Source: Helicobacteraceae bacterium (GTDB lineage Bacteria; Campylobacterota; Campylobacteria; Campylobacterales; SZUA-545). Taken from it: 32,478 nt of DNA. Location of the stretch: NCBI GenBank assembly GCA_031268655.1, contig JAIRWX010000069.1, positions 1-32,478 of the forward strand, read 5' to 3'. Shown piece after piece: positions 1 to 32,478 of the stretch. Within the stretch, counting starts at the first letter, position 1. The number at the start of each line of letters is the position of its first letter. Below the pieces are notes generated by a model that made no database searches, had not been told where the DNA came from, and saw only the letters and a program-made list of their open reading frames with translations. Position numbers and translations under genes: made by a program.

Positions 1-224
1 AAATATTTTTGCTCATCTTTATAATAAAAAGCAAACGATAAACAAATGTTATAATCTTCAGTTTGCATGATTTTATTTGGTACTAATGTATTTTTATTAA
101 TATATTCAAAAACGTATTCGCTAATTTTATAATCAATACGAGGCCGTTTATACAATATTTCCAAACAAGGTGTTAAATCAAAATCATCAATGTCCCAAAG
201 TCTCGTTATTTTAAACATTTTCAT
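1..224 (-). CDS. Hypothetical protein, N-terminal part, runs off the window edge
   Basis: This reading frame is not in the ORF track. The complement stays open from two ATG codons (222-224 and 216-218) to the left edge, about 74 codons. A GGAGA ribosome site lies just upstream at 227-232. The peptide begins MKMFKITRLWDIDDFDL and is rich in Lys, Ile, Tyr and Asn codons, far more AT-rich than the atpE-rpoN block that follows. I do not recognise a family, and no signal peptide or membrane segment is visible in this part. It lies just past the 3' end of tRNA-Leu, a common integration position, so it may be the edge of an acquired element. The start may be either ATG. Confidence 0.55.
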   Translation of the reverse strand, partial: MKMFKITRLWDIDDFDLTPCLEILYKRPRIDYKISEYVFEYINKNTLVPNKIMQTEDYNICLSFAFYYKDEQKY

Positions 225-269
225 TATCTCCTTTTTACAAGAACGGAAAAATTGAACGTTCTCAGACTT

Positions 270-354
270 TGGTGCGGTCGGCGAGAGTCGAACTCGCACG
301 GGTCGCCCCGCCACCCCCTCAAGATGGTGTGTCTACCAGTTTCACCACGACCGC
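270..354 (-). tRNA. tRNA-Leu(GAG)
   Basis: The complement folds as a class II tRNA. The acceptor stem is GCGGTCG/CGACCGC, the D-loop contains GGTAGAC, the anticodon stem is CCATC/GGTGG around the loop TTGAGGG (anticodon GAG), the variable arm is long (GGG-CGA-CCC), and the T-arm contains GTTCGACTC. The 3' end reads ACCA, so CCA is encoded. A TATAAT box sits 14 bases upstream. Confidence 0.95.
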
Positions 355-367
355 GATAAAAGGCGCG

Positions 368-373
368 ATTATA
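368..373 (-). promoter_or_regulatory. -10 box of the tRNA-Leu promoter
   Basis: On the complement TATAAT lies 13-14 bases before the first base of the tRNA, with no recognisable -35 hexamer. From family knowledge, housekeeping promoters of Campylobacterota often lack a -35 box. Confidence 0.6.
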
Positions 374-409
374 TGTAAGACGCGCTTAATTTAGGTTGCG
401 ACGACCCGT

Positions 410-425
410 CCCGCCAAGCGGCGGG
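410..425. terminator. Hairpin after atpE, possible terminator
   Basis: CCCGCC-AAGC-GGCGGG is a perfect six-pair stem about 20 bases past the atpE stop codon. No T-run follows on the complement, so a role in termination is only suggested by position. Confidence 0.35.
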
Positions 426-443
426 CGGCTTGCGCGAAAGGCG

Positions 444-776
444 CTATTGAAGCGCGGGGAAAAAGGCCGCAAACGGATTGGCATACAGCGCGATAATTGC
501 GAAAACAAGCGTATAGATAACCTGCGCTTCGATCATCGCAAGCGCGATAAACATCGTTACCAGCAGTTTGCCGCCCATTCCAGGGTTGCGCGCCGTGCCC
601 GCGATCGTAGCCGCCGCGGTATTGCCCATACCGATAGCGCCGCCAAGCGCCGCCAAACCAAGACCGACGACCGCCGCCAAAACGGAGTAAGCGGCGAAAG
701 TTTCGCCCGCGTTACCCTCTACCGCGCCAAACGCCGAGCACGCCAAGACGGCGAAAACGACAAAAACCTTTTTCAT
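444..776 (-). CDS. atpE: F0F1 ATP synthase subunit c
   Basis: Subunit c forms the proton-carrying membrane ring of ATP synthase. The 110-residue protein has a cleavable-looking N-terminal leader (MKKVFVVFAVLACSAFG) followed by two long hydrophobic helices. The glycine-rich first helix contains GLGLAALGGAIGMG, then the polar loop ARNPG, then the second helix with the proton-binding glutamate in ALAMIEAQVIYTLV. A leader and a length near 105-110 residues are typical of Campylobacterota, whereas most bacteria have about 80. The ORF track starts at a TTG two codons earlier. I chose the ATG at 776 because AGGAGG lies eight bases before it and only two before the TTG. It stands apart from other ATP synthase genes, also usual in this phylum. 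Confidence 0.96.
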   Translation of the reverse strand: MKKVFVVFAVLACSAFGAVEGNAGETFAAYSVLAAVVGLGLAALGGAIGMGNTAAATIAGTARNPGMGGKLLVTMFIALAMIEAQVIYTLVFAIIALYANPFAAFFPALQ

Positions 777-864
777 ATTCAAGACCTCCTACATATCGCT
801 TAACCCCGTTCGGCTTGCGTATCCCTACAAGGCGGTTAGCGACGTTATGCTACTTGAAAACGGC

Positions 865-2202
865 TTAACGCCGCTCGTTGATCAGATAGAGCCGTTTGCG
901 CTCGCCGCTGGTGGCGACGCCAAGCTGCTCGCGGTATTTTGTAACGGTGCGTCTGACCATCTTGACGGAAAACTTTGATTCGATTAGCTTTAGCAACTTC
1001 TGATCGCTCAGAGGCTTCTCTCTAGGTTCCTCTTTGACAAGCCTCGTCAGATAGTCCTTAATGGCGCGCGTCGAGGTTTCGTTCGCCTCGTCGATCGCTA
1101 TGCTAAAGAAACTTTTCAGCGCGAATACGCCGCGATCGCAGGCGAGATATTTGCCGCTTATGGCGCGGCTGACGGTGCTGGGGTTGCGCCCTAGATCCTC
1201 GGAGATATTCGCCAACTTCATCGGCGCGACGTCTGCGCCGTTTTTGAAAAAATCATATTGGCGCTCGACAATCATCAGCCCGATTTTTTTCAACGTTTTA
1301 CGTCGCATATCAACCGCGTCGATCAGATCGCGCGCCTCTTTGAGCTTGGCGCGAATAAACTCCTCCTTTTTCGCGTCGTTCGGCGCGTCGATCGCAAGTT
1401 TTGGATAGTAAGGGTCATTTAGCTCGACCTCCAACTCGCCGCCGTTTGTAAAGATGAAAATATCGGGGATAATCTGTCTGGAATCCTCCAGAAAGTCGAT
1501 CGCGGGCGGACTTTTCAGCCGCTTAAAGATCGCCATAGCTTCGCTAAAGCCCTCCTCTTTACAAAAAGAGGCCAAACGCTCCTTGTTGTAGATTAAGGTC
1601 TTGACCATCTGATAGGTTTTTTCGTCCGGATCGTAGTCTCGCAGCTGCCACATAAAGCATTCGCAAATATCCTTCGCTCCCGCGCCAGACGGCGAAAACC
1701 GCTCGAATCGCAGGCGGATCTTCTCCGCAAACTCCGCGCTTACGTCGTGCCGCGCCGCGATCTGCTCCATATCGCCGTCAAAAAAACCTTCCTCGTCGAT
1801 CGCGTTGACAATGGAGACGGCAATCGCCTTGCTCTGCGGCGTTGGAAAAAGGCGATCGGTAATCTGCTCGAATAGCGCGTCATAGAGCGATTTCTGATAA
1901 AGGGCGGTGGCTTCGATCACGTCGGAGATCGATTTTTTTTGCGCGTCTTTTTTGTAGTAGTTGTCGTCGGCGCCTAAAAAATCTTCGTCCTCGATACGAT
2001 CGCTCGCTTCGGGGTCGTGTTCGTCGTATGAGATCTCCTGATTTGGCGCTACGCGCAAAAAAGGATTGGCTTCGGCTTCCGTTCTAAGACGGGATTCTAA
2101 ATCCGTTACGGGACATTGCAGCAGCGGCAGCCAGTTTCTCATGGTCGCGCTCAAACGGCATTTTGTTTGCTGGTCTTGCCGCGATTTGACCCTCAAGCTC
2201 AT
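865..2202 (-). CDS. rpoN: RNA polymerase sigma-54 factor RpoN
   Basis: RpoN directs RNA polymerase to -24/-12 promoters that need an AAA+ activator; in Campylobacterota it mainly serves flagellar genes. The 445-residue protein shows the N-terminal activator-response region (MRNWLPLLQCPVTDLESRL, followed by EANPFL), an acidic middle segment, the core-binding domain, the DNA-binding helix-turn-helix (ISEDLGRNPSTVSRAISGKY) and, near the C terminus, the RpoN box, here RRTVTKYRE. The classic box is ARRTVAKYRE, so the match is close. The ORF track extends 38 codons upstream into lptB. The real start is the ATG in ATGAGC at 2202, which overlaps the lptB stop as ATGA and gives translational coupling. 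It is the last gene of a five-gene operon. Confidence 0.96.
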   Translation of the reverse strand: MSLRVKSRQDQQTKCRLSATMRNWLPLLQCPVTDLESRLRTEAEANPFLRVAPNQEISYDEHDPEASDRIEDEDFLGADDNYYKKDAQKKSISDVIEATALYQKSLYDALFEQITDRLFPTPQSKAIAVSIVNAIDEEGFFDGDMEQIAARHDVSAEFAEKIRLRFERFSPSGAGAKDICECFMWQLRDYDPDEKTYQMVKTLIYNKERLASFCKEEGFSEAMAIFKRLKSPPAIDFLEDSRQIIPDIFIFTNGGELEVELNDPYYPKLAIDAPNDAKKEEFIRAKLKEARDLIDAVDMRRKTLKKIGLMIVERQYDFFKNGADVAPMKLANISEDLGRNPSTVSRAISGKYLACDRGVFALKSFFSIAIDEANETSTRAIKDYLTRLVKEEPREKPLSDQKLLKLIESKFSVKMVRRTVTKYREQLGVATSGERKRLYLINERR

Positions 2203-2936
2203 AGCTTGTAGTCTTCTCCTAAATAGTGGCGAATTACCCTCGGATCGCGCCCGACCGCCTCCGCTTTGCCGCTGGCTATAACGCCGCCCTCGTGAAGCAC
2301 GTAAGCGGTATCGCATACGCCCAGCGTTTCGCGCACGTTGTGATCGGTGATCAAAACGCCGATGTTTTGAGAGCTGAGAAAACGAATCATTTTCTGAAGA
2401 TCCGCCACCGCGATCGGATCGACCCCCGCGAACGGCTCGTCCAGCAAAATAAACTTTGGCTTCGCCACCAAAGCGCGCGCTATCTCAACGCGCCGCCGCT
2501 CGCCTCCCGAGAGATTAACGCCCTTTCTGGCGCGTATATGTTCGATATTAAACTGTTCCAACAGCGTCTCGACGCGCTTTGCCCGCTCCTCTTTAGCGCC
2601 GATAAAAGCCAGCTCCGCCGCAAGATATAAATTATCCTCGGCGCTTAACTCCTTGAAAATGCTGCTCTCTTGCGGCAGATAGCCGATTCCAAGCTTAGCC
2701 CGTTTATGCAAAGAGAGTTTGGATATTTCCCGATCGTCCAGCCACACCTCGCCGCTCGTCGCGGGAACAAGCCCGCAAATAATGTAAAAGGTGGTCGTTT
2801 TGCCCGCGCCGTTAGGTCCTAGCAATCCGACTATCTGCGAGCTTTGCACCTCGATCGTTACGCTACGCAAAATCTCGGAGGATTTGTAGCGTTTCGCCAG
2901 ATTAAAGCCTTTAAGCGCGTGCGTTTCATTCGTCAT
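2199..2936 (-). CDS. lptB: LPS export ABC transporter ATP-binding protein LptB
   Basis: LptB is the cytoplasmic ATPase of the LptB2FG complex that extracts lipopolysaccharide from the inner membrane and drives it across the periplasm. The 245-residue protein has Walker A GPNGAGKTT, the Q-loop region with GYLPQESSIF, the signature LSGGERRRVEIARAL, Walker B FILLDEPFAGVDP and the H-loop ITDHNVRETL, all characteristic of LptB. Length is normal. It overlaps tsaE by 11 bases upstream and rpoN by 4 bases downstream. LptB next to rpoN is a widespread arrangement across Proteobacteria, which supports the specific name over a generic ABC ATPase. Confidence 0.95.
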   Translation of the reverse strand: MTNETHALKGFNLAKRYKSSEILRSVTIEVQSSQIVGLLGPNGAGKTTTFYIICGLVPATSGEVWLDDREISKLSLHKRAKLGIGYLPQESSIFKELSAEDNLYLAAELAFIGAKEERAKRVETLLEQFNIEHIRARKGVNLSGGERRRVEIARALVAKPKFILLDEPFAGVDPIAVADLQKMIRFLSSQNIGVLITDHNVRETLGVCDTAYVLHEGGVIASGKAEAVGRDPRVIRHYLGEDYKL

Positions 2937-3333
2937 ATAGGTTCGCCACGCGCTTATCGCCGTCGAGATCGATATGGATTTTGATATACGACGCGCCGCC
3001 TTTTTGCAGATAGTCCTCGACCGCTTTGTCCGCCCACTCGATAAAGTTCCAGCCGCTCTCGAGCGTATCTTGCAGCCCTCTGGCGAAAAAGGCTTCGCCG
3101 CCTACGCGGTAGAGATCGAAATGGCGCAGATTCGGCGCGTATTCGTGCATGATCCCAAAACTAGGCGAGGCGGCTTCGGTTAAACCAAGTTGCAGGGCAA
3201 ACCGCTTGACAAAAGTTGTTTTGCCCGCGCCCAGAACGCCGCTTAACAACGCTATGCCCTCTTTACGGCTTGCAAGCAACCAACGGCAGATCGGATCAAA
3301 ATCTTCGGGGTTTTCCGCAATCGTTCGCGTCAT
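2926..3333 (-). CDS. tsaE: tRNA t6A biosynthesis ATPase TsaE
   Basis: TsaE is the small P-loop ATPase that works with TsaB and TsaD to make threonylcarbamoyladenosine at position 37 of ANN-decoding tRNAs. The 135-residue protein shows the P-loop GVLGAGKTTFVKRFA (residues ~32-46), then SPSFGIMHEY, the HFDLYR motif, and the FIEWADK segment containing the conserved Glu-Trp. It is slightly short but complete. Its start overlaps the trpD stop by four bases, and its end overlaps lptB by 11 bases. The position before lptB-rpoN matches what I recall from Campylobacter. Confidence 0.94.
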   Translation of the reverse strand: MTRTIAENPEDFDPICRWLLASRKEGIALLSGVLGAGKTTFVKRFALQLGLTEAASPSFGIMHEYAPNLRHFDLYRVGGEAFFARGLQDTLESGWNFIEWADKAVEDYLQKGGASYIKIHIDLDGDKRVANLYDE

Positions 3334-4313
3334 AGTTTTGAACTAACCTCCACGATCTGCTCTAGTTTCGCGCGCGCCTTGCCCGATTCGATCGTCTCTT
3401 TGGCTATCTCGATTCCCTCTTTGATATCCCGCGCCATACCGACCACCTCTAAAGCGATCGCCGCGTTTAGGTATATAACGTCGCGTTGCGCTTCGCTGGA
3501 CTCGCCTTTGAATATGTCGCGCGTAATCTGAGCGTTGAATTGAGCGTCCGATCCGCGTAAAGCCTCCAGAGGAGCGCGGATCAATCCAAAATGGCTCGGA
3601 TCGATCTCGTAAAGATGGATCGCGTTTCCGATCAGTCGCGCCGCGCAAGAGGGTCCAGAAAGCGTCAATTCGTCCACGCCGCCGTCGCCGCATATAACCG
3701 CCGCCGACGTTGATCCCATCTTTTTAAGCGTTTCGGCTAAGATTGGCGCGAGCGAGCGATCGTAAACGCCGATACACTGCTTATTCACGCCCGCCGGATT
3801 GGTCAGCGGTCCTAAAATGTTGAAAATTGTGCGATGATCCAGACTCTTCCTGATCGGCATAATATGTTTCAACGCGGGGTGGTGGTTTTGCGCGAACATA
3901 AAGACAAAACCTGTCGCCTCGAGCAGTTTGACCTGCTGATCGGGTTTGAGGTTCAGCGAGACGCCAAGCGCTTCCAGCGCGTCGGCGCTGCCGGATTTGC
4001 TGGTAATCGAGCGGTTGCCGTGTTTCGCCACATAGCCGCCCGCCGCGCATACGACGAGGCTCGACGTGGTGGAGATGTTAAACGAGTAACTTTTATCGCC
4101 GCCGGTGCCTACCACGTCCATAAGTTTGCCAAGTAGCGACGGATCAAAGTCTAATCGTATCGCGTGCGATCGCATCACTTCCGCGGCGGCGGCGATCTCG
4201 TCGGCGGTTTCGCCGCGCTCAAACAATTCGCGCAACATTATCTGCGCTTCCTCGAAAGCCAGCTCGTTTCTGAAGAGTTTGTCAAACTGCGCTTTGGTCT
4301 CTTGATAGGTCAA
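3330..4313 (-). CDS. trpD: Anthranilate phosphoribosyltransferase
   Basis: TrpD transfers phosphoribosyl from PRPP to anthranilate, the second committed step of tryptophan synthesis. The 327-residue protein carries the glycine-rich PRPP loop VGTGGDKSYSFNIST, then AKHGNRSITSKSGSADALEALG, the substrate-site stretch FAQNHHPALKHIMPIRK, and the magnesium-binding region GDGGVDELTLSG (DE pair). Length is normal and there is no fused TrpG domain. It has four-base overlaps with the genes on both sides. It is unusual here because no other trp gene is in the window and it sits inside the S4-tsaE-lptB-rpoN block. The catalytic segments look intact, so it is probably functional. Confidence 0.95.
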   Translation of the reverse strand: MTYQETKAQFDKLFRNELAFEEAQIMLRELFERGETADEIAAAAEVMRSHAIRLDFDPSLLGKLMDVVGTGGDKSYSFNISTTSSLVVCAAGGYVAKHGNRSITSKSGSADALEALGVSLNLKPDQQVKLLEATGFVFMFAQNHHPALKHIMPIRKSLDHRTIFNILGPLTNPAGVNKQCIGVYDRSLAPILAETLKKMGSTSAAVICGDGGVDELTLSGPSCAARLIGNAIHLYEIDPSHFGLIRAPLEALRGSDAQFNAQITRDIFKGESSEAQRDVIYLNAAIALEVVGMARDIKEGIEIAKETIESGKARAKLEQIVEVSSKL

Positions 4314-4558
4314 GCGATTTCCTTAATATAGTCGTTTTGAGCCGCTTTTGGGATATTGCGCGCAGTCGGCACGGCGAGCGTTTCATAACGTTTCGCGCGC
4401 TCGAAAAACCTCAGCTCGATCACGTCGCCGACTTTCACTACGCGGCTCGGCTTGATCGGCGCGCCGTTAATCAAAACGGCGTTGTGCGTTATCATATCCT
4501 GCGCGATAGCGCGTCTTTTTACAAGATTAACGACGCTTAAAAACAGATCGATCCGCAT
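4310..4558 (-). CDS. Small S4-domain RNA-binding protein (RqcP/Hsp15-like)
   Basis: The 82-residue protein is almost entirely an S4 RNA-binding fold: MRIDLFLSVVNLVKRRAIAQ, then the loop AVLINGAPIKPSRVVKVGDV and a short C-terminal tail. Small free S4 proteins of this type include Hsp15 and RqcP, which bind the 50S subunit during rescue of stalled nascent chains. The short tail with AAQNDYIKEIA resembles RqcP more than the longer Hsp15, but that is an inference. The start ATG has GGGAGG five bases upstream. It is the first gene of the operon leading to rpoN, and its end overlaps trpD as ATGA. From memory an S4 gene occupies the same position in C. jejuni. Confidence 0.88.
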   Translation of the reverse strand: MRIDLFLSVVNLVKRRAIAQDMITHNAVLINGAPIKPSRVVKVGDVIELRFFERAKRYETLAVPTARNIPKAAQNDYIKEIA

Positions 4559-4658
4559 TCGCGCCTCCCTTAAATGGGATTCTAGCCGCTGAATACTTTA
4601 AGTAATGGATTGGTTTTTGCTTGTTTGGGCGCTTTTTCGCCTACGCGATCGAATTATC

Positions 4659-4687
4659 ATATTATTCGCGCAACTTCATATAATCAA
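4659..4687 (-). promoter_or_regulatory. Candidate promoter of the S4-trpD-tsaE-lptB-rpoN operon
   Basis: On the complement TTGATT (4682-4687) and TAATAT (4659-4664) are separated by exactly 17 bases, about 100 bases before the S4 start codon. It lies in the AT-rich gap between the operon and the decayed HNH gene. The remaining 4559-4730 gap holds no convincing gene. Confidence 0.45.
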
Positions 4688-4730
4688 CGTCAAATTACAG
4701 CGGATACATATCCATCAATTACATTATAGC

Positions 4731-5595
4731 TTACGCGCCGCTTTTACGTCTGTTGTCCTCCTTGCACAACATTTGACAATTTCCAGCGACAGTTTTACCG
4801 CCCTTGCTCCACGGCGTGATGTGGTCGGCGCACCATAGCCGTTATACAACTTACCCCAATTCACGCCTTTCATTTCTTTGCGGTAATTCTTGAAAGTATG
4901 TTCCACCCATTCAATAACCGCCCTGAAATACAGCCGCAACTCTGATCGTGCTGGCGCTGGCTCATATACTCTTCAATCTTGCCACGGCTTAACCAGTCCA
5001 ACGCTCTTTCTAACTAGTCTTGTCGTATCGGACTACCAACCACATATTTTTCCGCCAAGCCTTTCGCTGGGGCGTTCGATTTTGAAAACTTCAACTTTGC
5101 GTCCGAAAGCCAAGGACCCGTATAAATTGCATTGCGAAGTTCTTGTGCAGTCAGTTTCTCGCCCGCAATGTTAATAATCTTAAACCAATCCAACTTTTCC
5201 TTGTCCGTGCCATCGCAAAAGTAGATTTGTAGCGGGTAGTTTAAGATTTGTTCTTGTTCCTCGCCCGTCAAATTATGAAAAGCGTAAGGATTGCCGTCAA
5301 ATTCCACCGAAAAATCGCCCTTGATATATTGGCAAAAAGAAATCGTGCGTTGTTGCCCGTCCATTACCTCGTAACCGCCGTCATCACGCGCCACCCAATA
5401 CATCACATTCAGCGGAAAACCCTTGCGAATAGTCCGCACCACCTCGTTGCGTTGCTCGTCCTTATAGACGAACTCCCGTTGATAGGCGGGGCGAATATCA
5501 AGTTTACCGCCATAACCTACTACGCCCGCTTCGGCGTTATCGATATAACCATTAACCACTTCGCGTACTGTTATCTGTTTTAGTTCAATTTTCAC
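4731..5595 (-). pseudogene. DUF262-HNH endonuclease-like gene, broken
   Basis: The 193-residue frame (5014-5595, GTG start) is an N-terminal DUF262 domain. It has the DGQQRT motif in YEVMDGQQRTISF, the preceding RPAYQREFVY, and FKIINIAGEKLTAQELRNA. It stops at an in-frame TAG at 5012-5014, yet the same frame continues with LERALDWLSRGKIEEYMSQ. The reading then shifts to RLYFRAVIEWVEHTF and [16 protein letters not shown], and shifts again to [19 protein letters not shown] ending [13 protein letters not shown]-stop at 4731. The last piece is an HNH-nuclease C-terminal half. The stretch that should carry the first zinc cysteines, between LYNGYG and ADH, is missing. So the gene has one stop, at least two frame changes and a deletion. 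It overlaps the preceding methyltransferase by the GTGA sequence, so the two were once one operon. DUF262 proteins include modification-dependent nucleases, which fits a defence role. Confidence 0.85.
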
Positions 5596-6655
5596 TTTAA
5601 GCCCTTTCGTTTAATTACTATTCGCGAATACGGGCAATTCGTTTTGCCATTCTTTGTTATCGAAACATCAGTTCGTCCACGATAGTTTCGCGTTACACCC
5701 AATGTTTTACCTAAATCACCAAATGGTATGCCCACGATTTCAAACTGGTCGGGATTAAACTTGTCTAGGAATGCGTCAGGAACGCCCATGCAGCCATCAT
5801 AGTCATATGGTATTTCAGCAGTCTTTTTAACATCAATGCCATTAAAATTATCGTAGCGTGGGTATTCTTCAGGCGAATATTTTTTATATAATGTCAAAAA
5901 CTCGTGGCGTTTTGTGGTATCAAGATTTGTAACCCAACCAATGTTTCCGAATTTCTTCATAGTGTTGTCGGGTTGCATAAATTGTTTTGCTCGTCCATAG
6001 CCAAGCCATAACTTATTGTCCTTGATTAACTTAAAAACTTCCTTATAATGAAGCGCCGTATCTGGGGCGATTATTACGAACTTTTTATCGTATTCCATTA
6101 ATTGCGCAATATATTCACGAAATAACGAAAAAGGCGGATTAGTGGTAACCACGTCAGACTGTTTAAGAAGTTCTACGCACTCGTCGCTTCGGAAGTCGCC
6201 ATCGCCGTCAAGATAAGTTAGGATTTTAGAATTACCGCCACTTTTAAGCGTAGCCTTTTCCTGCTCCAACATTTTTTCAACATCGGTTATATCAATACTT
6301 CCGTTACCGTCCACATCTGCAATTTGGTCGAGTTCGATTTTATAGGTGTGATTTGCATATTTTTCATACCTTTATGCTTTATCGGCATGTCGTCGCCAAA
6401 TAGCGATAATTGCGTATTGGCGATAGGGCTGGGGTCGTAGCAGGTCGCTATCAGTTTCTTTAAGCCCAACTGGTTAAAGTTCATCGCAAAATACTTGAAA
6501 AAGTTGCTTTCAAAAGGGTCGTCGCAATTACAAAAAACCGCCTTATCTTTAAGCTGGTCTTTATAGTGTCGCAATTCGTTTTCAATATCGGCGAGTTGCG
6601 TATAAAACTCGTCGTTCTTCGCATTTTTTGCCGTTTGTAACGATGATGTTGCCAT
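5592..6655 (-). pseudogene. EcoRI-family adenine-specific DNA methyltransferase, frameshifted
   Basis: Two ORFs (6287-6655 and 5592-6314) are halves of one gene. The first half reads MATSSLQTAKNAKNDEFYTQ, then HYKDQLKDKAVFCNCDDPFE, where FCNCDDP is the SAM-binding region of the EcoRI-methylase family. The second half carries the catalytic TNPPFSLFREY (motif IV). In the correct frame the join reads YEKYANHTYKIELDQIADVD, whereas the upstream frame at that point reads GMKNMQITPIKSN. A single missing base near 6368-6373 accounts for this. Restoring it gives about 354 residues, near the family size (M.EcoRI is 326). The gene is AT-richer than the chromosome around it. It may once have protected DNA from, or marked it for, the DUF262-HNH partner. 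A sequencing error instead of a true mutation is possible but less likely, since the partner is also broken. Confidence 0.85.
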
Positions 6656-6773
6656 TTCCTAGATTATATCATAAAACAAAACGCGCCATTATTTGTATTG
6701 TAAATAAATCGCCAATCTTAAACTCTGCCCATTTTTTAAAAGACGCAACCTATACGCCCGCAATACGAAACGC

Positions 6774-6802
6774 TTGATAACGACGAAATATTTGAGTATA
6801 AT
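6774..6802 (+). promoter_or_regulatory. Strong sigma-70-type promoter without a clear gene
   Basis: TTGATA (6774-6779), a 17-base spacer and a perfect TATAAT (6797-6802) form one of the best promoter matches in the window. Transcription would begin near 6809, next to an ATG at 6812 whose 95-codon frame runs through the antisense of tRNA-Asn and looks spurious. The product may be a non-coding RNA or the mRNA of a lost gene. Confidence 0.55.
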
Positions 6803-6849
6803 CAAATAACTATGGGCGATCATAGCGCGCAACGCCGATCAAAAGTTTT

Positions 6850-6960
6850 ATGTTACGGCTGGCTACTTGTTGTCTGTAACTTGAACGCGCCGAATGGCTG
6901 TTTGAAGCCGCTGAAATTGACGGAAAGAAACAAACGTCGGTTTGGCGCTTGCGAACCTAA
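6850..6960 (+). other. Possible remnant of a lost gene
   Basis: One frame reads MLRLATCCL, a TAA stop, then LERAEWLFEAAEIDGKKQTS and VWRLRT before a final TAA at 6958-6960. The second piece looks like the C-terminal end of a real soluble protein (helical, then a basic strand) and not random sequence. It is too short to assign. It lies downstream of the strong promoter at 6774-6802 and next to the decayed methyltransferase islet. The rest of the 6656-7035 gap shows no gene; TTTGGCGC at 6941 can pair with GCGCCAAA at 7019, so a structured RNA is an alternative. Confidence 0.25.
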
Positions 6961-7035
6961 CATTAGAAGGCAAAAACTTACTTTAACGCTTAAAAAGCCC
7001 TCTGATATGTTACCAAACGCGCCAAAGGGCACTTA

Positions 7036-7110
7036 TGGCTCCGGATGCTGGATTCGAACCAGCGACCAAGCGATTAACAGTCGCCTACTCTACCGCTGAG
7101 CTAATCCGGA
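7036..7110 (-). tRNA. tRNA-Asn(GTT)
   Basis: The complement has acceptor stem TCCGGAT/ATCCGGA, D-arm GCTCAGCGGTAGAGT, anticodon loop CTGTTAA (anticodon GTT) on stem GGCGA/TCGCT, T-arm with GGTTCGAATCC and an encoded 3' CCA. Its 3' end points toward the decayed methyltransferase islet. Confidence 0.95.
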
Positions 7111-7258
7111 ATGTTTTGAAAGCGAAATCATACACGCTATAAGATTAAATATCAATAACGCGCTTGGCGGGAATATCGCTAAACGGGCGCGTCGGCATTC
7201 GGCTTAAACGAATCTTAACCTCTTTTGATAACGGCTCTTTGCGCTGGAAAAATTTTGC

Positions 7259-7264
7259 TATAAT
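7259..7264 (+). promoter_or_regulatory. Extended -10 promoter of the sigma-region-4-like gene
   Basis: TGCTATAAT is an extended -10 element, 45 bases before the start codon at 7310. An AAGGAG ribosome site precedes that ATG. Confidence 0.6.
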
Positions 7265-7309
7265 AATTGATCCTCTATTACCATTACTTGCCCAACAAGG
7301 AGTATTAAC

Positions 7310-7492
7310 ATGAGCGAATATAGAGGCTTTGGCGAAGGCAAGACGATAGACGAAATCGCTAAAATTTTAGGCGTTACCAGAGAGCAGGTCAAGCAGATCG
7401 AGGCGCAGGCGCTTAGAAAACTAAAGCGGATACTGCTAAATCACCCGCTTAGAGACGATCTCGCGTCGTTTATTTTTCGTCGCAGAGCTTAA
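7310..7492 (+). CDS. Small sigma-70 region 4-like helix-turn-helix protein
   Basis: The 60-residue protein contains KTIDEIAKILGVTREQVKQI followed by EAQALRKLKRIL, a near-perfect sigma-70 region 4.2, the helix-turn-helix that reads the -35 box. Nothing resembling regions 1-3 is present, so it cannot be a complete sigma factor. The start is well supported by AAGGAG and an extended -10 promoter upstream. The basic C terminus (FIFRRRA) may add DNA or RNA contact. It stands alone between tRNA-Asn and the leftward chemoreceptor gene. Similar stand-alone proteins occur in Campylobacterota genomes, as far as I recall, annotated only as sigma-factor-like DNA-binding proteins. Its partner is unknown; competition with sigma for the beta flap is one possibility. 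Confidence 0.85.
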   Translation: MSEYRGFGEGKTIDEIAKILGVTREQVKQIEAQALRKLKRILLNHPLRDDLASFIFRRRA

Positions 7493-7599
7493 ACTTGCCG
7501 CGATCCGCCCCGCTTCAAAGCGTCGCGCCTGTTTTCCGCGCTAAAGGAAACCGCGCCGCATAGCGGGGACGACTCGCCTTGAAACGCTATCCAGCCGCT

Positions 7600-7617
7600 A
7601 AACCAAAACGGTTTGCC
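7600..7617. repeat. Repeat copy 1: AAACCAAAACGGTTTGCC
   Basis: The 18-base word occurs here and again at 7739-7756. It carries the small dyad AAACC/GGTTT, and similarity extends upstream (TTGAA-CGC and a CC-GC segment before it). The 7493-7729 gap contains no convincing gene; the ORFs on both strands are shadows of this repeated, GC-rich sequence. Confidence 0.6.
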
Positions 7618-7729
7618 TACTCGCGGCGCGAGCGGCTTGATCGCGTTTAACGTTGCGTCGGCGGCGCGCCGAAGCCGAAGCAAACAAACTTTTATCGCGC
7701 AGGACGCGCGCGATCCCCGCTTGAACGCC

Positions 7730-7761
7730 AAGGCGGCGAAACCAAAACGGTTTGCCGCCTT
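7730..7761. terminator. Long hairpin at the 3' end of the chemoreceptor gene, containing repeat copy 2
   Basis: AAGGCGGC-G-AAACC, loop AAAAC, GGTTT-GCCGCCTT forms a stem of 13 pairs with one bulged G. It starts two bases after the stop codon of the chemoreceptor gene. No T-run follows on the complement. It may act as a bidirectional terminator or an mRNA-stabilising hairpin. Confidence 0.5.
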
Positions 7762-7762
7762 A

Positions 7763-9427
7763 TTATGCCTTAAACTGCGCCAGAGTCGCGTTGACCTCGT
7801 CTGAAAGCGCTCTCACTTTTTTAACTCCGTCGGAGGCGTTTGAGGCGGATTCGTTGTTGCGATCGGTCATCTGCGCTATGTTTTCAACGTTTTTGGCTAT
7901 ATCTTGGCTTGCAAGGCTTTGTTCCTTGAGCGCGTTGGATATTTCGTCTATCGCGTCGCTTACCTTATTGGCGCTATTTTTGATAGTCTGCATTTTATCG
8001 CCGGCCTCTCGCGTAAGGTTTTTGCCCTGTTCCACCTGTCTTACCACTTTGTCCATCACCTCCACCGCTTCGTTTGCGGAGGCTTGAATTTTGCTGATCA
8101 TGGCGGTAATATCGTCGACTGATTTAGCCGTGCGTTCGGCTAATTTGCGCACCTCGTCGGCGACGACGGCAAAGCCTCTGCCCTGATCGCCCGCTCTAGC
8201 CGCTTCGATAGCGGCGTTTAGCGCCAGCAGATTGGTCTGATCGGCTACGTCTTTGATTACCTGAACGACCGCGCTGATCTGTCTTGATTCTTCGCCGAGC
8301 GCCTGAATAACGCCGGAGGTTTGCGTAACCACCTCTACCGTGGCGCTCATTTCGCCGGCGGTTTTTTCGATAACCTGTCTGCCCTGTTCGGAGACCTCGC
8401 CCGCGTTTCGCGCCAGCTTTTGAGCGTCGTTGGCGTTGCCCGCGACGGAACTGATGCTTACGCTCATCTGCTCGACGCTCGCCGCCATCGAGCTTGTGGC
8501 GGAGCTTTGCGCTTGCGAGCCTTGCGCGACGCTCTCCGCGACCTGCGAAAAACTTGTTACCTCTTTATTGACCAGATCGACTTTCTCTTGAACGGTTACG
8601 ACCGAACGCTGAATCTTTTCCATCATACGATCAAACGCGGCGACCATTTCGCCTATCTCGTCTTTTGATTTATAATTAACGCGAAGTTTCAGATCCTGAT
8701 CGGTGGCGACCTGAACAAGCGTATCTCTAGCGCGCCCGATCGGTTTGACGACTGAAGAGTAAAGGGAGTAGACGAATACGACGACTACCACGATGATCGC
8801 CAAGGTTAAGACGCCAAGAAATACAATCGCCGAGCTGTTTCTGCTCTCGGCGGCGGCGACCACGTTATTGGTAATCTCTTCGTTTGCCTTTACGAACTTT
8901 CCCGTCAGCTCCATAATAGCTTGCGTAGTGTTTCTGCGCGCCAGATTGCCTTCGGTAACCTCGCCGTATATCGCCTGCAAAGCCGCCTCGCTAGGCTGTC
9001 TAAGCGCGGAGTCGATTTGCCGTACAACGTCTCGATCCTGCGCAGACCATTTCTTAAACGAGTCGCCAAGAACGCCCCAATCGCCTTTCAGATATTCCGA
9101 AACCGGCTCGACGGTTACGTAATCAACCAGCGCATTATCGGCGCTCTCGATCAGCTTGCCCAGTAAGGCGTTGATCGTTCTTAACTCTTCAAGCTGCTCT
9201 CTGTAAGGCAAGCGAGAGAGACTCGCGACTTGATACGAGCGTCTCGTCAAATCGATAACTCTCTTCTCAAACTCCATAATATGAATAACCTTCTTCAGTC
9301 TGACGCTTCGCATATTGTCCATAGTGGCTAAATTGCTAAAAGCGATTTGTATGCCAATGCCCCCAACCGCGATCAGACTGACAACGCTCAGAATCAGCAC
9401 TATTAACAGCTTGTGCTTTACTAACAC
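7763..9427 (-). CDS. Methyl-accepting chemotaxis protein
   Basis: This 554-residue transmembrane chemoreceptor would pass ligand signals to CheW and CheA. It has a first membrane helix at residues ~7-29 ([20 protein letters not shown]), a helical periplasmic sensor domain to ~199 of four-helix-bundle type, a second helix at ~200-224, a HAMP linker (~222-275), and a long cytoplasmic coiled coil. The conserved hairpin tip, from [20 protein letters not shown] to [10 protein letters not shown], is at ~391-433. The tail ends TLAQFKA, with no CheR-docking pentapeptide. The start is a GTG with AAGGAG six bases upstream, and a TGATACAAT -10 lies about 35 bases before it. It is a single-gene unit ending at a hairpin. 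The ligand cannot be told. Confidence 0.95.
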
Positions 9428-9460
9428 TTTCTTCTCCTTGCTTGTCTCAAAAATCGGGTA

Positions 9461-9466
9461 ATTGTA
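9461..9466 (-). promoter_or_regulatory. Extended -10 box of the chemoreceptor gene
   Basis: On the complement TGATACAAT gives an extended -10 (TACAAT), about 34 bases upstream of the GTG start. No good -35 is visible. Confidence 0.5.
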
Positions 9467-9529
9467 TCAGATTTATTTAGTTATGCGTTAATTGTTCTTG
9501 CTTTACTCGCGGCGCTCTTGCGCGTCCCG

Positions 9530-11737
9530 CTATTGCTCCATCAACGCGGCAAACGAATCGAAATAGAGCGATCTCATCTTTGAACCCGATAAACTTACGC
9601 CGTTAATTATCAGGTTGTCTTCGGTTACCTTTCCGATCTGCTCGTAATTTAATCCAGACTGCGCGATCAGGCCCTCAAACGCCTCCTTCTTCTCGACGGC
9701 TACCTCGACAATCGCGCGCGAAAAACTTTCGCAAAACAGATCGCGCTCGTCGCTCAACGTAACCATGCCCTCGAAACCAAGCTCGCCGCGCAACGCCATT
9801 ATCGCCGTCGCGGCGGCGATTCCGCCGACGCTTACGTCGTGCGCCGCCAGCAGCAAGCCCTGTTGATTTGCGTTGATAACGCCGTCCCATAACAGACGTT
9901 CCGCGCCGAGATCGAGTTTTGGCGCTTTGCCCGCCGTTTTTTTGGCGAATATCTTCATATACAGCGATCCGCCGAACTCGCCGCGCGTTTCGCCAAGCAG
10001 ATAGACCGGACTTCCAATCTTTTTGAACGCCGCCGTAAGCGCCTTTTTGGGATCGTCCAACACGCCTACCGCCGCGATCGCGGGCGTTGGAAATATGCTT
10101 TTCCCCGCGCTTTCGTTGTATAGCGACACATTGCCGCTGACTACGGGCGTTTTCAGTTTCGCGCACGCCTCTTTGATCCCTTCGCACGCCTCTTTGAATT
10201 GCCACATCACTTCTGGATTCTCCGGATTGCCAAAATTAAGACAGTCGGTGATAGCAAGCGGCGTCGCTCCGCTCATAGCCACGTTGCGTCCCGCTTCGGC
10301 TACCGCCGCCGCCGCGCCCAGCCTCGGATCGATATAACAAAAACGCGGATTGCAATCGACGCTCAACGCCAGCGCTTTGTTATTTTCGCGGACGTAAATT
10401 AGCCCGGCGTCGCTCTCGCCGATTTTGGTAATCGAGCTTGCGCCGATCGTCGAATCGTACTGCTCGTAAATAAAACGTTTATCGGCTATTTCGGGGCAGC
10501 TTAACAGAGTTGTAAGCGCGTCGGTGGAAGAGGGCAGACTCGCGCCCTCCGCGTCGTCAAAAGCGGCGATCTCGTCAAGATAGGCGGGGCGCTTGACCGG
10601 GCGATCCAAAACGGGCGCGGAGTCTACGACAAGCCCTACGGGCAGATCGCCCGCAAGCTCGCCGCGCCAGAACAGCTCCATTCGCCCCGTATCCGTAACC
10701 TCGCCAATCACCGCCGCGTCAAGTTCGTATTTGCCAAACAACTTGACGACCTCCTCTTCGCGCCCCTTTTTCGCGCAGATTAGCATTCGTTCTTGCGATT
10801 CTGAAAGCATCAGCTCGTAGGGAGTCATTTTGGTTTCACGCGTCGGCACCTTGTCCAAATAGAGCCGCATTCCGCCGCCGCCTCGAGAAGCCATCTCAAA
10901 ACTGGAGCTTGCCAGACCCGCCGCGCCCATATCCTGAATGCCTACTATATAGTCGGTTTCAAATAGCTCCAAGCAGGCTTCCATCAACAGCTTTTCGGTA
11001 AACGGATCGCCAACCTGCACCGTCGGGCGTTTCGTTTTAGCGTTGTCTTCAAAGCCGTCTGAAGCCATCACCGCGCCGCCGAGCCCGTCGCGCCCCGTTT
11101 TGCTTCCAACGTAGATCGCCAGATTGCCTACGCCCTCGGAGCGTCCGTAGAAGATGCGATCTTTTTTGACTATGCCAAGGGTAAAAGCGTTGACCAGTAT
11201 GTTGCCGTTGTACGACTCGTCGAATATGGTTTCGCCGCCCAGCATTGCCACGCCGACGCAGTTGCCGTAGCCGCCTATGCCAGCCGACACGCCGCGCAGC
11301 AATCGGCGATGCAGTTCGCCGATCGCGCCCTTGTCCGTAATATCGCCGAAGCGAAGCGAGTTGAGATTTGCAACGGGTCTGGCGCCCATAGTGAAAATAT
11401 CGCGCAAAATCCCGCCCACGCCCGTCGCCGCGCCCTGATAAGGCTCGATAAAACTCGGATGGTTATGGCTCTCCATTTTGAATACCGCCGCGTAGCCGCC
11501 GCCAATATCGATCGCGCCCGCGTTTTCGCCCGGTCCCTGCGCCACCCATTCGGCCTCGGTCGGAAAGGCGCGGAGATATTTTTTGCTTGATTTATAGCTG
11601 CAGTGTTCGCTCCACATCGCCCCGATAACGCCCAGCTCCGTAAAATTGGGTTCGCGTCCTAAAATGCGTAGCGCCCGTTCGTACTCTTCGTTTGAAATTT
11701 TATGCGCTTTCAGTAGCGACTCTCTGTCCGCAAGCAT
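9530..11737 (-). CDS. purL: Phosphoribosylformylglycinamidine synthase subunit PurL
   Basis: PurL converts FGAR to FGAM with ATP and ammonia in purine synthesis. At 735 residues it is the small PurL form, which works with separate PurS and PurQ subunits not seen here. Landmarks are [15 protein letters not shown] near residue 40, the ATP/Mg segment [20 protein letters not shown], the downstream [14 protein letters not shown], and the second-half nucleotide loop around [11 protein letters not shown]. The ORF track begins at a TTG 12 codons earlier. The ATG at 11737 ([15 protein letters not shown]) has AGAGG seven bases before it and fits family alignments better. It is probably transcribed on its own; a TAAAAT box lies in the gap after the HtrA-like gene. 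Confidence 0.96.
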
Positions 11738-11793
11738 TGGCAAACCTCTATTCGCGCCCAATTCGGCGCGCAAAATAAGCTGGTATTTTAGCC

Positions 11794-11816
11794 AACGCGG
11801 ACTTGCCCGCCGCGTT
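11794..11816. terminator. Hairpin between the HtrA-like gene and purL
   Basis: AACGCGG-ACTTGCCCG-CCGCGTT is a perfect seven-pair stem with a nine-base loop, 28 bases past the HtrA-like stop codon. A short T-run follows only on the + strand. Partial termination or RNA processing is possible. Confidence 0.35.
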
Positions 11817-11843
11817 TTAGAGCGGCCGCCGCGAGAATGATTG

Positions 11844-13217
11844 TTAACGTTCGTTCGCGGTCGTCTCCCGCTCGAGCGTGAGAGCTACGGCGACGCCGCC
11901 GCGCATCACCATAAAACTGCTAGGCTTGCCCGCGGCGACCGCCTCTTGCAACTGCGGCAGAGAATCTATCTCGCGTCCGTCGATCTGCACGATCACGTCT
12001 CCCGCCTCAAAGCCGCTTTTAGCCGCGAGACTAACCGCGTCCACGTCAAGCGTTACCACGCCGAGCGAGGTCTCCGCCATTCCCAGCCTCTCTCTCCATA
12101 GCGGCGTTAAGGTTTCAAAGGTGGCGCCTTCGTAATAGAGCGTTCGAGAAACGGTATTTCTGCCCGTCATTTCGAGCCTGCCCACGCGCAAAACCGCCTC
12201 GCGCAAGCGTCTGTCGCGCAAAAAGAGAAAAGTTATGTCTCGATCGGCGACGACGGCGGATAAAATCCGCTCAAAATCGGCTACGTTCGCTATCATCGCA
12301 TTGTCGGCAAGCAGAAGCAAATCGCCCTTTTTCAAACCTACGTCCGCCGCCGGCGAATGCGCTTCGACCGCCGTAATCACAACGCCGTCGTCTCTCCCGA
12401 AGTAACTTTTCATCTCCCGCGTGAGATCGGATACCGCCACACCTAACCAAGCGTCTTTTATATTGCCCGAACGCTCTATTCGCTCGGCGACGGCTTTAAC
12501 CCGTTCGATCGGCAGGAAAAATCCGCCTAGCGGCTCGCGCGATTGCGCGCCGAACGGATAGGTTGGCACGCCCGCGATCTCGCCGCGCGCGTTTACGATC
12601 ACGCCGCCAATGAAGCCGCCGTGAATACGCAGATCGCTCTGGATCAGACGATCGTCTTCCATCTGTCTGCCCAGCGCCGAAATCACGCCCATAGATACGA
12701 TCGGTTCGATGCCAAACGGATTGCCTATCGAAAAAACCAGATCGCCCGTCCGAATTGACGATATATCGGCAAAAACGGGTTCGGGCAGATTGTCGACAGC
12801 CACTTTCAACACCGCTATATCAAGAGATTGATCCGTACCTAACACTTTAGCGACAAGCGGTTCGGGGCGATCGGCGATCATCACTTTCAGCGTAGCGCGA
12901 TCTCGCGCGATCTTCGCGCTCGTTACGATCAGTCCGTCGCCTGAAATAATCGCGCCGCTTCCAAGCGACGCGCGCAATTTCTGAGCGCTAAGTTCAAGTT
13001 GAGGATATTGAAAATAGGGTCTAAACCACGGATCGTCGGCAAAGGGAGTTCCAACGCCCGTCTGATCGTCGTTCGCGCTCATAATATAGACCGCGTTTTT
13101 TGACGCGCGCTCCAACATCGAGGCGAAGGAGTCAAACAGCCGACCGCGCAGATCGACGTCTTCGGCGCTTAGGCAGACAACAAGCGGCGCAAACAACGCG
13201 CAAAATAAAAAACGCAT
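11844..13217 (-). CDS. HtrA/DegP-like periplasmic protein lacking catalytic His and Ser (pseudoprotease)
   Basis: The 457-residue protein has a signal peptide ([18 protein letters not shown]), a trypsin-like domain (~85-235) and two PDZ domains (~250-340 and ~365-450), the full DegP layout and length. The fold markers [24 protein letters not shown] and [20 protein letters not shown] are present. The catalytic residues are not: the His of VTNNHV is Lys102 in VTSAKIA, and the Ser of GNSGG is Ile203 in GGFIGG. Only Asp133 remains. It therefore cannot cleave by the usual mechanism and may act as a chaperone or PDZ scaffold. The reading frame is intact, so it is under selection and not simply decaying. 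Its ATG directly follows the stop of the GGDEF-EAL gene, so the two are cotranscribed. Confidence 0.88.
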
Positions 13218-14519
13218 CTACTCTCCGTTATAGATCAATCGGTGCGGCTTGCCAAAGAAAAATCCTTGCGAGTAATCCACGCCAAGATCGCGCACCTTTT
13301 CATATATCTCTTTCGTGGAAACGTATTCGGCGATCGTTTTCGCTCCGATGCTTTGCGCGAATTTAACCAGATTTCGCACGATCATCTCCGATCGTAAATC
13401 GCTTGTCAGATTGCAGATAAAGGCTTTGTCGATCTTGATAAAATCCAGATCGATGGCGAGCAGCCTCGCAAAATTTGAATGCTCCACGCCAAAATCGTCC
13501 GCCGCGATCAAAAATCCCATCTCTTTGAGCCTTGTAAGCTGACTGATATGCGAACCTATCGTCATACTTCGGACGCTCTCCACGATCTCGAGCGTAATCT
13601 GCGAAGCCGACAAGCCGTGTTTTTTAAGCCTAAAGGAGAGCATATCTTCTAAATAGCCCTCCTGGAAATCACTATCGGTTATATTGATAGAAAAATGAGA
13701 CTTTTTATTCTCAAAATACGCAAAAGACTGCATAATGATGGATTTCGTGATCGCGGTAAGAATGCCTGAAATCTCGGCGGCTTCCAAAAACAGATAGGGA
13801 TCGATTACCGCTCCGAACTCGTCGCGCATTCTGGCAAGACACTCGCAACGTTCCGCGACGCCGTTTACGTTATCGACGATCGGCTGATACCACGATTCGA
13901 TCGCCTCGTTTTCAATCGCCTGTCTGACTCGCGGAATCCAGTAGAGATTGCTTTTTTGTCGCTTGAAGGTATCCATTTCGGGCGTGTAAACCGCCAGTTG
14001 ATTTGGTCCCATAGCTTTCGCCTCTTGCAGCGCGATCATCGCGTAACCAAGCAGCAGATCGCTGCCTTCGCCGTAAGCTATGCCGATGGCGAATGCGATT
14101 CGGATCTCTATCTCTTCGTAAATAATGGCGCTTTGCGCGACAAACCCCAGAAGCTGCTTGGCGAACCGCTCGACCTGTTTTGGCTCTGGATTGTCGAACA
14201 GATAGACAAACTCGTCGCCCGCGAAACGATAGAGCGTCGCGTTGGACGGCAGATTGTAAAGCAAAATCGCCGCGACCTGACGAAGCGTGTAATCCGCTAC
14301 TTTTGTTCCGTAAACGGCGTTGATCGTTCCGAAACGGCTTAGATCCGCCACCAGCAACGCCTTCTGCCCAAACTTGTTCAGTTTTTCATTTAGCAGATGT
14401 TTATTGCGCAGTCCGGTCAACCGATCCGTTTCTCTCAGCCGCGCCGCCTCGCGGTCTTTCTGCGCCAGCTCCAGCCGCAGTCGCGCGATCTCCTCTTCAA
14501 GCGCGTCGTTACTCTGCAT
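13218..14519 (-). CDS. GGDEF-EAL domain protein (c-di-GMP signalling)
   Basis: The 433-residue cytosolic protein has a short coiled coil at the N terminus (EEEIARLRLELAQKDREAAR), a GGDEF domain (~30-165) and an EAL domain (~195-430). The cyclase signature is AGDEF in LYRFAGDEFVYLF, with the first Gly replaced but Asp-Glu kept. The EAL signature is ECL in CECLARM, which keeps the metal-binding Glu. Other EAL residues are present in INITDSD, LEIVES, AADDFG, FIKIDK and the Gln of YSQGFFFG. The usual DDFGTGYSS loop reads DDFGVEHSN. Phosphodiesterase activity is plausible; cyclase activity is uncertain. The start is ATGCAG at 14519, overlapping the stop of the small membrane gene by 11 bases. The ORF-track start 11 codons earlier lies inside that gene. 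Confidence 0.92.
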   Translation of the reverse strand: MQSNDALEEEIARLRLELAQKDREAARLRETDRLTGLRNKHLLNEKLNKFGQKALLVADLSRFGTINAVYGTKVADYTLRQVAAILLYNLPSNATLYRFAGDEFVYLFDNPEPKQVERFAKQLLGFVAQSAIIYEEIEIRIAFAIGIAYGEGSDLLLGYAMIALQEAKAMGPNQLAVYTPEMDTFKRQKSNLYWIPRVRQAIENEAIESWYQPIVDNVNGVAERCECLARMRDEFGAVIDPYLFLEAAEISGILTAITKSIIMQSFAYFENKKSHFSINITDSDFQEGYLEDMLSFRLKKHGLSASQITLEIVESVRSMTIGSHISQLTRLKEMGFLIAADDFGVEHSNFARLLAIDLDFIKIDKAFICNLTSDLRSEMIVRNLVKFAQSIGAKTIAEYVSTKEIYEKVRDLGVDYSQGFFFGKPHRLIYNGE

Positions 14520-14763
14520 AGGGATTTTCCAAAGCGATAATTTTAGATTCAATCTGTCGCTTCAAACGGCTGTTGCCGTCGCTTAACGCCTCCAGAGCGG
14601 TTTTGTTGCGCTCCAGCTTCAGGCTGATTACGTATATCTCGTTGGCTATATATATCTTTGGGGCGAAGATCGCAAGACCAAGCGTCATAGCGAGCGCGAC
14701 GGGCAAAATAAACTGATCGACGCCGCGAGGCGGCGCGAACTCGTCAAAATCGTCAAAGCGCAT
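14509..14763 (-). CDS. Small single-pass membrane protein with coiled coil
   Basis: The ORF track begins far upstream in the nth region. The better start is the ATG at 14763 (MRFDDFDEFAPPRGVDQFI) with AAGGAT upstream, giving 84 residues. A hydrophobic helix (ILPVALAMTLGLAIFAPKIYI, residues ~19-39) is followed by a charged coiled coil (ISLKLERNKTALEALSDGNS and RLKRQIESKIIALE). The topology resembles FtsL/FtsB-type or small anchor proteins, but I do not recognise a family. Its end overlaps the GGDEF-EAL gene by 11 bases, so the two proteins are probably made together, and it may tether that signalling protein or a partner to the membrane. That functional link is inference. Confidence 0.75.
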   Translation of the reverse strand: MRFDDFDEFAPPRGVDQFILPVALAMTLGLAIFAPKIYIANEIYVISLKLERNKTALEALSDGNSRLKRQIESKIIALENPYAE

Positions 14764-14861
14764 AGCAATCCTTTGGTTTGCAAAAAAAACGTTGTTTAAG
14801 ATCATATCAGAAAAACCGTGTTTCGCAAATAAACCGCAAACATATCCGCCGACGCGCCGCT

Positions 14862-15518
14862 TTAACGGCTTTTCGTTACGCCCCGCCTTTCGCACAAAGC
14901 GGCGATCGGACAGCGCGAACAGATGGGCGAAACGCTTTTGCAGATGGTCTGTCCAAACGCCACGAGCAGATCGTTTACGCCGCTCCAGCGATCGATCGGG
15001 ACTCTTGCGCGGATTGTCTTTTCCGTCTCTTCGGGCGTTTTCGTCCGCGCAAACCCCAAAATGTTGCTGATGCGATGCACGTGAGTATCCACGCAGACCG
15101 CGGGCGCGCCAAATCCCAGCGAGAGTACCAGATTAGCCGTTTTGCGTCCCACGCCCTTAAAACTCGTCAAGGTATCTATGTCGTTTGGGACGCGCCCGTC
15201 GAATTCGTCGATCAGGCGGGCGCAAATTTCTAAGATTCGCTTTGTCTTGTCGCGGTAAAAGCCTACGGGATAGATCGTTTCGGCGATCGTTTTCTCCGAA
15301 AGTTTGACCATCGCATAAGGCGTTTTGGCTAAAGCAAACAGCCTGCCGCTCGCTTTAGCGGTCGTTTCGTCTTTGGTGCGAAGACTGAGGATCGTGCCGA
15401 TTAACACCAGAAACGGATCGCTCGATTGCGTAGCGATCAAGGTAACGATTGGCGCGTTCCATTTGGGATACTCGCGCGCTAGAATATCCAGCGCCGCAAG
15501 ATAGTTTTGCGCGGTCAT
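14862..15518 (-). CDS. nth: Endonuclease III (DNA glycosylase/AP lyase)
   Basis: Nth removes oxidised pyrimidines and cuts at the abasic site in base excision repair. The 218-residue protein shows the helix-hairpin-helix LTSFKGVGRKTANLVLSLGF with the catalytic Lys in GRKTA, and the catalytic Asp in CVDTHVHRISN. A 4Fe-4S cluster motif sits at the C terminus with spacing C-x6-C-x2-C-x5-C (CKSVSPICSRCPIAALC). All key residues are present. The ORF track adds 36 upstream codons; the ATG at 15518 ([13 protein letters not shown]) overlaps the histidine kinase stop as ATGA and is preferred. The coupling to a sensor kinase gene is probably only transcriptional. Confidence 0.95.
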   Translation of the reverse strand: MTAQNYLAALDILAREYPKWNAPIVTLIATQSSDPFLVLIGTILSLRTKDETTAKASGRLFALAKTPYAMVKLSEKTIAETIYPVGFYRDKTKRILEICARLIDEFDGRVPNDIDTLTSFKGVGRKTANLVLSLGFGAPAVCVDTHVHRISNILGFARTKTPEETEKTIRARVPIDRWSGVNDLLVAFGQTICKSVSPICSRCPIAALCERRGVTKSR

Positions 15519-17251
15519 AAAAGCCCCTCTTTGGCAAGCGGCAGGATAATGTAAAAACACGCCCCCTTTTGCGCGTTGTAAACGCCGATTTTGCCGTCCA
15601 TATTGTCCTCTACGATCATTTTGCACATATAGAGTCCTACGCCCGTGCCTTTTCCGTTCTCTTTTGTGGTGAAATAAGGCTCAAAAACGCGATCCATCAG
15701 CTCCGCCGGCACGCCGCCGCCGTTATCCTCCACCTCCAGCCGCGCCATTTGATCGTCGCGCGTCAATCTTACGACGACGATTCGTTTTTTGCCGCGCGCG
15801 CGCCGCGTCAAAATCGCGTCCTTTGCGTTGTTGATTAAATTCAACACCGCCTGTCCCAGCTCGTTTTCGTAGCCGTAGCACCACAAAGGCTCGCCGGGGA
15901 TCTCGAAGCTGAAATCTATATCGTGGCTTTTTAGCTGTATTGCAATCAGTCCGATCGAGGTCTGTACGACTTTGGAGAGATCAAACGCCGCCTTCTCCTT
16001 GTCCGGTTTGAAAAAGTTGCGAAAGTCGTTGATTGTGGCGCTCATAAACCGCAACTGCCACATAGTTTTATCGACCGAATCTTTAATATACTCCTCGTTT
16101 AGCTGGTTGAACTTATGCGCGTCTAAAACATCCTGCACATACAGCCCGATCGCATTGAGCGGCTGCCGCCACTGATGGGCGATCGCGCCTATCATCTCGC
16201 CCATAGCCGCCATTTTCGACTGCTGCAGAAGAATCTTTTCGTGTTCGCTTTTGCTCTTTTCCGCCTTTAGCCGCCCGATCAGCGCCTCTTCGGCTTTGCT
16301 TTCTAATTCCAAGATCGTTTTTCGCCCTTTGCTTAATGCCGCGTTCTCCTCGCGCAGTATAATGCGGGAGATTTTCCAATTAACGTAACTTAAAATCAGC
16401 CAGACGGCGATAAGCCCGCCAAAGATCGGCGCAAGCCGCCGATAGGTTTCAAAATACGACGCGGAACAAACCATAAACATATTGTACGCGTCGATCGCGG
16501 CAAAGCTGAATATCCGCTTTTCGCCGTCGAAGTTTACGGAGGCGATTTGCAAGCCCCGTTTGAGCGACTTAAGCAAATGATCGGGAAGGACGCGCTCTTC
16601 GTAAGCGTTCTTTGATTCCGGCGCGCGCGCCAAAATCGCGCCGCTTTGAGAAAACAACCCGATCGCGTTTTTTCCGACGCCGGTTAACCGCTCGTATCGC
16701 TGCGCTATCGTTTTCAGGCTGAATTCGGCGATGGCGTATCCAGCCTCGTCGCCGTTTTCTTTGTAAAAAACGCGGGTAAAAAACACGGACCGCTCGCCGT
16801 CGGGACGCATGACAGGCTCGCTGATGCGAAAGCCGCTTGGCGCGGGGGGCGCGGCGATCAGCTTATTGATTGTCGCCTGATCTAAGATATTCTCCTTTTT
16901 CACGATAAAAACAGGCGTTTTATTTTGATCAAGCAAAATTCCGTTTTTTATCAGAGGATCTTCTTGCTGCCTCTCGCGCCATATATCTTCTAAGACGCGA
17001 GTCTCTTTGGTCGGCAGGTTAAAATATGCGCGGGATGCGCGATAAATCATATCGTCTATATCCGCAAACATCAGCTCGGTGTAAACCGTATAGACCATAA
17101 GCAGTCGATCTTGATCGGAGCGGTTTCTCTCGTTCTCCCGCGACAGAAGCGACATTCCAAAAACAATAAACATCAACCCCAAAAGAATCGCTTCGCCTAT
17201 GCAGCGCAGGCGGTGTTTGCGCTCGGGAGTCAACAAGGTTATCATCGGCAC
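15515..17251 (-). CDS. Membrane sensor histidine kinase
   Basis: This two-component kinase would phosphorylate an unlinked response regulator; none is adjacent. Counting from the GTG at 17251 (578 residues), a first membrane helix ([16 protein letters not shown]) is at ~20-36. It is followed by a ~235-residue periplasmic domain of Cache type, a second helix at ~272-292, and a Lys/Glu-rich coiled coil. The HisKA motif [19 protein letters not shown] has the phospho-accepting His near 359. The ATPase domain has [27 protein letters not shown] and [12 protein letters not shown]. The HQWRQPLN form of the H-box is common in Campylobacterota kinases. The start is uncertain: the GTG has GGAGG seven bases upstream, an ATG two codons later is possible, and the ORF-track start would overlap uvrB. 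Confidence 0.9.
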
Positions 17252-17259
17252 GCGGCGAC

Positions 17260-17307
17260 CTCCAAAGCGCATTTTAACCAAGCTATGGAATAATCGTCGC
17301 TTTGGAG
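17260..17307. promoter_or_regulatory. Ten-base perfect inverted repeat between the kinase gene and uvrB
   Basis: CTCCAAAGCG at 17260-17269 is the exact complement of CGCTTTGGAG at 17298-17307, with a 28-base AT-rich centre between them. Each arm supplies the GGAG ribosome site of one divergent gene. The centre holds TTAAAAT facing the kinase gene and GAATAAT facing uvrB as possible -10 boxes. It may be a binding dyad or a coincidence of two ribosome sites. Confidence 0.5.
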
Positions 17308-17312
17308 CGAAT

Positions 17313-19283
17313 ATGTTCAAACTGCACAGCGATTACGACGCGGCGGGCGATCAGCCGGAGGCGATTGAAAAGCTGACAAACTCGATTGCGAGCGGCAAAC
17401 GCTATCAGACGCTTCTTGGCGTTACGGGCAGCGGCAAAACCTTTACGATGGCGAGCGTGATCGAGCGGCTTCAGATGCCGACTTTGATCATGACACACAA
17501 CAAAACGCTCGCCGCGCAACTCTATCACGAGTTCAAAAGTTTTTTTCCAAGTAACAACGTTGAGTATTTCATCAGTTATTACGACTACTACCAGCCCGAA
17601 GCCTATCTGCCGCGTCAAGATCTGTTTATAGAAAAAGATTCGGCGATCAACGACGAATTGGAGCGTCTGCGGTTAAGCGCCACGGCGAGTCTGATGGGCG
17701 CGGACGACGTGATCGTAGTCGCTTCCGTCTCGGCAAACTACGGCTTGGGCAATCCCGAAGAATATAAGCAAATGGTCAGCCGAGTCAGGATAGGACAAGA
17801 GGCAAACCGACGCGAATGGTTGCTGGAGCTTGTCGAAATGGGTTACCGACGCAACGACGCCTATTTTGATCGCGGCTGTTTGCGCGTGCAGGGCGAAAGC
17901 GTCGATATTTTTCCGACCTACTTGGAGGCGGAGGCGATTCGCGTCGAGTTTTTTGGCGACGAGACGGAACGCATCCGTTATTTCAATCCCTACACGGGCG
18001 AGATGGGCGAAAGCGTCGATCGGATCGACATATTTGCCGCGAGCGCTTTCGCCGTAACCGCCGACAGACTCAAAACTGCGATCGCCACAATCGAGACGGA
18101 GCTTGAATCGCGGCTTATAGAGCTGGACGGCGCGGGCAAGGCGGTAGAGCGTCAGCGACTTAAACAGCGCGTCGAGTTTGATCTGGAGATGCTTAAAGCT
18201 ACGGGAGGCTGCAAAGGAATAGAAAACTACTCGCGCCATTTCACGCTCAAACAAGCGGGCGAAGCGCCATATACGATGATGGACTATTTTGCGATCAAGG
18301 GCAAGCCCTATCTTGTGATCGTCGATGAAAGCCACGTCAGTCTGCCGCAGTTTCGCGGAATGTTTGCGGGCGATCGCAGCCGCAAGGAGGTTTTGGTCGA
18401 ATACGGCTTTCGTCTGCCCAGCGCGCTGGACAACCGTCCGCTGAAATTCGACGAATTTATCGAAAAAGCGCCTTGCTATCTGTTTGTCAGCGCCACGCCC
18501 GCCGCGTGGGAGATGGAGCATAGCGCGACAATCGCCGAGCAGGTCGTCCGTCCGACGGGTTTATTAGATCCCGCGGTTGAGTTGAGCGACAGCGACAATC
18601 AGGCGGCGACCCTCTACGACGAGGCGAAAAAGGCGATCGCGCGGGGCGAAAGGATACTCGTTACCACTTTGACGAAAAAGATGGCGGAGGAGTTGCAAAA
18701 ACGTTATCTGGAGCTTGGTTTGCGCGCCAGATACCTGCACAGCGACATAGACGCGATCGAGCGCAACGAGATTATTAGATCGTTTCGCGCCGGCGAGTTT
18801 GATATGCTGATTGGCATCAACCTGCTGCGCGAAGGGCTGGATCTGCCCGAGGTGAGTCTTGTGGCGATCTTTGACGCGGATAAGGAGGGGTTTTTGCGTA
18901 GCGAAACCGCGCTGATACAAACGATGGGGCGGGCGGCGCGCAACCTGAACGGCAAGGCGTTGATGTTTTGCAAGAAGGAGAGCGAGGCGATGAAGGCGGC
19001 GATCGCCACGACAAAAACGCGGCGCGAAAAGCAGATCGCCTTCAACGAGGCGCATGGCATAACGCCCCGCGGCGTAGCCAGAAAGCTCGACGAAACCTTG
19101 CGTCTTGAAGATCGTCAGAAACTTCTCGATCTCAAAAAAGAACGGCTGATGAAAATGCCCTCTTCGGAAAAACAAAAACTGGTCAAGGAGTTAAGCAAGA
19201 AGATGCAGGCGGCCGCAAAGCTGTTGGAATTTGAGGAAGCCGCGCGTCTGCGCGACGAAATCGCGAAAATCCGCGCTCTTTGA
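17313..19283 (+). CDS. uvrB: Excinuclease ABC subunit UvrB
   Basis: UvrB is the damage-verifying helicase-like core of nucleotide excision repair, loaded by UvrA and then joined by UvrC. The 656-residue protein has Walker [10 protein letters not shown], the damage-probing hairpin [12 protein letters not shown], Walker [15 protein letters not shown], helicase motif GRAARNLNG, and a C-terminal UVR domain ([20 protein letters not shown]) that binds UvrC. Length is normal. The ORF track starts 38 codons too early; the ATG at 17313 ([20 protein letters not shown]) has GGAG five bases upstream and matches the family N terminus. It diverges from the histidine kinase gene across a perfect dyad and converges on hisH. 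Confidence 0.97.
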
Positions 19284-19360
19284 GAATTTTGAATCGCAAA
19301 AGCCGTCTTGGCGAACGAAAAAGATGGCGAGCGAATCTTGCGCGAGCGACGACGTTTGCG

Positions 19361-19972
19361 TTACGTCGCCGCGAAGTTGGTTAAAACCCGCAAGCCCGCG
19401 TCGTGGCTTTTTTCGGGGTGCGGCTGGATCGCGAAGATATTGCCGCTTTCAATCGCGCAGACAAATTCGTAGCCGTAAAAGGCGCGCGCGATTACGACGC
19501 TCTCGTCGCAAACGACGTGGTAGCCGTGGACAAAATAAAGGCGGACGCCGCTTTCGAGTCCGCTAAACAGCGGCGACGGACGAGTAAACAGCGTCTTGTT
19601 CCAGCCCATATGCGGAATTTTGATCGAATGCGCCGCTTTCAAAGGATCGAAGCGCCTGATCGTCCCTTTTAACAACCCAAGACCCAGCGCGTTTGGCGAC
19701 TCTTCGCTACGTTCAAACAGCAGTTGCAGCCCCAAACACACGCCCAAAAGCGGCTTGCCCGATTGCGCAAACTCTTTGATCGCCTTGTCCATACCGCTTT
19801 GTTTAAGGTGATCCGCCGCGTCGCCAAACGCTCCCACGCCGGGCAGCGCGGCGCGATCGCAAAGCGCTAATTCGCTTGGCTCTTTTACGATTTTCGCCTC
19901 CGCGCCGATTTTATTCAGCGAGTTCAGCAGACTTGCCAGATTACCCATTTTGTAATCAACGATTCCGATCAC
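19361..19972 (-). CDS. hisH: Imidazole glycerol phosphate synthase, glutaminase subunit HisH
   Basis: HisH releases ammonia from glutamine and channels it to HisF for imidazole glycerol phosphate formation in histidine synthesis. The 203-residue class I glutamine amidotransferase has the N-terminal VDYKMGNLASL, the oxyanion and nucleophile motif LLGVCLGLQLLFERSEE with the catalytic Cys, and the catalytic His-x-Glu in IQPHPEKSHDAGL. The conserved IPHMGWN and VHGYHV segments are also present, so it looks active. No other his gene is in the window, so the pathway genes are scattered, as is common in Campylobacterota. It converges with uvrB over a 77-base gap without a clear terminator. Confidence 0.96.
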   Translation of the reverse strand: MIGIVDYKMGNLASLLNSLNKIGAEAKIVKEPSELALCDRAALPGVGAFGDAADHLKQSGMDKAIKEFAQSGKPLLGVCLGLQLLFERSEESPNALGLGLLKGTIRRFDPLKAAHSIKIPHMGWNKTLFTRPSPLFSGLESGVRLYFVHGYHVVCDESVVIARAFYGYEFVCAIESGNIFAIQPHPEKSHDAGLRVLTNFAAT

Positions 19973-20066
19973 GGCGCGATCCTAGGCGAATTTTAACCGA
20001 GATCGTAGCAAGGTTAAGCAAAATTAACATAGCATTCAGTTTTGTTTTTCTGGAGGATTAACGTTT

Positions 20067-20267
20067 ATGAAAAAAGAACTTCATCCGCAACTTATCGAGT
20101 GCACGGTCAGTTGCGCCTGTGGCAACACTTTCACGATTCAATCGACGAAAGAATCTATCCGTCTGGACATCTGCGACAAGTGTCACCCTTTCTATACGGG
20201 CAGCGAAAAGTCGGTGGACGCTACCGGGCGCGTTGAGAAATTTAACAAGAAATACGGCTTGGCGTAA
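20067..20267 (+). CDS. rpmE: 50S ribosomal protein L31 (zinc-binding form)
   Basis: L31 bridges the large and small ribosomal subunits. The 66-residue protein carries the zinc-type signature: CACGNTF with two cysteines and [10 protein letters not shown] with two more, followed by the usual [11 protein letters not shown] tail. This is the C+ form (RpmE), not the zinc-free paralogue. A GGAGG site lies ten bases before the ATG. It opens the rightward block with rsmI, rlmB and three further genes, an order I recall from C. jejuni. Confidence 0.96.
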
Positions 20268-20282
20268 TCGTAAGCCAAGCCG

Positions 20283-21125
20283 GTGTTAAGTCTAGTTCCC
20301 ACGCCGATTGGCAACCTTGACGACGTCAGCTTTCGCGCCATTGATCGACTGGCGAGCGCAGAGGTCTTCTTTTGCGAAGACGTCCGCGTAACAAAAAAGC
20401 TGTTGCGTCTGCTAGGCGATCGGCGCGGCGTTTCGTTTCGGTCTCGCCCTAGTTTTATATCGCTTCACAAGCGCAACGAAAAATTCGCCTTGCAAGCCCT
20501 TGATCGCGCCTTGTTTGATCGCCCCTGCGTCTATGTGAGCGACGCGGGTATGCCATGCGCGAGCGATCCAGGCGCGGCGCTGGTCGATTACGCGATAAAA
20601 AACGAGATCGCCTACGAGGTTCTGCCCGGCGCGAACGCGGCGGTAACCGCTTTCGCGGGGAGCGGATTTTCGGAGAGCAGATTTGTTTTTTACGGCTTTT
20701 TGGAGGCGCGTAAGGCGAACGCGAGAAAAGGCGAGCTTGAAGCGGCGCTGAAACTGCCTTTCGCGGTTATTTTTCATGAATCGCCGCGCAGGATTGAAGG
20801 TTTTGCCGCGCTGTTAGCCGATCTCGCGCCGGATCGAGAGATCGCGGCCTTCAAAGAGATGACCAAGCTGCACGAAAAGCGTTATATCGGTTTGGCGGGC
20901 GGATTTGCCAAAGCGCTTGAAACAATAAGCGTCAAAGGCGAATGGACAATCGCGATCGCGCCTCAAAATAGTCCGATCGCAAACCAAAACGAATGGCTGA
21001 TCGCCGAGCTGAGAAAGTTAAGCGCGCCGATCAGACCGCTGGCGAAAATTCTGGCGAAACTTAGCGGCGAAAAATCCGGCGTTTGGTACGAAAGACTGCT
21101 CCAAAAAGTAGGCGCGCAACGCTAA
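20283..21125 (+). CDS. rsmI: 16S rRNA (cytidine-1402 2'-O)-methyltransferase RsmI
   Basis: RsmI adds the 2'-O-methyl group to C1402 in the decoding centre of 16S rRNA, using SAM. The 280-residue protein of the tetrapyrrole-methylase fold has the family N terminus LSLVPTPIGNLDDVSFRAI, then FFCEDVRVTKKLL, the SAM-site loop VSDAGMPCASDPGAALV, VLPGANAAVTAFAGSG and FYGFLEARKANARK. The start is a GTG 15 bases after the rpmE stop with only a weak ribosome site, so it probably depends on translation from rpmE. The length is typical. Confidence 0.94.
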   Translation: MLSLVPTPIGNLDDVSFRAIDRLASAEVFFCEDVRVTKKLLRLLGDRRGVSFRSRPSFISLHKRNEKFALQALDRALFDRPCVYVSDAGMPCASDPGAALVDYAIKNEIAYEVLPGANAAVTAFAGSGFSESRFVFYGFLEARKANARKGELEAALKLPFAVIFHESPRRIEGFAALLADLAPDREIAAFKEMTKLHEKRYIGLAGGFAKALETISVKGEWTIAIAPQNSPIANQNEWLIAELRKLSAPIRPLAKILAKLSGEKSGVWYERLLQKVGAQR

Positions 21126-21143
21126 CTTGCTACAATTGCCTAT

Positions 21144-21827
21144 ATGGTGATTTTCGGCAGACAGCCCGTGCTTTACGCGATCGAGCGGCATGACGATATG
21201 ATCGAAACGCTTTTTGTCGCTAAAGAGCTGGACAAAAAACTCTTCGCCAGACTAAAAAGCGTGAAAAAGCCTATAGAGGTTTTGGACTTCAAAAAATCCC
21301 AAGCGATGGCTCGCGGACAGAATCATCAGGGAATGCTGGCTAAAATCAGACCGCTTTTGTTTCGCGAAAACGACGAGGCGTATAATTCGCGTTTCGCCGT
21401 GATGTGCGCGGGGATTACGGACGCGGGCAATTTGGGCGCGATTGCGCGCACCGTTTACGCGCTGGGCGTGGACGCGCTCGTCTTTAGCGGCGTTAAAAGC
21501 GTCAATTTGGAAACGTTAATCCGCGCAAGTAGCGGCGCGGCTCTATCTATGCCGCTTTTTTTGACGCCAAACACGCTTGAGGCGATCGAATGTTTTAGGC
21601 AGAAGGAATTTTTGACGATCGGCGCGGATCCAAAGGGCGAGGACGCGAGAGTTTTCAGGTGCGACGCGCAAAAAAGGCTTCTCGTGTTGGGCGCGGAGGA
21701 GCGCGGTTTGAGCGAGCGAACGCTCAAAAAGCTGGATCGCAAAATCGCGATTGCAATGGAGCGGGAGTTTGACTCGTTGAACGTTTCCGTCGCCGCGGCA
21801 ATTTTGATCGATAGGATAAGACGGTGA
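21144..21827 (+). CDS. rlmB: 23S rRNA 2'-O-ribose methyltransferase of the TrmH/SpoU family (RlmB-like)
   Basis: SpoU-family enzymes methylate ribose 2'-OH groups in rRNA or tRNA through a deep trefoil knot. The 227-residue protein has an N-terminal substrate-binding domain with the QNHQGMLA motif and the catalytic knot: DAGNLGAIARTVYALGVDAL (motif 1 with the catalytic Arg), LGAEERGLS (motif 2) and SLNVSVAAAIL (motif 3). The order after rsmI and the HQG segment favour RlmB (Gm2251 of 23S rRNA), though the exact site cannot be read from sequence. A TGCTACAAT extended -10 lies eight bases before the ATG, which would give an almost leaderless transcript in addition to read-through from rsmI. Confidence 0.88.
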   Translation: MVIFGRQPVLYAIERHDDMIETLFVAKELDKKLFARLKSVKKPIEVLDFKKSQAMARGQNHQGMLAKIRPLLFRENDEAYNSRFAVMCAGITDAGNLGAIARTVYALGVDALVFSGVKSVNLETLIRASSGAALSMPLFLTPNTLEAIECFRQKEFLTIGADPKGEDARVFRCDAQKRLLVLGAEERGLSERTLKKLDRKIAIAMEREFDSLNVSVAAAILIDRIRR

Positions 21828-22651
21828 GTGGATTCGAAACCTTAAAAACGATGGATCTTGGCGATATGTATCGCCAAACGCGCATTTCTGTAGCCGAGTT
21901 GAAAGCGTTGCTGGCAAAACGCTTTGAAAACTTCAACCGCGCCAAAGCGCTCGGTTTTTTCAAGATTTTAGAGCGGGAATACAATCTGGACCTGAGCGAT
22001 CTCGTCGCCGAATACGAGGCGTTTTACGGCGCGAAAAACGAAGACGAACAGATCTTTGTAGTCGCCAAAGAGGAGAAAAGCCGCGCCGGAAAATACCTGA
22101 TTGTCGTACTCGCGCTGATCGTGGTAGCGCTTGGCTGGACTTTTGCGCAACTAGGAGAGAACGCGCAAAGCCCGCAAAGCGCGCCGATCGCGCCGACACA
22201 ACCGATCGTTACGCCTACGCCGACGGTTGCGCCCTCCCCCAGCTCGCTGGTGGAGGCGGCGCGGCAGACGATCGCGGAGCCGCGGTCAGCCGAAACGTTA
22301 GCGCCAATCGTTATCGAGCCAACCGCGGAGGAGCAGAGCGTGGCAAGCGCGCCGATCGCGCAGTTTTACGTGCTGCCCGAAGGCGATCTGTGGATTCAGA
22401 TTACATACCTTGACACGGGGCAGCGCGAACAGAGGACAGTTTCGGCTCGCTACGATTTTGATCCTACAAGAGACGCGGATTTTCTTTTCGGACACGGACG
22501 ATTCAGGCTTACGTACGGCTCGGAGGTAGTCGAGCCGCAAACGAATCTGAGGCAGAGATTGCGCTTCAGCAACGGCGTTCTAGCCCGCGTTCCGGCTCCG
22601 CCGAGAAGCCGGCCGCAAGAGGCGGCCGAGGCGCAAAGCGAGGTAAACTGA
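21824..22651 (+). CDS. RodZ-like single-pass membrane protein
   Basis: The 275-residue protein has a cytoplasmic N-terminal helical domain (~1-85; VAELKALLAKRFENFNRAKA and LGFFKILEREYNLDLSDLV), a membrane helix (LIVVLALIVVALGWTFAQL, ~92-110), a Pro/Thr/Ala-rich periplasmic linker and a C-terminal beta-rich domain (~180-260). This is the layout of RodZ, which links MreB to the cell-wall elongation machinery, but the N-terminal domain is not a clear helix-turn-helix, so the name is by analogy. The GTG start overlaps the rlmB stop as GTGA. A membrane protein of this type occupies this position in C. jejuni as I recall (Cj0152c). Confidence 0.75.
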   Translation: MSGFETLKTMDLGDMYRQTRISVAELKALLAKRFENFNRAKALGFFKILEREYNLDLSDLVAEYEAFYGAKNEDEQIFVVAKEEKSRAGKYLIVVLALIVVALGWTFAQLGENAQSPQSAPIAPTQPIVTPTPTVAPSPSSLVEAARQTIAEPRSAETLAPIVIEPTAEEQSVASAPIAQFYVLPEGDLWIQITYLDTGQREQRTVSARYDFDPTRDADFLFGHGRFRLTYGSEVVEPQTNLRQRLRFSNGVLARVPAPPRSRPQEAAEAQSEVN

Positions 22652-22656
22652 AATAT

Positions 22657-23514
22657 ATGCGTAAACTACTCATACTCTTATCTCTGGTCGGCGCGTTATC
22701 TGGCGACGCTATTAACGACAAGGTGCGCGCGCTGGTCGATCCGCAAAGCTACGTTACGCATCAGAGACTAATAGAGATCATATTCAAAAATAAAAAAGAG
22801 TTTTTAGCCGAGCCGGATCGCGCCGACAGCGTTAAGGTAGCCGCGACGCTTAAGGACAACGGATTGCTGGACATATTCTACAGAGACGGACCCCGCAACC
22901 TAAGCGCCACCTTCCGCTCTGCGAAAAGCCCGATGTTTTTTCTGAAAGCGGCGAGCGACAGCCTAAGCGATCTGGGCTACAACTTCACGCGCATAAGCGC
23001 GATGCGATCGGACTCGCTCTTTTTTGAGTGGACGATCAGTTACCGCAGCGATCACGCGATCGACCCCGCGCAGCTATCCAAAAGACTCGCCGCGTTTCGC
23101 GTAAAGATTGACGATATTTCCAAACAGGGAGACGATTGGCGCTACTCTCTGACGGCGAAAAATCCGAGCCTGCCCGAAGCGATCGCGCTGGAATCTAAGC
23201 ACACGACGGAAGAGCCGCTTTCGGCGCAGAATATGTCGGGCGAATACTGGATCAAACTGCCGCCGTATTCCAAGTCGAGTCGAATCGGTATTCGCAAAAA
23301 AACCGGCGGCTCGTGGGTGGTTTACGCGGTGTTTTACGACGACGCTTTGCAGCCGATTCAAACCGCCGTTTCCGCAAACGCGGTCAGAGCGTTTATTTCG
23401 CCCTTTCCGGAGAACGCGGCGTATATGAAAATCACCGACAACGACATAGCCGTTACGCTCCAACACGGCTTGCAATTTTGGTTTGAGGTCGTCGGAACTC
23501 AGACGCAAAGATAG
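22657..23514 (+). CDS. Conserved periplasmic protein of unknown function
   Basis: The 285-residue protein begins with a signal peptide (MRKLLILLSLVGALSGDA). The mature part is mixed alpha-beta with no catalytic motif I recognise. It includes LTAKNPSLPEAIALES, then a segment (EYWIKLPPYSKSSRIGIRKK) that may be a beta-sandwich. It starts five bases after the RodZ-like gene and ends five bases before the aminotransferase gene, so the three are cotranscribed. The pairing with the upstream membrane protein is, to my memory, conserved in Campylobacterota (Cj0151c-Cj0152c), which hints that they act together in the cell envelope. The function is unknown. Confidence 0.75.
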   Translation: MRKLLILLSLVGALSGDAINDKVRALVDPQSYVTHQRLIEIIFKNKKEFLAEPDRADSVKVAATLKDNGLLDIFYRDGPRNLSATFRSAKSPMFFLKAASDSLSDLGYNFTRISAMRSDSLFFEWTISYRSDHAIDPAQLSKRLAAFRVKIDDISKQGDDWRYSLTAKNPSLPEAIALESKHTTEEPLSAQNMSGEYWIKLPPYSKSSRIGIRKKTGGSWVVYAVFYDDALQPIQTAVSANAVRAFISPFPENAAYMKITDNDIAVTLQHGLQFWFEVVGTQTQR

Positions 23515-23519
23515 TTTAC

Positions 23520-24746
23520 ATGTTTGACGAAATAGAATTTGATAAGATAAAACGACTGCCAAAGTATGTGTTTGCCGCCGTCGGCGAACTGAAAATGGAG
23601 CAAAGACGCGCGGGCGCGGACGTGATCGATCTTTCGATGGGCAATCCCGACGGTCCCGCTCCGCGCCATATTATCGATAAGCTGATCGAAAGCGCGCAAA
23701 AACCAAAAGTTCACGGCTACTCCGCGAGCAAAGGCATATACAAACTTCGTCTCGCCGCCGCCGACTGGTACAAGCGCAAATACGACGCGGAGCTTGATCC
23801 AAACGCGGAGGTTGTCGCGTCTATGGGCAGCAAGGAGGGTTACGCGCATCTCGTTCAGGCGATTACAAATATCGGCGACACGGCGATTATTCCCGATCCT
23901 TGTTATCCGATTCACTCGCAGGCGTTTATCCTCGCGGGCGGCAATGTGGCGCGGTTTCCTATGAAGCTGAACGACGATTTTTCGCTGGACGAAGAGGCGT
24001 TTATAGACGACGTTAAAAAGTGTCTTGTAGAGACGAGTCCCAGACCGAAATATCTGGCGGTAAATTTTCCAAACAACCCTACGACGGCGATCGTTACGCC
24101 GCGATTTTACGAGAAGATCGTCGCGCTGGCGAGGGAGGAGCGCTTTTATATTTTAAGCGATATAGCCTACGCGGAACTAGCCTTCGACGGTTATCAAACG
24201 CCGTCGATTATGTCCGTCGCGGGCGCTAAAGACGTGGCGATCGAGAGCTACACGCTCTCCAAATCCTACAATATGGCGGGCTGGCGCGTCGGCTTTATCG
24301 TCGGCAATCAAAAACTAGTCGGCGCGCTGGCTAAGATAAAAAGTTGGCTCGACTACGGAATGTTCACGCCGATACAGGTTGCCGCGACGATCGCGCTGAA
24401 CGGCGATCAAGCCTGCGTGGAGGAGATACGCGAAAACTACGTCGGACGGCGCGACGCGCTGATCAAATCTTTTGCCGCGGCGGGCTGGAAAATTCCCTCG
24501 CCAAAAGCGAGTATGTTCGTCTGGGCGCGTATCCCCGAACCTTTGCGTCCTTTAGGCAGCTTAGAGTTTGCCAAACGACTACTGATCAGCGCTAACGTAG
24601 CGGTTAGTCCGGGCGTGGGCTTTGGTCCCGCCGGCGACGAATATGTTCGTATCGCTATGATCGAAAACGAAAATCGCATCCGTCAGGCGGCGAAAAATAT
24701 CAAACGTTTCTTCCGCGAACAGGGCGTTGACGCGGGCGAAGAGTAG
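23520..24746 (+). CDS. PLP-dependent class I/II aminotransferase (LL-diaminopimelate or alanine type)
   Basis: The 408-residue fold-type I enzyme transfers amino groups with pyridoxal phosphate. Visible landmarks are DLSMGNPDGPAP near the N terminus, GSKEGYAHLVQAI (cofactor phosphate region), the NFPNNPTTAIV segment with the conserved Asn, the SDIAYAELAFDG segment with the cofactor-contacting Asp, and the Schiff-base Lys in YTLSKSYNMAGWRVGF. Members with this sequence type are usually annotated as LL-diaminopimelate aminotransferase or as a transaminase in methionine/threonine metabolism. I cannot choose the substrate. It follows the periplasmic protein gene by five bases; the next gene starts immediately after its stop codon. 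Confidence 0.9.
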   Translation: MFDEIEFDKIKRLPKYVFAAVGELKMEQRRAGADVIDLSMGNPDGPAPRHIIDKLIESAQKPKVHGYSASKGIYKLRLAAADWYKRKYDAELDPNAEVVASMGSKEGYAHLVQAITNIGDTAIIPDPCYPIHSQAFILAGGNVARFPMKLNDDFSLDEEAFIDDVKKCLVETSPRPKYLAVNFPNNPTTAIVTPRFYEKIVALAREERFYILSDIAYAELAFDGYQTPSIMSVAGAKDVAIESYTLSKSYNMAGWRVGFIVGNQKLVGALAKIKSWLDYGMFTPIQVAATIALNGDQACVEEIRENYVGRRDALIKSFAAAGWKIPSPKASMFVWARIPEPLRPLGSLEFAKRLLISANVAVSPGVGFGPAGDEYVRIAMIENENRIRQAAKNIKRFFREQGVDAGEE

Positions 24747-26255
24747 TTGAAAAAGTCGGTTATTTGGCTTCTTCTGTGCGCGGCGCTTTGGGCTGAAAGC
24801 GCGTTAAGACTTTCGCTGTCGGGTTTCCCCGCGAGGCTGAACCCTCTTTTGGCGACCGACACGGTTAGCGGCGAACTGAGCGGCTGGCTGTTTAACGGAC
24901 TCGTCAAATACGACAAAAACGCCAATATCGTGGGCGATATTGCCCTAAGCTGGCGCTTTAGCGATCCGCGCACCATAGTCTTTACGCTGAGGCGAGATCG
25001 CTTTTGGCACGACGGCAAACGGGTTACGGCGAAGGACGCGATCTTTACCTACGAAACGGCGACGAGCGACAAAATCTCCACGCCCTACAACTCCAATTTC
25101 GAGTCGATCGAATCTATAGAGGCGATCGACGATTTCACATTAAGAGTGCGCTACAAAACGCCATATTTCAAAGCGCTTGAAACGTGGATGATGGGGTTGA
25201 TCCCAAAACATATTTTGGAAAACGATCCCGATTTGATGACCAGCCCGTTTAACTCAAAACCGATCGGCAATAGTTACTACCTGTTGCCTGAAAAGATCTC
25301 GCCGTCAAAAAACGTGGAGCTGCTGGCGTTCAGAGATTACAAACCGCGTCCGCCGCTGATCGACAAAGTCGCGTTTGAATATATCCAAGAACCGAGCGTA
25401 GAGTTTTTGAAATTAAAGTCCCGATCGCTGGATATCGGATCGCTTGAGGCGGCGCAACTTGAGCGTCAGCTTGACGATCGGTTCAGGGACGACTACCAAA
25501 TCGTGGAAAACTCCTCGTTTAGCTACACCTATCTGGGCTTTAACCTGAACAATCCTAAGTTTCAAAATCCGAAAGTGCGCGAGGCGTTTAGCTACGCGAT
25601 CGATCGCGGGGAACTGATCGATATTCTGTACCTTGGGCACGGCAAGGTTTGCAACGGTCCCATTCTGGAGGGCGCGCTTGGATACGACCCAAACGTTAGA
25701 TCGCCCGAAAAAGACGCGAACAGGGCGAAACGACTGCTCGCGGAGGCGGGCTACGATAAAAACAATCCGCTGATAATCGAGATATCGACCAATTCTAACA
25801 ATCCAACCAGAATGTACGCGGCGCAGATTATTCAACGACAACTGATGGACGTCGGCGTAACGGTACGTTTGCGCGCAATGGAGTGGCAGGCGTTTTTGAG
25901 CAGAGTCGTTCACGCGAGAAACTTCGAGGTAATGCTTATGGGCTGGACTGTGCCGCTTACGCCTGATCTGTTTCCTATATGGCATTCGAGCGCCGATCGT
26001 CCGGGCGGTTTTAATTTCGCGGGATACAAAAACGACGAGGCGGACAGATTGATAGAACGCGCCAAAAGTACCGCCGATCGCAACGAGGTCGCGCGGATAT
26101 TCAGCGAACTAAGCGAGATTATCGTTAGGGATAATCCCTATATATTTCTGTACGTTCCAAGCGCGATCAACGCCGTTTCGCGCAGGATAGAGCCGATCGA
26201 GCCTACCATCGTAGGTTTCACGCACAATATACAAGATTGGCGAATAGCGCCGTGA
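24747..26255 (+). CDS. Peptide-type ABC transporter substrate-binding protein (SBP family 5)
   Basis: The 502-residue periplasmic protein has a signal peptide (MKKSVIWLLLCAALWAES) without a lipobox, then the DppA/OppA/NikA fold. Landmarks are NPLLATDTVSGELSGWLFNG, the RDRFWHDGKRVTAKDAIFTY motif typical of the family, YLGFNLNNPKFQNPKVREAF, and a C-terminal lobe with FEVMLMGWTVPLTPDLFPIW. The start is TTG, one base after the aminotransferase stop (TAGTTG). No permease or ATPase genes follow, so it is an orphan that must use a transporter encoded elsewhere. The ligand (peptide, nickel or other) is not readable. Confidence 0.92.
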   Translation: MKKSVIWLLLCAALWAESALRLSLSGFPARLNPLLATDTVSGELSGWLFNGLVKYDKNANIVGDIALSWRFSDPRTIVFTLRRDRFWHDGKRVTAKDAIFTYETATSDKISTPYNSNFESIESIEAIDDFTLRVRYKTPYFKALETWMMGLIPKHILENDPDLMTSPFNSKPIGNSYYLLPEKISPSKNVELLAFRDYKPRPPLIDKVAFEYIQEPSVEFLKLKSRSLDIGSLEAAQLERQLDDRFRDDYQIVENSSFSYTYLGFNLNNPKFQNPKVREAFSYAIDRGELIDILYLGHGKVCNGPILEGALGYDPNVRSPEKDANRAKRLLAEAGYDKNNPLIIEISTNSNNPTRMYAAQIIQRQLMDVGVTVRLRAMEWQAFLSRVVHARNFEVMLMGWTVPLTPDLFPIWHSSADRPGGFNFAGYKNDEADRLIERAKSTADRNEVARIFSELSEIIVRDNPYIFLYVPSAINAVSRRIEPIEPTIVGFTHNIQDWRIAP

Positions 26256-26293
26256 CAAAGCGCTAGACTTACACAAAAATTTGAGGAGCGAAT

Positions 26294-26689
26294 ATGGCGG
26301 GGCAGATTTTTGAATTTACGGATTTTCGACCTTTTCTTCGCCACGAGATTGGCGAAATGCGGCGTTTTCAGGAGGAACAACGAAAAATCACCGTTATGTT
26401 TCTGCGCTACCACGACGCCGATCACATGCTCAAGACGCTTAAGGAATCGCTCAGAAGCTGCGACGTTATTTTTCGTAAAAACGACGAATTTTTCGTAGTT
26501 ATGCCCGCCACCGACAAAGAGGGGTCTATGCATGTGGCGAGAGTGCTGGAAGAGCGCTTCGGGCATAACGTCGTGGACGTAAACGCCACTTGGCCGGAAG
26601 ACGGCTTAAGCGAAGGCGAGCTGCTTGGAAATCTCTCGCAGTACATACGAGCTAAATTTGATCTCGATCTGATGGAGATTATTCGCTAA
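26294..26689 (+). CDS. Small GGDEF-like protein with degenerate signature
   Basis: The 131-residue protein resembles the second half of a GGDEF domain: ITVMFLRYHDADHMLKTLKE, then RSCDVIFRKNDEFFVVMPAT where a cyclase would have R-x-GGDEF. The motif is therefore KNDEF, lacking both glycines. The first lobe of the cyclase fold, with the nucleotide-contacting Asn and Asp, is missing. It cannot be a normal diguanylate cyclase and may bind a partner or nucleotide. The start ATG has GAGGAG-like sequence upstream (TTTGAGGAGCGAATATGG). It lies between the binding-protein gene and a large FIST-GGDEF-EAL gene, on the same strand. Confidence 0.72.
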   Translation: MAGQIFEFTDFRPFLRHEIGEMRRFQEEQRKITVMFLRYHDADHMLKTLKESLRSCDVIFRKNDEFFVVMPATDKEGSMHVARVLEERFGHNVVDVNATWPEDGLSEGELLGNLSQYIRAKFDLDLMEIIR

Positions 26690-26711
26690 CAAAAGCGCCG
26701 CCGCTAAATTT

Positions 26712-26744
26712 GACGCGGATAATATATAATGCGACGCGGATAAT
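26712..26744 (+). promoter_or_regulatory. Direct repeat with TATAAT before the FIST-GGDEF-EAL gene
   Basis: GACGCGGATAAT occurs at 26712-26723 and 26733-26744, flanking a perfect TATAAT at 26725-26730. The start codon is at 26748 and lacks a visible ribosome site, so the mRNA may have a very short leader. The repeat may be an operator. Confidence 0.4.
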
Positions 26745-26747
26745 GTT

Positions 26748-29048
26748 ATGAGAACTTACGCAGTCAAATACGAATCGCAACGGCAGATCGAGGATTTGGC
26801 GGAGAAAAACGGTTTGCGCCTAGCGCCTAATTTGCTGGCTACCGTTTTTTGCGCGACGCCAAACGCTCTTTTTGCAATCGGGCAGACGCTAGAGACGTTG
26901 TTGCCAAAGGCTTCCATAGCGGGGCTTAACGTTTGCTTGGCGCTATGCGACGACGATTTTTACGACAACGAAACCACGATTGTATTTACCGATTTTGAAA
27001 ACGTGAAACCAATTGTGTTTTCCTTTAACGAAGCGAGCGAAGCCAACGCCAAGAAGGCGATTTTGGAGTTGAAAGCGTCAAACGCGAATAACGCGCTGGT
27101 GTTTTGCTCGCAAAGCCAATGCGAATTCAAACCGTTTTTGCGATCGCTGGGCAAGAGGCTAGATACGATCGTTTGCGTAAATTCTATCGCCGCCTCGCTG
27201 ATACGCGACGGCGTCCAAAGCCACGGCGGCGCGATCGTCGTCGCCTTCGACGGCGCCGACTTTGCGTTCAGAATCAAAAAGAGCGTCGCGCCCATTGCGA
27301 TGGGCAAAGAGTTAACGATCACAAAAATTGACAAAAACCGCATTTTGGAACTTGATCGCAAGCGCGTCGAGGAGGTTACAAAATTTTATCTCGGCGCTAA
27401 TCCGCAATCCGACGCTTTCGCCTATCTTAAAGCCGCCGATAACCGCATAGCCGCCAAGATCAACGGCTCGCTCTTCATGAATTGCGAGGAGGGCGAAGCC
27501 TTGCGACTTGGGATACTGCCAAAAACCGCGTTTGATTACGGCGGATACGAGGAGCTAACGCGCGACAGGGCGCTGTGGCAGTTTTCGACGCGCAGCTTTA
27601 AGCGGGTTCGGGCTTCCGGTTGCGTCGCCGAGAGCGTTTTTTTGGCGCGAGAGTCGTTATTGGAACAAGTTGACGAGCTTTTGATATGGAGCGACGAAAC
27701 GGAGGACGAGTTCAAGGCGATGCGCGAGACTTTCGCCAATAACTTTGCGCGCGAAGAAGACTCTATGATCCGTCTGTTGAGCGGTTTAAGCGAAGATCTA
27801 GTCGAGCAGACTCGACAAAACGCGCTAAAGTTCTCGTCACAAAACTTAACGGCTTCGGCGCGCAGAGATTCGCTTACAGGTCTGCCCGGGCGCGACAGCT
27901 TTATCGAGGCGCTTTCGATGGCGAAAAGTCCGTCGGCGGCTATTTTTAATATTGAACGTTTTCGGGACATAAACGATCTATACGGCTACGACGCGGGCAA
28001 TCATATTATCAAAGAGCTTGCCGCGCTGCTTGTCGCCTCGCTTGGCGAAAATGTGCCGCTGTTTAGGATTGGGGGCGATCTGTTCGCCGTTTTAGCCGAT
28101 GGTTACGCCGAGGAACGATTCTTATGTAAAATCAATTCGGCGCAATCGATCGTAGGCGCGACGATCTTTTTAGAAGAGACGCTTGCCGCGTCCAATATCC
28201 GTCTGCGAGCGGGCGTGGCGTATGGTATCAAACAGACGCTCTCGCGCGCCGAGGACGCTTTGAGAAGCGCCAAGCGCAAGCGAACGTCGATCGTGATCGC
28301 GCCCGACGGCGACAATAACACAGCGCAAGAGAATCTTAAAATGCTCAACGTGGTTAGACAGGCGGCAATGCAGCCGTGGTGGACGCTAGCCAATTATCAG
28401 CCGATCGCGAGGGTAAGCGACGGGCAAATCGTAAAATACGAGGCGTTAATGCGATTACGAGACGCCAACGGACGCATCTATCAACCCGCCGCGTTTTTGG
28501 AACTCGCCAAACGATCGCGTTACTATCAGGAATTGACCAAACATATCTTTACCGGCGCGCTTAAACTTTTCAAAGACAGGCGCGAAGCCGTCGCGATCAA
28601 CCTAGCGCCGGAGGATATCCAAAATAATGAAACAATGTCCTATATAGGTTCGCTGATCGCCGAATTTGGCGAGCCGGAACGCATAACGTTGGAGGTAACC
28701 GAATCGGAAATGATCGAGGACTACGAAACGACTATCGAGGCGATTAGCAAAATGAAAAAATGGGGCGCGGCGATCGCCATCGACGATTTCGGAAGCGGGT
28801 ACAGCAATTTTGCTTACCTGATCAAATTTCAAGCCGACTACATCAAGATCGACGGCTCTATAGTGCGCGAGGTCGACAAAAACGAGAAGGCGTATCAGAC
28901 CATGGCGGCGATTGTGGATTTTGCCAAGCGGCTCGGACTGGAGACGATAGCGGAGTTTATCTCAAGCGAATCGATCGCGCAAAAAGCAAAAGAGGCGGGC
29001 GTGGACTATTGGCAGGGATACTATATCGGACAGCCCGCGCCGCTATAA
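26748..29048 (+). CDS. FIST-GGDEF-EAL signalling protein, cyclase motif degenerate
   Basis: The 766-residue soluble protein has an N-terminal sensory region (~1-290) that resembles FIST_N plus FIST_C, domains proposed to bind small ligands such as amino acids. A helical linker (~300-365), a GGDEF domain (~370-520) and an EAL domain (~535-760) follow. The cyclase signature is RIGGDLFAVLA, with Leu replacing the catalytic Glu, so cyclase activity is unlikely and the domain may instead bind GTP or be structural. The EAL domain looks complete: YEALMRL, INLAPED, LEVTESEM, IDDFGSGYSNF, YIKIDGS and YWQGYYIG. It should hydrolyse c-di-GMP under control of the FIST ligand. The FIST assignment is by general resemblance and is less sure than the other domains. 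Confidence 0.85.
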   Translation: MRTYAVKYESQRQIEDLAEKNGLRLAPNLLATVFCATPNALFAIGQTLETLLPKASIAGLNVCLALCDDDFYDNETTIVFTDFENVKPIVFSFNEASEANAKKAILELKASNANNALVFCSQSQCEFKPFLRSLGKRLDTIVCVNSIAASLIRDGVQSHGGAIVVAFDGADFAFRIKKSVAPIAMGKELTITKIDKNRILELDRKRVEEVTKFYLGANPQSDAFAYLKAADNRIAAKINGSLFMNCEEGEALRLGILPKTAFDYGGYEELTRDRALWQFSTRSFKRVRASGCVAESVFLARESLLEQVDELLIWSDETEDEFKAMRETFANNFAREEDSMIRLLSGLSEDLVEQTRQNALKFSSQNLTASARRDSLTGLPGRDSFIEALSMAKSPSAAIFNIERFRDINDLYGYDAGNHIIKELAALLVASLGENVPLFRIGGDLFAVLADGYAEERFLCKINSAQSIVGATIFLEETLAASNIRLRAGVAYGIKQTLSRAEDALRSAKRKRTSIVIAPDGDNNTAQENLKMLNVVRQAAMQPWWTLANYQPIARVSDGQIVKYEALMRLRDANGRIYQPAAFLELAKRSRYYQELTKHIFTGALKLFKDRREAVAINLAPEDIQNNETMSYIGSLIAEFGEPERITLEVTESEMIEDYETTIEAISKMKKWGAAIAIDDFGSGYSNFAYLIKFQADYIKIDGSIVREVDKNEKAYQTMAAIVDFAKRLGLETIAEFISSESIAQKAKEAGVDYWQGYYIGQPAPL

Positions 29049-29054
29049 CCCCGA

Positions 29055-29070
29055 GCCGCCTACTGGCGGC
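29055..29070 (+). terminator. Hairpin after the FIST-GGDEF-EAL gene
   Basis: GCCGCC-TACT-GGCGGC is a perfect six-pair stem starting six bases after the stop codon. A T-run (GGCTTTT) follows 13 bases later, so termination is plausible but not classic. Confidence 0.5.
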
Positions 29071-29090
29071 GAAGCGTTAAACGGCTTTTA

Positions 29091-29110
29091 ACTATGCCTT
29101 ACTATGCCTA
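29091..29110. repeat. Tandem repeat at the chromosome/foreign boundary
   Basis: ACTATGCCTT is followed directly by ACTATGCCTA. It lies where base composition changes from the GCG-rich chromosome to the CCGG-rich element, so it may mark the junction. The rest of 29111-29365 has no gene. Confidence 0.4.
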
Positions 29111-29181
29111 TATATGATAGTAATTTATAGAAGAAACTTAATCAAGGCTCACTACAGAATTTTCCTGTACTTGACAAATTA

Positions 29182-29200
29182 CTTGACATTTCCTGTCAAG
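29182..29200. repeat. Perfect inverted repeat CTTGACA-N5-TGTCAAG
   Basis: The seven-base arms are perfect with spacer TTTCC. A further direct copy of ACTTGACA lies 11 bases to the left, so three TTGACA/TGTCAA half-sites are clustered within about 30 bases. Such a cluster could be an operator or a recombinase arm site of the phage-like element. Confidence 0.5.
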
Positions 29201-29365
29201 ACACCTGACCGGAAACTGCTTAATTACGGATGATATATTGATAGATTGTGGAAGATTGATAATGAAATATCACAATGGGAACAATACTAAAATAATGATT
29301 CTGATTTTTCACTAATTGTTTTTTGCAATTTTTCCGCAAAACAGCCAGGGGAAATGATCGGCCCA

Positions 29366-29770
29366 CTACCGAGTAGATTCCGCTTCTTGGGCGGCGGCCC
29401 GGCCCAAAATCATTGCAATAAAAAGACCAACCCCCATTGACACCGAAAGAAAAGCCCATACCGGATGGCCAGATATAAGTAAGACAAGGGCGGAAATGAT
29501 AAAAATGATCCCGATTATCAAAAGAATCCGGCCTCCGGTTTTTCCTACTGGAATAATTTCCGGATTGGGGGATTCTTTGGTGGAATTATCTGCACCAACT
29601 ATTTTATGCCTGGTGGAAACACCGGTCCCTGGAATCCCGGTATTCAAATAGGCTCCTCGACTACCAATATTTGTGGATAGACCTTTTCCTCCGATAGTAG
29701 TAGATACCCCCGATTTCGACAGATTGATCTTGACCCCAGGCGCTATCTTTGTTGATTTTCTAAACCGCAT
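29366..29770 (-). CDS. DUF4236 membrane protein
   Basis: The N terminus MRFRKSTKIAPGVKINLSKS, followed by GVSTTIGGKG, matches the DUF4236 family, short beta-rich repeats of unknown function found in bacteria and prophages. The C-terminal half has two membrane helices (ILLIIGIIFIISALVLLI and VWAFLSVSMGVGLFIAMIL). The ORF track begins ten codons earlier, but the ATG at 29770 has a G-rich ribosome site (GGGGGTG) and starts exactly at the family motif. The gene is 134 codons long and 36 bases downstream of the BRO gene on the same strand. In phages such membrane proteins could act in exclusion, but that is speculation. Codon use matches the phage-like block, not the chromosome. Confidence 0.82.
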   Translation of the reverse strand: MRFRKSTKIAPGVKINLSKSGVSTTIGGKGLSTNIGSRGAYLNTGIPGTGVSTRHKIVGADNSTKESPNPEIIPVGKTGGRILLIIGIIFIISALVLLISGHPVWAFLSVSMGVGLFIAMILGRAAAQEAESTR

Positions 29771-29806
29771 AATCACCCCCAGAAGGTTAAAGTTTAACAT
29801 CCCGGC

Positions 29807-30655
29807 TTAGCCGGTGGCAAGGGCTCCATTAAGGCAATCCGCAAGGGCACAGCCCATAAAAACCAGTTCCGGCTTTCCATATACCTTCTTTTGCTTATAT
29901 TCCAGGGCCGGATACAACTCTTTGATCCGCCTGACAAATATATTACGGGTTTCAGCCTTCCAAGTGTTCATATGATCCTGGTAAAGCCGGTATAAATCCC
30001 GGACCAGGACATAATCATCGGGGTTTCCGGTTATTTTCAGAGCCATTTTGGCAAAATTGTATATGGTGGGGTTCGCCTTTTTATGGGTTTCGGCGTATTC
30101 CATAAAATCATCATGGGTTTTGAATGACAAGGCACCCTTAATGGGGTTATCCGGTACATCCGGGGTATCAAAATTGAAGGCTAGGCGGCGGAATTCCCGG
30201 ACGGATATACGCCCTTCGTTAAGAATCATCCGTAATTCATGGATTCGGACAGTAGATGGTTCTTTCCAGGCTTCCTGTCCCAGCAGGGTATAGGTCCCGG
30301 TCTTGCGGATTGAAGGTATAACCTCCCCAGCTATCCATTTTTGGAAGGGCAAGGCGGCATCCTTATCGGACCGGGCCAGGAAGAAGTAAAGGCCCGGCTC
30401 TGATAGGCAAAGCATACTTTGGCTTTTTCTTGCCCTGGATGAGGGGTGAATCGGATTCACCTCAGATATAGGGGTCGGTATCGGATACCGACCCTTCCAT
30501 TCATCGGGAACATGGGCAAAAAGCCGGGCCGGATTGCTTGTCTTGGGATACCCCAAAACCCCGGCCACGTCCTTTCCTACCCACCAGGGTTCTCCATCCT
30601 TTATCACGGTACGAACTTCCCGGCCTTCATAGGTGAAATTTACCAGATCATTCAT
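29807..30655 (-). CDS. BRO-N antirepressor-like phage protein
   Basis: The 282-residue protein begins with a BRO-N domain (~1-115). It has VNFTYEGREVRTVIKDGEPW, then VGKDVAGVLGY, LCLSEPGLYFFLARS and FQKWIAGEVIPSIRKTGTY, the typical signature of phage antirepressors. The C-terminal region (~205-265), with VRDLYRLYQDHMNTWKAETR and NIFVRRIKELYP, resembles the winged-helix tail found after phage primases. A strong AGGAGG lies five bases before the ATG. It is transcribed together with the XRE repressor gene, which ends 51 bases upstream. Antirepressors usually inactivate or compete with the lysogeny repressor, which fits this neighbour. Confidence 0.9.
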   Translation of the reverse strand: MNDLVNFTYEGREVRTVIKDGEPWWVGKDVAGVLGYPKTSNPARLFAHVPDEWKGRYPIPTPISEVNPIHPSSRARKSQSMLCLSEPGLYFFLARSDKDAALPFQKWIAGEVIPSIRKTGTYTLLGQEAWKEPSTVRIHELRMILNEGRISVREFRRLAFNFDTPDVPDNPIKGALSFKTHDDFMEYAETHKKANPTIYNFAKMALKITGNPDDYVLVRDLYRLYQDHMNTWKAETRNIFVRRIKELYPALEYKQKKVYGKPELVFMGCALADCLNGALATG

Positions 30656-30706
30656 GCAAACCTCCTTATAGTTCTACCCGGCCCCATACCCAGGGAGGCG
30701 GCCTGA

Positions 30707-31096
30707 TTATGCCCGTTCTTCCGTTTTCCGCCTTTTTTCATCTTCCGGTACTTCCCCCCGCAGGGTTTGTTCATCGGACAAGAGCTTTTCCGTATATTCA
30801 ATAATCATCATCTGGGCTTTAGGGGAAAGCCGCCTGAAAAACCCAAGGAGCCGCCTTTCCCTTTCAGACAGCAGAGCCTCATCATCCATCATTTCACCCT
30901 TACCCTCACGGAGCCATTCCTCGTTTACCCCAAAGGTTAAGCAAATGAGATTGATTGTAGTCTCTGAAAAATTTGCCTTTCCTGCTTCAAACATAGAAAC
31001 ATGTTGGCTTGTAACCCCTATTTTTTGGGCAAATTTAGTCTGATTTAGCCCTAAATGCCTTCGAAGTGCCGTAATCCGGCTATTGATTGCTTCCAT
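30707..31096 (-). CDS. XRE-family phage repressor (Cro/CI-type)
   Basis: The 129-residue protein has an N-terminal helix-turn-helix (ITALRRHLGLNQTKFAQKIG, then VTSQHVSMFEAGKANFSETT) of the XRE family and a helical C terminus (LLSERERRLLGFFRRLSPKA) that probably dimerises. It lacks the Ser-Lys LexA-like protease domain, so it is not inactivated by self-cleavage; removal may depend on the BRO-type neighbour. The ATG at 31096 has AGAGGA upstream. It is divergent from the early genes at 31220, and the 123-base gap holds a strong promoter and three dyads, the classic layout of a phage genetic switch. Confidence 0.92.
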   Translation of the reverse strand: MEAINSRITALRRHLGLNQTKFAQKIGVTSQHVSMFEAGKANFSETTINLICLTFGVNEEWLREGKGEMMDDEALLSERERRLLGFFRRLSPKAQMMIIEYTEKLLSDEQTLRGEVPEDEKRRKTEERA

Positions 31097-31137
31097 AACT
31101 TCATTATCCTCTTAATCTACAAAAAAATCAAGAAAAA

Positions 31138-31203
31138 TGTAAATTACTTACAAAAGACCCTTGACTATGTAAATAATCTAAAGTATTATGTAGATAGTTT
31201 ACA
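31138..31203 (+). promoter_or_regulatory. Phage switch: early promoter with three operator-like dyads
   Basis: The promoter is TTGACT (31161-31166), a 17-base spacer and TATTAT (31184-31189). Three 15-base dyads share TGTA(A/G)-N5-(T/C)T(T/A)(C/A)A: TGTAAATTACTTACA at 31138, TGTAAATAATCTAAA at 31168 (imperfect) and TGTAGATAGTTTACA at 31189. The second lies in the spacer and the third follows the -10, so repressor binding would block transcription. The first overlaps a possible leftward -35 (TTTACA, 17 bases, GTAGAT) for the repressor gene, allowing autoregulation. Confidence 0.75.
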
Positions 31204-31219
31204 AATCAGGAGGCAAGCC

Positions 31220-31456
31220 ATGAAAATGACGGACAGGGAAAAGAGGCTTTTAGGGGCTTTTCACAAACTAGAAAACGAAAAAACCCAGGACGATGTTATC
31301 TACCAAACCGAGGCTATGGTCCGGGCGCAGGAAGCCCTTAAAGCGGATTACGGGCTTGTGGGGCCTGATGCGCCCCTTTTTAACGGAACGGGGGTCCTTA
31401 AAAGCCCCGCCTATGCCATATCCGGTCCCGGTCCGGCTATGGAGGCCCAGGCATGA
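31220..31456 (+). CDS. Small early phage protein of unknown function
   Basis: The ORF track frame begins far upstream across the promoter. The start is the ATG at 31220, with AGGAGG eight bases before it, giving 78 residues (MKMTDREKRLLGAFHKLENE). It is helical and charged in the first half and Gly/Pro-rich at the end, with no recognisable domain. The motif SERERRLLGFF in the repressor and TDREKRLLGAF here are similar, which may be chance or a shared interaction helix. Its end overlaps the next gene by four bases (ATGA). It is the first gene under the switch promoter, a position of cro-type or other early regulators in many phages. Confidence 0.8.
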   Translation: MKMTDREKRLLGAFHKLENEKTQDDVIYQTEAMVRAQEALKADYGLVGPDAPLFNGTGVLKSPAYAISGPGPAMEAQA

Positions 31457-32232
31457 AAGGCCGGACAATCCTTCAGCGAATAGCCGATGCCCTTGAGGCC
31501 GCCGGTATTAGCGTTTCCGGCATTGAAACCTGGGCGATGGTAGATGGCAGGGTGATTCCCGTGTCCTTGCGGGTACATTTTCCGCATATTGAAAATGAGG
31601 CGGTGATCGATTTTATTGAAAACTACATCATCTTTGATAATTCTGCTTGCGAAGACGTGTCAGGCTTATATCAGGCTTACATACAAACTGTGGATGAAGG
31701 CAATTTTTGCGTAGGTCGGAAAAAGTTCATGCGAATTGTAAAAAAATATTTTCCCGAATGCAAGATTCGGGGGACGCATAAGCCAGATGGGAAAATAGCC
31801 CTTATATTTTCAGGTATACGGTTCAATGCCCCAATGGAAACCGAAACAGTGAAATCCTCGTGTGATAGACAAAAAGCCGAAGAAGCCCGAATAAGGAAAG
31901 AGGCAGAATCAGAGGCCATCGATAGAGTAGAATCGGTCCTAGACACCATAAACGCCAATAAATCCCCCGATGATCCCCCGGCGGTCAGGGACCCCTGCGG
32001 GGAATGCGCTAATCCCGATTGTTTTTATTGCTCATTAAAAGATGGTACGCCCATAAAACTGTATGATCCGAAAGAAGCCGCCGCCGCCATGATGGCCGGG
32101 CGGGTTTTGCAAAATGAAAAAAAGGAAAAATGTTTCTGGGAAAATGATGGATTCCGTTATGAAGCAAAGACGGGGATGCGTTTTGTTCTTGCTGATCTTT
32201 CCGGCCTGTATGAGGAGGCCCGGTATGTCTAA
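31453..32232 (+). CDS. Phage early protein with primase-type helical segment and zinc-ribbon-like motif
   Basis: The 259-residue protein has an N-terminal alpha-beta part, a helical segment (~55-105; CEDVSGLYQAYIQTVDEGNF and GRKKFMRIVKKYFPE) that resembles the DNA-binding tails near phage primases, and a charged linker. A four-cysteine motif (C-x2-C-x4-C-x2-C at ~182-193, in CGECANPDCFYCSLKDG) likely binds zinc. A similar helical segment occurs at the end of the BRO-type protein. The gene overlaps the small early gene by four bases and the helicase/primase gene by eight. I do not recognise a named family. By position and motifs it is probably a replication accessory protein. Confidence 0.75.
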   Translation: MKGRTILQRIADALEAAGISVSGIETWAMVDGRVIPVSLRVHFPHIENEAVIDFIENYIIFDNSACEDVSGLYQAYIQTVDEGNFCVGRKKFMRIVKKYFPECKIRGTHKPDGKIALIFSGIRFNAPMETETVKSSCDRQKAEEARIRKEAESEAIDRVESVLDTINANKSPDDPPAVRDPCGECANPDCFYCSLKDGTPIKLYDPKEAAAAMMAGRVLQNEKKEKCFWENDGFRYEAKTGMRFVLADLSGLYEEARYV

Positions 32233-32478
32233 AAACCTGATTGCCCTTCAGGACGGAATCATTGACCTTAGCGGAGACTTTATCTCCTATGATGCAGACC
32301 GGCTTTTATTAAATGGTAAGAAACTGCCCTATACGGTTAAGGATGTCATGGAAGCCCCGCCGCCGGTGGCTTTTATAAAATTCCTGGAATCAAACTTTGC
32401 GGACCCGAAAACGGCGGAATCTTTAATCTATTATCTTTCACTAATCCCGGCAATAGAAACGGGCTTCAAGTATGGCGG
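32225..32478 (+). CDS. P4-type primase/SF3 helicase, N-terminal part, cut by the window edge
   Basis: This frame is absent from the ORF track because it runs off the end. It starts at the ATG at 32225 with GAGGAGG upstream and stays open for 84 codons. The sequence begins MSKNLIALQDGIIDLSGDFI, like the N GxxDL start of the D5_N domain, and continues with PPPVAFIKFLESNFADPKTA and SLIYYLSLIPAIETGFKYG. This is the pattern just before the Walker A loop of phage and plasmid SF3 helicases, in which the next residues would be a glycine-rich P-loop. The enzyme would unwind and prime the element's DNA. The family call rests on the short visible part. Confidence 0.72.
   Translation, partial: MSKNLIALQDGIIDLSGDFISYDADRLLLNGKKLPYTVKDVMEAPPPVAFIKFLESNFADPKTAESLIYYLSLIPAIETGFKYG

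Follow-up and report, generated by a model that had tools for sequence, protein, structure and literature searches.

The pHtrA locus

The window (the whole stretch of DNA analysed, 32,478 nucleotides from a Helicobacteraceae bacterium) carries on its minus strand an uninterrupted reading frame with an ATG start that encodes an HtrA-derived protein, here called pHtrA (Table 1). Pfam places a Trypsin_2 domain at residues 86-217 (1.7e-21) and PDZ domains at 258-341 and 391-434, an order that assigns the protein to the HtrA/DegP (Do) fold and architecture family. The top NCBIfam model is TIGR02037 degP_htrA_DO (242.5 bits, E 7.9e-72), and the score falls short of the curated cut-off of 416 bits. 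In a phmmer search of PDB chains the leading matches are periplasmic DegP-like proteases, and HtrA from both H. pylori and C. jejuni ranks near the top. An AlphaFold2 model built on an alignment of 49 sequences has a mean pLDDT of 84; its pTM of 0.57 is what one would expect of PDZ domains whose placement against the core varies. The best PDB structures, DegQ, DegP and H. pylori HtrA, match it along about 440 columns. These results uphold the initial annotation, which described a full-length HtrA/DegP homologue with protease fold, both PDZ domains and a clean frame. The signal peptide that it proposed is also probable, as the N-terminus resembles a Sec signal peptide by eye.

Table 1. Features of the pHtrA gene and its neighbours in the window
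Feature	Position	Strand	Basis or remark
HtrA-derived pseudoprotease gene (pHtrA), 457 aa	11844..13217	-	ORF; Trypsin_2 and two PDZ; 9 full-length orthologues
Probable Sec signal peptide, residues about 1-18	13164..13217	-	hydrophobic N-terminus, by eye; AF2 helix 2-25; no lipobox
LA-loop region, residues 44-85, clade-specific D-x-WF[RK]PY	12963..13088	-	alignment
Trypsin-fold (Trypsin_2) domain, residues 86-217	12567..12962	-	Pfam
Codon AAG, Lys102, catalytic His position	12912..12914	-	alignments
Codon GAT, Asp133, catalytic Asp retained	12819..12821	-	alignments
Shortened loop L3, residues 180-195, 16 residues	12633..12680	-	20 residues in all 30 HtrA1 compared
Codon ATT, Ile203, catalytic Ser position	12609..12611	-	alignments; invariant in clade
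PDZ1, carboxylate-binding loop AWLGV kept	12195..12446	-	Pfam; loop comparison
PDZ2	11916..12047	-	Pfam
GGDEF-EAL gene, motifs RFAGDEF and ECL	13218..14519	-	Pfam; stop codon abuts pHtrA ATG
84-aa single-pass membrane and coiled-coil protein, FtsL-like	14509..14763	-	overlaps EAL start by 11 nt

Elsewhere in the window, positions 26748-29045 encode a second c-di-GMP protein with FIST, GGDEF and EAL domains, and positions 29810-30655 encode a Bro-N domain protein, of a kind often carried by phages, in this bacterial contig. Two consecutive ORFs at 21824-23511 (275 and 285 aa) have no Pfam match and lie between an rRNA methylase and an aminotransferase gene.

Loss of the catalytic residues

Alignment with solved HtrAs and relatives places Lys102 (context VTSAKIA) at the His of TNNHV, Asp133 (LDIAVL) at the catalytic Asp and Ile203 (IHGGFIGG) at the Ser of GNSGG, leaving the His-Asp-Ser triad incomplete. 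Both substitutions read by the initial annotation, His to Lys and GNSGG to GFIGG, are therefore genuine features of the alignment. The family was sampled with 15 genomes, the source genome (G000) being an assembly of 1.63 Mb in 76 contigs that is 90% complete. Nine full-length pHtrA orthologues were found in these genomes; they belong to three genera, and their identity falls as low as 48%. A further copy, in G002, is a fragment lying at the edge of a contig. Ile203 is found in all nine, encoded by ATT, ATC or ATA, and such uniformity argues that this residue is not there by chance. Position 102 is nearly fixed as Lys (four orthologues) or Arg (four), the exception being the His of G010, and Asp133 is replaced by Gly in two (G004 and G011). 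The presence in G010 of the His without the Ser suggests that the Ser was lost before the His; alternatively, this His may be a reversion, CGC to CAC being a single step.

The gene is under purifying selection. The closest pair of orthologues, G003 and G005, gives a dN/dS of 0.026/0.201 = 0.13 and the pair G000-G001 gives 0.203/0.814 = 0.25, dS being saturated at larger distances; ratios of this size in the closest pairs indicate that pHtrA is maintained. Sequencing error or a pseudogene is ruled out by the nine orthologues together with this selection. It is scarcely credible that the protein still cuts by some unusual mechanism or that its gene is decaying: His102 is kept in G010 and Asp133 in most orthologues, but Ile203 cannot serve as a nucleophile in any of them, and the frames are intact with dN/dS well below 1.

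The source genome encodes exactly two Trypsin_2 proteins, according to searches of its contigs, namely pHtrA and one intact HtrA (L002, hereafter HtrA1) with the motifs TNNHV and GNSGG. A second, catalytically complete htrA is thus present, an active paralogue of the kind that the initial annotation had envisaged. Nearly every genome of the family has both proteins; in G005, whose assembly is incomplete, pHtrA alone is seen. Several features of an HtrA pseudoprotease are found here, namely descent from HtrA, absence of the nucleophile in every orthologue, purifying selection and an active paralogue in the genome, and pHtrA is almost certainly a real, conserved pseudoprotease. The non-proteolytic role first suggested for it is likewise probable in the light of the fixed Ile203, the selection on the gene and the complete second HtrA; pHtrA very probably acts by binding proteins and not by cleaving them.

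Distribution of pHtrA

The pHtrA clade is confined to one family of the Campylobacterales. A scan of 84,980 species, one genome per species, with two short alignment-derived patterns that can miss relatives found the dead motif only in the pHtrA family. The scan may omit the records closest to that of the window; it names seven carriers: Campylobacterota bacterium MS502-29, the MAG CSSed11_302, whose name suggests sediment, and five MAGs labelled Helicobacteraceae. The other aligned matches of the scan keep the catalytic His together with Ser, or in one case, from Nitrospirota, have Thr at the Ser position. This Nitrospirota HtrA-like protein (L185, 4614-5855) reads GNTGG, and a related Nitrospirota sequence (L183) keeps the Ser and has Asn at the Asp position. 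No pHtrA was found among the viruses searched. Campylobacterales MAGs have been reported in a termite-gut study (PMC9137090); from this study and the isolate names, in records whose titles name no host, we infer that the labelled MAGs, and with them most of the carriers, come from termite guts.

Remodelled loops and a retained ligand-binding site

Changes specific to the pHtrA clade cluster at the active site and the LA loop. Compared with 30 active HtrA1 proteins, the fixed switches are N44Y, F64W, F68Y, N100S, N101A, P200G and S203I. Loop L3 comprises 14-17 residues in the clade, 20 in 30/30 HtrA1 and 19 in HtrA2, a further paralogue of the family described below. In HtrA proteases the activating signal passes through loops such as L3 to loop L1 of the active site and to the oxyanion hole (reviewed in PMC11642142), and the shortening of L3 would therefore fit a protein that has no need of being switched on. 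The PDZ1 loop, on the other hand, reads AWLG[IV] in eight of nine orthologues and AWIGI in G013, and the AWLGV of pHtrA is the same as in the active paralogue of its own genome. Since this loop is kept while the dead site, the LA region and L3 are altered, the binding module seems to have been kept by selection and the cutting module given up.

Comparison with known HtrA proteins

pHtrA resembles DegP, DegQ and HtrA, including the H. pylori and C. jejuni proteins, in its signal peptide, trypsin fold, two PDZ domains, whole-chain fold and PDZ1 carboxylate loop. It differs from them in lacking the catalytic Ser and His, in its shorter L3 and remodelled LA loop and in scoring below the TIGR02037 cut-off. 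The protease-dead S197A mutant of C. jejuni HtrA retains chaperone activity and most of the host-cell-binding effect (PMC3260087) and forms large oligomers (PMC11642142). Like pHtrA it is a full-length protein of the same phylum in which the nucleophile is absent; however, it is engineered and carries a single substitution, whereas pHtrA is natural and has many active-site and loop changes.

The nearest natural parallel is MamO, also an HtrA/Deg-derived pseudoprotease found alongside an active paralogue. The catalytic Ser of MamO is replaced by Thr while its His and Asp remain; MamO also binds metal and possesses a TauE-like membrane domain (PMC4794232). In contrast, pHtrA has Ile and Lys/Arg at the catalytic positions, two PDZ domains and no TauE-like domain; the NCBIfam model of MamO gives it 34.9 bits against a cut-off of 800, and DegP-type models are far stronger. 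HtrA pseudoproteases arose independently in three magnetotactic taxa (PMC4794232). The opinion that bacterial HtrA pseudoproteases are rarely described thus holds as to their rarity, yet MamO and these taxa were already known. Among 5.39 million open papers searched in full text, 12 bring HtrA and pseudoproteases together, and judged by title and abstract the MamO paper is the single one of these that deals with such a protein in bacteria; natural cases beyond the magnetotactic bacteria have hardly been described. pHtrA is therefore a new lineage of a kind already known.

MamO also supplies the precedent for two other readings of pHtrA. The main rival, itself unlikely, is that pHtrA regulates HtrA1, mixed oligomers or competition for ligands tuning proteolysis as MamO does for MamE. 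The coexistence of the two paralogues in nearly all genomes of the clade, the HtrA-type core and the similar PDZ1 loop agree with such a role, and MamO is required for MamE-dependent proteolysis (PMC4794232). However, activation by MamO depended on a C-terminal transporter domain that pHtrA does not have, and no contact between MamE and MamO was detected (PMC4794232); moreover, the LA loop, which forms the trimer-trimer contact in DegP, is strongly changed in pHtrA, and the incomplete G005 assembly shows pHtrA alone. It is very improbable that pHtrA instead uses its remodelled active-site cleft to bind a newly gained ligand, for example a metal, as MamO does (PMC4794232). His199, which adjoins the dead site, is present in 7/9 orthologues, but it is Gly in G003 and G005, and no conserved metal-ligand cluster was found in the orthologue alignment.

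Origin and related copies in the family

Related copies occur in other genera of the family: a second HtrA paralogue, HtrA2, in G008 and G012, and one eroded copy in G007. HtrA2 shares several residues with pHtrA, His199 among them; unlike pHtrA it has an intact His-Asp-Ser triad (HPxTSGG), the longer L3 and the locus p83-HtrA2-kdsA. In the phylogenetic tree the pHtrA clade has a support of 100/100, and its stem measures about 1.9 changes per site. It joins HtrA2 as sister at 92/84, a node for which the program warns of possible long-branch attraction. The AU test speaks against placing pHtrA with the family's HtrA1 (p 0.03). pHtrA and HtrA2 have six residues in common against HtrA1, where pairs of HtrA1 sequences have at most two and pairs of outgroup sequences at most five. 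Taken together, the tree and these residues make common descent of pHtrA and HtrA2 likely.

The eroded gene in G007 lies in the order rsmH-ftsL-p83-PDZ gene-kdsA. Its protein has no Pfam trypsin match; the N-terminal part alone matches an HtrA profile in hhalign with P 1e-4 and a probability of 56%, and the structure model matches DegP over its full length, the input alignment already containing HtrAs. The model and the profile match suggest a second, independent loss. The p83 gene (MSSGVSTLIKEVPLATKEGGVISISHV...; L061 in G007, 4587-4835; homologues L110-L139) encodes a protein of 80-90 aa that occurs in 116/150 Campylobacterales genomes; it has no Pfam match and was not found in the pHtrA genomes searched.

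An HtrA-like gene at the FtsL-like locus throughout the order was considered and rejected: a search of 150 genomes of the order with the G007 protein returned, outside the family, mainly HtrA of ordinary length and a few weak PDZ matches. The p83 and ftsL-like loci elsewhere in the order have other neighbours. Other families have shorter HtrAs (323-410 aa); these matched weakly, had no rsmH, ftsL, p83 or kdsA found nearby and were set aside.

Gene neighbourhood

The small membrane protein noted by the initial annotation is an FtsL-like protein common to the Campylobacterales, with homologues in 141/150 genomes. It has one transmembrane segment followed by a coiled coil (by eye), and rsmH lies directly upstream of its gene in 30/30 loci of the order that were read as well as in G010, G013 and G007; in the window nth takes this place. 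The Pfam FtsL profile does not match the window gene, and NCBIfam FtsL matches stay below cut-off (E 0.0012 in one relative, the best, and 0.015 in G010). Position, topology and these weak profile matches make FtsL its likely identity.

The 11-nucleotide overlap of the FtsL-like gene with the EAL gene and the EAL stop codon abutting the pHtrA start make translational coupling of pHtrA to the EAL gene likely in the window. A scan of the window for promoters and terminators found sites no more numerous than in shuffled sequences, so the evidence for the proposed cotranscription of pHtrA with the GGDEF-EAL and membrane protein genes is gene overlap and strand. The gene order is rsmH-ftsL-EAL-pHtrA in G010 and G013, ftsL-EAL-pHtrA in the window and G001, ftsL-EAL remnant-pHtrA in G006 and ftsL-pHtrA without EAL in G003 and G005; in G004 and G011 pHtrA lies away from ftsL, beside purC and murC. 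Three close relatives retain pHtrA although their EAL gene is missing or degenerate, so the EAL gene is optional and no obligate partner. In G006 (L052, 1597-2088) the EAL gene has shrunk to a remnant of 164 codons between the ftsL-like gene and an intact pHtrA. In the window protein RFAGDEF and ECL replace GGDEF and EAL, as in the three full-length relatives, and no membrane segment is evident.

The FtsL-like gene is upstream on the same strand in 7/9 full-length pHtrA loci, preceded by rsmH in G010 and G013; with the overlapping genes in the window and the related G007 locus, this arrangement would suit a pHtrA devoted to the FtsL-like protein or the divisome, serving the product of the adjacent gene in the periplasm as PDZ adaptor or as protector. 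Such a partnership is nevertheless distinctly unlikely. pHtrA lies elsewhere in G004 and G011, and the FtsL assignment itself comes from position, topology and weak profile matches. Moreover, nearly every genome of the order encodes the FtsL-like protein, yet an HtrA-like gene at its locus was found in one family only, which implies that FtsL does not need one. The wider proposal that HtrA was duplicated into the rsmH-ftsL neighbourhood in this one family and made into a non-catalytic PDZ protein at least two times, in the pHtrA clade and separately in G007, as a dedicated adaptor between periplasmic quality control and division, is quite doubtful.

Proposed role and significance

The reading preferred here, with somewhat better than even confidence, is that pHtrA is a periplasmic pseudoprotease that arose by duplication of DegP/HtrA, gave up Ser-His catalysis together with some of the activation machinery and was kept by selection as a protein-binding module. 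After the duplication and these losses in one copy, the product would be exported to the periplasm and would assemble through the trypsin-fold core, as HtrAs do. Its PDZ domains and blind substrate cleft may then capture C-termini or unfolded segments of envelope proteins, pHtrA acting as a holdase or scaffold without cutting and leaving that task to HtrA1. This non-cleaving mechanism, for which C. jejuni HtrA S197A offers an analogy, has about an even chance of being correct. Given the strong divergence seen in the long stem of the clade, the function could also be unlike that of HtrA.

The pHtrA clade amounts to a natural experiment in which HtrA's roles in binding and as a chaperone are separated from proteolysis. 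Its relatives form a graded set, running from intact HtrA1 and intact HtrA2 through a protein with the His and without the Ser (G010) and proteins without Ser and His to copies without all three residues and a protease domain that is almost unrecognisable (G007). With this graded set the purpose of a protease-dead HtrA becomes directly testable.

Follow-up and report, generated by a model that had tools for sequence, protein, structure and literature searches.

The last ~3.1 kb of the window (the whole 32,478-nucleotide stretch of DNA analyzed here, which is one entire contig of a 76-contig, 1.63-Mb draft genome) appear to hold the region that governs immunity in a temperate ParAB phage of Treponema type, with a decoy-antagonist switch, a reading to which we assign a probability of about 0.62. 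As in phage immunity regions, a gene for an HTH repressor lies divergent from an early operon. The rightward gene across from it, orf78, is not Cro-like; profile comparison and structural modeling make it a homologue of the hairpin at the C-terminus of the repressor itself, with no HTH. This suggests that the virus activates itself by tying up its repressor with a detached copy of that repressor's pairing tail. No description of a genetic switch for a Treponema phage was found in the literature searched.

Judged from gene content, bases 1 to ~29,050 are Campylobacterota-like chromosome, and similarity to genomes of the same genus ends at a stop codon at position 29048. From ~29,300 onward, the tetranucleotide composition matched that of a Treponema phage contig (r = 0.90) rather than the rest of the contig (0.18), and codon usage behaved likewise (correlation of 0.77 with a Treponema relative versus -0.03 with the rest of the contig). 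Its sequence thus places the terminal ~3.1 kb in a Treponema-type ParAB phage, and the Treponema-like composition implies that they were either joined to the contig as a chimera or acquired very recently; these last 3 kb are best left out of the host chromosome. The junction itself (29049-29366), possibly an artifact of chimeric assembly, is an AT-rich join between host and element that contains a hairpin, CTTGACAGGAAATGTCAAG, at 29182-29200.

Gene order in the fragment is kept in its nearest relative, a Treponema MAG contig (L037/L084): a 259-amino-acid protein homologue, orf78 (67% identity), the switch, the repressor (57%), a BRO gene (65%), and a DUF4236 gene (84%), with SSB, ParA, and ParB beyond. 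In the window, the DUF4236 gene lies at 29366..29800 on the reverse strand (Pfam, 1.3e-20) and is syntenic in relatives. The 259-amino-acid early gene (31453..32232, forward strand) belongs to no known family: it had no Pfam or PHROGs match, and no close relatives were found by peptide patterns in the genome and viral collections, while its residues 157-259 were 54% identical to the L037 counterpart. Of the next early gene (32225..32478, forward strand) only the 5' part is present, as the contig ends at 32478; matches of 33-37% were found for it in two Treponema elements, L073 and L077. Homologues of orf78 adjoin such repressors in further Treponema-family genomes, several of them with ParA/ParB nearby. 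Phage structural genes were not seen within the window fragment; that linkage was seen in a relative, a Treponema ParAB contig (G019:C14, loci L073/L074) that carries a switch of this family together with tail sheath, baseplate, and tape-measure genes, so the switch family includes phages. The same contig also bears a diversity-generating retroelement with a reverse transcriptase, bAvd, and an Mtd-like domain.

The repressor profile matched 174 of 200 Treponema-family genomes, often in multiple copies; among 298 genomes from the phylum to which the window belongs, the window itself apart, it drew weak generic HTH matches only. Some Treponema-family genomes (G019, G020, and G162 among them) encode up to 15-18 repressor-family copies each, which suggests many co-resident elements per genome with different operator words.

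Direct reading of the sequence confirmed that three dyads are overlaid on a rightward early promoter, TTGACT-N17-TATTAT (31161..31189, forward strand; -35 at 31161-31166, -10 at 31184-31189). The initial annotation had called this promoter "ideal" and all three dyads TGTAA-N5-TTACA-type, both of which need tempering: the promoter is very good, with 10 of 12 consensus matches, but falls short of ideal, and only the first predicted operator is a perfect TGTAA-N5-TTACA. That site (TGTAAATTACTTACA, 31138..31152, centered at 31145) lies upstream of the -35; the second (TGTAAATAATCTAAA, 31168..31182, centered at 31175) sits in the promoter spacer and has a degenerate right arm; the third (TGTAGATAGTTTACA, 31189..31203, centered at 31196), with TGTAG as one arm, shares its first base with the end of the -10 and covers the expected rightward start site. 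Their centers are 30 and 21 bp apart, or about three and two helical turns. The 15-base dyad, sought elsewhere in the window and in the draft genome, proved restricted to the promoter. When up to two mismatches to the three-site consensus were allowed, these three places were the only matches in the window (6 counting both strands versus 0.66 expected, a comparison that is partly circular because the pattern was built from the three sites themselves), and no further copy with one mismatch occurred in the whole 1.63-Mb draft genome.

Could the repeats have arisen by chance in AT-rich sequence near an ordinary promoter? The region is indeed AT-rich, and against dinucleotide shuffles the triple-site score of this single locus reached only p = 0.015. 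Comparison with related switches nevertheless makes this explanation very improbable. The closest relative has other operator words (CTAACAAAAAACGA) at the identical places, -16, +14, and +35 from the -35, and this three-site geometry was kept across 30 other switches even as the operator words differed. In those 30 loci, from which the window and its closest relative had been left out because the geometry had first been seen in those two, the sites within a locus resembled one another more than sites mixed between loci did (similarity of 29.4 versus 24.4 +/- 0.44), and within-locus similarity fell when the site geometry was shifted. No clear three-site signal was seen in roughly half of the family, most of these members being distant; nearly all members had a rightward promoter near consensus (TTGAC-N16/18-TATAAT-like).

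Operator words also covaried with the protein predicted to read them. Across 32 loci, operator similarity tracked recognition-helix similarity (r = 0.41, Mantel p = 0.0002), and did so given the rest of the N-terminal domain (partial r = 0.30, partial Mantel p = 0.0002). The best match to the window operators was locus L098, tied with L110; of all the helices, that of L098, VTGQFVSML, most resembles the window helix, VTSQHVSMF, and the third site of L098 contains TGTAAGTAGCTTACA. We judge the three sites to be real operators on the strength of the geometry kept in 30 loci against mixed-locus nulls and of this helix/operator covariation, so that the presence on the early promoter of several operators specific for the repressor is strongly supported by sequence comparison.

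The repressor is an XRE-family protein of 129 amino acids (30707..31096, reverse strand) that matched Pfam HTH_3 (5.9e-11) and a transcriptional regulator/repressor family in PHROGs. Its AlphaFold2 (AF2) model (mean pLDDT of 83.7) places the HTH helices within residues 4-64 and a helical hairpin at residues 78-89 and 92-112. The recognition helix region (residues 29-37, TSQHVSMFE; 30986..31012, reverse strand) is supported by the helix/operator covariation, and the C-terminal hairpin (residues 78-112; 30761..30865, reverse strand), whose profile is homologous to that of the divergent small open reading frames (ORFs), is the predicted dimerization tail. No protease domain was found, as the initial annotation had noted, HTH matches alone being returned by Pfam and PHROGs. 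At another family locus, L104 (G169:C1), the repressor is 367 amino acids long, with a long C-terminal extension in place of the short tail; by eye, the extension resembles a LexA/S24-type protease, and a small divergent ORF was not found at that locus.

The leftward repressor promoter is predicted at 31103..31131 on the reverse strand, with a -35 of TTGATT (31131-31126), a 17-nucleotide spacer, and a -10 of GATAAT (31108-31103) that ends 6 nucleotides before the repressor ATG. Relatives keep TTGAYT-N~17-GATAAT, and a -10-like hexamer ending exactly 6 nucleotides before the repressor ATG occurred in 13 of 34 loci versus 1-5 at other spacings; from this spacing, a leaderless repressor mRNA is predicted. 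The earlier suggestion that the leftward promoter uses dyad 1 as its -35 is probably wrong, since relatives favor the TTGAYT/GATAAT pair, which is clear of dyad 1. The corresponding candidate, TTTACA-N18-TAGATT, is possible (9 of 12 matches) but weaker than the family-conserved pair. Site 1 is centered ~49 bp upstream of the expected leftward start and does not overlap the -35 of that promoter. In the leftward spacer, ATCTACA (31115..31121) is a possible weak fourth operator half-site (z of 3.0 at the family level, p = 0.19 in the window alone), and a fourth operator within the leftward promoter is accordingly put forward only tentatively.

The divergent gene, orf78 (31220..31456, forward strand), is preceded by a Shine-Dalgarno sequence, AGGAGG (31208..31213), 6 nucleotides before its ATG. 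The first 44 residues of its product align to repressor residues 77-117, the repressor-tail-like hairpin itself spanning residues 4-44 (31229..31351, forward strand). When the profile of 30 small ORFs was compared with that of 30 repressor tails by hhalign, the match had a probability of 96.6% and a score of 46.3; the best of 300 column shuffles scored 13.9 and the reversed control 8.7. The homology held between subgroups (93-96% in cross-comparisons). AF2 predicted a matching two-helix hairpin in repressor and orf78; in the latter it comprises residues 5-20 and 23-43, with pLDDT of 77-86 over the first four ten-residue blocks, a disordered tail, and an overall pLDDT of 64.7. Between orf78 and its L037 homologue, dN was 0.13 and dS 1.26 (dN/dS of ~0.1), indicating purifying selection. 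Searched against 200 Treponema-family genomes, the small-ORF profile gave 62 matches, 51 of which lay no more than 800 bp from a listed family repressor, in divergent orientation; the remainder comprised 3 on repressor tails themselves, in three genomes, and 8 elsewhere, of which two were at contig ends. Searches with orf78 yielded no HTH, no Pfam or NCBIfam family, no SinI-family match in Pfam at E values up to 10, and no credible relative in the PDB by either sequence or the fold of the model. Partner-specific co-evolution of tail and small ORF was also considered and dropped: an initial excess of similarity in cognate pairs mostly vanished when each was set against the pairing with the nearest relative (17 wins, 12 losses). 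Outside this set, other phage contigs (IMG/VR loci L152, L160, L196, and L210) have HTH-less ORFs of 43-52 amino acids that point away from neighboring XRE genes; these short ORFs matched the small-ORF profile weakly (E of 0.004-0.02), and the decoy arrangement may therefore reach beyond Treponema.

From its homology, model, and divergent placement, we infer that orf78 is a decoy antirepressor of the SinI/SinR kind. SinI inactivates SinR by binding it and breaking up its multimers (PMC6123443). A Foldseek search with the repressor model placed SinR from the SinR/SinI complex (1b0n_A) second and arbitrium repressor structures lower in the ranking. In both the Bacillus subtilis system and the window, an XRE repressor whose C-terminus forms a helical hairpin is accompanied by a small HTH-less partner, and, as judged from sequence, that partner is homologous to the repressor's hairpin. 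The two differ in that SinR/SinI is a chromosomal operon, whereas here the genes are divergent phage genes across shared operators, and in that orf78 lacks a SinI-family Pfam match.

In the mechanism that we propose, the XRE repressor would turn off the rightward early promoter by binding its three sites, while being expressed from the back-to-back leaderless promoter, which site 1 would leave free and might stimulate. Should repression lapse, the rightward promoter would make orf78, which would pair with repressor subunits through the shared hairpin, remove functional repressor, and lock the switch open by positive feedback, as SinI does to SinR. Repression by binding, heterodimerization, release, and positive feedback are each inferred steps. 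As the repressor has no self-cleaving domain, an antagonist of this kind would offer a route to induction.

If SinI/SinR is the nearest working model, the nearest map is that of the CI-MOR switches of phages TP901-1 and phi13, in which divergent genes for a repressor and a small modulator flank back-to-back promoters and three operators (PMC8516035). The window shares this map, and TP901-1 CI likewise lacks self-cleavage. In the main rival of the decoy model, orf78 would be a MOR-like modulator that binds the repressor tail, and the resulting complex, instead of being plain inactive repressor, would still bind DNA and repress the leftward promoter. The equivalence of the maps and the weak family-level fourth site in the leftward promoter speak for such a mode; orf78, however, matched neither an HTH nor any other domain, and its sole detected homology is to the repressor tail. 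We regard a MOR-like mode as unlikely, if worth keeping in mind. Compared with the CI-MOR switches, the relationship of orf78 to the repressor's own tail is a probable difference, and the operator words and the C-terminal architecture of the repressor differ as well. The decoy reading also has company among small proteins that inactivate phage repressors, as do Qtip and Coi (PMC11323111), along with arbitrium AimX, and as is predicted for orf78; the repressor-AimX structure of phage Phi106 was among the Foldseek matches. Antirepressors under quorum-sensing control have little to no homology among one another (PMC11323111). The difference from Qtip, Coi, and AimX is that orf78 is apparently derived from, or shares ancestry with, the tail of its presumed target.

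Resemblance to the lambda OR region (cI/cro), suggested by the initial annotation, holds in part. Three operators overlie a strong promoter in a phage-type switch, and in both systems operators are overlaid on back-to-back promoters; lambda cI mRNA from PRM is leaderless, like the predicted repressor mRNA here. Operator placement differs, however, the repressor has no LexA/S24-type protease domain, and the divergent gene does not encode an HTH (Cro) protein. The BRO-type gene reported behind the repressor was borne out (29807..30655, reverse strand; Bro-N, 1.2e-18; anti-repressor Ant phrog_130, 8.2e-33). Given these Ant matches, and given that BRO genes adjoin several of these repressors, the switch could be a simple lambda-like one in which BRO carries the antirepressor function and orf78 is an unrelated early protein. 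We find this improbable: BRO is read in the leftward direction of the repressor, whereas most orf78-type genes lie under the operator-controlled promoter, and these genes share the repressor tail.

Returning to the decoy reading, and extending it from this locus to the large family of Treponema mobile-element switches, we lean slightly toward a general scheme in which a tail homologue without an HTH, driven by the operator-bearing promoter, traps the repressor as a built-in decoy, while operator words and recognition helices co-diversify to give many immunity specificities on one fixed promoter scaffold. The family would then be a simple and repeatedly diversified switch, with a fixed promoter, interchangeable operator/recognition-helix pairs, and a small tail-related partner. 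If true, this would explain how a repressor without a protease domain is switched off, and would supply many naturally occurring repressor-operator-antirepressor sets with which to test immunity specificity and build synthetic switches.

Elsewhere in the window, a low-GC island (0.40-0.43) at 5014-6655 on the reverse strand lies beside a tRNA-Asn gene (7036-7110). Within it, an EcoRI-type adenine methylase is broken across two overlapping frames (6287-6655 and 5592-6314), and there is also a short GmrSD_N (DUF262-type) ORF; from its sequence, the stretch looks like a decayed restriction-modification island.
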